Assembly (NCBI GenBank): GCA_020073345.1
Contig: JAIQFI010000006.1
Location: 1 to 64,000, forward strand
From: Terriglobia bacterium
Lineage (GTDB): Bacteria; Acidobacteriota; Terriglobia; Bryobacterales; Bryobacteraceae
Direction of reading: 5' to 3'
DNA: 64,000 nucleotides
Shown: positions 1 through 64,000 of the stretch, piece by piece
Position numbering within the stretch: the stretch's first letter is position 1
Layout of the letters: each line of letters begins with the position of its first letter
Made by a program: the position numbers and the translations under genes
Notes under the pieces: generated by a model
Told to the model about the DNA's origin: nothing
The model's database searches: none
Seen by the model: the letters and a program-made list of their open reading frames with translations, nothing else

Positions 1-2216
1 TTGTTCTCGTAGAGCGCGTTCCACACGGCCGGCGCCGCCTGGAAGACAGCCGTTCGCTCGCGGAGCCCAGCGCGGAGCGCCATCTCAATTGCGTTGCGGG
101 AATAGCGCTCCGCCTCGTTGAGGCGGCCATCGTCGGCGGCGGCAAGAGCCCGAACCTGCGCCAGCGCTATTTCACTGTCGCGATTTTTACCGCCCTCGGC
201 CAAGATTCGCTCCATGCCCGCTTTATCCCGTTTCAACAACGCGATACGGTACTGGCCCTGCTGCGCCTCCGGACCAATCGAGTGATGTGCGGCAGCAACG
301 GCAAACGCTTTTTCTGCCTCGTCAAATCGCCCCAGATGAAAAAGGGCGCCTGCCTGATTGCCGTAGCCAGGCGCACGATCGGGATCGAGCAGCACGGATT
401 TCGCCGACACTTCCAGCACTTGCTCGAATCGTCCGGTCCCGTTCGCCGCGTAACCTCCGGACAGACTGAACGCCTTTGCATCCCGAGGATAAGTCTGCCG
501 CCACAACGAAATAGATTCCCACGCTTTCTCGAGGTTGCCGGTAACATTGCGATGGTAGGAATACTCAATGTTGAACTTTTCCGGTCCGCTGGCGCGTTCC
601 CTCGCCTGATAGGCGCGGATCGCGCTCTGTCGCGAAAGGGCGGTCTCTCCGAGGTCGCTGTAGCGAATAGCGAGCAGGCTCCATGCCGCTGCGAATTGTG
701 GATCCAGTTCCGTGGCGCGCCGAATCTGAAGCCCCGCTCCGTCACCGCCATGAGTTGCGGCGGTGTATGCCTTGAGCGCTTCGAGGGAGGAAGTGGTTGC
801 TTCCTCCAATGGAACATTGTGTTCGCGAATCGTGGCCAGTGATTCACCCGCACGGGCGCGAAACTTGCCTGCCATATCGCCCAGCGTGCTCAGCACCTGC
901 TCTTTGCCGGATGCCTCCGCCTGCTGATTGTCCAGGACTTCGCCGGTGGCGCAGCCTTCGGCGCGGAGACTCATGACATAGTGGCTGCCGAGGCTCGCGA
1001 TGGATCCCGTAAGCGCGGCTCTTGCGCCCACGCGTTGGCAGACTTCCCGCGCCGTCTCCAGGGTCATGGTAGCGTCAGCCGGCTTGCCCATCAGTTTGAG
1101 CGTTGCGCCGATCTTCTGGTCTGGAATGAGACTCAAGTACGGGGATTGCTGCAGCTGAACCAAGAGACCCTGCCGGAGCGTGTCATCAAACACTGTATCG
1201 CCGGTCTTGTTTTCGAAGCCGGCCAGAACAATCGTGTCCTTGTCCGTGAGCGGCTTTGTACGACCGCGCTGCTGCCACAGGAAGAATCCGCCGGCGATTA
1301 GGACAAGAGTGGCAGTGGCGGCGATTCCGTATTTCAGAAGAGGCTTGGCATTGCGGCTTGCGGCGACCGGGCTCGATCCGCTTTGCACGCGCTGCAAATC
1401 GTCGCACAGCTCCGCGGCGGATGGATACCGCAGCGCGCGATCCTTTTCAAGCAGCTCGCCAATGATCCGTTCCAGCTCGGCCGGAACCTTCGGATTCCGC
1501 TCACGAACCGGCACGGGCATCTTGTTCAAGAGAGCGTCAAAGATAATCGGAGATGTGGGGCCGTCGAACGGCCGCGATCCCGTCACCACTTCGTACAGAA
1601 CCACGCCCAAGGACCACAGGTCGCTACGCGCGTCGACAAGTTCGCCGCGAGCCTGTTCCGGCGACATGTAGGCGACGGTGCCCATGGCCGTGCCCGGTTC
1701 AGTCAGCATGTCCACTGTCAAAGCGTCCGTGTCCAGGGGCTGGTTATGTTTCGCTAAACCAAAGTCGAGTATCTTAGCCTGACCACGCGCCGTTACGAAG
1801 ATGTTGGCGGGCTTAATGTCGCGATGAACGATGCCTTTGGCGTGGGCGGCGTCCAACGCGTCGGCAACTTGAATTGTCAGCGCCAGCGCTGCCGGAAGAT
1901 CGAGGGACCTCTCGGCAATACAGTCGCGAAGAGTTTTGCCGTCGAGCAGCTCCATCACCAGAAAGGGATGACCTGCCGACTCGCCCACGTCGTAGACAGA
2001 GCAAATGTTGGGATGATTCAGGGCCGAAGCGGCGCGCGCCTCGCGCTGGAAGCGCTCGCGCGCGGAGTCGGTGGCAAAGGCTTGCGGCAGGACCTTGAGT
2101 GCGATATCGCGATGGAGTCGCGTATCGCGAGCGCGATAGACCTCGCCCATCCCACCCTTCCCGATAGGGGCAAGGATCTCGTACGGCCCAAGCTTGTCGC
2201 CCACAGAGAGAGCCAT
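1..2216 (-). CDS. Transmembrane serine/threonine protein kinase (C-terminus cut by window edge)
   Basis: Bacterial Hanks-type (PknB-like) kinase that should phosphorylate Ser/Thr on protein targets. I translated it directly from the minus strand; it is open from ATG at 2216 to the window edge with no stop (738 codons seen). The kinase domain spans about residues 12-275: glycine loop GKGGMGEV (19-26), catalytic Lys in ALKVL (41), HRDIKPAN (131-138), DFG (151-153) and the APE-equivalent MSPEQARGE. A hydrophobic membrane segment (about 295-315, ...ATATLVLIAGGFF...) separates it from a long C-terminal part rich in Ala and aromatic helices, consistent with TPR-like repeats outside the cytoplasm. 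This architecture (kinase-TM-TPR) is very common in Acidobacteria. The substrate cannot be told. Read tail-to-head with the ABC exporter upstream, from which it is separated by 45 bp containing a palindrome. Confidence 0.93.
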   Translation of the reverse strand, partial: MALSVGDKLGPYEILAPIGKGGMGEVYRARDTRLHRDIALKVLPQAFATDSARERFQREARAASALNHPNICSVYDVGESAGHPFLVMELLDGKTLRDCIAERSLDLPAALALTIQVADALDAAHAKGIVHRDIKPANIFVTARGQAKILDFGLAKHNQPLDTDALTVDMLTEPGTAMGTVAYMSPEQARGELVDARSDLWSLGVVLYEVVTGSRPFDGPTSPIIFDALLNKMPVPVRERNPKVPAELERIIGELLEKDRALRYPSAAELCDDLQRVQSGSSPVAASRNAKPLLKYGIAATATLVLIAGGFFLWQQRGRTKPLTDKDTIVLAGFENKTGDTVFDDTLRQGLLVQLQQSPYLSLIPDQKIGATLKLMGKPADATMTLETAREVCQRVGARAALTGSIASLGSHYVMSLRAEGCATGEVLDNQQAEASGKEQVLSTLGDMAGKFRARAGESLATIREHNVPLEEATTSSLEALKAYTAATHGGDGAGLQIRRATELDPQFAAAWSLLAIRYSDLGETALSRQSAIRAYQARERASGPEKFNIEYSYHRNVTGNLEKAWESISLWRQTYPRDAKAFSLSGGYAANGTGRFEQVLEVSAKSVLLDPDRAPGYGNQAGALFHLGRFDEAEKAFAVAAAHHSIGPEAQQGQYRIALLKRDKAGMERILAEGGKNRDSEIALAQVRALAAADDGRLNEAERYSRNAIEMALRAGLRERTAVFQAAPAVWNALYEN

Positions 2217-2242
2217 GGAGTTGTAATGATTCTACCCCAACA

Positions 2243-2268
2243 GGGCTGTAAACCCGCTGCTTCAGCCC
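2243..2268. repeat. Imperfect palindrome at the 3' end of the ABC permease gene
   Basis: GGGCTG (2243-2248) and CAGCCC (2263-2268) form inverted arms around a GC-rich centre, overlapping the permease stop codon at 2262-2264. The sequence resembles other GGNCTGNAGNCC-type elements in this window (6789-6811, 9661-9711, 23821-23866). It may act as a transcription terminator or be a degenerate REP-like element. Confidence 0.4.
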
Positions 2269-3575
2269 CGCACGACCCACTGCGCCAGCTCGCGGATCTT
2301 CGGCGCTTTGCCTTGGGACAGAATGCCGATGCGGAAGATGCGGGCGGCTGCCCAGATCACAGCGGCGGCGAAAGCGATCATACCAATCAGGCCTACCCAC
2401 GGCTCCCACCAGGGAACACCGCCGGGCATGGACTGCCGTAGGAGCATGACCATCGGCGTGAAGGGCGGGATGAACGACATGGTGGTCGCCAGGACGCCGT
2501 TGGGCTGCGCCATGACCGGGGTCAGCATCAACATCGGGATCATAACCGGCAGGATCAACAAAAATGCGAGACTCTGCGCATCCTGCGGAGTGTTGCAAGC
2601 CGATCCCAGCGCGACGCTCCAGGCGGAGAGCATCGCCACTTCCGCAATCAGGTACACGAAAAACCACGGCAGCAAATGCAGCGGCGCAACTCCGAACAGC
2701 GCCATTCCCGCCAGCGCGGCCAATCCGCCCAGGATGTAGAAAATCGAGCTGGTCAAGGATGTTCCCAGGGAGGCCACAACCTTGCCCATCATGAGCTCGA
2801 AGGACGACGCCGAACACAGCAGCATTTCAAAGACGCGCTGCATCTTGTCTTCGGCGACCGCGCCCAGATGCGGCGCCGCGCCGAGAAGAACCACCATGAG
2901 CAAGAGAATGGTCAGGAACACGGGCACGAGCACGGCCTGGAGCGGATTCCTCTTTTCGGCTCCGCCGATCTGTCCGCTGACCGGGTCCTTGGTCACCAGC
3001 GCCATGGACACGACGGGAACGTCCCGCAAGATGTCCGGAAAGCGCGCCGGATCGATACCCAGTTGCGAGAGGCGCACCCGGCGCAGACCGTCATTGACGG
3101 CGGATTGCATCGCGATGCCTACTTGATCGACGCCCGAAGAATTACTGTATATACGCACCAGATCCACGGGAGGGTCTTCTTTGCCTGGCGCGAGGGCGCC
3201 GGCGGAGATGTCAAGAACTAGAACCAGTTCGCCTCGCCGAATCCGATCGGAGAGGGACAAGAGTTGAGCGGTCTGGTCGGCTTCGGGCTGCACTTGCTCG
3301 AAGACAATGTGAGGCATCACGTTTAATCCGCCGGGGGCTTTGGCCACCGCCCTGCGGCTGGTTTCCTCGGCGGCCTGAATCACTGCAGACGCGGCGACGC
3401 CGGTGCGGTCGATAATCGCAACGTGCTGGTCCTTGGCATTCCCCCGGAACGCCAGGGACGTCGCCAGGAACGATGCGCCGATGAGAATGGGAACCAGGAC
3501 CAGGCCGATGATGTACGCCTTGCTCAGAACGGTTTGCAGGTAGTCGCGCTTGGCGATGAGCAGGACTCTACGCAA
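2262..3575 (-). CDS. ABC-2 type transporter permease (NatB-like)
   Basis: Membrane half of an ABC exporter; pairs with the ATPase immediately upstream. 437 residues from a TTG start at 3575, chosen because it follows an AGGAG-type ribosome site (CAGGAGAATAACG) and begins MRRVLLIAKRDY, the usual cytoplasmic start of this family; the in-frame ATG 13 codons upstream lies inside the ATPase gene. It overlaps the ATPase stop by 8 bp, so translation is probably coupled. One N-terminal membrane helix (about residues 22-45), a large extracytoplasmic loop of about 170 residues, then five helices at about 215-425; this is the NatB/YhaP topology. Known NatAB systems export Na+ or peptides; the substrate here is unknown. 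Confidence 0.85.
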   Translation of the reverse strand: MRRVLLIAKRDYLQTVLSKAYIIGLVLVPILIGASFLATSLAFRGNAKDQHVAIIDRTGVAASAVIQAAEETSRRAVAKAPGGLNVMPHIVFEQVQPEADQTAQLLSLSDRIRRGELVLVLDISAGALAPGKEDPPVDLVRIYSNSSGVDQVGIAMQSAVNDGLRRVRLSQLGIDPARFPDILRDVPVVSMALVTKDPVSGQIGGAEKRNPLQAVLVPVFLTILLLMVVLLGAAPHLGAVAEDKMQRVFEMLLCSASSFELMMGKVVASLGTSLTSSIFYILGGLAALAGMALFGVAPLHLLPWFFVYLIAEVAMLSAWSVALGSACNTPQDAQSLAFLLILPVMIPMLMLTPVMAQPNGVLATTMSFIPPFTPMVMLLRQSMPGGVPWWEPWVGLIGMIAFAAAVIWAAARIFRIGILSQGKAPKIRELAQWVVRG

Positions 3576-4476
3576 CGTTATTCTCCTGCGGCTCCGGACC
3601 GGCGATGCGGACAAAGATATCGTGCAGCGAAGGTTTGACCACGGAAAATGAGGCGATCCGCGCGCGGGATGCGAGCGCGTGAAGTACTTGCTGAGGATCG
3701 CACCCCTGCCCCATTCGCAGCTCCTGCACTTGTCCGAGGTCGTTGACGCGCTCGATGCCGGGCAGATCGCCCAGAGGGGCGCGGCCTTCGACTTCCACGC
3801 GGATGGTGTCGCTTCCGTAGCTCGCCTGGATGGAGGCGAGCGATCCGTCGAGCACTTTCTTGCCCCGAAAGATCATAAAAATCGAGTCGCACAAGCTTTC
3901 AGCCACGTTCATGTCGTGGGTGCTCAGAATGACCGTGCATCCGCGTTTGCGCATTTCAAGAACGGCGCTGCGAATGGAATCGGCGCTCACGGGATCGAGG
4001 CCGGTGAACGGTTCGTCCAGGATCAGCAGCTTCGGCTCGGGGATCACAGTGGCGATGAACTGGACCTTCTGGCTCATGCCCTTGCTGAAGGTCTCGACCT
4101 TATCGTTGGCGCGATCCGCCAGGCCCAGGCGTTCGAGCCACGAGTTCACTTGGGCAGTGACGTTGCGCCCGCCACGCAGTTCGCCATAAAACTCCAGCAA
4201 CGCACGCACGCGCATTTTCCGGTAGACACCGCGTTCTTCGGGAAGGTACCCGATCTGGTCCGAACGTGTACCGAAGCGGGCCTTCCCAAAGACCTGGATC
4301 GTGCCGGAATCCGCGTAGAAGATGTTGGCGATCATCCGCATGGTGGTGGACTTGCCGGAGCCGTTCGGTCCGATGAACCCGTACACCGAGCCTTCGGGGA
4401 CCGTGAGGGAGAGATTGTCGACGGCGGTGACGTCGCCAAAGGTCTTGGTCACGTTGCTGATTTCGACCGCGGACAT
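3568..4476 (-). CDS. ABC transporter ATP-binding protein (NatA-like)
   Basis: Energises the adjacent ABC-2 permease by ATP hydrolysis at the inner membrane face. 302 residues. Walker A GPNGSGKST (about 36-44), signature FSKGMSQ (in place of LSGGQ; typical of NatA-like exporters), Walker B LLILDEP (about 151-157) and the H-loop STHD (about 189-192) are all present. The C-terminal 80 residues resemble the DUF4162 accessory domain found on NatA-type ATPases. The start ATG at 4476 begins MSAVEISNVTKTFG, a normal ABC N-terminus. The permease start codon overlaps its stop. Confidence 0.92.
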   Translation of the reverse strand: MSAVEISNVTKTFGDVTAVDNLSLTVPEGSVYGFIGPNGSGKSTTMRMIANIFYADSGTIQVFGKARFGTRSDQIGYLPEERGVYRKMRVRALLEFYGELRGGRNVTAQVNSWLERLGLADRANDKVETFSKGMSQKVQFIATVIPEPKLLILDEPFTGLDPVSADSIRSAVLEMRKRGCTVILSTHDMNVAESLCDSIFMIFRGKKVLDGSLASIQASYGSDTIRVEVEGRAPLGDLPGIERVNDLGQVQELRMGQGCDPQQVLHALASRARIASFSVVKPSLHDIFVRIAGPEPQENNVA

Positions 4477-4583
4477 TGTACGGATGCTATCACGACGGGA
4501 TATTATCGCGCCGCGGGTTCATCTAAGCTGGACGGAGTCCCGATTCTCGCGCATTCTGTATACTGACTGGGGGGTTTTATTGC

Positions 4584-4976
4584 ATGCGAGCCCTATTAAT
4601 CCTGACGGTTGTGGCCATCGCCGCGCCGGCGTTCGCGCACCATTCCTTCGCGGCCGAGTACGATGGCGAAAAACCCATCACGCTGAAGGGCGTGGTCACC
4701 AAGGTGGAGTGGGAGAATCCGCACATGCACTTTTATTTAAATGTGACGGATGAAAAAGGCAAGGTCGAGGAGTGGAAGTTCGAAGGATTTCCTCCGAACA
4801 TGCTGGTCCGGCAGGGTTGGAAGCGCGATGTGACGCTGAAGATGGGCGACACCATCACGGTGTTCGCGTGGCGAGCACGGAACGGGATGAACCTGGCGCA
4901 TTCGCGGGAGATCACGCTGGCCGACGGGAAGAAGATTCTGTCGGGACCTCCCGCGGGAACAGGAGGCGGCAATTGA
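4584..4976 (+). CDS. DUF6152-like secreted protein
   Basis: 130-residue protein with a Sec signal peptide (MRALLILTVVAIAAPAFA) and mature start HHSFAAEYD. The core pattern (KGVVTKVEWENPHMHF..., a W-x-F pair, and N-x-AHSRE) matches the DUF6152 family as I know it, whose function is undescribed; the fold is probably a small OB/beta-barrel. A paralogue lies at 31679-32095. The stop overlaps the TTG start of the next gene (TTGA at 4973-4976), so the two form a translationally coupled pair. It probably acts in the periplasm; its ligand is unknown. Confidence 0.8.
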   Translation: MRALLILTVVAIAAPAFAHHSFAAEYDGEKPITLKGVVTKVEWENPHMHFYLNVTDEKGKVEEWKFEGFPPNMLVRQGWKRDVTLKMGDTITVFAWRARNGMNLAHSREITLADGKKILSGPPAGTGGGN

Positions 4977-5776
4977 TTTCGAAACACCTGATCGCTCTCG
5001 TTTTTTGGGTTTCCGTGGCCACCGCCCAAAAGCCGCCGGTACCGAGGACGGCGGACGGTAAACCGGATTTGTCGGGTATCTGGCAAGGCGGCGGAGCGGC
5101 GGGATTGGCGTTCGCCATCGGCGCCGACAACGCCAAGGCGGCGCGGCCAGACGCCGCTCCGGCGCAGGCACGAGGTGGCGGAGCTCGCGCGGAACCGGCT
5201 CCCTACCAGGACTGGGTACAGCCGAAACTCAAAGAAATCCGCGACCGCAGGTTGATCGACGATCCCAGCGGGCGGTGCTTGCTGGTGGGCGTGCCGAGAA
5301 TCACTTCGATGCCGCTGCCGATCAAGATCGTGCAAACCAAGGACGAAGTGATCTTTCTCTACGAAACGTTCCATGCGTTTCGCGTGATTCCGACCGATGG
5401 CCGCAAGCATCCGGACGATATGGACCCATCCTTCATGGGCGATTCGGTGGGCCATTGGGAGGGCGACACGCTGGTGGTGGACGTGATGGGATTCAACGAT
5501 AAGACCTGGCTCGGCGCGGGCGGCGCCTCGATCCATAGCGATGCGCTGCACGTGGTGGAGCGCTATCAGCGCGTGGACTACGACACCATCACTTACAACG
5601 TGCTCATCGAGGATCCAAAGGTATTCACCAAGAGCTTCAATACGGCGCCTTCGTTCCTCTCGCTGCGGCCGGGGGAGAGGCTGCGCGAGTACGAATGCAT
5701 CGCGGACAACCAGGACATCCAGCGCTTCGAGGAGCTGCTGAAGACTCCCTCCCTGTTCGTGAGGCCGCCACAGTAG
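4973..5776 (+). CDS. Secreted hypothetical protein coupled to DUF6152
   Basis: 267 residues from a TTG start overlapping the upstream stop; AGGAGGCGGCAA precedes it with good spacing, and translation begins MISKHLIALVFWVSVATAQ, a signal peptide, which an upstream ATG would bury. The mature part starts with PRTADGKPDLSGIWQ, a motif shared by a large uncharacterised family of secreted acidobacterial and proteobacterial proteins often located beside DUF6152 genes. The C-terminal half is beta-rich with conserved acidic-aromatic stretches (GHWEGDTLVVD). No catalytic motif is recognised. Probably functions with the upstream protein in the cell envelope. Confidence 0.75.
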   Translation: MISKHLIALVFWVSVATAQKPPVPRTADGKPDLSGIWQGGGAAGLAFAIGADNAKAARPDAAPAQARGGGARAEPAPYQDWVQPKLKEIRDRRLIDDPSGRCLLVGVPRITSMPLPIKIVQTKDEVIFLYETFHAFRVIPTDGRKHPDDMDPSFMGDSVGHWEGDTLVVDVMGFNDKTWLGAGGASIHSDALHVVERYQRVDYDTITYNVLIEDPKVFTKSFNTAPSFLSLRPGERLREYECIADNQDIQRFEELLKTPSLFVRPPQ

Positions 5777-5799
5777 AGGTCTCGGCACGAGACGTGTTG

Positions 5800-6171
5800 T
5801 CAGCCGTGCTTCGGGCGGGCCAGTAGCTTGGCGCCGAACGCCGCTGCTGAGGCGCTCAAAAGCCCACACAGCACACTGGCGAATGTAACGACAACCAGAA
5901 TATTCTCCGCTGCATGCTCGATCGGGTGTCCGTATTTTTCCGCGTTCACCGACGCTTGCAGGGTTGTCCAGAATGACATGCTCCAGCCGGACGGGGCCAA
6001 ATTCCATACCAAGAAGCCACCCGCGCACGAGCCGAGCACGAACGCCAACGCGATAACCTCGCGTCCGCGGCTGCGCGTGCGGAGATGTACAAAAGCCAGG
6101 ACCAGAAAGACGATGGGCGCGGTGATGATGAGGATCAAGCTGCCGAGCAAGAGGAGTTGAACGAGTACCAT
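5800..6171 (-). CDS. Small membrane protein, unknown function
   Basis: 123 residues with three predicted membrane helices: about 5-28 (LLLLGSLILIITAPIVFLVL), 40-60 and 93-113. Between helices 2 and 3 is an extracytoplasmic loop with several Trp (SGWSMSFWTTLQ). I do not recognise the family. It is convergent with the DUF6152-associated gene and stands alone; the region upstream (6172-6353) shows no other gene. Hydrophobicity periodicity and a clean ATG start support it being real. Confidence 0.6.
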   Translation of the reverse strand: MVLVQLLLLGSLILIITAPIVFLVLAFVHLRTRSRGREVIALAFVLGSCAGGFLVWNLAPSGWSMSFWTTLQASVNAEKYGHPIEHAAENILVVVTFASVLCGLLSASAAAFGAKLLARPKHG

Positions 6172-6353
6172 CAGCCTTTTGTCCTTTCAATCCACCAGGG
6201 ACCATATTCTAGCATTCCAAGACCGCGCCGATGATTTTGAAATAGGAGGCAGTGGTGTCCATGACGCCCCCAAAATGACCTTCAGACGGGCGCGCTCCGC
6301 GTCCTAGACTATGCCCGGTCGCTCGTGACCTTTGGCTTTGAGAGAGTAAAGCT

Positions 6354-6781
6354 ATGAGCACGAAACCGATATTCGCGACGATCGTTCTGATGCTTGCAGT
6401 GGGGCTGACTGCGATCTCGCAGACGCCCGCGCAACCCAAGCATCGTGTCGTAATGCAAATGAACGAGCCTCAAGGCGACGAATGGAGTTACCTGCTCGCC
6501 CACATCCAGAACATGCGGATCGCGTTCGCCAATGACGGAGGCGTCGAGATCGAAGTGGTCTTCTTCGGCCCGGACTCAACATGCTGCGCAAGACCAACTC
6601 GAACCACGCGGAGATGCTGCAACGATTCTCCACCCAGGGAGTCAAGCTGACAGCCTGCCGCAACTCGATGCGCGACCGGAACATCACGACCGAAGATCTG
6701 TTCCCGTTCGCCTCGACGGTCGACTCCGGCGTGGCGGAATTGGTTCGGAAGCAGGAAGCCGGCTGGGCGTATATCAAGTAG
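6354..6781 (+). pseudogene. DsrE-family protein, interrupted by a one-base frameshift
   Basis: The first part (6354 to about 6570) encodes a signal peptide followed by a DsrE/YchN-like alpha/beta fold: residues HRVVMQMNEP through VEIEVVFFGP. The continuation, LNMLRKTNSNHAEMLQRF to QEAGWAYIK, is in the next frame and ends at 6781. Adding one G at 6571-6573 (CCCGGAC to CCCGGGAC) restores FFGPGLNMLR, exactly the family's GPGL motif, and joins the halves into one protein of about 142 residues. The C-terminal Cys (LTACRNSM), the usual DsrE active-site position, is kept. Either a recent pseudogene or a sequencing/assembly error in a G run; the otherwise intact coding sequence favours error or very recent loss. 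Confidence 0.8.
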
Positions 6782-6788
6782 ATAGACG

Positions 6789-6811
6789 GCGGGCCTGGAG
6801 GCCGGCCCTAC
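6789..6811. repeat. Palindromic element between DsrE and J-domain genes
   Basis: GGCCTGGAGGCCGGCCCTAC lies in the 50 bp between two genes. It has the same plan as the element at 23845-23866 (a GGYCTGGAGRCC palindrome followed by GCCCTAC). It is a candidate dispersed REP-like repeat. Confidence 0.5.
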
Positions 6812-6831
6812 AACTGCCGATAGAGGGGTAC

Positions 6832-7506
6832 ATGTCCGCTCCACTCGCCGGCAAGTTTCAGGATCACTACAAGGTTCTCGATATCGAGCCCAGGTCCAAC
6901 CTGGAGACAATTCACCAGGCCTATGGGAAGCTCGTGGAGAAATATCATCCGCGGAATGCCAAAACTGGCGACCAGGCGAAGTTTGACTCCATCAATCTGG
7001 CATACGAGGTTCTGTGCGACCCGACACTGCGGGAGTCATTCGACAAGCTCAAAGGCGTGGGAGAGGATAAGGCCGAGTTCAAGTTCAGCGGGTTGGACTT
7101 TTTCGCGGCGCTGGGGCGCGAGACCGCTTTGCGCGCCGCTCTGCTTTGCATCCTTTACGACCGCCGCCGCCTCAAGCCATTCACGCCGGGCCTTTCGATG
7201 CGCATGGTCGAAAATATGCTTGAGACGACCTCGGAGGGATTGAACTTCGCGCTGTGGTACTTGAAACAGCGAAACCTGGCCATCAGCGACGACAAGAGCA
7301 ATCTCATGATTTCGGCGGAGGGCATGGACTATCTGGAAACGAATCCGCCGACACCGGAAATGGTGATGCCTCTGATCAAAGCAGCGGGCTTGGCAAGTCC
7401 GCAGACGGGCCCGCTCGCCGAGGCCGAAGCCGCAGCCGAACCCGCGTTGACCGGCACCGGCCCGTCCAACGTAAAACGGATCTTCGAAGCTCTCTCGCGA
7501 ACCTAA
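6832..7506 (+). CDS. J-domain-like protein with a degenerate HPD motif
   Basis: 224 residues from ATG 6832. Residues about 10-70 match a DnaJ J domain (DHYKVLDIEP, then a helix with YGKLVEKYHP, and INLAYEVLCDPTLRESFDKL). The HPD tripeptide needed to stimulate Hsp70 ATPase reads HPR (YHPRNAKTGD), so classical co-chaperone activity is doubtful. Residues about 95-175 form a separate helical part, probably a winged helix (ETTSEGLNFALWYLKQRNL...ISAEGMDYL). The tail is Ala/Pro/Glu-rich. Its stop overlaps the stop of the convergent doxX gene. It may be a structural adaptor rather than a chaperone partner. Confidence 0.75.
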   Translation: MSAPLAGKFQDHYKVLDIEPRSNLETIHQAYGKLVEKYHPRNAKTGDQAKFDSINLAYEVLCDPTLRESFDKLKGVGEDKAEFKFSGLDFFAALGRETALRAALLCILYDRRRLKPFTPGLSMRMVENMLETTSEGLNFALWYLKQRNLAISDDKSNLMISAEGMDYLETNPPTPEMVMPLIKAAGLASPQTGPLAEAEAAAEPALTGTGPSNVKRIFEALSRT

Positions 7507-7949
7507 CGTTCGGAAGCGATCGCCCGATCGAGCGACAGCGCACCGCCGCCGCGCACCAGAATCGTGACGATCAGCGCGATCGCCAGAAGGTGGTATTCGT
7601 AGCCTTCCCCCATCTGACGGCCCTGCCAATTCATAAAGAAGTGGGGGTACAGGTGATTCGCGAATGGGGCCACGATCATCACCACCAGCACTCCGGATGC
7701 GGCGATGCGGCTGAGCAGGCCCAGAAACAGGCCAAGGGCGCCGAAGACTTCGGCGGTCATCGCCAGAATCGTCAAGGGCGCCGGAATGCCCATGGTCTGC
7801 TGGAATATTTCGATGGTTCCGGAAACGCCCCGGCCCCCGAAGAAGCCGAACATCTTTTGAGATCCGTGGGCGAAGAAGATCATGGCGAGGATGATCCGGG
7901 CGAGCGTGAGCGTCGCATCATTGGGGGTCGAGAGGAGTTTTCGTAGCAT
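7503..7949 (-). CDS. DoxX family membrane protein
   Basis: 148 residues from ATG 7949 ([19 protein letters not shown]). An upstream in-frame start exists but would run into the divergent metX gene. Four membrane helices and the DoxX signature [14 protein letters not shown] near the N-terminus identify the family, which is linked to quinol/thiol redox functions in the inner membrane, although the role is poorly defined. Only 42 bp separate it from the ATG chosen for metX on the other strand, so the promoters must overlap. Confidence 0.88.
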
Positions 7950-7991
7950 AACGGGGCTTTGCCTCCTGCCCACTATACTGAAAGTATCCCC

Positions 7992-9062
7992 ATGGTGACG
8001 GAGGTTGCTAGCTGTACTTTCGACCGGCTGGAGCTGGATTCCGGCGTAACGATCGCGCCCGTAGAGGTCGCTTATGAGACCTACGGCGAGCTGAACGCGG
8101 CCCGCTCCAACGCCGTTCTGATCGTGCACGCGTTTTCGGGCGACGCGCACGCCGCGGGCGAAGGCGGGTGGTGGTCGTCCATGATTGGGCCGGGGAAGGC
8201 CTTCGACACCGACAAGTATTTCGTCATCTGTTCCAACGTGTTAGGCGGATGCCGGGGGACCACGGGTCCGGGTTCGGTCAACCCTGAGACGGGCTGCCCA
8301 TGGGCCCTGTCGTTCCCTCAGGTGACCATCGCGGACATGGTGCGGCTGCAGAAGATGCTGATCGATCATCTGGGAATCGGGCGGCTGCTGACGGTCTCGG
8401 GCGGATCCATGGGCGGGATGCAGGCGCTGGAATGGGCGGTGACGTATCCGGACCGGGTGGCGTCGGCGATCCCCATCGCGACCACAGCTCGACATAGTGC
8501 GCAGCAGATCGCGTTCAACGAGGTCGGACGGCAGGCGATCATGGCGGATCCGGACTGGAACAACGGAAACTATTACGGCGGACGGCTGCCGGGGCGAGGC
8601 CTGGCGGTGGCGCGCATGGTGGGACACATCACCTATATGAGCGACGAGAGCATGCGCGAGAAGTTCGGGCGCAAGCTGCGGACGCCGGACCAGTTCGAGG
8701 TCGAGAGCTATCTGAAGTACCGCGGGTACAAGTTCGTCGACCGCTTCGACGCGAATTCCTACATCTACATCACGCGCGCGATGGATACGTTCGATCTGAC
8801 GCAGCGCGGAGCCCTGCCCACTCTGTTCGAAGCGAACGAGGCGCGGTTTCTGCTGATCAGTTTCACATCGGATTGGCTGTATCCGCCGTATCAGTCGCTG
8901 GAAATCGTGAAGGCGCTGCGCGGGCGCAATTGCGACGTGGCGTACTGCAATCTGGACGCGCGCTACGGGCACGATTCGTTCCTGGTGGAAGTGGAGCAGC
9001 AGACCGAAGTGGTGCGCGGGTTCCTGGCGAGCACGTTCAGGGAGGCGGCTGCCAATGTGTAA
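7992..9062 (+). CDS. metX: Homoserine O-acetyltransferase
   Basis: Transfers an acetyl group from acetyl-CoA to homoserine, the first committed step of methionine synthesis by the MetX/MetY route. 356 residues with an alpha/beta-hydrolase fold: oxyanion region HAFSGDAH, nucleophile Ser in [13 protein letters not shown] (about residue 139), acid Asp in FTSDWLYPP and catalytic His in YGHDSFL near the C-terminus. Start taken as ATG 7992; TTG 7959 in frame would add 11 residues ([10 protein letters not shown]...) with no family support. Five bases separate it from metW, the classic metX-metW pair. Confidence 0.96.
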
Positions 9063-9067
9063 CAACG

Positions 9068-9700
9068 ATGCCTAGCGTCCATGGGCGGCGCGACTTCGCG
9101 ATCATCGGGGAACTGATCGAGCCCAAGACACGGGTACTGGATCTGGGCTGCGGCGAGGGCGAGCTGCTGGCCTGGCTCAAGGAGCACAAGCAGGTGGACG
9201 GGCGCGGCGTCGAGATGGAAGGCGCGCGCGTGCAGAAGGCCATCGCGCGCGGAGCGTCGGTGTATCAAGGCGACCTGGAATCGGCGGTGGAGGATTATCC
9301 CGATCAGGCCTTCGACTACGTGGTGCTATCGCAGACGCTGCAAGAGACGCGGTATCCGCTGGCGGTGCTGCGAGGGATGCTGCGGGTCGGAAAACGCGCG
9401 ATCGTGGCTTTCCCGAATTTCGGGCACTATTCCGTGCGGCTGGCTTGGCTGTTGAGCGGGCGCGCTCCGCGGACAGACCGGTTCCCGTATGACTGGTACG
9501 ATTCACCGAACATCCACTTCCTGTCGGTGCTGGATTTCGAGGCGCTGGCGGAAACACAGGGATGGAAAGTGGAACGGCGCATTTGCGTCGCGGGGGAGCG
9601 GCAGGTGACGTGGCTGCCGAACCTGATGGCGGAGATCGCGGTGTTTGAAGTGTCGGCAGGAGCCGGGCTGAAGCCCCGGCCCATAGGGCACCCCGGCTAA
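9068..9700 (+). CDS. metW: Methionine biosynthesis protein MetW
   Basis: 210 residues with a class I methyltransferase-like fold: VLDLGCGEGELLAWL (SAM-binding motif I), then VVLSQTLQE and AIVAFPNFGHYSVR, diagnostic of MetW. MetW is known to associate with and activate MetX in several bacteria, although its own methyltransferase activity is uncertain. It follows metX by 5 bp. The last dozen codons (GAGLKPRPIGHPG) are encoded by a palindromic repeat rather than by family-conserved sequence, so the C-terminus appears to have been extended by a repeat insertion. Confidence 0.95.
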   Translation: MPSVHGRRDFAIIGELIEPKTRVLDLGCGEGELLAWLKEHKQVDGRGVEMEGARVQKAIARGASVYQGDLESAVEDYPDQAFDYVVLSQTLQETRYPLAVLRGMLRVGKRAIVAFPNFGHYSVRLAWLLSGRAPRTDRFPYDWYDSPNIHFLSVLDFEALAETQGWKVERRICVAGERQVTWLPNLMAEIAVFEVSAGAGLKPRPIGHPG

Positions 9701-9711
9701 AGCCCGCCCCC
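9661..9711. repeat. Double palindrome (REP-like) overlapping the metW 3' end
   Basis: Two related palindromic arms, CCGGGCTGAAGCCCCGG (9663-9679) and CCCCGGCTAAAGCCCG (9690-9705), flank CCCATAGGGCA. The element supplies the final codons and stop of metW and ends just before the rluD start at 9714. Its sequence resembles the GGNCTGNAGNCC elements elsewhere in the window. Confidence 0.55.
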
Positions 9712-9713
9712 CC

Positions 9714-10598
9714 ATGTTTTGTTTTACAGGTGAAACCGGAAAGCGGCTGGATCATTTTCTGCTTCTTCAAAAAGAGCTGACCGAATACAGCCGGTCGCGG
9801 ATTCAATCGTGGATTAAAGAAGGCCGCGTGCAGGTAAATGGCTCGGCGGCGAAAGCATCTCTCGTGCTGCGCGGGGGCGAGACGATCGAAGTTTCCCCGG
9901 CCGGGCTGCCGCCGCTCAAGGCCACTCCCGAAGATCTCCCGGTGGAGGTGCTGTACGAGGACGCGTCACTCATTGCCGTAAATAAGCCAAGTGGTCTCGC
10001 GGTGCACGCGGGCGCGGGATTGCATGAGGGGACGCTGGTCAACCGGCTGGTGCACCGGTTCGGAGCGCTCTCGCAACTGGGTGGCGAGATGCGGCCGGGA
10101 ATCGTGCACCGGCTGGACAAAGGCACCAGCGGCGTACTGCTGGTCGCGCGGACGGATGCGGCTCATCGGGCTCTGGCGGCGCAGTTCGCCGGACGGACGG
10201 TGGAGAAGGTTTATCTCGCGTTGGTGCACGGGAGAGTGCGCGCGGATTCGGGAAGGATCACAAAGCCGATCGCGCGAGACCCTGTCCGGCGGACGCGCAT
10301 GACGGCGCGGCTGGGATCTGGCCGCGAGGCGCTGACCGAGTATCGCGTGCGGAAGCGTTTCGACAAATTCACGTTCCTGGAGGTACGCATCGGGACGGGG
10401 CGGACGCACCAGATCCGGGTACATTTGTCGAGCATCGGGCATCCGGTGGCGGGGGATCGTGTATATGGTGCGCCGGCCGCGGAGAGACTGTTCCTGCATG
10501 CGTGGAGGATCGGGTTTATCAGCCCGGCAACGGGCGAAAAAGTGACCGTGGAGGCTCCGCTGGCGCCGGAGCTGGAAGCTTGGCTGGCGGGGCTATAA
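9714..10598 (+). CDS. rluD: RluA/RluD-family 23S rRNA pseudouridine synthase
   Basis: Isomerises uridine to pseudouridine in RNA; the RluD subgroup modifies helix 69 of 23S rRNA. 294 residues. An N-terminal S4 RNA-binding domain (about 8-70, RLDHFLL...SRSRIQSWIKEGRVQVNG) precedes the catalytic domain with HRLDKGTSGVLLVA, containing the catalytic Asp (about residue 140), and GRTHQIRVHL. The S4 domain favours RluD/RluC over RluA, but the exact target uridines cannot be assigned from sequence. Starts 13 bp after metW. Confidence 0.9.
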   Translation: MFCFTGETGKRLDHFLLLQKELTEYSRSRIQSWIKEGRVQVNGSAAKASLVLRGGETIEVSPAGLPPLKATPEDLPVEVLYEDASLIAVNKPSGLAVHAGAGLHEGTLVNRLVHRFGALSQLGGEMRPGIVHRLDKGTSGVLLVARTDAAHRALAAQFAGRTVEKVYLALVHGRVRADSGRITKPIARDPVRRTRMTARLGSGREALTEYRVRKRFDKFTFLEVRIGTGRTHQIRVHLSSIGHPVAGDRVYGAPAAERLFLHAWRIGFISPATGEKVTVEAPLAPELEAWLAGL

Positions 10599-10615
10599 TC
10601 CTAAGTGAGCCATTT

Positions 10616-11563
10616 ATGAAACGCGCCATTGTTGCCCTTGTGAGCGTTGCTTTAGTGTTTGGGCAGAACACCAAACAGAAGGCGGCGCCCAAGGCGGCCC
10701 CTTCGGCCGACGACCTGAGCCGGATCACGGTGGACGTGACACGCGTGAACCTGCTGTACACCGTGACGGACAAGAAGGGCCGGTTTGTGAGTAATCTGAC
10801 CAGGGACGATTTTGAGATTTTCGAAAACAAGAAGCCGCAGAAGATTCTGGAGTTCACGGCGGAGACCGATCTGCCCTTGCGGCTGGCGATCCTGATCGAC
10901 ACCAGCAACAGCATTCGCGAACGGTTCCGCTTCATCCAGGAAGCCGCCATCGGGTTCGTCACCACGGTGATGCGTCCGGGCAAGGATAGGGCGCTGGTGG
11001 TGAGTTTCGACACGTCGCCGGAGCTGGTGTCGGATCTGACCGACGACCAGGTTGCCGTCACCAAAGCGATCCGCGACCTGCGGCCGGGCGGGGGCACGGC
11101 TCTGTACGACGCGATCTTCTTTTCCTGCCGGGATGTGCTGATGAAAGATCAGCCGCGCGACAAGTTCCGCCGCGCGGTGGTGGTGCTGAGCGACGGTGAC
11201 GACAACCAGAGCCGGTGGACGCGCGAGCAGGCGCTCGAAATGGCGCACAAAGCCGACGCGGTGATCTACACCATCTCGACCAACATTACCCATCTCGAAA
11301 CCAGCGGCGACAAGGTGCTGAAGCGCTTCGCGGAGGAAACTGGCGGAATACCGTTCTTCCCCTTCAAGGCGGAGGATCTGGGGCAGTCGTTCGAGAACAT
11401 CGCCAACGAGCTGCGCCACCAGTACAACGTGTTTTACCGGCCGGAGCCGCTACGCACCGACGGACTGTATCATCCCGTGGACATTCGCGTGAAAGAGCGG
11501 AGAGAGCTTAGCGTGCGGGCTCGGCACGGGTACTACGCGCCAACACTTCCACTGGCGCCGTAA
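10616..11563 (+). CDS. Secreted VWFA-related domain protein
   Basis: 315 residues from ATG 10616; an upstream in-frame start would lie inside rluD and bury the signal peptide (MKRAIVALVSVALVFG). The von Willebrand factor A fold spans about 95-300. The MIDAS-type motif is DTSNS (about residue 105) and the strand motif VVLSDGDDNQS follows. An N-terminal beta-sandwich part (LLYTVTDKKGRFVSNLTRDDF) is the arrangement of the acidobacterial VWFA-related family. It ends in the family-typical RARHGYY. Probably an envelope adhesion or assembly factor; partner unknown. The 3' end overlaps the convergent paralogue by 56 bp. Confidence 0.85.
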   Translation: MKRAIVALVSVALVFGQNTKQKAAPKAAPSADDLSRITVDVTRVNLLYTVTDKKGRFVSNLTRDDFEIFENKKPQKILEFTAETDLPLRLAILIDTSNSIRERFRFIQEAAIGFVTTVMRPGKDRALVVSFDTSPELVSDLTDDQVAVTKAIRDLRPGGGTALYDAIFFSCRDVLMKDQPRDKFRRAVVVLSDGDDNQSRWTREQALEMAHKADAVIYTISTNITHLETSGDKVLKRFAEETGGIPFFPFKAEDLGQSFENIANELRHQYNVFYRPEPLRTDGLYHPVDIRVKERRELSVRARHGYYAPTLPLAP

Positions 11564-12479
11564 TCCGGGCCGTAGGGGTCGCATAATAACCGTTACGCGT
11601 GCGGACCGTGGGGCGGCCGAAGCCGGTAACGGTCACCTTGACTTGCCGGAACGTCCCATCCATAGCCTGATTGGAGGACGTGTACCCGAGAATGTATTGA
11701 TTCCGGATCTCATGGGCCACGCGCGGAGTGATCTCCTGAACATCGCTGATGCCCTTGGGGTAGTAGTCTTCGCCGCCCGAGGCATCCGTCAAGGCCTTCA
11801 GCGCCTTTTTGGCGGACCTCGCCTGACCTGCTTCTTCTTCATTCAACAGTCCAATGGCGTAGATCAGCACATCGCTGCTCTGCGCCTGGCGAAGAACCTG
11901 CTCCAGGGTGATATCGCTGGAATTGTCGTTGCCGTCGGTGATGACGACCAGGACTTTCTTGTCTTTCTTGCCGTTTCTCTTGACGTAATCGATGGACTTG
12001 CTCAGCGCGTCGCGCATGGCGGTGCCGCCGCGAGCCTCCATCCGTGCGAGCGCCGCCTGGAGCTTCTTGACGTCGTTGGTCAGCAGCTGATCGAAGCGCG
12101 TATCGTCGTTGAAATTGACGATGAAGACCTCATCGTCCGGATTGGATTGCTTCACCAGTTCCAGCGCGGCGGCGGCGACCGTGGCGCGCTTGCCGTTCAT
12201 GCTCCCGCTGTTGTCGACGATGATGCCCATGGAGACGGGGACGTCCTCGCGGCGAAACAACCGGATGGGCTGTTCCACTCCGTCCTCAAAGATCTTGAAG
12301 GCGGATTGGGGGACGTTGGTGACCAGCCGTCCGCTCTTGTCGAGGACACTGGCGTGAAGAAGCACCAACCGGGCATCGGCCCGGTAGAAGGGAACGTCAT
12401 CTTGCGGAGCAGCCTGGGCTTGTGCCAGCCGGGCGAGCCCGGCAAGGAGAAGGAACCCGAGATTGCGGGGGAGCAGCAA
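11508..12479 (-). CDS. Secreted VWFA-related domain protein (paralogue, antisense overlap)
   Basis: 323 residues starting at TTG 12479, four bases after the DUF488 stop; translation begins with the signal peptide MLLPRNLGFLLLAGLARLAQA. The VWA domain has a perfect MIDAS DNSGS (about residue 92), the MIDAS Thr region GGTAMRDAL and VVITDGNDNSSD. It ends with RTRNGYY plus 20 extra residues encoded antisense to the tail of the neighbouring VWFA gene. It is the last gene of the PQQ dehydrogenase operon. Start codon is not certain since no strong ribosome site is visible; translational coupling is likely. Confidence 0.82.
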   Translation of the reverse strand: MLLPRNLGFLLLAGLARLAQAQAAPQDDVPFYRADARLVLLHASVLDKSGRLVTNVPQSAFKIFEDGVEQPIRLFRREDVPVSMGIIVDNSGSMNGKRATVAAAALELVKQSNPDDEVFIVNFNDDTRFDQLLTNDVKKLQAALARMEARGGTAMRDALSKSIDYVKRNGKKDKKVLVVITDGNDNSSDITLEQVLRQAQSSDVLIYAIGLLNEEEAGQARSAKKALKALTDASGGEDYYPKGISDVQEITPRVAHEIRNQYILGYTSSNQAMDGTFRQVKVTVTGFGRPTVRTRNGYYATPTARITAPVEVLARSTRAEPAR

Positions 12480-12483
12480 CTGC

Positions 12484-13023
12484 TTAGAGTTTAGCAGGAG
12501 CGGTCAAGGGGAGCCCGGGATAGGTAACCGATTCTCCTTCGACTCGTGCAAAGGGCGTATAGGTGTGGGTTTTGCGACTGGTGGCGCTAAGGATGTGCTC
12601 GACGCCGATTCCGCGCGCCGCCAGGGCGTCGGCGATGAGCGAACGGTGGCACCGCCAGGGGACGGCTTCCGCGCACATGATCACCGTAGGACTGGTGGCG
12701 GCGAGCTCGATGAGCTTAGCCAGGTTTTCACCAAACGCGGCGGTCTGCATGTAATCCGCGTAGCCGCGAAAGCTCGCGTTCTTCCAGCCTATGTTGATGG
12801 AATCCTTGCGCGCATGCCGGAGTCCTCCGAGTCCAGGCAGGTGCAGGTACCGGATTCCGTGTTGTTCCAATGAGACAGCGAGTTGATCCTGGCCGAACTG
12901 AGGATTCCTGCGCGACTTGGGAATGGTGCGGACGTCGACGAGCTGTTGAACACCGTGCGCTCGGAGCATTTCGAGAAACTTCTCGACGGGGAGCGTGGAG
13001 TGGCCGATGGTGAAGATCGTCAG
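12484..13023 (-). CDS. DUF488 family protein (probable CTG start)
   Basis: Function unknown; DUF488 proteins have been linked to RNA/nucleotide-type folds but no reaction is established. The family motif TIGHST is encoded at about 12990-13015, upstream of the first ATG (12969). The only start-like codon between the in-frame stop and this motif is CTG at 13023, which overlaps the cytochrome stop (CTGA). Starting there gives 179 residues: LTIFTIGHSTLPVEKF, then VDVRTIPKSRRNPQF, GLGGLR and CAEAVPWRCHRSLIAD. The complete motif set shows the N-terminus belongs to the gene. Coupled to the cytochrome upstream and VWFA gene downstream. Confidence 0.85.
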   Translation of the reverse strand: MTIFTIGHSTLPVEKFLEMLRAHGVQQLVDVRTIPKSRRNPQFGQDQLAVSLEQHGIRYLHLPGLGGLRHARKDSINIGWKNASFRGYADYMQTAAFGENLAKLIELAATSPTVIMCAEAVPWRCHRSLIADALAARGIGVEHILSATSRKTHTYTPFARVEGESVTYPGLPLTAPAKL

Positions 13024-13769
13024 AGCTTTACTACCGCGCGGAGATACGTGAGAATCGCGGCCAACTCCGCATCGCTATAGGCGCTGATCACGGAAGCGTG
13101 GCGCCAAGTGCTGCCGTCGCGGGTTTGAATGGACGCGGAGGCTTCGGTCCGTAGCACGGGCGGCGGCGTGGTGAGATCGTAGAAAATCACGGCGTTGGCC
13201 TTCTTACTAACCACGAGAGCGGGCATGGACTCCGCGCCCAGGGTGGCGGTGGAAACCTGCGGAGTCGCCAAAATCTTCAACGCCGCCACGTCGGCGGGAA
13301 CTTTCGCGATGGGCGTCGCGACGGGGATGCCAAGGCCTCCGATCTCATGGCACGTCGAGCAACGTCCGAAGCCGCGGACGGCGTCGGAGAACAGAGTTCG
13401 GCCGCGGGCAGCGTCGGCTGTGAGTTTAGCCGCGGCAGGGACGGGAGGCCCGCCACTACCTGCGATGGTCGGACTCGCGATGCCGTTGAGCGATGCCACG
13501 TAGGCCACAACTGCTGTCAGGTCAGCGCGAGAAAGCGTGGTCGCGAACGCCGGCATCGCGGTGCCGGGAATGCCGCGCGCGACGGTGCCGCCGATGAATT
13601 CTTGATCGAATCCACGCGCGGCCAGGCGGGGCGCGCCCCCGTTGGTCCCACGAGCTCCGTGGCAGTATCCGGTGGCGCAGGATTTGCTGAAGACGGCTTC
13701 GCCCTGCTTGCCTAGGTCCTGGGCGGGGGTAAGCGTGGTTATGGCGAGCAAAAGCAAAGCGTACTTCAT
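13020..13769 (-). CDS. Periplasmic dihaem cytochrome c
   Basis: 249 residues with signal peptide MKYALLLLAITTLTPAQ. The first haem region is SCATGYCHGARG, a CX4CH arrangement rather than the normal CXXCH, and has a downstream Met candidate (GTAMPAF). The second haem site is canonical (CSTCHEIGG, about residue 130). ATG 13769 overlaps the stop of the PQQ dehydrogenase (ATGA), so it is almost certainly co-translated with it and is the likely electron acceptor for PQQH2. The C-terminal 100 residues form a separate domain (SMPALVVSKKANAVIFYDLT...), probably a partner-binding module. Confidence 0.88.
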   Translation of the reverse strand: MKYALLLLAITTLTPAQDLGKQGEAVFSKSCATGYCHGARGTNGGAPRLAARGFDQEFIGGTVARGIPGTAMPAFATTLSRADLTAVVAYVASLNGIASPTIAGSGGPPVPAAAKLTADAARGRTLFSDAVRGFGRCSTCHEIGGLGIPVATPIAKVPADVAALKILATPQVSTATLGAESMPALVVSKKANAVIFYDLTTPPPVLRTEASASIQTRDGSTWRHASVISAYSDAELAAILTYLRAVVKL

Positions 13770-15457
13770 CGCGATCCCTCCGGCAAGGCGAATACGACCA
13801 AGGTGGACCCGGCGCGGAAGTTTTCTTCGGGGAACAATCCGACTGCCGCGCCGCCGACCAAGGACTGCTGAAATCCGGTGGTCACCGCGATGTATTGCCG
13901 GCCGTTGACCGAGTACGAAATCGACCCTCCGCGGTGCCCGGCGCCGGCCTGGAAGCTCCACAGCTTGTTTCCGGTCCGCGCATCCAGCGCGAAGAAGTTG
14001 CCCTCGGGATCGCCGGTGAATACCAGATCGCCGGCGGTGGCGAGCACAGACGAAAGCAGAACGAACTTGTAGGGCATGCTCCAGACACGTTTTCCGGTGA
14101 CGGGATCCCAGGCGTCCACATGACTGTAGGTGGTGCGGTTGGGCGGGAGCTTCATGGGGAAATCGCCATTCATGAAGAAGCGGCCCTCGGTGGGCTTGGT
14201 GTCGTTGGGCGTGATGTCGGTACAGATTTCGTTGGTGGGCGTGTAGAGGAATCCGGTACGCGGCGAGTAGGCCATGGAGTTCCAGCTCTTGGCGCCGGCC
14301 GCGCTGGGACAGAAGTTTTTCGTCTTGCCCATCTCGGGCTCGTTGCGTCCGACCAGCTTGCCGTCCTCGGTGACGCCGGAGATCCAGTTGGAAAGCTCGG
14401 GCACGTTGAACGAGCTGAGAAATTCTCCGGTGACGCGGTCGAACACGAAGGTCAGGCCGCTCTTGTTCATGTGCACCAGCAGCTTGCGCATCTGGCCGCG
14501 GGACCCATTACCAACGACGCGATCCATCAGGAGAACTTCATAGGAAGAATCGAAATCCCACACGTCGTCGGGGACTTCCTGGAAATACCAGCGCAGTTTG
14601 CCGGTGTCGGCATCGAGCGCGACCATGCTCGCCGTGTAAAGGTTCACATCCTTGGACTTACTGGTGCCTGCGGCGACGCGATCGGCATCGTAGAAATCGG
14701 CCGCGGCGTTGCCGGTACCCCAGTAGATCAGGTTGAGGTCGGGATCGAAGGAGCCGGTGAGCCAGGGGGCTCCACCGCCGAAACGCCAGCTGTCGCCTTT
14801 CCAAGTTTCATTGCCTTTCTCGCCGGGACCGGGTACGACGTACCAGCGCCAGGCGGCGCGTCCCGTTTTCGTATAGAACGCGGTGAGATAACCGCGATGG
14901 GCCTGATCGCCGCCGTTGCCGCCGACGATCACCTTGTCCTTGACGATGAGCGGCGCTCCGGTAATGTTGCATCCGCACTGCTTGGGATCGTCGACGCTGA
15001 CTTTCCAGACTTCGTGGCCGGTTTTCTGATCGAGCGCGACGACGAAATTGTCTTTGGTGCCGAAGATGACTTTGCCGTCGCCGACGGCGACTCCGCGATT
15101 CTGGATGAAATCGGAATGGCTGCCGGCGATGCCGGGGCGAGGCGTGGGATAGCGGTACTGCCAGATCACGGTCCCTTTGGCCGCGTCGAGCGCGAAGACA
15201 CGCGCGCCGGCGGAGATCAGGTACATGACGCCATCGACAACGATGGGCGTCGAGCCGAGATTCTCGGTGTAGTCGCCGGTCTGGAAAATCCAGGCGGGGA
15301 GGAGATTTTTGACGTTCGACGTGTTGACCTGGTCGAGCGCGCTGTAGCGCCAGGAGAACTGGGTGCCACCGTAGTGGGGCCAGTCGGCACGGGTGACGGC
15401 GGCGTCCTGAGCGGAGAGGGGCAGCAGGACCAAGGGGAGGAAGGCTAGAGTTCGCAT
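13766..15457 (-). CDS. PQQ-dependent alcohol dehydrogenase-like quinoprotein
   Basis: Periplasmic quinoprotein oxidising an alcohol or similar substrate and passing electrons to the following cytochrome. 563 residues, signal peptide MRTLAFLPLVLLPLSA, then eight beta-propeller blades with repeated W-motifs (for example ALDAAKGTVIWQYRY, ALDQKTGHEVWK, ALDARTGNKLWSFQ). The catalytic-site motif is VWDFDSSYE: the Asp two positions after the catalytic Asp is the residue that marks lanthanide-using XoxF-type enzymes, whereas calcium MxaF enzymes have Ala. The vicinal Cys-Cys before NRG in classic enzymes is missing (SHSDFIQNRG). The metal-ligand Glu position appears as Asp (GNGGDQAHRG). Substrate unassigned. 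Confidence 0.88.
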   Translation of the reverse strand: MRTLAFLPLVLLPLSAQDAAVTRADWPHYGGTQFSWRYSALDQVNTSNVKNLLPAWIFQTGDYTENLGSTPIVVDGVMYLISAGARVFALDAAKGTVIWQYRYPTPRPGIAGSHSDFIQNRGVAVGDGKVIFGTKDNFVVALDQKTGHEVWKVSVDDPKQCGCNITGAPLIVKDKVIVGGNGGDQAHRGYLTAFYTKTGRAAWRWYVVPGPGEKGNETWKGDSWRFGGGAPWLTGSFDPDLNLIYWGTGNAAADFYDADRVAAGTSKSKDVNLYTASMVALDADTGKLRWYFQEVPDDVWDFDSSYEVLLMDRVVGNGSRGQMRKLLVHMNKSGLTFVFDRVTGEFLSSFNVPELSNWISGVTEDGKLVGRNEPEMGKTKNFCPSAAGAKSWNSMAYSPRTGFLYTPTNEICTDITPNDTKPTEGRFFMNGDFPMKLPPNRTTYSHVDAWDPVTGKRVWSMPYKFVLLSSVLATAGDLVFTGDPEGNFFALDARTGNKLWSFQAGAGHRGGSISYSVNGRQYIAVTTGFQQSLVGGAAVGLFPEENFRAGSTLVVFALPEGSR

Positions 15458-15572
15458 CGCTCTATATCATACTTGGCAGACGGGCAGTTCGCTGCCCCGA
15501 GATATCCGGCAGAAGTAGCTGGAGCCCTGCCGCGTGACGGTAGGGGCTTAAGGAAATTTTCCAACAACCCGC

Positions 15573-15601
15573 TTGACTTCACGATACCCGAAGAGTACGA
15601 T
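15573..15601 (+). promoter_or_regulatory. Sigma-70-like promoter upstream of outer-membrane receptor
   Basis: TTGACT (15573-15578) and TACGAT (15596-15601) are separated by 17 bp, about 57 bp before the receptor start. Placement in the 200-bp intergenic gap and good consensus match support it. Confidence 0.6.
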
Positions 15602-15658
15602 CCCAGGACAATAGATAGGCGTTCCAGGTTAATTCAATGCTATTGATTTGGAAGGGCG

Positions 15659-18600
15659 ATGGTCATGCGTATATTCGTAGCATTAAACTGTTTGATTCTT
15701 CTGGCGGTAGTGGCCTTCGCGCAGGTTGGCAGCAACATCACCGGCACCGTTACCGACTCAACGGGCGCGGTGGTCCCCAATGCTCCGCTTCAAGTCAAGA
15801 ACTCGGACACCGGCGCGGTATTCGCGGGTGGAACATCCGCCACCGGCAACTACGTGATTATTGTTCCGCCGGGTACCTACGAACTCACAGTGAAACAGCC
15901 AGGTTTCAAGCAGGTCACCCAAAAGAATTTGATTGTTGGCGCGGAAACCAGCGTTCGGCAAGATATCAAGCTGGAAGTAGGCGGCGTAACGGAAGTGATC
16001 GAGATCACGGACGCCTCTCCGCTGCTCAAGACCGAGAGCGCCGACGTCAGTCATAACTTTACCGTCGACAGGGTCGACAATCTCCCGGTGCTGACGGTCG
16101 GCACGGGCACCGGCTTTGGCGCTATCCGCAACCCCCTCCAGGCGGTGACTCTTCTGCCCGGCATGCAATTCCAGCAGGACTTCATACTCCGCGTAAACGG
16201 CCTGCCCAATAACAGCGAATCGATTCGCGTCGAGGGCCAGGACGCCACCAACGGCCTGTATCGCGGGCAAACGGGCATCATCCAGCAGGGCGTAGAAGCG
16301 ATCCAGGAAGTGGCCGTCCAGACCAGCAACTATGCGGCTGAGTTCGGCCAGGCGGCGGGCGGATATTTCAACTTCACCATGAAGTCAGGCACCAACCAAT
16401 TCCATGGAAGCGCCTACGACTACTTCGTCAATGAAATGCTCAACGCCGGACTCCCCTACACCAACGGGGGTACCTCCGACAGTAAACGATGCTACAGCGC
16501 GACTCCCGGCGCTACGGCTGTTACCGCTGCGAATCCTACTGGATCCGTCTGCACCAGCGGCAACCATGTCGTGAACAAGCAGCGCCGTAACGACTACGGC
16601 TTCACCTTCGGCGGCCCCGTCAAGATTCCGAAAGTCTATGACGGTCACGACAAGACTTTCTTCTTCTTTAACTTTGAACAGTTCCGCGAAAACCAAGGTT
16701 TCAACACCAGTACGTTTACCGTTCCGACTCCAGCCTATCGGTCCGGCGACTTCTCTACCGCCCAACAGGTCTGCCCGACTCCCCTCCCAGCTTCCTCCGC
16801 TGCCGCCTGTCCAGGCGGCGCCGGTTCGGGACAATTTCTGACGCAAGGCGGCAAACTCTTGAAAGATTCGCTGGGCCGTAATATTCCGCAATTTGGCGTA
16901 TACGATCCCGCAACCAGCCGTATCGGGCCGGACGGTCTTCCCATCCGCGATCCTTACACGAACAATAAGATACCGTTGACCTCCATGGATCCGATCGCCC
17001 TCGCGGTCCAGAACTACCTTCCTCTGCCGAACAATCCGAATCCCAAACTACTGACCAACAACTACAGTGTGCCGTTCTACACCTCCTATAAACACACCAC
17101 CAATCCATCCATCAAGATCGACCACTCGATCAGTTCCAAGATAAAGGTATCCGGGTATTGGTCCCTGCAGTCGACCGACCAGCCCAACCACAATGGTCTC
17201 AATGAGGTTTTTACGGGCGTTGTCCCCACCGACAACCGATCCACCACGGCCCGCTTCAATTACGATCAAACGCTGAAGCCCACGTTGCTGCTGCACCTAG
17301 GCGTAGGTTATCTCTATACCCATTCCCCATCGACTCCGCAGAGTTTTGATCTAAGCACACTCAATCCACCCGCGGGGACGATTTCCAGCGGAAGCGACGG
17401 CAAGGGCTTGCAGGGGTTTTACACCAATATATTTCCGAATTTCACCGGTCTGTCGGCAATCGGAGGCACTGGCGGTAACAGTATGTCGATAGGCTCGGGC
17501 ACCGACAACGTGCTGTATGACGAGAAACCCACGGGGAACGCCACTTTGACCTGGGTCAAGAATAACCACACCTTCAAGTTCGGCGGAGAACTGCAGATGG
17601 AAGGTCTGATCGGCGTCCTATACACCCATGGGAACGGTAACTTCACCATCTCCCCTCGAGAGACCAGCAGCCAGTGGGAGGGTGTCCAATCAGGCGTGAA
17701 CAGTAACAGTGGATTCGGCTATGCCAGCTTCCTCTTGGGTCAAGTCGACGCCTTTACAGTGCAACCGAACGCGGACGAGAGGCTGGGCAACCATGCCATC
17801 GGGCTGTTCGGCCAGGACACTTGGAAGGTGACTCGCAAGCTGACGCTGGATTACGGTATCCGCTACGATTACCAGACTCCGTTGAGGGAGCAATACGGCC
17901 GCCTGCAGATGGCGAACTTTAACAACATCAACACGGTTGTTGGCCGGCGGGGCACAGTGCAATATGAAGGCTATAACAAGGACGGTGTGACCGGACGCTG
18001 TAACTGCACCTTCCAGCAGACTTATCCCTGGGCAATCGGACCGCGGCTCGGAGTCGCTTATCAGATCAATACGAAGACAGTCCTGCGGGTGGGCGGCGCG
18101 GTCAGCTACGGGACCACGGCCAACAGTTCGTTTGTTTCGATAAACGCGGCCGACTTCTATACATTCAATGCCCCTGGATACGGCCTGCCCGCTATCCAAA
18201 ATCTGAAGAATGGAAATCCATATGGGCCGGGGAATCCCTTTGGCAATCCCACTCTTAGCTGGCCGAACTTCGACCCGAGCAAATATCCGACCAGGACGGT
18301 TTGTCCGGGCACCCTCAATGCGACTTGCTACAATCCCCAGAGTCCCTTCATCATTTTGGACGAGGACGGTCGTCCGCCGCGAATCTTCACATTCAGCATC
18401 GGCTTGCAGCGTGAGGTCACACGCAACGTAGTGGTTGATGTCAGCTACGTGGGGAATCGCGGAGTATGGTTTAGCGCACCGGGGTTGAGCGTAACCGACA
18501 CGAACGGCCTGGACATTACGGATGTGGCCAAGTTCGGCGGTTCTAACCCTCTCAACATTAACAGTACGGCCGACGGACAACTCCTACTTTCACCCATCAA

Positions 18601-19579
18601 TACACCTGCTGTAATCGCCAGGGGCCTGGGAGGGCTGCCATATGCTGGATTCCCGACCACCTCGACCCTGATTGCGGCGATTCGTCCCATCCCGCAGTGG
18701 AACGCGGGCTTGGCTGGCACTTGGGGACCAGCATTCGGCAAAACCTGGTATGACTCGCTTCAGGCCAAGGTAACCAAGCGGTATTCGAAGGGTCTGGATA
18801 TCCAAGGATCGTTTGTCTACAGCAAGGAGCTTGCCCTGGGTGTGAACTCGGACACTCCCTACTTCACGGCTTTCCCGCCCGTGTACAACGATGTGTTCAA
18901 CCGCGACACCAACAAGCAGCTTTCAGGCTTCAGCCAGCCGTTCCAACTCACCATTTCCGGCACTTACACCACGCCGAGCGCCAAAGGCGACGGCATGGCT
19001 ATAAGAGTGCTGTCGCACGTGCTGCGAGACTGGCAGATTGGCGCAGTGATGAAATACCAGAGTGGCGCGCTCATCCAAAGTCCCAACTCCACTAACGGCC
19101 TCATCGCCCAGTTGGGCCGGTCACCCTTCGGTGCGACTTTGTTTAACCTTCCCAATGGCAACCAGAATCTCTTCGCCCCCGGCGTGGATCCGAATTCCAA
19201 ATCCTTCGATCCGACCGTGAATCTTGTGCTGAACAAGGATGCTTGGAAGGACGCGCCCCAGGGGCAGTTCGGGTCGAGCGCGGCGTACTACAACAACTAC
19301 CGCTGGCAGCGCAAGCCTTCCGAGAATATGAACTTTGGCCGGAACTCCCGGATTGGCAAGGAAGGCAAGCAAGTCCTCCAGGTCCGGGCGGAGTTTCAAA
19401 ACGTCTTCAACCGCCACTTCTATTCCGCCCCATCCCCTCTGGGTAATTCTCCGCTCACGACGCCGGCGTTTAACAACCCTGGAGGCACTTTATCCGCTGG
19501 CTTTGGTTACGTTAACTGGTTTAACGGGTTTGGAGCCACACCCCGCACCGGTCTGCTGGTCGCCCGGTTCCAGTTCTGA
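15659..19579 (+). CDS. Large TonB-dependent-receptor-like outer-membrane protein (Oar type)
   Basis: 1306 residues. Signal peptide (VMRIFVALNCLILLAVVAFAQ), then a carboxypeptidase-regulatory-like beta-sandwich (about 25-105: GTVTDSTGAVVPNAPLQVKN... YELTVKQPGFK), a plug-like domain (about 115-245, ending GYFNFTMKSGTNQFHGSAY) and a very long beta-barrel ending in Phe (LLVARFQF), typical for outer-membrane insertion. This family, abundant in Acidobacteria, is thought to import large substrates such as oligosaccharides; the ligand is not predictable. Start could be ATG 15659 or 15665. It has its own promoter at 15573-15601. Confidence 0.9.
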   Translation: MVMRIFVALNCLILLAVVAFAQVGSNITGTVTDSTGAVVPNAPLQVKNSDTGAVFAGGTSATGNYVIIVPPGTYELTVKQPGFKQVTQKNLIVGAETSVRQDIKLEVGGVTEVIEITDASPLLKTESADVSHNFTVDRVDNLPVLTVGTGTGFGAIRNPLQAVTLLPGMQFQQDFILRVNGLPNNSESIRVEGQDATNGLYRGQTGIIQQGVEAIQEVAVQTSNYAAEFGQAAGGYFNFTMKSGTNQFHGSAYDYFVNEMLNAGLPYTNGGTSDSKRCYSATPGATAVTAANPTGSVCTSGNHVVNKQRRNDYGFTFGGPVKIPKVYDGHDKTFFFFNFEQFRENQGFNTSTFTVPTPAYRSGDFSTAQQVCPTPLPASSAAACPGGAGSGQFLTQGGKLLKDSLGRNIPQFGVYDPATSRIGPDGLPIRDPYTNNKIPLTSMDPIALAVQNYLPLPNNPNPKLLTNNYSVPFYTSYKHTTNPSIKIDHSISSKIKVSGYWSLQSTDQPNHNGLNEVFTGVVPTDNRSTTARFNYDQTLKPTLLLHLGVGYLYTHSPSTPQSFDLSTLNPPAGTISSGSDGKGLQGFYTNIFPNFTGLSAIGGTGGNSMSIGSGTDNVLYDEKPTGNATLTWVKNNHTFKFGGELQMEGLIGVLYTHGNGNFTISPRETSSQWEGVQSGVNSNSGFGYASFLLGQVDAFTVQPNADERLGNHAIGLFGQDTWKVTRKLTLDYGIRYDYQTPLREQYGRLQMANFNNINTVVGRRGTVQYEGYNKDGVTGRCNCTFQQTYPWAIGPRLGVAYQINTKTVLRVGGAVSYGTTANSSFVSINAADFYTFNAPGYGLPAIQNLKNGNPYGPGNPFGNPTLSWPNFDPSKYPTRTVCPGTLNATCYNPQSPFIILDEDGRPPRIFTFSIGLQREVTRNVVVDVSYVGNRGVWFSAPGLSVTDTNGLDITDVAKFGGSNPLNINSTADGQLLLSPINTPAVIARGLGGLPYAGFPTTSTLIAAIRPIPQWNAGLAGTWGPAFGKTWYDSLQAKVTKRYSKGLDIQGSFVYSKELALGVNSDTPYFTAFPPVYNDVFNRDTNKQLSGFSQPFQLTISGTYTTPSAKGDGMAIRVLSHVLRDWQIGAVMKYQSGALIQSPNSTNGLIAQLGRSPFGATLFNLPNGNQNLFAPGVDPNSKSFDPTVNLVLNKDAWKDAPQGQFGSSAAYYNNYRWQRKPSENMNFGRNSRIGKEGKQVLQVRAEFQNVFNRHFYSAPSPLGNSPLTTPAFNNPGGTLSAGFGYVNWFNGFGATPRTGLLVARFQF

Positions 19580-19619
19580 TTCAGCCGCTGCACCGGTTGG
19601 TCTAACGCGCGGTGATAGC

Positions 19620-19991
19620 ATGGTGGTCATGAAGTGCGCGGTGTTGCTCCTGCTGGCGGCGCCATGGGTGTGGGCCGCGAATGAAGCTGCGGATCGCGCG
19701 GCCATCGACAAGCTCATCGCATCGCTAAACGATCCCAAGGCACGGCCCGACGCGGGCGAAGTCTGGACAGAGATGAGCCATCCCATCCTGGTCACGCGCT
19801 CGGTTCAATTCCTGTCCCCGAAGGTTGCCAGAGTGGATGCTGCGCGCGTCCAGTACGGCTCGGTTATGACACACAGCGTACCGGTCGTCATACTGCTCGA
19901 GAAGAGGCGCGGGGGATGGAGGATTGTTTCGCTGAGGGAAGGAGCGGAGCCGTTACCGACCATCCAGCCGGTCAGGTTCCTGCCTCAATAG
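19620..19991 (+). CDS. Secreted NTF2-like (SnoaL-type) protein
   Basis: 123 residues from ATG 19620 (or 120 from ATG 19629), with a signal peptide (MKCAVLLLLAAPWVWA). The mature part fits an NTF2-like cone: helix ADRAAIDKLIASLND, then strands VARVDAARVQYG, VPVVILLEKRRGGWRIVSLREG. Such proteins often bind small hydrophobic ligands; no catalytic residue is obvious. It follows the receptor by 40 bp and may be co-transcribed. Family assignment is by pattern only. Confidence 0.65.
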   Translation: MVVMKCAVLLLLAAPWVWAANEAADRAAIDKLIASLNDPKARPDAGEVWTEMSHPILVTRSVQFLSPKVARVDAARVQYGSVMTHSVPVVILLEKRRGGWRIVSLREGAEPLPTIQPVRFLPQ

Positions 19992-20005
19992 CTCTTCCTT
20001 AATAA

Positions 20006-20632
20006 ATGAATTTTGAAGCAGCCCTGATCAATGTGGCGTTGTTATGGCTGCTGACGACTCCGCACGAGTTCGCGCACGCCTGGGTCGCGACGAAGCTGGG
20101 CGACGACACACCGAGGCGCGACGGCCGGGTCACGCTCAATCCGCTGGCGCACGTGGATTGGATCGGCACGGTGCTGCTACCGGCGGTGACGTCGCTGGTG
20201 GGCGCGGGATTCCTGGGATGGGGCAAGCCGGTGAGCACGAATCCCTCCAAGCTGCGGGGCGGTTTGAACGGGATGGCCTTGGTGGCGTTGGCGGGTCCGG
20301 CGAGCAACGTGGTGTTCGCGGTGGTGCTCGCGGCGGTGTCGGTGGCGATGGCGAACGTGAATCCTGCTGTCGCACGATTCACGGCGCAAGGCACGCGGCT
20401 GAGCCTGTACCTGGCGCTGTTCAATATGATCCCGGTGCCGCCGCTGGATGGGTCGAAGCTGCTGCTGGCGGCAAGGATCCCGGTCGAGATCTACTCGATG
20501 GTGGCGCGCTACGGATTCCTGCTGTTGATCCTGATGATGGCTTATACCCAGGTCGGGTACACGCTCTCGGCTTGGAGCGTCGAGGCCACGCGGGCGATGC
20601 TGGGATGGTTCCGGCCCTCTGGAGTCCTATAA
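20006..20632 (+). CDS. Site-2 protease family (M50) membrane metalloprotease
   Basis: 208 residues, with the zinc motif HEFAH (about residues 20-24) in the first membrane helix and the third ligand motif PPLDGSKLL (about residue 147). It cleaves membrane-embedded peptides or has a related function in the inner membrane. This compact class (YwhC-like, no PDZ domain) has hydrophobic stretches at about 4-25, 50-72, 88-112, 130-145 and 165-195. Its in vivo substrate is unknown. Lies 14 bp after the NTF2-like gene. Confidence 0.9.
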   Translation: MNFEAALINVALLWLLTTPHEFAHAWVATKLGDDTPRRDGRVTLNPLAHVDWIGTVLLPAVTSLVGAGFLGWGKPVSTNPSKLRGGLNGMALVALAGPASNVVFAVVLAAVSVAMANVNPAVARFTAQGTRLSLYLALFNMIPVPPLDGSKLLLAARIPVEIYSMVARYGFLLLILMMAYTQVGYTLSAWSVEATRAMLGWFRPSGVL

Positions 20633-20665
20633 ATGTAGTCTTGAGAAACGCCGATATGCATAAGC

Positions 20666-21469
20666 ATGAAGCGCCTACTCTTACCCCTGGCACTGATGGT
20701 GCTCGCGGCACAGACGAAAGCACAGACGCCGCAGCAGTTCGAAGCTACTCTCAGAAGCAATCCCAACGACCGGGAAGCGCGAAAGGCGTTACTCGACTAC
20801 TACTTCCTTAACTCCAGTCTGAGTCCATCCGTTGCCATCCCGGCGCGGCGACGCCACATACTTTGGTTGATCGAGAACACGCCGTCGGACGAGCTGGCGG
20901 GAACTTCAGCGGCGACCATCGACGCCGCCGGGCATCGCTTGGCCGATCCAGTCGGGTTCAAGCAGGCATCGGAAGCCTGGCGGGCACAGACGTCGAAGCC
21001 AGACGCCAGCGCAGCGACTCTGGCCAACGCCGCCTATTTCTTCAAGCTTTCTGACAAAGCGTTCACGATTCGCCTGCTGGAGCGCGCCGTCGCGCTGGAT
21101 CCCGGCAACAGAAACATTAGCGGGGGCCTGGGTGAGGCGTACGCGATGGCGATCATGGGAGTCACCATGATCAACAAAAACGGCTACCCGCTGGGCGCGG
21201 ATCCTGCCCAGCTTCAGTCTCCCATCGCCAGGCAGGCGCACGACGCACTGGGAACTTCGAAAAACCCCTACGTGCTGGCGGTGGCCGGGTATCAACTCTC
21301 GTTTCAGGGCGCCATTCTGCTGGGTACGGGAAAACTAGCGCTGGACACCGGGCCGTTGGCGGAAAGCGTGCTGCAACGCGCAGTCGCGTTTGCCCCGAAT
21401 GATGCGGATGTCGCGAATTACATGCAGCAGCACCGGGAGATCCAAGCGGCTATACACCGCCGGCGCTGA
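20666..21469 (+). CDS. Secreted helical (TPR-like) repeat protein
   Basis: 267 residues with a signal peptide (MKRLLLPLALMVLAAQTKA). The rest is Ala/Leu-rich helix pairs that look like degenerate TPRs (for example LLERAVALDPGNRNISGGLGEA and VLQRAVAFAPNDADVANYMQ, which share the pattern RAVA-P-N). Such repeats usually hold protein partners. No catalytic motif is visible and I do not recognise the family. Convergent with the cytochrome c gene downstream (10 bp gap). Confidence 0.7.
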   Translation: MKRLLLPLALMVLAAQTKAQTPQQFEATLRSNPNDREARKALLDYYFLNSSLSPSVAIPARRRHILWLIENTPSDELAGTSAATIDAAGHRLADPVGFKQASEAWRAQTSKPDASAATLANAAYFFKLSDKAFTIRLLERAVALDPGNRNISGGLGEAYAMAIMGVTMINKNGYPLGADPAQLQSPIARQAHDALGTSKNPYVLAVAGYQLSFQGAILLGTGKLALDTGPLAESVLQRAVAFAPNDADVANYMQQHREIQAAIHRRR

Positions 21470-21479
21470 CTCAATCGCT

Positions 21480-21851
21480 TTACTTGCCGGCTTCCGCCTT
21501 GAGCTGTTGGACCAGCGGGATATCCTTGGCTTCCGGTGAATCCGGAAGCGTCTTGATGTACGCCCAGATGTCGGCCAGCTGCGCATCCGAAAGTACCTTG
21601 GCGGAGTAAGACGGCATCTGGTTAGTGCCGGGGCTGCGGACGTAGGCCGTGAAGACGACCGTCGCCATCTTCATCGGAACCAGCCGCTTTCCAGGGCCGT
21701 TCTGACCCGAGAAGCCGTGGCATGCGTAGCAACTGTAGTCGACGAACATCTTCTTCCCACGAGTGGCATCGCCCTGCTGGGCAACCGCAGAGACGACCAG
21801 CAGGCTCGTAGCCGCCACGGGTGCGAGGAATCCGAAAATTAGCTTCTTCAT
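21480..21851 (-). CDS. Small periplasmic monohaem cytochrome c
   Basis: 123 residues, signal peptide MKKLIFGFLAPVAATSLLVVSAVA. One class I haem site, YSCYACHGFSGQNG (CXXCH, about residue 42), and a distal Met ligand in QMPSYSAKVL. It starts 11 bp after the stop of the upstream ThDP enzyme, with GGAGATACGAAT as ribosome site overlapping that stop, so it is the third gene of a ThDP-enzyme operon. It probably accepts electrons from, or carries electrons for, those exported enzymes; this is inference from context. Confidence 0.9.
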   Translation of the reverse strand: MKKLIFGFLAPVAATSLLVVSAVAQQGDATRGKKMFVDYSCYACHGFSGQNGPGKRLVPMKMATVVFTAYVRSPGTNQMPSYSAKVLSDAQLADIWAYIKTLPDSPEAKDIPLVQQLKAEAGK

Positions 21852-21862
21852 ATTCGTATCTC

Positions 21863-23749
21863 CTACCCGCGCGGCTGAGTTACAACATCGATCATCACGG
21901 GCTCGCCTTTCTTGACACGTTCGACGCCGCGCTTCAGAGCGGGCGCGAGATCCTTGGGATCGGTGATGGGACCTTCGCTGTACATGCCGTAGGCTTTGGC
22001 CATCATGGCGTAGTCGATGTTGGGATCGATCAGCCGCGTACCGATGTGCGAATTTTCCTGGCCGCGGTTGCGGATGCTGGCGGCGCGCGCGATGAACATC
22101 ACTTCCTGGTGATACCCACGGTTGTTGTGCATGATGCTCAGCAGCGGGATGCGGTGATGCGCGGCGGTCCACAGAATGCCGGGCGAATAATTCATGTCTC
22201 CGTCGGTCTGGATGTTGACGGAGAGGCGTCCGTGCTTCTTGTTGGCGAGGGCGGCGCCCACCGACGCCGGTGCGCCGTATCCCATGCCGCCGGCTCCCTG
22301 CCCGCCCAGGTAGTGGTAGGTCTTCTTCATGTCCCACATGCGGCTGGGCCAGCCTCCCACGAAGCCTTGCGGGGAAACATACGACCAATCCTCGTTCTTG
22401 ATCAGAGGCCACAATTCGCCGGCGATGCGAGCCAGACTGACAGGGCTCGCATTCCAGCCGACGGAAGCCGCTTCCACGGCTGCGGCACGCGCGGCGTGGT
22501 TGGCCTCGGCGTGTTTCTTCCCACGATCCTCGAACAATCGTTTCTTGTCGGGGGTCAGGAGCTTCTGCACTTCCTCGATCAGCGCCGGGAGAGTCGCCTC
22601 CGGATCGGCCGCGATGTAGACATCGCCATTCATGCCGTTCCCGTTGATGTTGAAGTTGGACGTGGCGAGCAATTCAGCCGTGCTGATGACGATGGTCTTC
22701 CCGCCGCCGCCGGGGCCGCCTCGCCCGCCTCCTCCGCCCCCGCCCGCTTCAAGACTCAGCGTGACATCCGCGGCTCCACCCACGCCGTTACCGGCCATAG
22801 GATGACGATTTGGGAAGGTCATCCGGTCGCCACCGCCGCCGACCGGGCATTGCAGCAGATCAGCGAGCCGCACCAGCAGGTCCATACCTTCCTGAGTACG
22901 TACGCGGCCCGCCGCGATGCGCGGATTGTTGGCGTTCACCATGTCCTTGGCGATCTGCCGCACCGACGCCAGATCGGCGCTGGGCATCGACGGCATGGTG
23001 AACTTGGGAACCTGCGGCCGGTTGGCCGGCATCGCGCCCATCTGCAGCTCGGCTTGCACGGTGATCAGTACGGGCGCCATGGGAGGCGTCATCGCCAGCT
23101 TATATGCACGAATCAAGGCTTGGCCAACGCCGGCAAGCGTATCCGGCTGGTGATCCCATTTCACGAAATCGCGCACCATGGCTCCGAGGTCAACGGCAGT
23201 GTGGGCGGGAACGGCAGTATCGCCGGTACCCGCGATCATAATGATCGGCACGCGGTCGCCGTACGCGTTGTAAATCGCCATGGCCGCATGCTGTACGCCG
23301 ATTGTGCCGTGCAACAGGGCCAGCATCGGCTTGCCGTCGGCCTTGGCGTAGCCGTGCGCCATCGCGACGGCGTTCTCCTCGTGGGTGCAGGTGACAATCT
23401 CGGGATTGTTCCTGGTGTAGTTGATGAGAGATTCGTGGAGTCCTTCGAAACTCGACCCGGGATTGAAAGAGACGTACTCAATGCCGAGCGCCTTGATGAC
23501 GTCGCACATGTAATCGGAACCGGGGTTCTCGACGATGCGCGAAACTGGCGCAGGCCGGGCCGTTCCATCTTCGCGAGCGATCACGGCGCCTTCAGGCTGG
23601 GCTGCACCGCCGCGTCCGCCGCGGCCTCCGCCCTGCTGAGCTTCGGTGAGCTGAGGGGTCACCAGCGTTGCAGCGCTGACGGCAGCTCCGGCGGCTGCTC
23701 CTTTTAGAAATCCGCGACGGCCGACGGAAGTGTGCTTGGGTTTCGACAT
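21863..23749 (-). CDS. Tat-exported thiamine-diphosphate enzyme (acetolactate synthase/pyruvate oxidase-like), paralogue 1
   Basis: 628 residues from ATG 23749, preceded by GGAGATATTCACC. N-terminal twin-arginine signal GRRGFLKGAAAG. The ThDP fold is complete: N-terminal Pyr domain with catalytic Glu in CTHEENAVAMAHGYAK (about residue 125), and C-terminal PP domain with the diphosphate/Mg motif TDGDMNYSPG...HNN (about residue 540). Relatives are acetolactate synthase, pyruvate oxidase and benzoylformate decarboxylase; the substrate is probably a 2-oxo acid. The middle domain carries a poly-Gly insertion encoded at about 22705-22747 that the paralogue lacks. Export of a ThDP enzyme is unusual. 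Located between its paralogue and a cytochrome c. Confidence 0.88.
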   Translation of the reverse strand: MSKPKHTSVGRRGFLKGAAAGAAVSAATLVTPQLTEAQQGGGRGGRGGAAQPEGAVIAREDGTARPAPVSRIVENPGSDYMCDVIKALGIEYVSFNPGSSFEGLHESLINYTRNNPEIVTCTHEENAVAMAHGYAKADGKPMLALLHGTIGVQHAAMAIYNAYGDRVPIIMIAGTGDTAVPAHTAVDLGAMVRDFVKWDHQPDTLAGVGQALIRAYKLAMTPPMAPVLITVQAELQMGAMPANRPQVPKFTMPSMPSADLASVRQIAKDMVNANNPRIAAGRVRTQEGMDLLVRLADLLQCPVGGGGDRMTFPNRHPMAGNGVGGAADVTLSLEAGGGGGGGRGGPGGGGKTIVISTAELLATSNFNINGNGMNGDVYIAADPEATLPALIEEVQKLLTPDKKRLFEDRGKKHAEANHAARAAAVEAASVGWNASPVSLARIAGELWPLIKNEDWSYVSPQGFVGGWPSRMWDMKKTYHYLGGQGAGGMGYGAPASVGAALANKKHGRLSVNIQTDGDMNYSPGILWTAAHHRIPLLSIMHNNRGYHQEVMFIARAASIRNRGQENSHIGTRLIDPNIDYAMMAKAYGMYSEGPITDPKDLAPALKRGVERVKKGEPVMIDVVTQPRG

Positions 23750-23820
23750 GGTGAATATCTCCGTGGATCGGTTTAGATCACAAACAGGCCGGTATCGATT
23801 GTACACCCGGCAGCGCTCGA

Positions 23821-23866
23821 TTTGACGGGTTTGCAAACCCGTCGCAGGTCTGGAGACCTGCCCTAC
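23821..23866. repeat. Double palindromic element between the two ThDP-enzyme genes
   Basis: A perfect 20-bp palindrome, GACGGGTTTG and its complement (23824-23843), is followed by CAGGTCTGGAGACCTG (23845-23860, 7-bp arms) and GCCCTAC. It abuts the stop codon of the upstream ThDP gene. It may protect or attenuate the operon transcript, or be a mobile REP-like element. Confidence 0.6.
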
Positions 23867-25770
23867 TAGCCGCGGGGCTGAGTCACGACGTCGATCAGTA
23901 CAGGCTCGCCCTTCTTAACCCGCTCGACGCCCCGTTTGAGCGCTGGCGCGAGGTCCTTCGGATCGGTGATCGGACCTTCGGCATAGAGTCCATAGCCTTT
24001 AGCGATGGACGCGTAGTTGATATCCGGATCCCACAGCTTGGTGCCGATACCGGCCCGCTCCGCGCCGCGATTGTGCGCGCTGGCCATCTGTTCGACGAAC
24101 ATCACTTCCTGGTGATACCCGCGGTTGTTGTGCATGATGCTCAGCAGCGGGATGCGATGATGGGCCGCGGTCCAGAAGACGCCGGGGGAATAATTGAAAT
24201 CGCCGTCGGTCTGAATGTTGATGGAGAGGCGCCCGTACTTGCGATTGGCGAGCGCCGCGCCCACCGACGCAGGCGCGCCGTAGCCCATGCCGCCGGCTCC
24301 CTGGCCGCCGATGTAGTGATAATGCTTCTCCATGTTCCAGATGCGATTGGGCCAGTTGCCGACGAAACCCTGCGGCGAGACGAACGACCAGTCTTCGTTC
24401 TTGAGCAGCGGCCAAAGCTCGGCGGCGATGCGGCCGACGCTGACGGGGCTCGCATTCCAGCCCCAGGAGAGCGCTTCCACATCGGCTTCGCGATTCTTGC
24501 GATGCGCCTCGGCGAGCTTCGCGCCACGATCCTTGAGGGCGCGCTGGCGATCGGCCGTGATCAGCTTCTTACAGGCTTCAATCAGATACGGCAGCGTGGC
24601 TTCCGCGTCCGCGCCGATGTCGAGATCGATGTCGGCATAGTGGCCGAAATCCTGGATGTTGCTCTTGTGAGAGAGAGAAACCGAAGAAATTTGAATGACC
24701 TTGGCGTTGCGAGGCCGCGCCGCGCGGGCTTCCGTCAGGATGTCCTGCACTTCGAGAGCCAGAGTGACATCGGGCTGGTATCCTGCGCCGCCATTGCCCG
24801 CCAGCGGATGGCGGTTGGGGAAGTTCATGCGCTCGCGATTGTTGACGGGCGATTGCAGCGTTTCCGCCAGTTCAATCAAGAGTTTGATGCCCTCGGGAGT
24901 ACGGGCGTAGCGTTCGGGGATGATCATGGGGCGCTCGGCCGCCACCAGCATGCGCGCGGCCTCGGCCACAGCGCCCATATCGCCGGCGGGCGGCGTGGTC
25001 ATCACCAGCTTGGGAATGCGCGGGCGCTGCCCTTCCATGGCGTGCGACTGAATCTCGGCGCCCGCCACGATCAGGACCGGCCCCATGGGCGGGGTCATGG
25101 CGATCTTGTAGGCGCGCACAGCGGATTCGGCGAACGCGCCGAGCGAATACGGTTGGTCGTCCCACTTGGTGTAATCGCGAACCAGCGCGCCCAGGTCCTG
25201 GGCACTGTGATAACTCTGGACGCCGGGATTGCGCTCGGCGCCATCGGAGTGATTGCCGACCACGATGTAGATCGGCACGCGGTCGCAATAGGCGTTGTAA
25301 ATCGCCATACCGGCGTGCTGCAGGCCGATATCGCCGTGGATCAGCGCCATCATGGGCTTGCCTTCGATCTTGGCGTAGCCGTGCGCCATGGCGACCGCGT
25401 TCTCCTCGTGCGTGCAGGTGAGGAACTCCGGCATCTTGTTATCGCCGTAGTTGATCAGCGATTCGTGCAGCGATTCGAAGGTGGATCCAGGATTGGCGCT
25501 GAGGTATTCGAGGTTGAGCGTTTTAAAGACGTCGACCATGAAGTCGGAGCCGGGGTTCTCGATGACTCGCGCATTGGCCGCGGGACGTGCCGCGCCGGTT
25601 TCTCGGGCGACGGCGGCTCCGCTGGGAGCCTGGGCTCCGCGTCCAGCGGGTTGCTGCGACGATTGCTGCGCGGGCGCCAGTTGCGGTTTGGCGGCCAAGG
25701 CAGCCGCGCCTACGGCAGCACCCTTCAGGAAGCCGCGTCGACCGACGGAACGCTTTGTGGACTTAGCCAT
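23866..25770 (-). CDS. Tat-exported thiamine-diphosphate enzyme, paralogue 2
   Basis: 634 residues from ATG 25770 with a strong ribosome site (GGAGGGAGATTCAAT). Twin-arginine signal GRRGFLKGAAVG followed by a hydrophobic stretch and an AQQ cleavage region. Catalytic Glu in CTHEENAVAMAHGYAK and the ThDP/Mg motif TDGDFNYSPG with downstream HNN match the neighbouring paralogue, as does the C-terminus (KKGEPVLIDVVTQPRG); the pair clearly arose by tandem duplication. The middle domain differs and has no poly-Gly insert. First gene of the ThDP-ThDP-cytochrome c operon. Likely 2-oxo-acid decarboxylase or oxidase acting in the periplasm; substrate unknown. Confidence 0.88.
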   Translation of the reverse strand: MAKSTKRSVGRRGFLKGAAVGAAALAAKPQLAPAQQSSQQPAGRGAQAPSGAAVARETGAARPAANARVIENPGSDFMVDVFKTLNLEYLSANPGSTFESLHESLINYGDNKMPEFLTCTHEENAVAMAHGYAKIEGKPMMALIHGDIGLQHAGMAIYNAYCDRVPIYIVVGNHSDGAERNPGVQSYHSAQDLGALVRDYTKWDDQPYSLGAFAESAVRAYKIAMTPPMGPVLIVAGAEIQSHAMEGQRPRIPKLVMTTPPAGDMGAVAEAARMLVAAERPMIIPERYARTPEGIKLLIELAETLQSPVNNRERMNFPNRHPLAGNGGAGYQPDVTLALEVQDILTEARAARPRNAKVIQISSVSLSHKSNIQDFGHYADIDLDIGADAEATLPYLIEACKKLITADRQRALKDRGAKLAEAHRKNREADVEALSWGWNASPVSVGRIAAELWPLLKNEDWSFVSPQGFVGNWPNRIWNMEKHYHYIGGQGAGGMGYGAPASVGAALANRKYGRLSINIQTDGDFNYSPGVFWTAAHHRIPLLSIMHNNRGYHQEVMFVEQMASAHNRGAERAGIGTKLWDPDINYASIAKGYGLYAEGPITDPKDLAPALKRGVERVKKGEPVLIDVVTQPRG

Positions 25771-25852
25771 ATTGAATCTCCCTCCAACATCCTAGATTAC
25801 TTAGATTCCGGATTCCAGCCCTGCCGGCTCAATCGGGTATTCTGAAGATGCC

Positions 25853-26176
25853 GTGGCAGAGCGCATTACCAAAGTTCCGGACGTTTGCGGAGGCCGTGCC
25901 TCGATCGCTGGTCACCGAGTGCGGGTGCTCGATGTCGTGATCTGGCACGAGCAACACGGGTTATCCCCGGACGAGATTGTCTCTCAGGTTCCGTCGATTA
26001 CGCTGGCCGACGTCCACGCCGCGTTGGCGTACTACTACGACCATCGCGAGGAAATCCAGGAGGAAATCCGAGCCGAGCGGGAGCAGGCTGAGGAATTTCA
26101 CCGCAGCAACCCATCCGCGCTGTCGGAGAGGCTGACGGAGAGAACGTCCCGCAGCCGGCTGGACGAAGCCTCCTGA
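25853..26176 (+). CDS. DUF433 antitoxin
   Basis: 107 residues from GTG 25853. Core DUF433 pattern: VCGGRASIAGHRVRVLDVV, then LSPDEIVSQVPSITLADVHAALAYYYDH. Members are winged-helix DNA-binding antitoxins of the VapB45 type that neutralise and autoregulate with a PIN-like toxin. The C-terminal charged tail (EEIRAEREQAEEFHRS) probably binds the toxin. The toxin gene starts 3 bp after its stop. Confidence 0.85.
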   Translation: MAERITKVPDVCGGRASIAGHRVRVLDVVIWHEQHGLSPDEIVSQVPSITLADVHAALAYYYDHREEIQEEIRAEREQAEEFHRSNPSALSERLTERTSRSRLDEAS

Positions 26177-26179
26177 CAA

Positions 26180-26509
26180 GTGCGTGTCCGTTTTCATCTG
26201 GACGAGCACATCCCGATGAGCGTTGCCGCCGGTCTGCGGCGGCGGGGCATTGACGTCACTACCGCGGCTGCAGAGGAATTGACTGGAGCTTCGGACACGG
26301 ACCAGTTGTCCTTCGCAACTCAGTCTGGGCGCGTGCTGGTGACCCAGGACGCGGACTTCCTACGTTTGCATCAAGCAGGCGTAGTGCACGCGGGCATCGC
26401 CTACTGCCGCCAAGGTTCGATCTCCATCGGCGAAATGCTCCGCCGACTCGTCCCGGTACATAACCTCATGACGGCGGAGGAGATGCAAACTCGCGTGGAG
26501 TATCTCTGA
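26180..26509 (+). CDS. DUF5615 PIN-like toxin
   Basis: 109 residues from GTG 26180. Acidic PIN-like residues: FHLDEHIP at the N-terminus, GASDTDQLSFA and VLVTQDADFLRL, the usual layout of DUF5615 (Mut7-C-like) putative ribonucleases. Partner of the upstream DUF433 antitoxin; both have GTG starts and are tightly packed. Predicted to cleave RNA when free, stabilising the locus or acting in stress/phage response; target unknown. Confidence 0.85.
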   Translation: MRVRFHLDEHIPMSVAAGLRRRGIDVTTAAAEELTGASDTDQLSFATQSGRVLVTQDADFLRLHQAGVVHAGIAYCRQGSISIGEMLRRLVPVHNLMTAEEMQTRVEYL

Positions 26510-26531
26510 GGACAATGATAGACTTCGCAGT

Positions 26532-26771
26532 ATGCCAGTCGCGAGACGAACCTGGAATTCAGAACTCGCGAAGCTCGTCGAGCAGAACTGGAAAGTAGGC
26601 CAAACCTTCGCCTTGGCCGATGTCTACAGGCTTGAGGCGCATTTCAAACGTCTCTATCCATCTAACGCGAATATATCGGACAAGCTGCGGCAGACGTTAC
26701 AGCATCTTCGCGATAAGGGGCTTGTTGAGTTCGTCGATGACATGGGCACCTACCGCAGAATTTCAAGGTAG
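26532..26771 (+). CDS. Orphan winged-helix protein resembling the DpnI C-terminal / Dam-replacing domain
   Basis: 79 residues. The pattern FALADVYRLEAHFKRLYPSN...DKLRQTLQHLRDKGLVEFVDDMGTYRR matches the small winged helix found at the C-terminus of DpnI-type and Dam-replacing (DRP) restriction enzymes, where it reads methylated DNA. Here it stands alone with no nuclease domain upstream. It may be a remnant of a restriction gene or a free-standing DNA-binding protein. Assignment is from remembered family pattern, without a search. Confidence 0.65.
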   Translation: MPVARRTWNSELAKLVEQNWKVGQTFALADVYRLEAHFKRLYPSNANISDKLRQTLQHLRDKGLVEFVDDMGTYRRISR

Positions 26772-26790
26772 CCCCCAGCAGGCTTTAGCG

Positions 26791-26952
26791 TTAGGGCCGC
26801 GCGTCGACCAACTTATCGAGCGCCTTCCGCAACGCCAACCTCTGTCCCTCGTTTTCAATTAGGAAGTAGTCGCCTTTGGTCCTGACGGCTTGAGCCGCCA
26901 TACGAACTCTTGTTGCGGACCCGTCGTTCGAGCAAACTAGAAAGCCTCTCAT
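26791..26952 (-). CDS. Small hypothetical protein (53 residues)
   Basis: Short minus-strand gene read directly from sequence: MRGFLVCSNDGSATRVRMA, then KGDYFLIENEGQRLALRKAL and VDARP before TAA at 26791. Charged, non-repetitive composition with plausible strand-helix pattern. It is convergent with the winged-helix gene and fills an otherwise empty gap. The AT-rich stretch before it (GATAAAATCACAGT) could hold a promoter. Unknown function; homologue search would decide. Confidence 0.45.
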   Translation of the reverse strand: MRGFLVCSNDGSATRVRMAAQAVRTKGDYFLIENEGQRLALRKALDKLVDARP

Positions 26953-27041
26953 ACTGTGATTTTATCATGCGTGGTCAAAGTAGCCCACTATCGAAATATA
27001 AGTTCAAAGTGCCCACTACTCGCGTTCTTTAGTTCTGGTAA

Positions 27042-28442
<1,401 letters not shown>

Positions 28443-28589
28443 ACCATAAAGCCTGCTCCACGCATTCCGATGGGCTAAGGCGAAGCCTTGCCCCAGTTAC
28501 CCCTCCGCCCTCCACGCGATCCCGTAGAGATTGCGCTGAGCAGTGCGCCACTAGCTTGACGAGAAAAACATCTCGGAAAGCAGGGAGCA

Positions 28590-29312
28590 ATGAATGTTTT
28601 AGGGAAGGCTTGCGCGCCAGCCGCGCTGTTTCTAATTTTGGCATCTGGAGCCAGCGCCGCCGATGAAACAACCTGGACAGGTTTCTACGTGGGTGCGAAT
28701 GTGGGCGTGTCTCTAGGCACGATGGATCTCAGCTCTAATACCGCCACCACGGTCCATCAGGACTTGTTCGACCATACGGCGAACGGCTCTCTGGTCGGGC
28801 TCCAGGCGGGCGCCAACTGGCAGTTCAAGAAACATCTGGTGATCGGATTCGAAGGAGATCATAGCATCGCGCGGATTGGAGAAACCAAAACTCTGATATT
28901 CGGTCCCAATGGAGCTCCGGGTGTAGGCAACGAAATCGATATCGAAACCGATGTGGATTACATCCAAACAATTCGTGGACGCATCGGTTACGCCGCTGGG
29001 CGAAATCTGTTCTTCGTAACGGGCGGAGTATCGGGCATGAAGCACTCCGGCTCGTCTCGCGCGAATCTGAACGGCGCTTTTGCGGCCTCCACCGACAGCG
29101 GATTCCATACGGGCGCGGTGGTCGGGGTGGGCTACGAGCGCAAGTTCACGGACAAATTGAGCTTAAAGGGCGAGTACCTCCGGCTGATGTCGGGTAACAG
29201 CAATTATGTGAGCGATCTCACCGCCGCCGCGTCCGAGGGGGGCGAGGTGGATTTGATCGGCCTGGAGTATCGAGCGAATATCCTCCGCTTTGGCGTGAGC
29301 TTCCACTTCTGA
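28590..29312 (+). CDS. Outer-membrane beta-barrel protein (OmpA/Omp31-like porin family)
   Basis: 240 residues with a signal peptide (MNVLGKACAPAALFLILASGASA). The mature start TWTGFYVGANVGVSLG and alternating strands (GLQAGANWQFKKHLVIGFEGD, IRGRIGYAAGRNLFFVTGGV, VVGVGYERKFTDKLSLKGEY) predict an eight-stranded barrel ending in HF, the outer-membrane insertion signal. Similar to Omp25/31-type surface proteins. The ribosome site GCAGGGAGCA is good. Preceding 147 bp contain TTGACG (28556-28561) as a candidate -35. Confidence 0.85.
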   Translation: MNVLGKACAPAALFLILASGASAADETTWTGFYVGANVGVSLGTMDLSSNTATTVHQDLFDHTANGSLVGLQAGANWQFKKHLVIGFEGDHSIARIGETKTLIFGPNGAPGVGNEIDIETDVDYIQTIRGRIGYAAGRNLFFVTGGVSGMKHSGSSRANLNGAFAASTDSGFHTGAVVGVGYERKFTDKLSLKGEYLRLMSGNSNYVSDLTAAASEGGEVDLIGLEYRANILRFGVSFHF

Positions 29313-29394
29313 CCTTATCCCAGCTCTGTAGGATCCGCCTGTAACTAGAACCGCACAGGAAGCGTGTTATAGATACGGGGGTGTTATCATTCGG

Positions 29395-30549
29395 ATGGCC
29401 ATGGTCCTGGAGCTCGAAGCCACGCACGCTCAGATCCAGCGGATTCTGCAGAGTAAAGCGTTCCGCACCTCGGAAATCCACCGTAACCTGTTGAGTTACC
29501 TGGCGGAAAAGTCCGTCTCCGGAACCGCGGACGGTCTCAAGGAATATACCGTCGGGCTGGACGTGTTCGCCAAGCCGGATTCCTATGATCCGCGCCAGGA
29601 GTCCACGGTCCGGATGCACGTCGCCCGGCTCCGGCAGAAGCTCGTCGAATACTACCGTACCGAAGGCCTAGACGATTCCATTCTGGTGGATCTGCCCAAG
29701 GGCGGGTTTAAGTTAACTTTCGAGGCTCGCCCCGAAATCCTGCCGGAACCGACGATGATCGAATCCTCGCGGCGCTGGGGCCGCAAGGAAATCGCGCTCG
29801 TGGCCGGGCTGTTGCTGGCGCTGGGTCTGGCCGCATATTTCGGAACGCGGCTGTGGCAGGTGGAGCAGTCCAATTCTCAGTCTGCCCGGGATTGGACACC
29901 GGAATTGAAGGAGCTCTGGGAACCGCTCGTTTCGTCCAAGCGGCCGCTTATCGTGTGCCTGTCGACACCCCCGGCGGGGTCGGGCGAAACTGGAACGGCG
30001 ACTGGGGCGGTGCTGCTGGGGCAATTTCTCGGAATGCTGCACAAGCAGGACGTGCTGGTCACCAGCAGCGACCAGATTGGCGCTCCCGAGGTCGCCATGG
30101 GCAACGTCGTGTTCCTGGGACCGGTTGCGGGCAAGCAGATGCAGGCGATGTCGTCCGACCGGCCGTTTGTGCTCGAGCCGGAAGGGATTCGGAACATGAA
30201 TCCGGGGCCGGGCGAGCCGGGGCTCTTCACTGATAAACTGCCTCGGGATCCGCAAGATACCGAGGAAAGCTACGCTCTGATCAGCCGCGTGCCGGGGCTC
30301 TACGGCAACGGCGAGGTGCTGTATCTGGCCGGAAACCGGATCTCGAGCATCACCGGGGAAGTCCAGGCGTTCACGGACGCTATGTTCGCGAAAACATTGG
30401 TTTCCAAGATGAAGAAGGCGGATGGCAGCCTTCCACGCTATTACCAGGTGGTCTTGAAAGTCAGGTCGATGGACACGATGCCCATCGAGGTCAGTTATGT
30501 GTTGCACCGGGAACTACCAGTACCCGACCCATCCTCGTCGCGTAAGTAG
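29395..30549 (+). CDS. Membrane-anchored winged-helix regulator (CadC/ToxR-like)
   Basis: 384 residues from ATG 29395 (ATG 29401 also possible). The N-terminal 110 residues form a DNA-binding winged helix: EYTVGLDVFAKPDSYDPR, STVRMHVARLRQKLVEYY and the wing VDLPKGGFKLTFE. A single membrane helix follows (about 130-150, ALVAGLLLALGLAAYFG), then a periplasmic domain of about 230 residues rich in strands. This is the layout of one-component transmembrane regulators common in Acidobacteria, which sense outside and bind DNA inside. Target may be the adjacent membrane cluster downstream; that is inference. Confidence 0.75.
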   Translation: MAMVLELEATHAQIQRILQSKAFRTSEIHRNLLSYLAEKSVSGTADGLKEYTVGLDVFAKPDSYDPRQESTVRMHVARLRQKLVEYYRTEGLDDSILVDLPKGGFKLTFEARPEILPEPTMIESSRRWGRKEIALVAGLLLALGLAAYFGTRLWQVEQSNSQSARDWTPELKELWEPLVSSKRPLIVCLSTPPAGSGETGTATGAVLLGQFLGMLHKQDVLVTSSDQIGAPEVAMGNVVFLGPVAGKQMQAMSSDRPFVLEPEGIRNMNPGPGEPGLFTDKLPRDPQDTEESYALISRVPGLYGNGEVLYLAGNRISSITGEVQAFTDAMFAKTLVSKMKKADGSLPRYYQVVLKVRSMDTMPIEVSYVLHRELPVPDPSSSRK

Positions 30550-30631
30550 TTATAAGCATAGACATTCTTTGGTCACATCCCGGTCACTGACCACCTGTTG
30601 ACCCCTCGCGGGGAGTAACCAAAGGCTCGCC

Positions 30632-31144
30632 ATGTTAGTCTCCTGTTTGATGGCTCTACTTGAATTCTGTCAATGGCTCCAGGAGACTTCGCTCAGCGTA
30701 TCTATCCGGGAGTCGATCCTCGCGTTTCCGCTGCTGGAAGGCGGGCACCTGCTCGGTATCAGTGTCTCGGCCGGAACCATCGCCATTTCCGATCTCCGCA
30801 TGATGGGGCTCATCTTCAAAAAAGAGTCGGCCTCGGATGTGTTTCACCAGTTGATCCCCTGGACCACGGCCGGATTCCTGATGATGATCGTCACCGGGAC
30901 TCTGCTGCTCATTTCGGAACCGATCAAGTGCTACAACAGCCCGTGGTTCCGCCTGAAGGTGCTGTTCCTGTTCCTGGCGGGACTGAACGTGCTGATCTTC
31001 CACTCGTCTAAGATCTACCGCAGTATGCATGAATGGGAATGGGCGGCCGATCCGCCTCGCGCCGCGAAACTGGCCGGCTGGATTTCGCTGATCAGCTGGG
31101 GCATTGTGATCATTGCGGGCAGAACCACCGCTTATAACTTCTAA
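30632..31144 (+). CDS. DUF6644-like four-helix membrane protein 1
   Basis: 170 residues, ATG 30632 (or ATG 30650). Four membrane helices at about 30-55, 75-97, 103-125 and 145-163. Conserved positions shared with three neighbours: GHLLGISV in helix 1 (His), SDLRMMGLIFKK after it, SEPIKC between helices 2 and 3, and RLKVLFLFLAGLNVLIFH in helix 3. I regard it as DUF6644, whose function is not described. First gene of the cluster, 82 bp after the winged-helix regulator. Confidence 0.78.
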   Translation: MLVSCLMALLEFCQWLQETSLSVSIRESILAFPLLEGGHLLGISVSAGTIAISDLRMMGLIFKKESASDVFHQLIPWTTAGFLMMIVTGTLLLISEPIKCYNSPWFRLKVLFLFLAGLNVLIFHSSKIYRSMHEWEWAADPPRAAKLAGWISLISWGIVIIAGRTTAYNF

Positions 31145-31145
31145 A

Positions 31146-31628
31146 ATGTGGCAATCCTTCAAGCCGTTTTTTGAGTGGAACGACAAGATGTGGCTCGGCC
31201 AGGCGATTTCGGGAACCGTCTGGGCTTTTCCGGTGATCGAAACCATCCACATTCTGGCGCTGACGATGATGTTCGGCGCGATTGTGATCATCGATATGCG
31301 CATGATGGGCTTGGGCTTGAAGAAGCAGCCGGTGACGGTACTGGCGAAGAACCTGGAACCCTACATGACCTGGGGGTTGGTGACCATGCTCGCCACCGGC
31401 TACATGCTGTTCACGTCCGAAGCCATGAAGTGTTTCGTCAATGAAGGATTCAAGTTCAAAATGGAGGTGCTGTTTCCGGCCATCATCTTCCAGTTCACGC
31501 TGTTTCGTTGGATCACGCACAAGGACGAAGATAAGCGCCCGATGCTGCTGGGCTGGGTGGTCGCGCTATTGTCCCTGATCCTGTGGTTCGGGGTCGGAGT
31601 CGGCGGACGCGCCATTGGCTTTGTCTAA
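31146..31628 (+). CDS. DUF6644-like four-helix membrane protein 2
   Basis: 160 residues from ATG 31146, two bases after the previous stop, hence translationally coupled. Shared family positions: FPVIETIHILAL (His in helix 1), IDMRMMGLGLKK, TSEAMKCF, and FKMEVLFPAIIFQFTLFRW. An N-terminal aromatic segment (WQSFKPFFEWNDKMWLG) precedes helix 1. Paralogue of the genes at 30632, 33612 and 34077. Confidence 0.78.
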   Translation: MWQSFKPFFEWNDKMWLGQAISGTVWAFPVIETIHILALTMMFGAIVIIDMRMMGLGLKKQPVTVLAKNLEPYMTWGLVTMLATGYMLFTSEAMKCFVNEGFKFKMEVLFPAIIFQFTLFRWITHKDEDKRPMLLGWVVALLSLILWFGVGVGGRAIGFV

Positions 31629-31649
31629 AAGAGGGTGGGTTCGTATAAT
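31621..31649 (+). promoter_or_regulatory. Sigma-70-like promoter within the membrane cluster
   Basis: TTGTCT (31621-31626) and TATAAT (31644-31649) with a 17-bp spacer overlap the end of gene 2 and lie 30 bp before the DUF6152 start. The perfect -10 suggests that the second half of the cluster can be transcribed separately. Confidence 0.65.
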
Positions 31650-31678
31650 TTAGTCAGGATTCGCAGGAGGGCCGACCA

Positions 31679-32095
31679 ATGAAAGGCAGGCCGCTCAGTA
31701 TCGCCGCAGGACTGGCGCTAATCGTGTCCGCGGCGCCATTGCGGGCGCATCATGCGTTCGTAGCTGTATTCGATTTATCCAAGCAGCGGGATTTCAAAGG
31801 AACCGTGACGCAAATCGAATGGCTGAACCCGCATGCCCACTTCTTCTTGGATATCGTCGACCCGAGCGGCAAGACGGCCCGATGGGAATTCGAGCTGGGC
31901 AGCCCCAACGCGCTGATGCAGCATGGTTGGACGCGATACACCCTGAAGAAGGGCGATATGATCACGGTGACAGGCGATCTCGCGCGCGACGGTTCGAACT
32001 TCGCGCATGCCCGCTCGGTTATTTTAGCCGGTGGAGCGCGCGTCTGCGATTACGACCGGTTCAACGACACTGCGTGGTCGTGCAGCCCCAAGTAA
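31679..32095 (+). CDS. DUF6152-like secreted protein (second copy)
   Basis: 138 residues, preceded by GCAGGAGGGCCGACC. Signal peptide ending LRA, mature HHAFVAVFDLSKQ. Paralogue of 4584-4976: shared KGTVTQIEWLNPHAHFFL, W-EFELGSPN and NFAHARSVIL. It has an extra C-terminal pair of Cys (RVCDYDRFNDTAWSCSPK), possibly a disulfide. It sits inside the membrane-protein cluster, between DUF6644-like gene 2 and the PepSY gene. Confidence 0.8.
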   Translation: MKGRPLSIAAGLALIVSAAPLRAHHAFVAVFDLSKQRDFKGTVTQIEWLNPHAHFFLDIVDPSGKTARWEFELGSPNALMQHGWTRYTLKKGDMITVTGDLARDGSNFAHARSVILAGGARVCDYDRFNDTAWSCSPK

Positions 32096-32113
32096 GCTGA
32101 TCCCAACACACAC

Positions 32114-33607
32114 GTGCTGATTCTAGTCAAGAAAACGGCCATCCTGTGCCACCGCTGGATGGGGGTGGCTTTCTGTCTGTTGTTTGCCTGGTGGTTCGTC
32201 TCCGGGATCTTCATGATGTATTGGGACTACCCGTCGGTGAGCGACGCGGATCGGCTGGAGCGAGCGCCGTTTCTCGACCCGGCGCAGGTGAAGATATCAG
32301 CGGCGGATGCCTGGGCGAAGGCGGATTCCGATCAAACTCCCAACTCGATCCGGCTTGCATCCTTCGATGGGCGGCCGGCATATTACTTCCGCACCGGTCG
32401 CAGTGAGGCTATGGTCTATGCCGACACCGGCGAGCAGCAGGACTTGTTTCCTTCGGGACTGAACCTCAGAACCGCGGCTGCATGGTCCGGGCAGCCGGCG
32501 GGCGCGGCGACAGTCGACGAGGTGACCAGACCAGATCAGTGGACACTGGAGGGCGGCCTCCGCAATCTGCGTCCTCTGTGGAAGTACTCATGGCCGAACG
32601 GCGATCAGGTCTACGTGTCGGAGAATACGGGGGAAGTGGTCCAGTTTACGACCCGCTCTTCGCGCTTCTTCGCGCACCTGGGTCCGATCCCACACTGGCT
32701 GTACTACACACCGCTGCGAAAAAATGGACCGTTGTGGAGCAAGGTGGTGATCTGGCTGTCGGGGATCGCGACGATTGCGGCGCTGATGGGTTTGGTTGTG
32801 GGGCTGATGATGTACTCGCCGTCGCGGAGAGTCAGCATTCCATACACCGGCCAGAAGCGCCTTCACCACATTCTGGGTTTATTTTTTGGAATCGTCGCGT
32901 GCACCTGGGCGTTCAGCGGGATGCTTTCGATGGAGCCTTTTCCGCTCAGTTCGGGCAGACCACAGCAGGGCAGGAGTATTGCGGCCGCGCTTCGCGGCAA
33001 ACGCCCTCCGCTGTCACAGTACGCCATGAAGCCTCCACAGGAGGCGCTCGCTCAACTGGGGCCGGCATTCCAAGTGAAGCAACTTGAGTTTTCATCCTTC
33101 GCCAGCGAGCCCGTGTACCTGGCCACCGGCGCGCGGGGGGAGACACGAGTCATCCGGATGCGTGGCGAGCCACTGGAGTCATTCAATACGGGCCGAATTC
33201 TCAACGTCCTGAACAGCGTAGCCAGGGTGGCAGAAGCGCGGCTGATCACCCAATACGACGCCTATTATCTCGACCGGAACAGACAACGGCCTCTACCCGT
33301 GTTGTTCGTGCAGTTAAACGACGAAGCCCATTCGCGGTACTACATCGATCCGAAGACCGCGCAGGTGGTGGGGAGCTATCGGGCGAGCACCGAGTCCTGG
33401 GTGAATCGCTGGCTGTACCATGGACTGCATTCGGTCAACTTTCCCTGGCTGTACAACTACCGTCCGGCCTGGGACATCGTGGTGTTGACGCTGATGCTGG
33501 GCGGAACTTCGCTGTGCGTCACGTCTGTTATCATCGGTTTCCAGCTTGTGCGCCGCAAACTGATTGGGCGGCGCGCGATGGAAGCTTCTCTGTTGAAGAC
33601 AAGGTGA
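32114..33607 (+). CDS. PepSY-associated membrane protein (PiuB/FecR-reductase-like family)
   Basis: 497 residues from GTG 32114. N-terminal helix CHRWMGVAFCLLFAWWFVSG (HRW typical of PepSY_TM proteins), then an extracytoplasmic PepSY-like region, helices at about 210-235 and 250-275 (HHILGLFFGIVACTWAFSGM) and a C-terminal helix at about 455-480. The ends of the two outer loops have the pattern YYIDPKTAQVVGSY (PepSY repeat). The family includes iron-siderophore reductase-type proteins with His-bound haem; His residues at helix ends (HRW, HHILG, YHGLHSVNF) are compatible with that. Role in the cluster is unknown, possibly electron transfer across the membrane. Confidence 0.82.
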   Translation: MLILVKKTAILCHRWMGVAFCLLFAWWFVSGIFMMYWDYPSVSDADRLERAPFLDPAQVKISAADAWAKADSDQTPNSIRLASFDGRPAYYFRTGRSEAMVYADTGEQQDLFPSGLNLRTAAAWSGQPAGAATVDEVTRPDQWTLEGGLRNLRPLWKYSWPNGDQVYVSENTGEVVQFTTRSSRFFAHLGPIPHWLYYTPLRKNGPLWSKVVIWLSGIATIAALMGLVVGLMMYSPSRRVSIPYTGQKRLHHILGLFFGIVACTWAFSGMLSMEPFPLSSGRPQQGRSIAAALRGKRPPLSQYAMKPPQEALAQLGPAFQVKQLEFSSFASEPVYLATGARGETRVIRMRGEPLESFNTGRILNVLNSVARVAEARLITQYDAYYLDRNRQRPLPVLFVQLNDEAHSRYYIDPKTAQVVGSYRASTESWVNRWLYHGLHSVNFPWLYNYRPAWDIVVLTLMLGGTSLCVTSVIIGFQLVRRKLIGRRAMEASLLKTR

Positions 33608-33611
33608 ATAA

Positions 33612-34064
33612 ATGGCACTCTTTTTGGCATATGATCCGTCGACCAATCCGCTGAATACAAATGAGTGGGCGTTCCCCGTATGCGAAGTGCTGCACATCCT
33701 AGGGTTCGCCGTCGCGATCGGGACCATCACCATGGTGGACCTTCGGCTGCTGGGCATCGGGATGAAGAAGGAGTCGGCCGCGGACCTATGGAGAGATACC
33801 TTCCCGTGGACCTTGGCCGGCCTCGCGCTGGTGCTGATCTCCGGTCCGCTGATTTTCTCTTCCGATCCGAACATGTACCTGCGCAACGCCTCGTTCCGGT
33901 TCAAACTCACCATGCTGGCCCTGGCGCTCATCTACAACTACACGATTCACCGCTGGGTGGCATTAAAGAAAGCGCCGGGCGGCTTGTCGTTTCTGACGGG
34001 CGCGATTTCGCTGGCCCTGTGGATCAGCGTGGTGTTCGGCGGAATCTTCATTGCCTTCGTATAA
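33612..34064 (+). CDS. DUF6644-like four-helix membrane protein 3
   Basis: 150 residues, starting 4 bp after the PepSY gene. Carries the cluster pattern: FPVCEVLHILGF (His in helix 1), VDLRLLGIGMKK, SSDPNMYL, and FKLTMLALALIYNYTIHRW (His in helix 3). The N-terminus is shorter than in paralogues 1 and 2. Coupled to gene 4 (12 bp gap with AAGGAG). Confidence 0.78.
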   Translation: MALFLAYDPSTNPLNTNEWAFPVCEVLHILGFAVAIGTITMVDLRLLGIGMKKESAADLWRDTFPWTLAGLALVLISGPLIFSSDPNMYLRNASFRFKLTMLALALIYNYTIHRWVALKKAPGGLSFLTGAISLALWISVVFGGIFIAFV

Positions 34065-34076
34065 GGAGAAAATCCA

Positions 34077-34604
34077 ATGCCTCCAGAAATCGTCCAATGG
34101 TTTCAAGATACGGCGCTAGGCACCGCGATTCGCGAATCGGCAATCGTGTTTCCAGTGATCCTGTCCCTGCACCTGACGGGGATGGGACTGTTTGGCGGAA
34201 TGATCCTGATGACTGACCTGCGCCTGCTTGGAATCGCGATGACCAAGCGCCCGGTGTCGGACATCGTGAACGGGCTGCGGCCGTGGAAGCACCTGGGGCT
34301 GACGCTCACGGCGGGGTGCGGGATACTGCTGCTGTGGTCGAAGGCTGCGATCTATTATCCGAACCCGTATCTTCGGATCAAGCTGGTGCTGTTTGCTCTG
34401 ATCATCCTTCACGCGCTGGTATTCCGGAGCGTCTATCGCAACGTAACTGACCTGGATCGCAGTCCCGTGATTCCGGGCCGGGCCAAGCTGGCAGCGGCGC
34501 TTTCACTGGCTCTGTGGCTCTCCGTGCTTACGGCGGGCCGCTGGATTGGATATTGGGAGCCGAAGGGCGCGCCGGCACAAGCGGCGCAGGTGGTCGTTAA
34601 CTAG
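34077..34604 (+). CDS. DUF6644-like four-helix membrane protein 4
   Basis: 175 residues, preceded by AAGGAGAAAATCCA. Shared positions: FPVILSLHLTGM (His in helix 1), TDLRLLGIAMTK, WSKAAIYYPN and IKLVLFALIILHALVFR. It starts with ALGTAIRESAIVFP, resembling the SVSIRESILAFP of paralogue 1, so these two are probably the closest pair. Its stop overlaps the convergent COX15-like gene by 8 bp. Confidence 0.78.
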   Translation: MPPEIVQWFQDTALGTAIRESAIVFPVILSLHLTGMGLFGGMILMTDLRLLGIAMTKRPVSDIVNGLRPWKHLGLTLTAGCGILLLWSKAAIYYPNPYLRIKLVLFALIILHALVFRSVYRNVTDLDRSPVIPGRAKLAAALSLALWLSVLTAGRWIGYWEPKGAPAQAAQVVVN

Positions 34605-35430
34605 CCGCAGGCGCTTCGACGTCTTCCTCTTCGATGCGCGGCTGGACGTTGCGGCGGATGAGGATCGAAAGGACGATGGTGGTCGCTAGAGTCACAGCGC
34701 CGCCGGTCACATGCGCGGCCACGGTTGCGATCACCGGCGGGGCAGTGTCATCGGCCATGGTCTTCATAGTGAGCGCCGAGATGCCCAGGAACACCTGACC
34801 GAAGGCGACCCCCAGAAGGGTCTTCGCGGCTGGAGCCAGCGCACGATGCGTGGGGAACTGCTGCAGAACGAATATCGATTCCAGCAGAATCACCAGTGCC
34901 ACAAACATCGCACCCAAAACGTGCGGCAGTAGCGTGAGGGCCTTCTGGCGGAAGGCCGCGCCGAGCAAGATCTGTAACACCACCAAAATCGGAGACATGA
35001 TGGCCAAGGACCGCATGGACGGCCAGCCGTAATCGTAGACTAGCTCCGGGCCGCGGGACCATGCTCCCGACGTAAGCACCGCGATCGCCACGACGGCGGC
35101 AAAGAACAGCGGCGCCATCAAGGCGTGCGCAATTCCCGCCGTGCGCGGAAACATCGATAGCACTGCGGCGTGCCCCACGGAGTCTTGCAATATGGCGATG
35201 GCCAAGGTGATCCAGCCCAGACGGCGGGCTTGCGGCCGCGCGTCGCCAAAAATCAGCCACACGACCACTCCTAGGGCCAACAGGCTGACAGCCGTTGCCG
35301 CCAGGCGATGGGTCGACGTTGTGGAGGGCGCCGGCTGAGCTCCAGAGCTGACCATAGCGCCGTCGATAATCAGCAGCAGTGTGCACACTGCCAGCAGAAT
35401 GGCGAGCCGGTGCAGCCACGGATTCTTCAT
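34597..35430 (-). CDS. COX15/CtaA-like eight-helix membrane protein
   Basis: 277 residues with eight predicted helices. The even-numbered helices carry His in the positions of haem A synthase: THRLAA (helix 2), AHALMAP (helix 4), LPHVLGA (helix 6) and AHVTGGAVTLATT (helix 8). This arrangement is that of CtaA/COX15, which converts haem O to haem A. However, the acidic residue normally a few positions before the helix 2 His is not present (STTSTHRLAA). It may be a haem-binding relative with another role or a divergent enzyme. No cytochrome oxidase genes are next to it. Confidence 0.65.
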   Translation of the reverse strand: MKNPWLHRLAILLAVCTLLLIIDGAMVSSGAQPAPSTTSTHRLAATAVSLLALGVVVWLIFGDARPQARRLGWITLAIAILQDSVGHAAVLSMFPRTAGIAHALMAPLFFAAVVAIAVLTSGAWSRGPELVYDYGWPSMRSLAIMSPILVVLQILLGAAFRQKALTLLPHVLGAMFVALVILLESIFVLQQFPTHRALAPAAKTLLGVAFGQVFLGISALTMKTMADDTAPPVIATVAAHVTGGAVTLATTIVLSILIRRNVQPRIEEEDVEAPAAS

Positions 35431-35475
35431 GGATCTGCTTCCATGATATATGCGGTGACGCGAAGCGTAACCGGA

Positions 35476-35504
35476 TTGACACCTTTTCGGACTTCTAGTA
35501 CTAT
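35476..35504 (+). promoter_or_regulatory. Sigma-70-like promoter of the second outer-membrane receptor
   Basis: TTGACA (35476-35481), 17-bp spacer and TACTAT (35499-35504), 37 bp upstream of the start codon. Perfect -35. Confidence 0.7.
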
Positions 35505-35541
35505 CGGCGCTAGGCTCGCGTTGGTTCTGAGAGGGGGGAGT

Positions 35542-38500
35542 ATGCGCACACTGAGATCCTTGTTGTATCTCTTTGTTTTTGTTCTTGTACTGGGAACCTG
35601 TCTATGGGGACAAGCTACGTCCCAGATTCAAGGCGTGGTGCTGGACCCGGCGGGCGCCGCGGTTCCAGGCGCGGAAATCAAGGCTACTCAGACCGACACA
35701 GGCGTGGTGCGGACCACGACCAGTGGCAGCGACGGCAGCTACGCTCTGGCTAACCTGGCTATCGGGCCGTATCGCGTGGAAGTATCCAAGACTGGATTCT
35801 CAACGTACGTTCAGACCGGAATCGTGCTGCAGGTGGCTTCGAATCCGACACTGAACATATCGCTCAAGGTTGGCGCAGTCAGCGAGAGCATCCAGGTGGA
35901 AGCCAATACCACGCAAGTGGAAACCCAGGCCACCAGTATCGGATCCTTGATCGAAAACAAGCGGATTCTCGAATTACCCCTCAACGGTAGAAACGCGGCC
36001 GAGCTGGTGGGACTGGCCGGCGCGGCGATTCCGGGCGGCATCAACGGAACGGCGGGTTTCCCGGGAGGTTTGAATATCTCGGTTGCAGGCGGGCTGCTTT
36101 CGGGCATCGGATATACGCTCGATGGCACGATGTACAACAACCTGTTCGACGCCGTGAATCTCCCGTTTCCCTTCCCGGATGCCTTGCAGGAATTTAAAGT
36201 TGAGACCAGCACGCTCACAGCGCAGAACGGGACCCACTCCGCGGCGGCCGTCAGCGCAGTGGTGAAATCCGGAACCAACGAATATCACGGCGATCTGTTC
36301 GAGTTCCTTCGTAACGGCGACATGAACGCCCGGAACTTCAAAGCTCTCCGGCGCGACACGCTCAAGCGCAATCAGTTTGGCGGAACGTTGGGTGCGCCGA
36401 TCATGCAGAACAAACTGTTCTACTTTGTCGGTTACCAAGGCACCCGGACCCGTTCCGATCCAGCGGACCGCACGGGTTTTGTTCCGACGGCTCAAATGCT
36501 GGCGGGAGATTTCAGCGGCTGCCCTACCTTCCCGGCCACAATTAAAGACCCTGCGGGCGGCACTTTCGCCAACAAACAGATTCCGATCACTCGCTTCAAC
36601 ACGCAGTCCCTGGCGATCGTGAAGCTGTTGCCCAAGTCCACCAGTCCCTGCGGCGACACGAAATTCGGACCAGTGATTCAATCCAATGAGTATCAAGTTC
36701 TGGGACGAATAGACTACCAACTCAGCAGCAAGCAGCAGATCTTCGCGCGGTATATGGCCACTACCTTCCTGCAACCCCCCTCATTCGATCTGAGTCACAA
36801 CCTTCTGGACTCATCCTCCGGGGGCCTGGATGACCTGGCGCAGACGGTCGCCTTCGGTCACACCTACCTGGTCTCGCCCACCATCGTGAATGCGTTTCGC
36901 GTATCCATGAATCGCGTCGCTGTGCACCGCTTTAATGACGATTACTTCTCGGGTTGCGATATCGGCGTAAAGATGACTTGTTTTGTCCCGCATCAGACCG
37001 TGGTCACGGTCAGCGGCGGCCCCGCTATCGGCGTGGGTACAGCGATCCAGGCCTCATTCATACCCACCGACTACACACTATCGGACGACGTGAACATCAT
37101 CCGCGGCGCCCATCAATTTGCATTCGGATTTGCGGGATATAAGTACCAGCACAGCCAACTGGCGAACGTCAATTCCGCGGCGGCGTTTACTTTCGCCACC
37201 ACTGCTACGGGTCTGGGGATGTCGGACTTCCTCCTGGGCCAAGTAGGAACCTTGACGCAAGGCGTGCCCAATTCGACCTTTACTTACAAGTGGGGTTACG
37301 GTCTTTACGGCCAGGACACGTGGAAGGTTTCGCGGCGGCTCACTCTGAATCTGGGACTCCGCTGGGAGCCGTTCCTGCCTCAGGGGATTAGCAACGGCGC
37401 GATTTACAACTTTAGCTGGGATAACTTCAACAAGGGGATCAAGAGCAGCGTTTTCAAGAACGCTCCGGCGGGTCTCATTTACGCCGGCGATCCGGGGTTC
37501 CAGGGCAAAACCGGCGTCAATAATCGCCTCAACCAGTTCGCGCCGCGCATCGGCGTAGCGTTCGATCCGAAGGGCGACGGCAAGATGTCTGTCCGCGCTT
37601 CCTTTGGAATCTCCTACGACTTCCCGAACATCATGATTATGTCGACGGTGACCACGGCGCCGCCCTTCGGCAATTTCGTGTCCGCTCCTGGTCTACTCAA
37701 CTTCTCGGACCCCTGGTCGACGGTTGCGGGCGGAGATCCGTTCGCGGGGACGTTTAACTTGTCTACTAATACGCCGTTTATCCAAAACGGCAACTACGTC
37801 GCGCAGCAGCCGGACGCCAAGGCTCCGACCACCGAATCTTGGAATCTGAGCGTTCAGCGGCAATTTGGCAGCAGCTGGCTGGTCTCGATCAGCTACCTGG
37901 GCACCGAAAGTTCTCATATCTGGGTGAGCAGACAACTCAATCCGGCAATGCCAGGGCCGGGCGCGACCACGGCCAACACCAATCAACGCCGTCTGGCCAA
38001 TTTGATCAACCCGGCGGAAGGAAAATTCCTCGCCTTCGTGGACCAGTTCGAATCAGGAGGAACGGCGAGCTACAACGGGATGATCGTCGCCGTCCAGAAG
38101 CGCCTGAGCCGGGGCGTAAGCCTCAACATGAACTACACCTGGTCGCACTGCATCGGCGACGTTACGATCGCTTCGCTGGTGGGCGGCACCGGCGGCACTT
38201 ACACCGATGTCAACAATCGGCGCTTAGATCGCGGCAACTGCCAGACCGGAACGCTAGCCGGGACGCAGGCTCTGGACCGCCGACATAATGTTGTCTTCAC
38301 GCCGCTTCTCGAATCACCGCGCTTCAATGACAGAATCCTCCGCGCTGCGGCCAGCGACTGGAGACTTTCCACCAGCTACCGCTTTTTGTCGGGCGCCTTC
38401 CAGACGACCGCCGACGGTACGGACATCGCCCTGACCGGAGCGGCCGGGCAGCGGCCCAATCAGGTTCTTGCGAATCCTCTGTGCGATCATCCCAACGCGG

Positions 38501-38790
38501 CGTGCTGGATCAACCCGGCGGCGTTCGCAATCCCAACGACGCCAGTTCTCGGCAACGCGGGACGTTCGAATGTTCCCGGCCCAGGATTCTTTCAAATCGA
38601 CATGGCGTTGTCGAGGGTTTTCCGGGTTCGTGAGCGGACGAACGTGGAGGTTCGTGGTGAGGCCTTCAACCTGACCAACAGCTATCGCGCGGGCGCCGTA
38701 ACCACCGCGCGGAACAATCAGAATTTTGGGCAGATCCTCACGGCACTGGATCCGCGGATCATGCAGGTGGCACTCAAGCTGGTGTTCTAG
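35542..38790 (+). CDS. Large TonB-dependent-receptor-like outer-membrane protein (Oar type)
   Basis: 1082 residues from ATG 35542, preceded by GAGGGGGGAG and a strong promoter. An upstream in-frame start would run antisense through the COX15-like gene. Signal peptide MRTLRSLLYLFVFVLVLG, carboxypeptidase-regulatory-like domain (about 30-110: GVVLDPAGAAVPGAEIKATQ...YRVEVSKTGF), plug domain (about 120-260, ending SAVVKSGTNEYHGDLFEF) and a long barrel ending in LKLVF. Substrate unknown. Confidence 0.9.
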   Translation: MRTLRSLLYLFVFVLVLGTCLWGQATSQIQGVVLDPAGAAVPGAEIKATQTDTGVVRTTTSGSDGSYALANLAIGPYRVEVSKTGFSTYVQTGIVLQVASNPTLNISLKVGAVSESIQVEANTTQVETQATSIGSLIENKRILELPLNGRNAAELVGLAGAAIPGGINGTAGFPGGLNISVAGGLLSGIGYTLDGTMYNNLFDAVNLPFPFPDALQEFKVETSTLTAQNGTHSAAAVSAVVKSGTNEYHGDLFEFLRNGDMNARNFKALRRDTLKRNQFGGTLGAPIMQNKLFYFVGYQGTRTRSDPADRTGFVPTAQMLAGDFSGCPTFPATIKDPAGGTFANKQIPITRFNTQSLAIVKLLPKSTSPCGDTKFGPVIQSNEYQVLGRIDYQLSSKQQIFARYMATTFLQPPSFDLSHNLLDSSSGGLDDLAQTVAFGHTYLVSPTIVNAFRVSMNRVAVHRFNDDYFSGCDIGVKMTCFVPHQTVVTVSGGPAIGVGTAIQASFIPTDYTLSDDVNIIRGAHQFAFGFAGYKYQHSQLANVNSAAAFTFATTATGLGMSDFLLGQVGTLTQGVPNSTFTYKWGYGLYGQDTWKVSRRLTLNLGLRWEPFLPQGISNGAIYNFSWDNFNKGIKSSVFKNAPAGLIYAGDPGFQGKTGVNNRLNQFAPRIGVAFDPKGDGKMSVRASFGISYDFPNIMIMSTVTTAPPFGNFVSAPGLLNFSDPWSTVAGGDPFAGTFNLSTNTPFIQNGNYVAQQPDAKAPTTESWNLSVQRQFGSSWLVSISYLGTESSHIWVSRQLNPAMPGPGATTANTNQRRLANLINPAEGKFLAFVDQFESGGTASYNGMIVAVQKRLSRGVSLNMNYTWSHCIGDVTIASLVGGTGGTYTDVNNRRLDRGNCQTGTLAGTQALDRRHNVVFTPLLESPRFNDRILRAAASDWRLSTSYRFLSGAFQTTADGTDIALTGAAGQRPNQVLANPLCDHPNAACWINPAAFAIPTTPVLGNAGRSNVPGPGFFQIDMALSRVFRVRERTNVEVRGEAFNLTNSYRAGAVTTARNNQNFGQILTALDPRIMQVALKLVF

Positions 38791-38796
38791 GACCAG

Positions 38797-39672
38797 CTAC
38801 TCATAATACTCGGGAGCTTTCTTCAGCTTGGCATTGTCGGCCGTGCCATGCTGGATCCAGAGTTGCGCCCCGGACTTCTTGATGAAGGCCTCGAGGTCAG
38901 CACGGGACTTGCGTGTCTGCTCGCCGTTGACGTCGAACCCTGGAACGATGCCCATGCTGCGTTCTTCGGGATAGTGATAAAGGTCGCCTGAGAGCACGAC
39001 CGGGCCGGTCTTCGCGAATTTCAAGAACAGCGACTGATGGCCGGGCGTGTGACCCGGCGTGAACTTGATGACGACGGTTCCGTCGCCGAACACATCGTGG
39101 TCTTCGCTATGGAGCAGAGTCGTCTTGCTGTTCTCAAGCTTTCCGAAGTAGGCCGGGTTGGGAGCATTCGACCCTTTGGCCTTGCCGTCCTGCTTGGCGA
39201 ACATGGCTGCGCGCTCGACATCCTGGACGATCCAGGTGGAGCCGGCAAAGGCGTTGGCGTTAGCCACGTGATCCCCGTGATAGTGCGAGAGCGCCAGGTA
39301 GGTGATATCGGCGGGCGTGTAGCCGAGCGCTGCGAGTTGTGGCAACAAAGGCCGGGTTATCGCGAACGCCCCTGCCTTGGTGGGATTGCCTTTGAAATCG
39401 GCATCAGGGATCTCGCCGGTGTCCCACATCAGCGTGCCGCGCGGATGCACCACCAGGTAGCAGGGCGTGACCATTCTGGTATCAGCCAGCTGGCCTTGCT
39501 TGAAGCCGAATTGTACTTCGCCGACGCCGGTAATGTCGCCGCAATCAAGGATGTACAGGCGCACCGATTTCGGAGCGGCAGGTTTCTTTTGCTGCCCTTT
39601 GACAGCGAACGGCACCACAGCCAGCGCGACTAGCGCTATTGCAGGCGGGACGATTTTGAAGATGTTTTTCAT
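38797..39672 (-). CDS. Secreted metallo-beta-lactamase-fold hydrolase (AHL-lactonase-like)
   Basis: 291 residues with a signal peptide (MKNIFKIVPPAIALVALAVVPFAVKG). Zinc motif LSHYHGDHVANA (HXHXDH, about residue 130), then HTPGHQS (His, about 210), SGDLYHY (Asp bridging, about 232) and a C-terminal HGT. The spacing resembles the N-acyl-homoserine-lactonase branch, but lactonases such as AiiA are cytoplasmic whereas this one is exported. Actual substrate unknown. It is convergent with the receptor gene (6 bp gap). Confidence 0.85.
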   Translation of the reverse strand: MKNIFKIVPPAIALVALAVVPFAVKGQQKKPAAPKSVRLYILDCGDITGVGEVQFGFKQGQLADTRMVTPCYLVVHPRGTLMWDTGEIPDADFKGNPTKAGAFAITRPLLPQLAALGYTPADITYLALSHYHGDHVANANAFAGSTWIVQDVERAAMFAKQDGKAKGSNAPNPAYFGKLENSKTTLLHSEDHDVFGDGTVVIKFTPGHTPGHQSLFLKFAKTGPVVLSGDLYHYPEERSMGIVPGFDVNGEQTRKSRADLEAFIKKSGAQLWIQHGTADNAKLKKAPEYYE

Positions 39673-39726
39673 GGACGGCTCCTTCAGGGCCGCTCTAGAT
39701 TCTACCGCTCTTCACGGGAGTTTGGA

Positions 39727-40656
39727 TCAGCGGGCCGCCGCGGCGAGGACGGTTTCAAAATGCGGGGCTTCGGCTTCGCGATGCACCAGGGCCGTGCTGA
39801 TGTCCTTGAATCCAGCGTCGCCCAGCATGCGGCGAAGTTCCACCTCGCTGAAGCCGAGCCATACATCGGCATAGAGAGCACGCGCTTCTTCGAAATGGTG
39901 CTTCAGCAAATCGAGGATGATGACGCGGCCGCCGGGTTTCACGATGCGAAACGCCTCGGCCAGCGCTCGGGGAGGATGCTGGGCGTGATGCAGCGACTGG
40001 CTGAAGATGGCCACGTCGGCCTCGCCTTTCTTGATGGGCAGCTCTTCGAGGTCACCCAAGCGGTATTCCAAATTCTTGACGTGATGAGCGCGGGCGAGGC
40101 TCGAGCCGAACTCGACCATCTTCTCGGAATTGTCGACGGCGATCACTTTCTTGGCGCGGCGGGCGAGCAGTTGGGATACGGTTCCTTCGCCGGCGCCCAG
40201 GTCGGCGATCACCAAGGGCGGCATCAGCAGAAGGAAAGTTTCCGCCAGTCCTTGCCAGGAGCGACCCGGAACGTACTGGCGTCCGAATTTCCCCGCCAGT
40301 TCGTCGAAATAGGACCGGACTTTGTCTTGCCGGCGACGAAGGGCCAGACGCAGCGCGTCGCGGTCCTCCCCGGCCTCGGGGATTTCCTTTACGGCATGCC
40401 GAAGTACGTCTAAAACCTGCTTTTGGGTGCCGTTGCCGAAGGCCTTGAGACTATATAAGATGTTCTTGCCGGTACGCCGGTCCTCGACGATGCCAGCTTG
40501 TTTCAATTGAGACAGATGCGTAGAGATGGTGCTCTGCCCCATGGCCAAGATTTCCTGTAATTCCGCGACGGAGAGTTCCTCGCGTTCGAGCAGCAGCACG
40601 ATGCGGACCCGGTTCGGATCGGCCAGCAGCCTAAGGGATTTGAGGATTGACGCCAT
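39727..40656 (-). CDS. ArsR-family repressor fused to SAM-methyltransferase domain (SahR-like)
   Basis: 309 residues. The N-terminal 90 residues are an ArsR winged helix (LLADPNRVRIVLLLEREELSV, then MGQSTISTHLSQLKQAGIV as the recognition helix). Residues about 145-290 form a class I methyltransferase fold with VIADLGAGEGTVSQLL and IFSQSLHHAQHP. The same fusion, divergent from an S-adenosylhomocysteine hydrolase gene, is the arrangement of SahR, a regulator that responds to SAH in Proteobacteria. Here it is divergent from ahcY with a palindromic site between them, so it probably senses SAH via the methyltransferase-like domain. Confidence 0.85.
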   Translation of the reverse strand: MASILKSLRLLADPNRVRIVLLLEREELSVAELQEILAMGQSTISTHLSQLKQAGIVEDRRTGKNILYSLKAFGNGTQKQVLDVLRHAVKEIPEAGEDRDALRLALRRRQDKVRSYFDELAGKFGRQYVPGRSWQGLAETFLLLMPPLVIADLGAGEGTVSQLLARRAKKVIAVDNSEKMVEFGSSLARAHHVKNLEYRLGDLEELPIKKGEADVAIFSQSLHHAQHPPRALAEAFRIVKPGGRVIILDLLKHHFEEARALYADVWLGFSEVELRRMLGDAGFKDISTALVHREAEAPHFETVLAAAAR

Positions 40657-40672
40657 CGTCAGCTATTTAGTA

Positions 40673-40704
40673 TTATATCGAAGTATCGAGATTTTACGAT
40701 ATAA
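40673..40704. promoter_or_regulatory. Inverted-repeat operator between the ArsR-methyltransferase gene and ahcY
   Basis: TTATATCG (40673-40680) and CGATATAA (40697-40704) are a perfect 8-bp inverted repeat, 16 bp apart, with a further TATCGA in the centre (AAGTATCGAG). The AT-rich ATATCG/CGATAT half-sites resemble ArsR/SahR-type operators, and the position 22 bp before the ahcY start would block its promoter. Confidence 0.65.
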
Positions 40705-40725
40705 AAGTTTAAAGGAGCCTTGGAG

Positions 40726-42153
40726 ATGAGTACCGTAGCGAATCCGGCCACGCTGGCCTATAAAGTCGCGGACATGAAGCTGGCCGACTGGGGCCGGAAG
40801 GAGATCAGCATCGCCGAAGCCGAAATGCCCGGCCTGATGTCGATCCGCAAGAAATACGCCACTGACAAGCCACTGAAGGGCGTGCGCGTCACCGGATCGC
40901 TGCACATGACCATTCAGACGGCGGTGCTGATCGAGACCCTGAAGGACCTGGGCGCGGACGTGCGCTGGGCGAGCTGCAACATCTTTTCTACGCAGGATCA
41001 CGCAGCGGCGGCGATCGCGGCGACAGGCACTCCGGTCTACGCCTGGAAAGGCGAGACGCTCGAGGAATACTGGTGGTGCACCTATCAGGCAGTCAGCTTC
41101 CCCAACGGCAAAGGTCCGCAGCTGGTGGTCGACGACGGCGGCGATGTGACGCTGCTGATCCACAAGGGTGTGGAACTCGAGAAAGGATCGGACTGGGTCA
41201 ATACTCCTTCGGAGAGCCACGAAGAGAAGGTGATCAAGAACCTGCTCAAAGAGGTTCATGCCGAGAATCCGCGGCGGTGGAGCGATCTAGCCAAAGAATG
41301 GAAGGGCGTTTCCGAGGAGACCACCACCGGCGTGCATCGCCTGTACAAGATGCAGCAGGAAGGCAAGCTCCTGGTGCCAGCAATCAACGTGAACGATTCG
41401 GTAACCAAGTCGAAGTTCGACAATCTGTACGGCTGCCGCGAGTCGTTGAGCGACGGTATCAAGCGCGCGACCGACGTGATGGTGGCGGGCAAGGTCGCGG
41501 TGGTTTGCGGATACGGCGACGTTGGCAAGGGCTCGGCCCACTCGCTGCGTGGGTTCGGCGCGCGCGTGGTGGTGACGGAGATCGATCCGATCAATGCGCT
41601 GCAGGCCGCGATGGAAGGCTTCGAAGTGACCACGGTCGAGGATACGCTGGGACGCGGCGATATCTACGTGACCACGACGGGGAACGTCGACATCATCACG
41701 CTGGAGCACATGAAGAAGATGAAGGACCAGGCCATCGTGTGTAACATCGGCCACTTCGATAACGAGATCCAGGTGGAGCCGCTGAACACAGCGAAGGGCG
41801 TGAAGAAGACCGAGATCAAGCCGCAGGTGGACATGTACACCTTCCCCGACGGGCACAGCATTTTCCTACTGGCCGAAGGACGGCTGGTGAACCTGGGCTG
41901 CGCGACGGGCCACCCTAGCTTCGTGATGTCGAACAGCTTCTCGAACCAGACGCTGGCGCAGCTCGACCTGTGGAAGAACAAGGACGTCTACAAGGTCGGC
42001 GTGTACACGCTGCCCAAGAAGCTGGACGAGGAAGTCGCCCGGCTGCACCTGGACAAGATCGGCGTGAAGCTGACCAAGCTGTCGCCGAAGCAGGCGGAGT
42101 ATCTGGGGGTGCCGGTGGAAGGTCCGTACAAGCCGGATCACTATCGGTACTAA
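40726..42153 (+). CDS. ahcY: S-adenosylhomocysteine hydrolase
   Basis: Cleaves S-adenosylhomocysteine to adenosine and homocysteine in the cytoplasm, completing the methylation cycle. 475 residues from ATG 40726, following AAAGGAGCCTTGG. NAD-binding motif [20 protein letters not shown], catalytic [13 protein letters not shown] and [14 protein letters not shown] near the N-terminus, and the C-terminal tail KPDHYRY that caps the neighbouring subunit's NAD site. Contains the roughly 40-residue insert of the longer bacterial form. Likely controlled by the divergent SahR-like repressor; ends in a strong terminator. Confidence 0.98.
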
Positions 42154-42178
42154 CGTAAATTTCGATTCTTGTTTTATG

Positions 42179-42211
42179 GCGGCGGGTAGAGATGCCCGCC
42201 GCTTTTGTTTT
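42179..42211 (+). terminator. Rho-independent terminator of ahcY
   Basis: Perfect 8-bp stem GCGGCGGG/CCCGCCGC (42179-42186, 42195-42202) with loop TAGAGATG, followed by TTTTGTTTT. Located 25 bp after the ahcY stop. Confidence 0.9.
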
Positions 42212-42237
42212 GATACAGTGACGCCGGGAGACACTCC

Positions 42238-42693
42238 ATGAGCGAAGCCAACAAGACACTTGTCCGGCGCTGGTTCGACGAAGTGTGGAATCAAGGGCGG
42301 GAGGAGACCATCGACGAGCTCTTCGCAGCGCATGGTATCGGCTACGGTCTAGGTGACACGGAAGCGCCGATCCAGGGACCTGCCGGAATCAAACCGTTCG
42401 TCCGAAACCTGCGGGGTGCGCTGCCGGACATTCACATGAAGATCGAGGACATCATCGCGGAGGGCGATCGGGTTACCGTGCGAATTACAGCCGAGGGTAC
42501 CCACAAGGGCGGCAATTCGGGGGTCGCACCGACCGGCCGGCGGGTACGCATCGAAGGGATCGTGGTGGTGCGCATCGCGAACGGGCAGATCGTGGAAGGC
42601 TGGAACAGCTGGGATCAGCTCGGGCTGCTGCGGCAGATCGGGGCGTTGCCTGCGGCCAAAGGTCCCGACCGCTTCATCAGCGCGCGCGCCTAG
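42238..42693 (+). CDS. SnoaL-like ester cyclase family protein
   Basis: 151 residues with the NTF2-like SnoaL pattern: LVRRWFDEVWNQGREETIDELFA, GPAGIKPFVRNLRGALPDIHMKIEDIIAEGDRVTVR, and GQIVEGWNSWDQLGLLRQIG. The family contains polyketide cyclases and many small proteins of unknown substrate. Independent unit between the ahcY terminator and the fumarase gene, preceded by GGGAGACACTCC. Confidence 0.85.
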   Translation: MSEANKTLVRRWFDEVWNQGREETIDELFAAHGIGYGLGDTEAPIQGPAGIKPFVRNLRGALPDIHMKIEDIIAEGDRVTVRITAEGTHKGGNSGVAPTGRRVRIEGIVVVRIANGQIVEGWNSWDQLGLLRQIGALPAAKGPDRFISARA

Positions 42694-42726
42694 GGCGTAC
42701 ATCCCGATCCGCTAAAATCTAACTTC

Positions 42727-44246
<1,520 letters not shown>

Positions 44247-44250
<4 letters not shown>

Positions 44251-45815
44251 GGCGAGCGAGTCAAATAAAGAATGAACGGCGTGATCTCGAAGGGCATCTT
44301 CTCGCGCGGAGACAAGAGCTCCAGAGGACGCGTCTTGACCAGAGTAATCTGATCGCGCCAGGGATCCAGTTTGACGCGCGAGCCCAGCGGCAGCGCGGCG
44401 ATCTGCTCCAAATGGCTTTCCTCAAGATCGGGCGCGGAGGCAGTAAACTCGGCCAGACGCCCCAGCGCCTCGGGGTTGGCCAGCTGGTTTCCAAGATTCG
44501 CCGCCAGTAGCCGAGGCAGCGCGCTGCTCCGGCTGCCCAGAGCTTTCAGAAACAAGCCGGCATTGGCGGTCTTTTGGTACGGTGACGCGCGCATGATTTC
44601 GACGGTTTTCTTTCCCGCTGCCTCGAGTTCGGGGGTCGTGCGCTCGAAGTGCAGGCGCAGAAACATTTCGGCGTCGGTAAGCATGGTCTGATTGCGGAAA
44701 GCGAACTGCGTGGGCGTTCGGTGCCCCAGCGCGATGTGAGAAAGCTCGTCCGCCAGTACCAGCGCCAGGCTGGCTTCGTCCGGCAGCACGTCGATGAGGC
44801 CCCGGCTGATGACAATGGTGTGGCCGATCGAAAAGGTCTCGAGCGGCGTGGTGAGCAGTACCCGGCAGCGCGCTTCGACGTTAAGATTGGCCGAAACGAT
44901 CAGGTTGTTGACCACTGTGTTCAGCACATCATCCACCGGCCCGGAAGGGGCCAGCAGGCCGCTTTTTTCCAGGCGCGCCACCACGTTTTCTTCCGCCTGG
45001 CGTTCCCAGACACGCTGGCTTTCGAGCGGAGAGAGGTCCTTCGAGGGGGCGTGATCCTCGACCTGGGAGCCGGAATCGACCAGGATTTGCGTAAGCTCGT
45101 CCCATTTGTTGCTGGACGCCGCGGCGTATCCCCAGATGCGCGTTTGTGCCTTGAAGCGCGGAATGGAAGGGCGGCCTTCGACGGAGGAACCTGGTTCTTC
45201 CACGTAAATCTGAGACGGCGCCCATACATCGAGCGTAACGTTCACCCGCCAGCTATCGAACTGAAAGTAGCGAGCCGGTGGCGTGCGCCGGGAGGGAATC
45301 GCCGGCACGTAGGTTCCGTTGGAGCGAACGATTGAATTGCCAAGATCCTCCACCCAGATGCGGCCAACGAACCGGCCGGGGTCTTGTTTGCGCAGCGGCC
45401 CGTGTTCCACCCGGACACGATCGCCGGCCTTAAGATAAGGCCAGGGCGCCAACGGCAGCTTCGCCGCCACCACCCGCTGAATCGCGGCCATTTCAGAATC
45501 TTCCAGAGCCGCCGGTGCGCCCCCAAATCCCACGATTTTGGCGACGCCGGGCGTATCCAGCACCTGAATGCGGTCGCTCAGGTCGAAATGGCATGGGACG
45601 TATCCGGCGAAAAGCGGCAGGTCCACGTCTTTCACCCGATCCGACCACTGTCTCCGGCTACGGTACAGCGGCACTAGCGTCTCCAGCCCCTTCGACTGCA
45701 GCGCCTTCTCGGTTTGCCGTTCGTGCTGATACGGCACCGTCAGCGCGTACCATCTCACTTGTTCACGAGTCGCTCGTTCACAAATCGGTTGTTCAAAAGT
45801 CGTGTATTGAGGCAT
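44247..45815 (-). CDS. NusG/UpxY-like N-terminal domain fused to M48-like peptidase domain
   Basis: 522 residues in one uninterrupted frame. Residues about 18-140 are a NusG N-terminal domain of the RfaH/UpxY type (RWYALTVPYQHERQTEKAL, PLYRSRRQW, LFAGYVPCHFDL, VLDTPGVAKIVGFGG, GDRVRVEHGPL), but the KOW domain breaks off at HGPLRKQD. From about residue 145 on, sequence resembles acidobacterial M48 proteins (GRIWVEDLGNS, WERQAEENVVARLEKSGLL, VDDVLNTVVNNLIV, SIGHTIVISRGLIDVLPDEASLALVLADELSHIALGH). The zinc motif HEXXH reads DELSH, so proteolysis is doubtful. A fusion by deletion, or an assembly chimera near 45385-45400, should be considered. Convergent with fumA (4 bp overlap). Confidence 0.75.
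45761..45805. repeat. Three 15-bp tandem repeats in the NusG-fusion 5' end
   Basis: GTTCACGAGTCGCTC, GTTCACAAATCGGTT and GTTCAAAAGTCGTGT follow one another exactly in register. In the minus-strand protein they encode five-residue units (TTFEQ, PICER, ATREQ) between the start and the NusG domain. May be a slippage-prone N-terminal spacer. Confidence 0.55.
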
Positions 45816-45929
45816 AGCTCGCGCTGCGTGAGTCCCAGGAATGCTTCCTTCCGCAGTCCGAAGGAACTGGCTGCTACCAGAGTTTGTGGAATACCGCTGG
45901 GGATTGTCTCAGGGAGAACCGGGGAAACC

Positions 45930-46694
45930 CTACCGCCAGAACTCGTACCACTTCCGTACGGAGAATTGACGATCCGCGTTTGGCAAATACATCTCGTCTC
46001 CGGACAGCGCGGCGCCCGGATTGGCGACGCACAGGGTTTGGGCCAGCCCGTCCCCATACTTTTTCCGCAGCCACGCGCGAGCTTGATCCATCACCGGAGG
46101 CCGCCGCTCGCAATCGTGGCCATCGCTGGCGATGACGTGCACCAGCCTGCGGTCCAGCAGCTCGCGCGAAAAGTCCTGCGCACGCCGGCCGAACGCGCCC
46201 GTCAGACTCTGTGCGGTCAACTGCACGCGCGCCCCTTGTTCCACCCACTTGGCGATATTTTCCACCCTCTGCCGCAAAAGCCCGTTGCGCTCCGGGTGGG
46301 TGATGATCGGAGTCATTCCCGCGTCCCTCAGGCGCGCGAAGATATCGTCGGTATTCTTGAAGATCAGAAGTTCGGAAAATTCCACCAGCAAGTAGCGCTG
46401 CTGGTTGATCGTGTATTTCCGCGGATGATCGATCGCGTCCTGAATATTGTCGAAACTCAGATAAAAATCGCAACCGGCGTACAGCCGCAATGCGCTGCCC
46501 GCGGCGTCCCGGACCTGCGCGATCCGCTCGGCGATCAGCTCGGGATCGAATTTAAAGTCGAGGTTGGCGTGGGGCGTCGCCACCAGGTCGGTGGTGCCGT
46601 GCTCGGCCGCCATGCGCACCATGGCCAGCGAATCTTCGAAGGTCCGCGGGCCGTCGTCCAGACCGAACAGCACGTGGCTGTGAATGTCGATCAA
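45930..46694 (-). CDS. CpsB/CapC-type tyrosine-protein phosphatase (PHP fold)
   Basis: 254 residues with the metal-binding PHP motifs of bacterial Mn-dependent tyrosine phosphatases: MIDIHSHVLFGLDDGP at the start, VATPHANLDF (His), ITHPERNG (His), and IASDGHDCERRPP near the end. Such enzymes dephosphorylate BY-kinases that control capsule/exopolysaccharide export. It lies upstream and in the same direction as the NusG-like fusion; UpxY-type regulators normally head exopolysaccharide operons, so the two genes look like part of an EPS locus. The rest of such an operon is absent from this window. Confidence 0.88.
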   Translation of the reverse strand: MIDIHSHVLFGLDDGPRTFEDSLAMVRMAAEHGTTDLVATPHANLDFKFDPELIAERIAQVRDAAGSALRLYAGCDFYLSFDNIQDAIDHPRKYTINQQRYLLVEFSELLIFKNTDDIFARLRDAGMTPIITHPERNGLLRQRVENIAKWVEQGARVQLTAQSLTGAFGRRAQDFSRELLDRRLVHVIASDGHDCERRPPVMDQARAWLRKKYGDGLAQTLCVANPGAALSGDEMYLPNADRQFSVRKWYEFWR

Positions 46695-46723
46695 TCCTCA
46701 ATCTTAGCGTTGCCCGATTCAGC

Positions 46724-47518
46724 CTAGCCGCCCACCTGCATCCCGGCCGCGGCCGCCGCCGTCTTGAGGCATACATACAGAGCCCACGGCAAAGCGATAC
46801 CGGCCAGAGCTTTTCCGAAGCTGATCTTGCGCGCCGCCGAAGAGACTCCGATGGCGAGCAGTACGATGATCCACAGCGAAAACAGGTCGATCGACGATCC
46901 CACCGCACGCAAGGCAGCGGGCGAGTCCGGACTCATATAGGCGCCTACGTTGAACATCAAGGGATTCTGCAGGTTGAACTCTTCCGGATCCTTTAAGAAG
47001 AGCACCACCATGGACAGCACCGTTTGTATCGCCAAGGGAAGAAACCCATAGGCCACGATCCCCATCATGCGTTTCAATCCGATACCGGCGCTCATCATTG
47101 TGTCAAAGAGGAACATCAGGATCACCGCGACAATAAAAACGTAGAAGAGTGCGATCAGCACGGAGCCGTAGCCTACATACTTGTAGAATCCGGCGGCGGT
47201 CTGAATCGCTTGTTCCCGCTGCTGCGTGGTCATGCTTTGTGCATTGGGTAGCCGTTCGATCGCCGGCCGGATCACCGATTCCCAGCCCACTCGCTGGGTG
47301 AACGCGTTCAAATACACCGTGGCGAGAATGGCGGATATAATCACGGGGATCCACCACCGCGGCTTCCGCGCGATATCCGCGAACGTCTTGCCGGGGGAAA
47401 AAAACACTCCGATGAGCCGTGCCCCTTCGTTCATCTGGGGCTGCTCGGGCTGGGTTGACAAGGGAGGCGGCGCGGGCGGCAGCTCGGGTGAGTGTTCAGA
47501 AGCGTGTCCGGGAGTCAT
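46724..47518 (-). CDS. Yip1 domain membrane protein
   Basis: 264 residues. An N-terminal Pro-rich cytoplasmic tail (PELPPAPPPLSTQPEQPQ) leads to LIGVFFSPGKTFADIARKP, the Yip1-type amphipathic start, then five membrane helices at about 55-75, 115-140, 150-175, 205-225 and 235-255. Function of bacterial Yip1 proteins is not established; they may shape membranes. Start ATG 47518 is clear. Separate from CpsB by 29 bp and in the same direction, so possibly co-transcribed. Confidence 0.85.
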   Translation of the reverse strand: MTPGHASEHSPELPPAPPPLSTQPEQPQMNEGARLIGVFFSPGKTFADIARKPRWWIPVIISAILATVYLNAFTQRVGWESVIRPAIERLPNAQSMTTQQREQAIQTAAGFYKYVGYGSVLIALFYVFIVAVILMFLFDTMMSAGIGLKRMMGIVAYGFLPLAIQTVLSMVVLFLKDPEEFNLQNPLMFNVGAYMSPDSPAALRAVGSSIDLFSLWIIVLLAIGVSSAARKISFGKALAGIALPWALYVCLKTAAAAAGMQVGG

Positions 47519-47604
47519 TGAGACAGTCTATTCCTCGGCTCCCCGAAAGACAATGCTGTCAAATGAAAGGGGCCTGGTAAGTGGGCGCTAACGTACTTGG
47601 TGGA

Positions 47605-47736
47605 CTATTGTCCGAACAAATACGAGCACCGGCAGCAAATGCAATCGGCGACATACATGCGCGGCTTCTCTTGTGCCGCCACCAGCGCCACGCCGCCAAT
47701 CAGAAGCGCAATCACGACCTTGGTTGCTGTCTTCAT
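47605..47736 (-). CDS. Secreted cysteine-rich small peptide (43 residues)
   Basis: Read directly from the minus strand: ATG 47736 to TAG 47605. It starts MKTATKVVIALLIGGVALVA, a textbook Sec signal (basic n-region, hydrophobic core, A-x-A-like cleavage before AQE). The mature peptide, about 20-22 residues, ends with DCICCRCSYLFGQ, containing four Cys in six positions. A strong ribosome site, CAGGAG, precedes the start by six bases. Composition and signals make a real gene likely. Such a Cys cluster suggests metal binding or disulfides; I recognise no family. Confidence 0.7.
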   Translation of the reverse strand: MKTATKVVIALLIGGVALVAAQEKPRMYVADCICCRCSYLFGQ

Positions 47737-47806
47737 GTCAACTCCTGGGGTGCATTATTGCACCGGACTGCACACCGCACAAGCCTGCGGCCCCTGACCC
47801 GGGGCC

Positions 47807-48070
47807 CTAGCCAATGATCTCTCTTCCGCCGGTCGCGACTTCAATCGCAAGCATGGCGAGCATCCGGCCGTCCCATATCACGTCGATCATTTGGTCTCCG
47901 TCTCCATTCGGATCCGCGAGGGTGCGTATGACCGCGCCAGCCGGAATGGTGATCCAGCCTTGTCTGACAACCGGATCCAGAGCTAGTGCGGGTCTGGTGA
48001 GCTCGAATCGCTTGTTATTGGACACGGGACCCCATGAGCTGTTCGAAGAAAAAGAGTCGCGAGCAAACAT
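47807..48070 (-). CDS. Small hypothetical protein (beta-rich)
   Basis: 87 residues. The central part (GWITIPAGAVIRTLADPN, then QMIDVIWDGRMLAMLAIEV) resembles a small family of hypothetical proteins I have seen in soil bacteria with the pattern G...IPAGAVI...D..VDV.WDGR.L.MFA.D; function unknown. The upstream 328 bp hold no other gene in that direction. Start ATG 48070 is plausible though the first 25 residues are low in conserved structure and the start may be further downstream. Confidence 0.55.
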   Translation of the reverse strand: MFARDSFSSNSSWGPVSNNKRFELTRPALALDPVVRQGWITIPAGAVIRTLADPNGDGDQMIDVIWDGRMLAMLAIEVATGGREIIG

Positions 48071-48398
48071 TCCGTTTCAATCATGAAGATTCTTACATCC
48101 AGGCAAGCCGAGTATAGCGGAAAGTCAGGCAGAGTACTAGGGGTATCCCTGGTATGCCGTTCGGCCACCCGCCGGGGCGCTGGTGCGCTCAGCGACGTGG
48201 CGCACCTAGCGGGTTCCCCAGGCGACTTATGGATAGAGTAACTTTGCCGGGGTCCCGTTACGGGAAATATTGCCGCCTGTGATCCAATCTATCGTGTCAA
48301 GTGCATAGTCACCTAATTATCTAGTTGACAGGGCTCCCCGTCGGGAGTATTCTGGCTCCCGGAAGTCTTAATTCTTTAGTTCTGAAGGGAGCGCCCCA
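48071..48398. other. Gene-free region with hairpin and blaI promoter
   Basis: 328 bp without a convincing coding sequence. It contains a 7-bp inverted repeat GGTGCGC/GCGCACC (48182-48188, 48200-48206) and, in the last 85 bp, the blaI promoter and two TAATT...TAGTT direct repeats (48314-48326, 48369-48381). No tRNA-like cloverleaf was found. Confidence 0.6.
48325..48353 (+). promoter_or_regulatory. Sigma-70-like promoter of the blaI operon with flanking direct repeats
   Basis: TTGACA (48325-48330), 17 bp, TATTCT (48348-48353). The -35 is overlapped by TAATTATCTAGTT (48314-48326), and the related TAATTCTTTAGTT (48369-48381) lies just before the start. BlaI/MecI repressors bind AT-rich dyads at their own promoters, so these two boxes are candidate operators. 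Confidence 0.65.
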
Positions 48399-48812
48399 TT
48401 GGCCCGCAAGAAATCTCAGGACCTCACCGAAGCCGAACTTCGCCTCATGGACGTCATCTGGCGCAAGGGATCGGCAACTGTGGCCGAGGTAGCCGAAGCC
48501 CTGCCCAATCAGCTCGGCCTGGCTTATAACACGGTGCTTACCACCATGCGCATCCTCGAAGACAAAGGATATGTGCGGCATACCAAGTCCAAGGAAGGTC
48601 GGGCTTTCCTGTACCACCCGTTGGTCGGCCAGAAGGAAGCCAGCCGTAATGCGGTGCGGAGGCTGCTCACCCGGTTCTTCCGCGACTCACCCGAAGAACT
48701 GGTCCTCAATCTCCTGGAAGACGAGGAATTAAGCGAACAGGAACTATCCAGAATCCGTAAACGCATCTCAGAAGAAGTTAACAGCGAGCAGAGAGGACAC
48801 CATGAGCGTTGA
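48399..48812 (+). CDS. blaI: BlaI/MecI/CopY-family transcriptional repressor
   Basis: 137 residues from TTG 48399 (AAGGGAGCGCCCCA upstream). Winged helix with LTEAELRLMDVIWRKGSATVAEVAEAL, YNTVLTTMRILEDKGYVRHTK (recognition helix) and FLYHPLVGQKEA. The C-terminal helix (SRNAVRRLLTRFF...SEQELSRIRKRISEE) gives dimerisation and holds the usual cleavage region. In beta-lactam systems, the M56 partner triggers BlaI cleavage to release the operon. The next gene overlaps it by 11 bp. Confidence 0.93.
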   Translation: MARKKSQDLTEAELRLMDVIWRKGSATVAEVAEALPNQLGLAYNTVLTTMRILEDKGYVRHTKSKEGRAFLYHPLVGQKEASRNAVRRLLTRFFRDSPEELVLNLLEDEELSEQELSRIRKRISEEVNSEQRGHHER

Positions 48813-50679
48813 AACCATCCTCGGCACGGCTTTTGTAGCATTGCTGAACAGTCTGTGGCAAAGCGCTGCGTTGGCGCTGTTGGTTTGGGCCGCCCTCCGA
48901 TTCCTGCCGCGGGTAAACGTGAGACTTAACGCGGCGACGCGTTGCGCCGTGTGGTGGGCGGTGCTGGCAGCAGTGGTCCTCCTCCCGATGGGCTTTCAGC
49001 CTCGGCGGCCTTTGGAGGCACTCACTGCAGCGCCCTCGGCGTCGTTGTCTCAGGCTCCGGCTTCGCCCGAATCCGTCGTTTTGACTCCGGCGCAAACACC
49101 GCTGCCTTCTCGCGGGATCGGACCTCTCCAAGTTACGGCCGGAGCCGGATTGCTTGCCATCTTCGCGATCTGGTCGGCGCTATCTCTGTTCCGGATGGCC
49201 CAAATCATCCGCAGTTACCGATACCTCCGCGGCATCAAGCAGCGGAGCCATGCCGTCTCGCCGGAGCGATTGGTCAACTTCAACTACTGGCTGCTGGCTT
49301 GCGGCGTCGATCGCACGGCGCGGCTGCTGGTGTCGAGTGAAATCGTGTCACCCATGGCCGTCGGATTCCGCCGCCCCGCCGTCATCGTTCCCGAAACGCT
49401 GCTGAACGAGTTCACAGCGGAAGAGCTGGATCATGTGCTGCTGCACGAGCTGGCCCATATCGCCCGCTATGACGACTGGACCAATTTGTTCGCGCGTTTG
49501 ATCGGCGCGCTGCTTCCGATTCACCCAGTGGCAGTCTGGCTTCTCCGGCGCATCGAGCAGGAGCGCGAGGTCGCCTGCGACGATTGGGTGGTCGCGATGA
49601 CCGGCGAGGCTCGCCCATATGCGGCCAGCCTGACCCGCCTGTTCGAACTGTGTTCCGCGCGGCGGCGGCAATTGCTGGCCACGGGCATGGCCGATCGAGC
49701 CTCGCATCTGGGCGAGCGGATCGAAGCACTGCTGCGGGCGGGGCGCGATTTTGCTCCGCGCGTCTCGCTGGTGCGCTTGGCGTTGGGCGCGGCGATTCTC
49801 GCGGCGTTAGTCCTGGCCGGAGCGCGAGCGCCCCAGTGGGTCGCGTTCGCGCAGGAGCCTCCGTTTCCGGTTTCGCCGCCAGTGCCGCCGCTACCACCAC
49901 AGGCTCCTGCGCCCCCTGTCGCACCAGAACCTCCGCAATCGCCGGAACCGCCCGTAGCGACCCAGGGTCCCCGCGAATTACAGCACGATATCGAGGCGGT
50001 CCACGAAGAAGTAGCCGATCAGATCCGCGCAGCGGAGGCGCAGCTGCGTGCGCAACAAGAGCAACTGCGAGCTGCGCAGGCTCAATTGGCGAACCAAAGA
50101 GCACAAGGGCGCCGAGCCGAGGAGATCCGGGCGTTCGAGGCTCAGTTGCAGGCCCAGAAGGCGCAGGTGCTTGCGATGCAGGCCGCCGTGCGCGCCCAAA
50201 ACGAACAACAGCGCGCCGCGGAGCAAAGCCGGGCCTCTTCCCCCGGCGGATCTTTTCTGGCCGCCCTGGTCGCCGCGGGATACGGCAACCTTCCGGTCGA
50301 CGCGATCATCGAACTGCGCAACAGCGGCGTATCAGCCGAGTTTCTGCGTTCCGTCGCGGACGCCGGCTGGGGAAAACTTTCTGTCAAGGAACTGATGGAT
50401 CTGGCCCACAGCGGTGTCTCGCCGCAATATCTGCGCGCGTTGCGCGATGCCGGTTTCAAGAACCTGACCGTTCCAGAAGCCATCGACGTCGCCCACAGCG
50501 GCGTACGGCCCGATCTGATCCGCGCGCTCAAGGATGCTTTTCCGCAGGTTACGATGCGCGAAATCATTGAAGCGGCCCACTCCGGCCTGAACCCCAACGA
50601 CCTGCGGCAAGCCCGAGAGTATGGCCCCAACCTGACACTAGAGCAAATCATCCGGCTCAAGCACGCCGGTGTGATCTAG
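48802..50679 (+). CDS. M56 (BlaR1/MecR1-like) membrane metalloprotease with C-terminal repeats
   Basis: 625 residues, ATG 48802 (overlaps blaI). Four membrane helices (about 10-30, 47-65, 112-132, 325-345); the M56 zinc motif HELAHIARYDD (about residue 215) lies on the cytoplasmic side. After helix 4, a Pro-rich linker (VSPPVPPLPPQAPAPPV) leads to a coiled-coil (EAQLRAQQEQLRAAQAQLAN) and then at about 490-625 five degenerate repeats of the pattern ...V-IELRNSGVSAEFLRSVADAGW. A penicillin-binding sensor domain is absent. So the sensed signal is probably not a beta-lactam. The repeats are related to those in the next gene. Confidence 0.9.
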   Translation: MSVETILGTAFVALLNSLWQSAALALLVWAALRFLPRVNVRLNAATRCAVWWAVLAAVVLLPMGFQPRRPLEALTAAPSASLSQAPASPESVVLTPAQTPLPSRGIGPLQVTAGAGLLAIFAIWSALSLFRMAQIIRSYRYLRGIKQRSHAVSPERLVNFNYWLLACGVDRTARLLVSSEIVSPMAVGFRRPAVIVPETLLNEFTAEELDHVLLHELAHIARYDDWTNLFARLIGALLPIHPVAVWLLRRIEQEREVACDDWVVAMTGEARPYAASLTRLFELCSARRRQLLATGMADRASHLGERIEALLRAGRDFAPRVSLVRLALGAAILAALVLAGARAPQWVAFAQEPPFPVSPPVPPLPPQAPAPPVAPEPPQSPEPPVATQGPRELQHDIEAVHEEVADQIRAAEAQLRAQQEQLRAAQAQLANQRAQGRRAEEIRAFEAQLQAQKAQVLAMQAAVRAQNEQQRAAEQSRASSPGGSFLAALVAAGYGNLPVDAIIELRNSGVSAEFLRSVADAGWGKLSVKELMDLAHSGVSPQYLRALRDAGFKNLTVPEAIDVAHSGVRPDLIRALKDAFPQVTMREIIEAAHSGLNPNDLRQAREYGPNLTLEQIIRLKHAGVI

Positions 50680-50694
50680 ACAAGGAGCGATCTC

Positions 50695-51723
50695 ATGGGC
50701 GACAACTCCAAATACTTCACCATCGTCGCGGTGATCCTGGGCGTCATGGCTGCAGCCACGCTCCTGGCGTTCAACGAGGATCGGCACGCCGGCTGGCAGC
50801 TCCGGCCGAGTCTCGACTTGAATCAGGTTCACTTCGTGGTTCGCCACTCCAATGGCTTTGACAACTGGGTCAGCGGCCGCGACGTGCCGCTCGACCGTTT
50901 CCGCGGATTCTCTTTGTCGATGCTCGCTTCGCCCGGCCCGGCAAAATTCGAGTACGTGGCCGAGGCCGGCCGTCTGATCTGCGAGGGCCGTTTTCTGGTA
51001 GGAACCGGATCTGGCAGTTATACCTTCGTCGCGGACCGCGCGTTCGTGTCCACGCTGCAGCAAATGGGATACGACACGCCTGATGACGATCAGCTTTTCT
51101 CGATGCTGATGATGGATATCGACCGCGCCTTCGCCCGCGGAATCCGCGATGCCGGTCTGCGCGCGTCTTCTCGAGATCTGATCGGATTGAAAATCCACGG
51201 CGTCACGCTCGATTTCGTGCGAGAAGCCCGCCAAGCCGGATACCAGAACTTTACGGCCGACGACTATACGCAACTCCGCATTCACGGTGTCGACACGAAC
51301 TTTCTGCGGGACCTGAAGGACGCCGGGTACGACCTCCGCGCCGGCGACATCGCGCAATTACGAATTCATGGCGTCGATTCCCGTTACATGCGCGACTTGA
51401 GAAGCTACGGGTTGAAGCCCGAAGCGTCCGATCTTTCGCAGATGCGCATTCACGGCGTCACGCCCGACTACTTGAAGGGCCTCAAGGATGCGGGCTACGA
51501 CAACCTTCATCTAGACGAGATCAACCAGCTCCGGATTCACGGCGTCGAGCCGCGTTTCGTGCAGGAGGCCAAGCGGCTCGGATACGATTTCACTCCCGAG
51601 GAACTTGCGCAATTGCGGATCCACGGCGTCGACGCGGCCTACCTCAAACGGATACAGGATGCCGGAATGCGCAATCTGAACGCGGAGCAGATCGCCAAAC
51701 TCCGTATCCACGGCGTGGATTAA
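50695..51723 (+). CDS. Membrane-anchored repeat protein of the blaI-M56 operon
   Basis: 342 residues, starting 15 bp after the M56 gene behind AAGGAGCG. Signal anchor at the N-terminus (YFTIVAVILGVMAAATLLAF), then a beta-rich part of about 110 residues, then seven tandem copies of a 28-29-residue unit, each with an invariant IHGV and pattern LRIHGVDTNFLRDLKDAGY. The units are likely short helical hairpins forming a solenoid. The similar repeats in the M56 protein suggest both proteins bind the same partner or each other; role is not known. It ends directly on the last LRIHGVD. Confidence 0.8.
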   Translation: MGDNSKYFTIVAVILGVMAAATLLAFNEDRHAGWQLRPSLDLNQVHFVVRHSNGFDNWVSGRDVPLDRFRGFSLSMLASPGPAKFEYVAEAGRLICEGRFLVGTGSGSYTFVADRAFVSTLQQMGYDTPDDDQLFSMLMMDIDRAFARGIRDAGLRASSRDLIGLKIHGVTLDFVREARQAGYQNFTADDYTQLRIHGVDTNFLRDLKDAGYDLRAGDIAQLRIHGVDSRYMRDLRSYGLKPEASDLSQMRIHGVTPDYLKGLKDAGYDNLHLDEINQLRIHGVEPRFVQEAKRLGYDFTPEELAQLRIHGVDAAYLKRIQDAGMRNLNAEQIAKLRIHGVD

Positions 51724-51724
51724 T

Positions 51725-52713
51725 TTACCCGCCGATGGAATACATCGGCCGCGGCGGCGGGACGAACTTCTGCGTATTGATCTCGTGCCCGATCCACTTA
51801 TCCGCCACGCAACTCCGCACGGCGGCGACGATCTCTGAATCCGGGGCGTTCGAACGCAGCAGCGCCCGCACGTCCGTTTCGTCGATCGCGAACAGGCAGT
51901 AGCGCAGCTTGCCGTCCGAGGTCAGGCGCACGCGATTGCAGTTCAGGCAGAACGGCTTGCTGACCGACGCGATGAATCCCACGCGCCCGACACCGTCCTT
52001 GAAACGGTACTCGGTCGCCGGAGCCCGCGGATCGCGATCCGGAATCTCTTCAAGCGGCCCGATCTCGCGCTGGAGCATTCCGATCATCGTGTCCATGGTC
52101 AGCACGCGATCGCACTCCCAGATCCCCTGAGCATCCAGCGGCATGAATTCGATGTAGCGGATTTCGATATTGCGCTCGCGGCCGAAGCGGGCGAGCGGGA
52201 CGATGTCGGGCTCCACCAGGTTCTTCACCGCCACGGCGTTGATCTTAATCGGACCGTAGCCCAGCTTCCGGCAAACCTCGATCCCTTCCAGCACTTTTTC
52301 GAAATCGTCGCGCCGGGTGATGTGCTTGAACCGTTCCCGGTCGAGCGTGTCGAGATGCACGTTGATCCGCCGAAGTCCGGCGTCGTAGAGTTTCTGGGCG
52401 TGCTCAGCCAGCAGAACTCCGTTGGTGGTCAGGGCCAGATCCTCAACGCCGGGGACTGCCGCCAGCTTGCGAATCAGTTCGGGGAGGCCTTTGCGGACCA
52501 GCGGCTCGCCCCCGGTGATGCGCAGCTTGCGGATGCCCATCGTGACGGCAACCCTAACAAACCGCTCGATTTCCTCGAACGTCAGAATGTTCTCCCGAGG
52601 CTCGAACTTAACCCCTTCTTCGGGCATGCAATAGAAGCAACGGATGTTACAGCGGTCGGTGACACTGATCCGCAGGTTGTCGTGCACGCGGCTGAAGCTG
52701 TCGACGAGAGGGG

Positions 52714-52717
<4 letters not shown>
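51725..52717 (-). CDS. moaA: GTP 3',8-cyclase MoaA
   Basis: Radical SAM enzyme of molybdenum cofactor synthesis that converts GTP to 3',8-cyclo-GTP. 330 residues. N-terminal cluster motif CNIRCFYCMPEEG (CX3CX2C) and the C-terminal cluster Cys in FCLNCNRVRLTSDGKLRYC. The conserved GG tail is present (MYSIGG). TGGEP is intact, and the usual VNVSLDSL strand reads INVHLDTL. It is the last of three overlapping genes (ligA-dedA-moaA). No other molybdopterin genes are in the window. Confidence 0.96.
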
Positions 52718-56229
<3,512 letters not shown>

Positions 56230-56232
56230 AGT

Positions 56233-57222
56233 ATGGATAACGTCACCCACACGCTGGTTGGCCTGATGTTGTCGCGGGCAGGCCTGAGTCGCGGAGAAAA
56301 GGGTACGCCTTTGATGCTCATGCTCGCGGCCAACGCGCCCGACATGGACACCTTTAACTTCCTCAACGACAACCTCGCCTATTTACAGGTCCACCGCGGC
56401 TACACTCATGCCCTGCCGTTCGCGCCGCTGGTGGCGCTGGTTCCGCTGCTTCTGGTGAAGGCATTCACCCGCACGCGGTTCACCCTGGTCACGCTAGCGA
56501 CCTATGCAGGGTGTTTGATCGCCGTACTCAGCCACTTGCTGCTGGATTGGACCAATGTTTACGGCGTCCGTCTGATGCTGCCTTTCTCCGCGAAGTGGTA
56601 CCGCCTCGACATCACCGATATTATCGACCCCGTGATCCTGGGTGTTCTGCTCTTAGCTGTGGCTGCACCGGCACTGAGCGGGCTGCTCACGTCCGAAATG
56701 GGCGGACGCAAGAGCCGGGGACCGGGACGCGGATGGGCCTGGTTCGCGCTGCTCGCCGTGCTTTTATATGACACCGGGCGTTGGATGGCGCATGACCGGG
56801 CGATATCGATCGTCGACGCCTACAGTTACCGGGGCGCTCCGGCCGAGCGCGTCAGCGTATTTCCGGTGCGGTTTACGGTCATGCGGTGGCGAGCCGTGGT
56901 GGAAGGCGAAGGCTTCATCTACGAAGTTCCCATAGATCTGACTCGCGATTTCGACGCGGCCGGGGGCCACACCGAGTATCCTGCTATATCCTCACCGGCC
57001 ATCGACGCGGCCCGAACCACGCGCACCTTCCAGGTATTCGAAAGCTTTAACCAGCTTCCCTTTTGGACCCTGCTGCCGGTCGACGACACGCTGCGGGTAG
57101 AACTGCTGGACCTCCGCTTTGGATCGGTACAGCGTCCCGGCTTTGAGGCCGTCGCGTTCGTTGAACCCGATCACCGCGTCTCCCGAGCTTTCTTCAGCTT
57201 CGGCGTGCAGGTCCCTCGATAA
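56233..57222 (+). CDS. YdjM-like membrane-bound metal-dependent hydrolase
   Basis: 329 residues. N-terminal pattern DNVTHTLVGLMLSRAG, NAPDMDTFN, YTHALPFAPL and LSHLLLDWTNVYG (His/Asp metal ligands) matches the YdjM/LexA-regulated membrane hydrolase family. Membrane helices at about 60-78, 85-105, 135-155 and 168-188; the last 130 residues are extracytoplasmic and beta-rich, longer than the E. coli protein. Coupled (3 bp) to the DAGK gene, suggesting a lipid-related role. Confidence 0.85.
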   Translation: MDNVTHTLVGLMLSRAGLSRGEKGTPLMLMLAANAPDMDTFNFLNDNLAYLQVHRGYTHALPFAPLVALVPLLLVKAFTRTRFTLVTLATYAGCLIAVLSHLLLDWTNVYGVRLMLPFSAKWYRLDITDIIDPVILGVLLLAVAAPALSGLLTSEMGGRKSRGPGRGWAWFALLAVLLYDTGRWMAHDRAISIVDAYSYRGAPAERVSVFPVRFTVMRWRAVVEGEGFIYEVPIDLTRDFDAAGGHTEYPAISSPAIDAARTTRTFQVFESFNQLPFWTLLPVDDTLRVELLDLRFGSVQRPGFEAVAFVEPDHRVSRAFFSFGVQVPR

Positions 57223-57343
57223 ATTCGACTGGGCTCTGCACTGACTGCGGTCCTCCGAAAACCGGTGAGCGCAAAGGGCGCGGCGCGTTCGATCGTACTG
57301 GAACCAAAAGGATCGCGCCGCACTCCGTTTTGCGCGGTGTAAC

Positions 57344-60300
57344 TTAGAAATTCAATCGAAGCGAGAGCTGCACCTGCCGTTGCGCACCGAGCCCGACTGT
57401 GTTCGCCACGGTCGAGTTGAATCGCCCGAACACTCCGCCGGCCGCCGAAGACGTGAACGACTGGCCCGGCTGGACACCCGGCGGAGTGGGCTCGTTCCCC
57501 GCGGTCGCTGTATAACCGTTGGGAAGACCGACACCCAAGGTCGCCGGAGGATTGCTGAAGTTCGCCCGGTTCAGCAGGTTGTAAATCTCAGCGCGGAACT
57601 CCAGGTTGACGCGCTCTGTGACCGGGAGCCGCTTGTGGAGCGTCAGGTCTATCTGGGCCAGGTCGGGTCCCGCCAGTGGGTTGCGGCTCAGGTTGCCGTA
57701 GGTGCCAGGCGCCGGTACCGCGAACGCGGCGGGGTTGAGATAGGCCAGCCGGTCGCCGCCCACGATAAACGGATTGACACCAGGAATGACGTCGGGACGC
57801 CGGAACTGGCGCGATGCGCCGCCGCCGGGGGAATTTACTAGGGCATCGGTCTGCACAACGCCATCCACGATCACGGGGCTCCCGTAAACCTTGCCGTTCC
57901 GCCGGTCGCGATACACGATGTCGTTGCGCGTGATCAGAAGTTGGATGGGCAAACCGGTTCGGTAGTTGTAGACTCCGCCCAGTTCCCAACCGCCGGCAAC
58001 GTAGTTTCCTACGCTGCCGAGATCGGCTTTCTTGCCTTTGCCCACCGGGATTTCCCAAAGGGCGGTGAAATTGAGCGAGTGCCGGACATCAAAAGTGTTG
58101 TTGCCGTAGTCGTAAGCAAAGCTCTTCAGACTGCCCGCCGTGACCGCTTCATTAGACCCGTTGGTGTTGCCGATGCTGCGGCCCCAGGTATGCTGAAGGC
58201 CGAACGTGAGCCCCTTCGAGAAGCGCCGGTTGATCGTCGTTTGCAGCGAGTTATAGTGGTCGTTCCCGCCGCTGGTCTTGTAGTCGACCTCAGCGAAGCG
58301 GCCGCCGAATTCCCGGATCGCGGTCCCTACTCCAGTGGTCGGATTCTGAGTAACGCCAATGATCTGATTGGCCAGACCGCGCAGGAACAAGTTCCGGCCT
58401 TGGCTGCCCACGAAAGCTGTCGTCAGGACGGTGTCGCCGGGGAGCTTTTGCTGCAAGGAGGCGGTGTACGACAGGACTCGTTCCGGAACCTTGTAGCCGG
58501 TTGAATACGCGCGCGGCTGGAAACCCAGGCTCGTAGAGTTGATGTCGTAGTTTGCGATGGTCGCGGGAATATCCAGGGGATACTGGATGTTGCTGCTCAG
58601 AGTGCGCGAGATGCGATCTGACTCGGCCGGCTGGATCGTGTCTTCCGGCTGCCCCGGTCCGTAGAAGAAGCCGGCTCCAATCCGGAATACCGTGTTCCCT
58701 TTGAATCGCGACGGAGCGTAGGCAAATCCTAGACGCGGGGCGAAATTCAGCTTCGAGGCGTCGTACCAATCCTGGGTCACGGGATCGATCGTCCCAGTTA
58801 CGATGTTGAAATGCACAGCGCGATTGTCACGCTCGTGCATCACTCCGAAGTATTCGTAGCGCAAACCGTAGTTGAAAGTCAGTTCCGGGTTCACCTTCCA
58901 TTCGTCCTGAACGTAGGTGATGAAGTATTGCTGTTCCAGATGGCGCGGGCCAGTCTGGCCGTTATTCCACGGGCTGGGGAGACTCGCAGGAGCGTTGTAC
59001 TGGATCGATGAGGGCGTATTCGCAAGCAGGGCGTCGATGCTGCCGAAGGTGTACGTGGTCCCGCCGAACCGGTCGGTTTGAATGCGAATCGGCCGGAATT
59101 CGGCGCCAAACTTGATGTTGTGGCCGCCCTTGATCCAGGAAAGAGTGTCCATGATGGGCATCTCCCAGTTGGTGTAGGGCTGCTGCGAGGTATTGTAGGC
59201 GCTATTGGCGCGGATCAGGCCACCGAGTTGGGCTGCGCCCGCCGATGCGCCCTGTCCTCCGACGCCGGGGATCGCCACGCCGCCGGTAAAGCTCACCGTG
59301 AGGGGAGCGAGATCGAGCCCCGGAACGGGGTTGGTCACAATACCAGTGGAACGGCTCTTCGCGGCGTTGAGACCGATCTTGAATTCGTTGACCACCGTCG
59401 GCGAAACAACCCGCGTCCAGGACAGCATGGCGTTTTGCGGTACCAGCGTAAAGTTCTGGCCGCGGCTGGTCACATCCAGGGGCTCGAAGGAATCACCTTG
59501 ATCGCGGAAGTAGCGGAAGGTGATCGTGTCGTTGTCGCTGAGATGGTAGTCCAGACGAAGGGATCCGTAGAACTCGTTCACGCGGCTGGCCGAGTTGAGT
59601 GAGGCAATATCCAAAAGTGCATTGGAGGAGTGCAGTTGCCCGACCGGATAGGCGGCCAGCAACGGAAGAATTGCTGCGATCTTGGGATTTGTCGCTGCAT
59701 TTAGCTGCGCCTGAGCTTTGGCCGCCGCGCTTGGGACCGTGTTATTGAAATTAATGCCGGCCCGCTGGAAGAAGTTCTCCTGCGAGACGAAGAAGAAGAG
59801 CTTGTCTTTCTTGATCGGGCCGCCGATCGATCCGCCGAACTGATTCAGCTTTAGCACGGAGTTACCGGTAACGCGCGGGTCGGCAAAACCATCGAAGAAA
59901 TTCCGGGCATCCATGTTGTTGTTGCGGACGTATTCGAACAGGCCGCCATGAAACGCGTTGGAGCCGGACTTGGTCACCACGTTGACCTGGCCGCCGGTTC
60001 CCGTTCCGTATTCCGCCGGATAGTTGCTGCTTTCCACGCGGAACTCCTGCACGTTCTCCAGGCTCGATTGCAGCCGGAACAGCGAGGAGCTCTCCCCGTT
60101 CAAATTGCCGGGCGACTGGTCGATCACGCCGCCTCCGGACACGCCGTCAAACTTGATGACATTCTGCTGATTCGACCTGCCGCTGAAGCGGATGTTGTCG
60201 AACGATCCGCCGCCGGCCGTCTGGGCTCCAGGCGCGAGCAGGTAGAGTTGCGAAATCTGGCGGCCGTTCAGAGGCAGACTGGCCACTTCACGCGCGTCCA

Positions 60301-60700
60301 CCTCGGCTCCGATACGTGCCGAGCTCGTGTCGATCGTGGACAGTTCGCCCCCGGACACCGTTACTTCGGTCGTCACGGTAGCCGGTTGCAGAACGATATT
60401 GAGCGAGCGTTCCTGACCGACGGTCACGCGAACTTCCGTGTATTGCGCAGGAGCCAGGCCGGTGCCATTCGCCGTGAGGTCGTAGCTCGACGGCGTAAGG
60501 TTGTTCAGAACGTACAGCCCCTTGTCGTCAGAGGTTGCCTGGCGTTGTTCGCCTGTCCTGGTATCTTTCGCGGTAATTTTGGCTCCTTGGATCACGGCTC
60601 CGGTTACGTCCGCCACGGTTCCCACGATCCGGGCCTTCTCGGATTGCCCCCACGCAGTCAGCCCGAGCAATAGAAATAGCGATAGTGTAGTCTTTTTCAT
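57344..60700 (-). CDS. Large TonB-dependent-receptor-like outer-membrane protein (Oar type)
   Basis: 1118 residues with signal peptide MKKTTLSLFLLLGLTAWG. Carboxypeptidase-regulatory-like domain at about 25-105 (GTVADVTGAVIQGAKITAKD...YDLTANGTGLAP), plug domain at about 110-255 (ELSTIDTSSARIGAEVDARE; QVNVVTKSGSNAFHGGLFEY), then a barrel of about 850 residues ending QLSLRLNF. Third member in this window, encoded on the opposite strand. Ligand unknown; the convergent gap to the YdjM-like gene is 121 bp with no gene. Confidence 0.9.
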   Translation of the reverse strand: MKKTTLSLFLLLGLTAWGQSEKARIVGTVADVTGAVIQGAKITAKDTRTGEQRQATSDDKGLYVLNNLTPSSYDLTANGTGLAPAQYTEVRVTVGQERSLNIVLQPATVTTEVTVSGGELSTIDTSSARIGAEVDAREVASLPLNGRQISQLYLLAPGAQTAGGGSFDNIRFSGRSNQQNVIKFDGVSGGGVIDQSPGNLNGESSSLFRLQSSLENVQEFRVESSNYPAEYGTGTGGQVNVVTKSGSNAFHGGLFEYVRNNNMDARNFFDGFADPRVTGNSVLKLNQFGGSIGGPIKKDKLFFFVSQENFFQRAGINFNNTVPSAAAKAQAQLNAATNPKIAAILPLLAAYPVGQLHSSNALLDIASLNSASRVNEFYGSLRLDYHLSDNDTITFRYFRDQGDSFEPLDVTSRGQNFTLVPQNAMLSWTRVVSPTVVNEFKIGLNAAKSRSTGIVTNPVPGLDLAPLTVSFTGGVAIPGVGGQGASAGAAQLGGLIRANSAYNTSQQPYTNWEMPIMDTLSWIKGGHNIKFGAEFRPIRIQTDRFGGTTYTFGSIDALLANTPSSIQYNAPASLPSPWNNGQTGPRHLEQQYFITYVQDEWKVNPELTFNYGLRYEYFGVMHERDNRAVHFNIVTGTIDPVTQDWYDASKLNFAPRLGFAYAPSRFKGNTVFRIGAGFFYGPGQPEDTIQPAESDRISRTLSSNIQYPLDIPATIANYDINSTSLGFQPRAYSTGYKVPERVLSYTASLQQKLPGDTVLTTAFVGSQGRNLFLRGLANQIIGVTQNPTTGVGTAIREFGGRFAEVDYKTSGGNDHYNSLQTTINRRFSKGLTFGLQHTWGRSIGNTNGSNEAVTAGSLKSFAYDYGNNTFDVRHSLNFTALWEIPVGKGKKADLGSVGNYVAGGWELGGVYNYRTGLPIQLLITRNDIVYRDRRNGKVYGSPVIVDGVVQTDALVNSPGGGASRQFRRPDVIPGVNPFIVGGDRLAYLNPAAFAVPAPGTYGNLSRNPLAGPDLAQIDLTLHKRLPVTERVNLEFRAEIYNLLNRANFSNPPATLGVGLPNGYTATAGNEPTPPGVQPGQSFTSSAAGGVFGRFNSTVANTVGLGAQRQVQLSLRLNF

Positions 60701-61017
60701 TTCGTCAAAGGTAACAAGGATTCCATTGCAGAATGATGAATATCGCGCAACAACTGCGCCAATTTACCAACTGCAACTGGTTCCTTCTACCAGTGTTCTG
60801 GTAGATCCCAGCGGCTGTTCCTGCGCGGACGGGCAATGACAGTCGCCAAGTCAGTCATCGAATCGTAATACTTAATTCATTACAGCGCCATGGACACCCC
60901 ATACGCTTGTAGCTCCCGTGCTCCATGGTGCTCTGCTTGTCGCGGAGGAGGCAACGAAATCTCTAGGCGCGGAAATCTTACCCAACGATTTACTAAAACC
61001 AACTAAGGAGTGACTTG
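60701..61017. other. Intergenic region between divergent receptor and porin genes
   Basis: 317 bp without a coding sequence. It holds a perfect hairpin CTACCAG-TGTT-CTGGTAG (60787-60804), probably in the receptor leader, and the porin ribosome site AAGGAG (61005-61010). It must contain two divergent promoters, but no clear -35/-10 pair was seen. Confidence 0.6.
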
Positions 61018-62748
61018 ATGTTCATGAGAACAATCGGACGGCGCGGAATTAAACCGTTCCTCGTCTGTGCTTTGAGTTTTGTGGTCCCGTTGGCGAACGC
61101 TCAAGCCCCCGTAACTCCCGCGGCTTCTGAAGCACCGGCCTCGAGTTCCGAAATCGAACAACTGCGACGGATGATCCTGGAGCAACAACGCCAGATCGAC
61201 GAACTGAAGCGCGTAATGGCCGGCGAAAAGAGCAGCGATTCGACTGTGGCAGCGAAGCCTGCCGCTGCCGCAACATCGGCTCCTTCGCGCGGCATCGGGC
61301 AGATCGCTTCCACAACGCCGATTCTGCCGCCCTTGCCCGCTGTAACAACACTGGGCACGCCGCTCCCGGTGCCGCAAGCCGCAGCCAGCGCGGCCACTGC
61401 GGCCGCGAATCCTTGCGAAGCCGACCCAGACAAAACCATCCCTACTTTCTTGCGGCTCGGCAACATCTGTATCGTCCCCATCGGTTTTATGGATTTCACT
61501 CCTTTCTGGCGTGACAAAAACGCCGCATCGAGCATGGGTTCCAACTTCGGCGGCGTTCCGTACAACAACTCAGCCGCCGGTAACCTTTCGGAGTTCCATT
61601 TCAGCCAACAGAACTCGCGTCTTGGTTTCCGTATCGATGGCAACTGGAAGGGCGCCCACTTCATTGGTTACAACGAGTTCGACTTCAACGGAACCAGTGG
61701 ATCGACCGCACTGGCAGTTTCCAACGGCGCGATTGTCCCGCGCCTCCGTCTGTATTGGGCGGATGTCCGCAAGAACAAATGGGAGTTCCTTGCCGGCCAG
61801 AGCTGGAGCATGCTGGTGCCTAACCGCAACGGCATTTCCGCTTTGCCTGGCGATCTCTTCTTCAGCCAAGTCGTCGACATCAATTACATCGCGGGCCTCA
61901 CCTGGACCCGCCAGCCCGGATTGCGCGTTCTGTATCACCCCAACAAGAAGGTAACCTTCGGCTTCTCGGCCGAACAACCCGATCAGTACATCGGCGGTTC
62001 GGCGGGCGGCTCGGGAATAACGCTGCCTAGCGCTCTTTCGGGGCTTACCTCAACACAGCTCGACGCCGCGGGGAACATCAGCGGTGCCAGCTATCTGGGG
62101 CAACCGGGCTACACACCGGACTTTATCGCGAAACTCGCTTTCGATTACCCTCGCGTCCATTTTGAAGTCGCCGGCATCGAGAGTAACTTTAAGACCACTA
62201 GTCTTTCCGCGCCGTTCATTTCGCATACCACCCAGGGTGCCGGAATTGAGGTCGGCTTCAATGTCCTGGTCACCAAGAACGCCCGTTTCATATCGAACAA
62301 CTTCTTTAGCGATGGCGAGGGCCGGTATCTGTTTGGACAGGCGCCTAACCTCATTGTTCGAGCCGACGGCTCCCTTAGTGCCGTCCACTCCAGTAGCACC
62401 ATCGAAGGTTTTGAGGCCAGGATGAACAAGAATAACCTTCTTCTGTACGGCTATTACAGCGCAATCTACATCGGCCGCAATGCCGCGTTTGACACCAACG
62501 GTACCAGCAAAATCGGCTATGGCGTCACACCCAACACCCAGAACCGCGTGATCAACGAAGGTACGTTCGGGTTCAACCAGACCATGTGGTCGAGTCCGCG
62601 CTACGGCGGAATCAATGTGATGGGTCAATATGAATATCTGGAACGCAGTCCCTGGGCCATATCCGCAGGGAACCCGAAACAGACCCACGATAACACCATC
62701 TACTTCAATATCCGGTACACTCTGCCGGGAGGCATGCCCAACTTCTAA
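61018..62748 (+). CDS. DcaP-like outer-membrane porin
   Basis: 576 residues from ATG 61018, eight bases after AAGGAG. Signal peptide to SFVVPLANA, then a coiled-coil SEIEQLRRMILEQQRQIDEL (about 42-65) as in trimeric DcaP porins, an Ala/Pro linker, and a barrel with N-terminal strand ...GFMDFTPFWRDKN, LSEFHFSQQNSRLGFRID and a C-terminal strand ending PGGMPNF. DcaP-type channels pass dicarboxylates or small anions. It is followed by pstS; whether it takes up phosphate or a phosphorylated compound is unknown. Confidence 0.85.
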   Translation: MFMRTIGRRGIKPFLVCALSFVVPLANAQAPVTPAASEAPASSSEIEQLRRMILEQQRQIDELKRVMAGEKSSDSTVAAKPAAAATSAPSRGIGQIASTTPILPPLPAVTTLGTPLPVPQAAASAATAAANPCEADPDKTIPTFLRLGNICIVPIGFMDFTPFWRDKNAASSMGSNFGGVPYNNSAAGNLSEFHFSQQNSRLGFRIDGNWKGAHFIGYNEFDFNGTSGSTALAVSNGAIVPRLRLYWADVRKNKWEFLAGQSWSMLVPNRNGISALPGDLFFSQVVDINYIAGLTWTRQPGLRVLYHPNKKVTFGFSAEQPDQYIGGSAGGSGITLPSALSGLTSTQLDAAGNISGASYLGQPGYTPDFIAKLAFDYPRVHFEVAGIESNFKTTSLSAPFISHTTQGAGIEVGFNVLVTKNARFISNNFFSDGEGRYLFGQAPNLIVRADGSLSAVHSSSTIEGFEARMNKNNLLLYGYYSAIYIGRNAAFDTNGTSKIGYGVTPNTQNRVINEGTFGFNQTMWSSPRYGGINVMGQYEYLERSPWAISAGNPKQTHDNTIYFNIRYTLPGGMPNF

Positions 62749-62783
62749 ATGGCCCGTTTAAGTATCTAACTCAATGAGCGGCT

Positions 62784-62805
62784 GGGCGGGCCTCGGAACC
62801 CGCCC
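62784..62805 (+). terminator. Hairpin after the porin gene
   Basis: GGGCGGG (62784-62790) pairs with CCCGCCC (62799-62805) around loop CCTCGGAA, 35 bp after the porin stop. No U-tract follows, so it may attenuate rather than terminate. Confidence 0.5.
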
Positions 62806-62857
62806 GGGACCGTAATCTGTTTGTAACACAAGACTGAGATGATAGGAGGCTGGAAAA

Positions 62858-63889
62858 ATGACTCGAAGAATCTTCATCGTTAGTGCCGCGCTGGCAGCCG
62901 CTCTTACAATGGGAGTGGCATCCGCGCAGCAAGTTCTGATCAACGCGGGAGGGGCGACGTTCCCGTACCCGATGTACTCCAAGTGGTTCGATGAATACCA
63001 CAAGAAGTTCTCGAATATTGCGATCAACTACGCGTCGATTGGCTCCGGCGGCGGCATCGCGCAGGTGACGGCGGGTACGGTCGACTTCGGCGCCAGCGAC
63101 GGACCGATGACCGATATGCAGTTGAAGGACTTCCAGGACAAGCGGGGATCGGCAATTCTGCACTTCCCCACCGTTCTGGGCGCGGTGGTGCCGACCTACA
63201 ACATTCCTGGAGTCACCGGGAGCCTCAACTTCACTGCGGAGGCATTGGCGGGAATCTTCCTGGGTAAGATCACCAAATGGGACGATCCGGAATTAACCAA
63301 AGCCAACCCCGGGATCAAACTTCCGAGCAACAACATTGTTGTGGTCCATCGTTCCGATGGCAGCGGCACGACCTACGTGTGGGTGGATTATCTCTCCAAG
63401 ATCAGCAAAGAGTGGGAGACGAAAGTCGGCAAGGCTACTTCCGTAAACTGGCCAGTCGGGCTGGGCGGCAAGGGCAACGAGGGCGTTTCCGGATCGGTCC
63501 AGCAGACCGCGAACTCCGTGGGATACGTGGAGTTGATCTATGCCGTGCAGAACAAAATGACGTACGGAAAAGTGAAGAACGTGGCGGGTGAGTTCGTCCA
63601 AGCCAGCTTAGCCAGCGTGACGGCGGCCGCCGCTGGAATGAAGGACATGCCCGAGGATTTCCGCGTCTCGATTACGAATGCGCCCGGCAAGGGAGTCTAT
63701 CCGATTTCCAGCTTCACCTGGCTGTTGATTCCCTCCAAGATTGCCGACCCCGCGAAAAAGAAGGCCATCAAGGACTTCCTCACGTGGATGCTGGCGGACG
63801 GGCAGAAGATGACCGAGGCTCTTTCCTACGCCCAGTTGCCCAAGGCGGTCGTCGCCAAAGAGGTCAAAACGATCGACAAGATCCAGTAG
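62858..63889 (+). CDS. pstS: Phosphate ABC transporter substrate-binding protein
   Basis: 343 residues with signal peptide MTRRIFIVSAALAAALTMGVASA. Binds phosphate in the periplasm for the PstCAB importer. Motifs: INAGGATFPYPMYSKWFDEY, YASIGSGGGIAQVTAGTVDFGASD, IFLGKITKWDDP and VVHRSDGSGTTYVWVDYLS (Ser/Arg/Asp phosphate contacts). Preceded by AGGAGGCTGGAAAA. PstC/PstA/PstB are not in this window and may lie downstream. A clear pho box was not recognised upstream. Confidence 0.95.
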   Translation: MTRRIFIVSAALAAALTMGVASAQQVLINAGGATFPYPMYSKWFDEYHKKFSNIAINYASIGSGGGIAQVTAGTVDFGASDGPMTDMQLKDFQDKRGSAILHFPTVLGAVVPTYNIPGVTGSLNFTAEALAGIFLGKITKWDDPELTKANPGIKLPSNNIVVVHRSDGSGTTYVWVDYLSKISKEWETKVGKATSVNWPVGLGGKGNEGVSGSVQQTANSVGYVELIYAVQNKMTYGKVKNVAGEFVQASLASVTAAAAGMKDMPEDFRVSITNAPGKGVYPISSFTWLLIPSKIADPAKKKAIKDFLTWMLADGQKMTEALSYAQLPKAVVAKEVKTIDKIQ

Positions 63890-63936
63890 CCGCTTCAACA
63901 CAACCGCGAATGTCAGTTACCGCACCCAACGTTTTT

Positions 63937-63962
63937 GACGCCCGCCCTTCGGGGCGGGTGTC
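63937..63962 (+). terminator. Terminator-like hairpin after pstS
   Basis: An 11-bp stem (GACGCCCGCCC with GGGCGGGTGTC, one G-T pair) closed by a stable TTCG tetraloop, 48 bp after the pstS stop. A perfect U-run is lacking (TGCGTTCTTGCG follows), so it may be Rho-assisted. Confidence 0.6.
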
Positions 63963-64000
63963 TGCGTTCTTGCGTCGCTTGCGAAGTGGTGACGAAATTG

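Follow-up and report, generated by a model that had tools for sequence, protein, structure and literature searches.

A branch of thiamine-diphosphate enzymes with twin-arginine-type signals and a linked cytochrome c in at least two bacterial phyla

Results

The window analysed here (the whole stretch of 64,000 nucleotides from a soil bacterium) carries on its minus strand three consecutive genes in the ORF listing, namely those for two thiamine-diphosphate (ThDP) enzymes, A and B, that are 61% identical to each other, and for a cytochrome c. An earlier note on this DNA had described two such genes followed by that of a cytochrome, and the coordinates agree, including the 11 bp (21862-21852) from the stop of B to the cytochrome ATG. 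For B, the ATG at 23749 is preferred as the start; a longer listed ORF opens at a TTG at 23836. The features are the following:

25770-23866, minus strand: gene A, Tat-type ThDP enzyme, ATG start, 634 aa, benzoylformate-decarboxylase-like fold
25669-25770, minus strand: twin-arginine signal of A, MAKSTKRSVGRRGFLKGAA...LAPA/QQ, cleavage site by eye
25405-25407, minus strand: codon of the ThDP-activating Glu122 of A (HEENA), which aligns with benzoylformate decarboxylase Glu47
24124-24207, minus strand: ThDP/Mg motif of A, D522-G523-D ... N548-N549
23750-23865, minus strand: A-B spacer, 116 bp, with palindromes at 23844-23862 and 23824-23843
23749-21863, minus strand: gene B, second Tat-type ThDP enzyme, 628 aa, with a central Gly-rich run
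23639-23749, minus strand: twin-arginine signal of B, MSKPKHTSVGRRGFLKGAA...LTEA/QQ, cleavage site by eye
22121-22204, minus strand: ThDP/Mg motif of B, DGD ... NN
21851-21480, minus strand: cytochrome c gene, ATG start, 123 aa, monohaem, secreted
21780-21851, minus strand: Sec-type signal of the cytochrome, ending SAVA/QQ, by eye
21717-21731, minus strand: haem-binding motif CYACH
21615-21617, minus strand: Met of the NQMP motif, invariant and presumably the sixth haem ligand

That A and B are transcribed together is less sure than the shared operon of the earlier note implies, given a spacer of this length with two palindromes. The palindrome sequence GGCAGGTCTNCAGACCTGC has nine perfect copies in the genome and two more with one mismatch, against one match per strand, at up to two mismatches, for the reversed pattern used as a control; one of the two adjacent palindromes at 23824-23862 is thus a dispersed short repeat, possibly REP-like. 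The region immediately upstream of A holds a divergently oriented gene pair on the plus strand (25853-26509), formed by a gene for a DUF433 protein (PF04255) and a second, short gene that is PIN-like by eye; this is perhaps a toxin-antitoxin pair. At 6 kb from the operon, 13766-15457 carries a gene of the PQQ-dependent alcohol dehydrogenase family (TIGR03075, over the cut-off) that also matches the acido-empty-quinoprotein model TIGR04528, under the cut-off.

The earlier note had also read the N-termini of the two enzymes as twin-arginine (Tat) signals. Both display SVGRRGFLKG, then an Ala-rich stretch and, by eye, a plausible cleavage site ahead of QQ, so that the marks of a Tat substrate (RRxFLK-type motif, hydrophobic stretch and Ala-x-Ala-type site) were found by motif rule and inspection. 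Signals of this type were present not only in A and B but throughout the branch described below (71/71), 70 by the motif rule and one by eye, the latter being L094 (Caballeronia), which failed the rule and was assigned by hand on the basis of its start, MTARRTFLKEAIAAGAS. Among the 70 that the rule identified, RRx was followed by F in 68 and then by L in 65, with Ala-x-Ala later in 62. The rule was also positive in 67 of 915 other proteins of the same loci, and RRx[FLIM] appeared in the 60 codons ahead of the domain in 4 of 87 sister sequences; we take the motif-based call of export as strong only because the pattern spans the whole branch. The genome of the window has two TatC matches, cytochrome-c assembly proteins and two haem-copper oxidase matches above the cut-off. 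It is known that the Tat system exports folded, cofactor-loaded proteins, and this would fit ThDP enzymes since ThDP is made in the cytoplasm.

Pfam TPP_enzyme_N and TPP_enzyme_C were over the cut-off in both A and B, and the central domain PF00205 was below it in A (27.3 vs 30.4) and without a reported match in B (in these searches the B sequence began at 23836 and that of the cytochrome at 21836, so that the latter lacked its first five residues). As had been proposed, the ThDP motifs are complete in both enzymes, and all 71 members of the exported branch, including A and B, have the activating Glu and the D-G-...-N-N motif. Since both keep these residues, there is no sign of a division into a catalytic and a regulatory subunit, and this assignment was rejected. 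H145 of A occupies the profile position of benzoylformate decarboxylase His70, and His is conserved there in 70 of the 71 sequences.

The nearest fold to the structure model of A (pLDDT 90) was that of benzoylformate decarboxylase, over its full length and with other ThDP enzymes within 2 Z units, and benzoylformate decarboxylases were the closest solved proteins by profile and by fold (Z). With the same model in Foldseek, glyoxylate carboligase was top by E-value and acetohydroxyacid synthase was also among the best; pyruvate oxidases were absent among the 50 structural matches listed, which is no proof of difference. Both enzymes fell short of the NCBIfam cut-offs for PRK07092, the benzoylformate decarboxylase equivalog (A 146.8, B 163.7 bits vs 493), and for the pyruvate oxidase/acetolactate synthase equivalogs PRK08611 (80.2 and 72.9 bits vs 742) and TIGR00118 (99.8 and 109.4 bits vs 538). 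The best-scoring NCBIfam model, PRK08327 (thiamine pyrophosphate-requiring protein), covered nearly the whole chain of both (A 249, B 195 bits vs a cut-off of 456), and its name gives no reaction. Profile cut-offs and closest fold rule out acetolactate synthase and pyruvate oxidase as names, and the earlier label of acetolactate-synthase/pyruvate-oxidase-like should be replaced by benzoylformate-decarboxylase-like.

The cytochrome passed PF13442 and PF00034 and has the features of class I cytochromes c, that is, CxxCH, a distal Met and a Pfam score over the cut-off. In an alignment of 14 such sequences, the haem Cys/Cys/His, Met-Pro and several further residues were invariant. By profile, cytochrome bc1 cytochrome domains were best, outscoring the cytochrome of p-cresol methylhydroxylase, which followed together with the cytochrome subunit of fructose dehydrogenase, among others. 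The structure model was moderate (pLDDT 78) and found no match at E 0.001 among the Foldseek targets.

Homologues of A were gathered from 79 loci in a collection of bacterial genomes, the window's own genome, plasmids, the genomes behind earlier loci and the window's family. Evenly drawn samples were added for three taxa: the window's phylum, the class to which a Caulobacter genome belongs, and the order that includes a genome titled Sterolibacterium. The 173 distinct sequences were reduced by removal of 11 cut or short ones to 162 homologues, plus 3 outgroups that stand outside the counts below, and, after losing L045 (Tat-type, stop-interrupted), L051, L062 and L161 to in-frame stops, to 158 including A and B. 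In the tree of these, one branch with an SH-like support of 97 parts 71 Tat-type sequences from 87 without a signal and, as only the catalytic part was used, the signal could not bias this result.

A small CxxCH ORF (60 to 320 aa, same strand, starting no more than 250 bp downstream) was present after 53 of the 71 Tat-type genes vs 0 of the 87 others, some of which have short downstream DNA (138 bp in L082, 218 bp in L155). The rough background in the same loci was 21/549 genes, genes being called by a crude rule and neighbour lengths being approximate. Since the search patterns were derived from the enzyme, the cytochrome was not selected for, and when only evenly drawn genomes minus the centre genomes were considered it was linked in 19/21. 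The earlier note had regarded failure of the Tat signal prediction and absence of the cytochrome beside homologues as telling against its reading, and had proposed to look for the linkage elsewhere; by motif rule and eye the signal is present in all 71, a secreted monohaem cytochrome c does recur beside homologues in other genomes, and the reading survives on both points. Enzyme and cytochrome distances in the 53 linked pairs were correlated (r = 0.72, vs values of up to 0.22 in 2000 permutations), partly because the genomes share descent.

The other 18 Tat-type genes had no adjacent cytochrome within 250 bp. Three are the first of a tandem with the cytochrome behind the second gene (window A, L021 and L017), in three a small CxxCH gene converges on that of the enzyme (L228, L041 and L043), the sequence of L015 stops 367 bp downstream, a dihaem gene lies upstream in L025, and the match in L032 is a ClpX zinc finger. 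For nine, with the single close A relatives L016, L018 and L020 among them, no cytochrome was found within 5 kb, as far as the contigs extend. The partner is therefore not obligate, or perhaps is encoded elsewhere. L040, L041, L043 and L056 come from metagenome assemblies titled Bordetella parapertussis, and these titles are probably wrong.

A third constant operon partner, which might reveal the substrate, was sought around the Tat-type genes and none was found: the neighbours are otherwise diverse, and a Pfam scan of 69 of the 93 listed same-strand neighbours disclosed no family in more than 4. Around the signal-less sister homologues (among L046-L093 and L115-L192), TctC-type uptake receptors are nearby in 19 of up to 92, counting within four genes and naming clusters by eye.

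Going by the locus titles, the Tat-type members belong to Acidobacteriota, Alphaproteobacteria and Betaproteobacteria. They were found in at least 12 of 297 genomes of the Acidobacteriota sample (the window's own included) and, with centre genomes included, in at least 2 of 289 of the alpha and at least 6 of 300 of the beta sample, all of these being lower bounds because scoring in the phylum, class and order samples was limited to four candidates from each genome; in the window's own family, 3 of 61 genomes had members. The genome of the window has four copies, which are A, B, one on contig C51 without an adjacent cytochrome and one on C2 with it. Members are also carried by two plasmid records, of Caballeronia and Novosphingobium. 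The Caballeronia plasmid locus, where the pair is annotated merely as "thiamine pyrophosphate-binding protein" and "c-type cytochrome", adjoins aromatic-degradation genes, which is too little for naming a substrate. The spread is patchy, with more than one copy in some genomes, and this patchiness suggests transfer between lineages.

The tandem of two enzymes emphasized in the earlier note is present here and is not the conserved unit, as same-strand tandems occur in four loci (the window, L021, L017 and L210). L021 has the three-gene order of the window with a longer A-B gap (A 94%, B 91% and cytochrome 89% identical), the order in L017 is cytochrome, A-like enzyme, second enzyme, cytochrome, and that in L210 is enzyme, cytochrome, enzyme, cytochrome. 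From these orders, the basic unit is one enzyme plus one cytochrome. The finding is thus larger than first described: Tat-type ThDP enzymes form a conserved branch, linked to a cytochrome c, that extends over at least two phyla.

Discussion

The gene layout, the signals, the catalytic residues and the conserved linkage can be read directly from the sequence, and we strongly infer that A and B are exported and bind ThDP and that haem is attached to the cytochrome. Enzyme and cytochrome are the sole constant pair, so that the simplest reading is that the cytochrome accepts the electrons of the enzyme, and the linkage together with the lack of any other constant partner points to such a flow. We believe it somewhat probable that the enzyme is a flavin-free oxidoreductase of the periplasm that depends on ThDP, and that the cytochrome c of the same locus is its own electron acceptor. 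A and B would fold in the cytoplasm, load ThDP and Mg2+ and leave folded via Tat, and the cytochrome would leave via Sec and acquire its haem outside. The enzyme would then attack its substrate, a 2-oxo acid or related carbonyl compound, with release of CO2, the ThDP enamine/carbanion would be oxidised by the small cytochrome c in two one-electron steps, the acyl-ThDP would be hydrolysed by water to a carboxylic acid, and the cytochrome would hand the electrons on to a terminal oxidase. The putative reaction is: 2-oxo acid + H2O + 2 ferricytochrome c -> carboxylic acid + CO2 + 2 ferrocytochrome c + 2 H+.

Against this reading stand the 18 of 71 Tat-type genes without an adjacent cytochrome and the closest fold, which is that of a non-redox decarboxylase. 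We are also aware of no ThDP enzyme working without flavin that has cytochrome c as its acceptor, and to our knowledge ThDP enzymes of this group act inside cells. In the literature, with subscription papers mostly outside the scope of the search, neither a Tat-exported ThDP enzyme nor a ThDP-cytochrome c module appeared among the matches listed, and the passages found in PMC10384211, PMC3305326 and PMC10080006 held nothing bearing on this question. The ThDP carbanion of DXP synthase is reported to give electrons to oxygen, redox dyes and an oxime (PMC11908136). With this as precedent, a flavin-free ThDP carbanion could in principle reduce a cytochrome.

A different reading is suggested by the closest fold and the aligned active-site His, which match a non-redox decarboxylase: A and B might be periplasmic and yet decarboxylate, cleave or ligate like benzoylformate decarboxylase or benzaldehyde lyase, the cytochrome serving a separate aldehyde-oxidising dehydrogenase. 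Candidates for the latter exist near the signal-less sisters (8 molybdenum-hydroxylase-like and 7 aldehyde-dehydrogenase-like genes for up to 92 sisters, by the same counting within four genes and naming by eye). However, no dehydrogenase is consistently linked to the Tat-type genes among the 69 neighbours scanned, and the cytochrome is (53/71), which makes this reading rather unlikely. It is also conceivable that A and B are periplasmic flavoenzymes resembling pyruvate oxidase that bind FAD in addition to ThDP and pass electrons from ThDP to FAD and then to cytochrome c. Tat export would suit a flavoprotein, and the best Foldseek matches include relatives that bind FAD, namely glyoxylate carboligase, which is first by E-value, and acetohydroxyacid synthase; benzoylformate decarboxylases are FAD-free. 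As the fold scores are close, the fold match is compatible with FAD too, but the benzoylformate decarboxylases are ahead by Z and by profile, and the weak PF00205 match in A and its absence from the reported matches of B, with its central Gly-rich run, make a flavoenzyme improbable.

The N-terminal motif could finally be something other than a working Tat signal, leaving the enzymes in the cytoplasm and the cytochrome as a chance neighbour. The signal was indeed judged by a rule that fires in other proteins of the loci (67/915), but the tightly kept residues after RRx, the clean split from the sister group and the distribution of the cytochrome (53/71 vs 0/87) render this very improbable.

Comparison with known systems helps to place the exported oxidoreductase and cytochrome that we favour. 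Benzoylformate decarboxylase of Pseudomonas putida (1bfd) is a cytoplasmic, non-redox decarboxylase, and the exported branch differs from it by the Tat-type signal, the linked cytochrome and the branch-specific H553, E555 and M557 after the ThDP motif. PoxB and the phosphate-dependent pyruvate oxidases likewise use ThDP to oxidise a 2-oxo acid without being part of the dehydrogenase complexes, but they contain FAD, lie in the cytoplasm or at the inner membrane face and use quinone or oxygen as acceptor. In the 2-oxoacid:ferredoxin oxidoreductases a metal centre also oxidises the ThDP intermediate by one-electron steps, although these enzymes have another subunit build, iron-sulphur clusters and CoA, and are cytoplasmic. 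A small dedicated monohaem cytochrome subunit is found as well in p-cresol methylhydroxylase (1dii, 1wve), whose cytochrome subunit scored 42 bits by profile and, with 0.73, had the top target TM-score of the 50 matches listed with the cytochrome model; its enzyme subunit is an FAD protein.

We put forward more tentatively, at somewhat less than an even chance, that the branch is a widespread, undescribed periplasmic class of respiratory 2-oxo acid:cytochrome c oxidoreductases, each with a dedicated cytochrome c that takes electrons directly from a flavin-free ThDP intermediate. This would give meaning to genes labelled only by cofactor or haem type, and the soluble systems of two proteins lend themselves to testing. 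It also raises the mechanistic question of whether a haem can oxidise a ThDP enamine without flavin or iron-sulphur. If true, thiamine catalysis would reach into the periplasm through this conserved, exported and cytochrome-linked branch, which would represent a new electron entry point into respiration that places vitamin B1 chemistry within a periplasmic electron-transfer chain.
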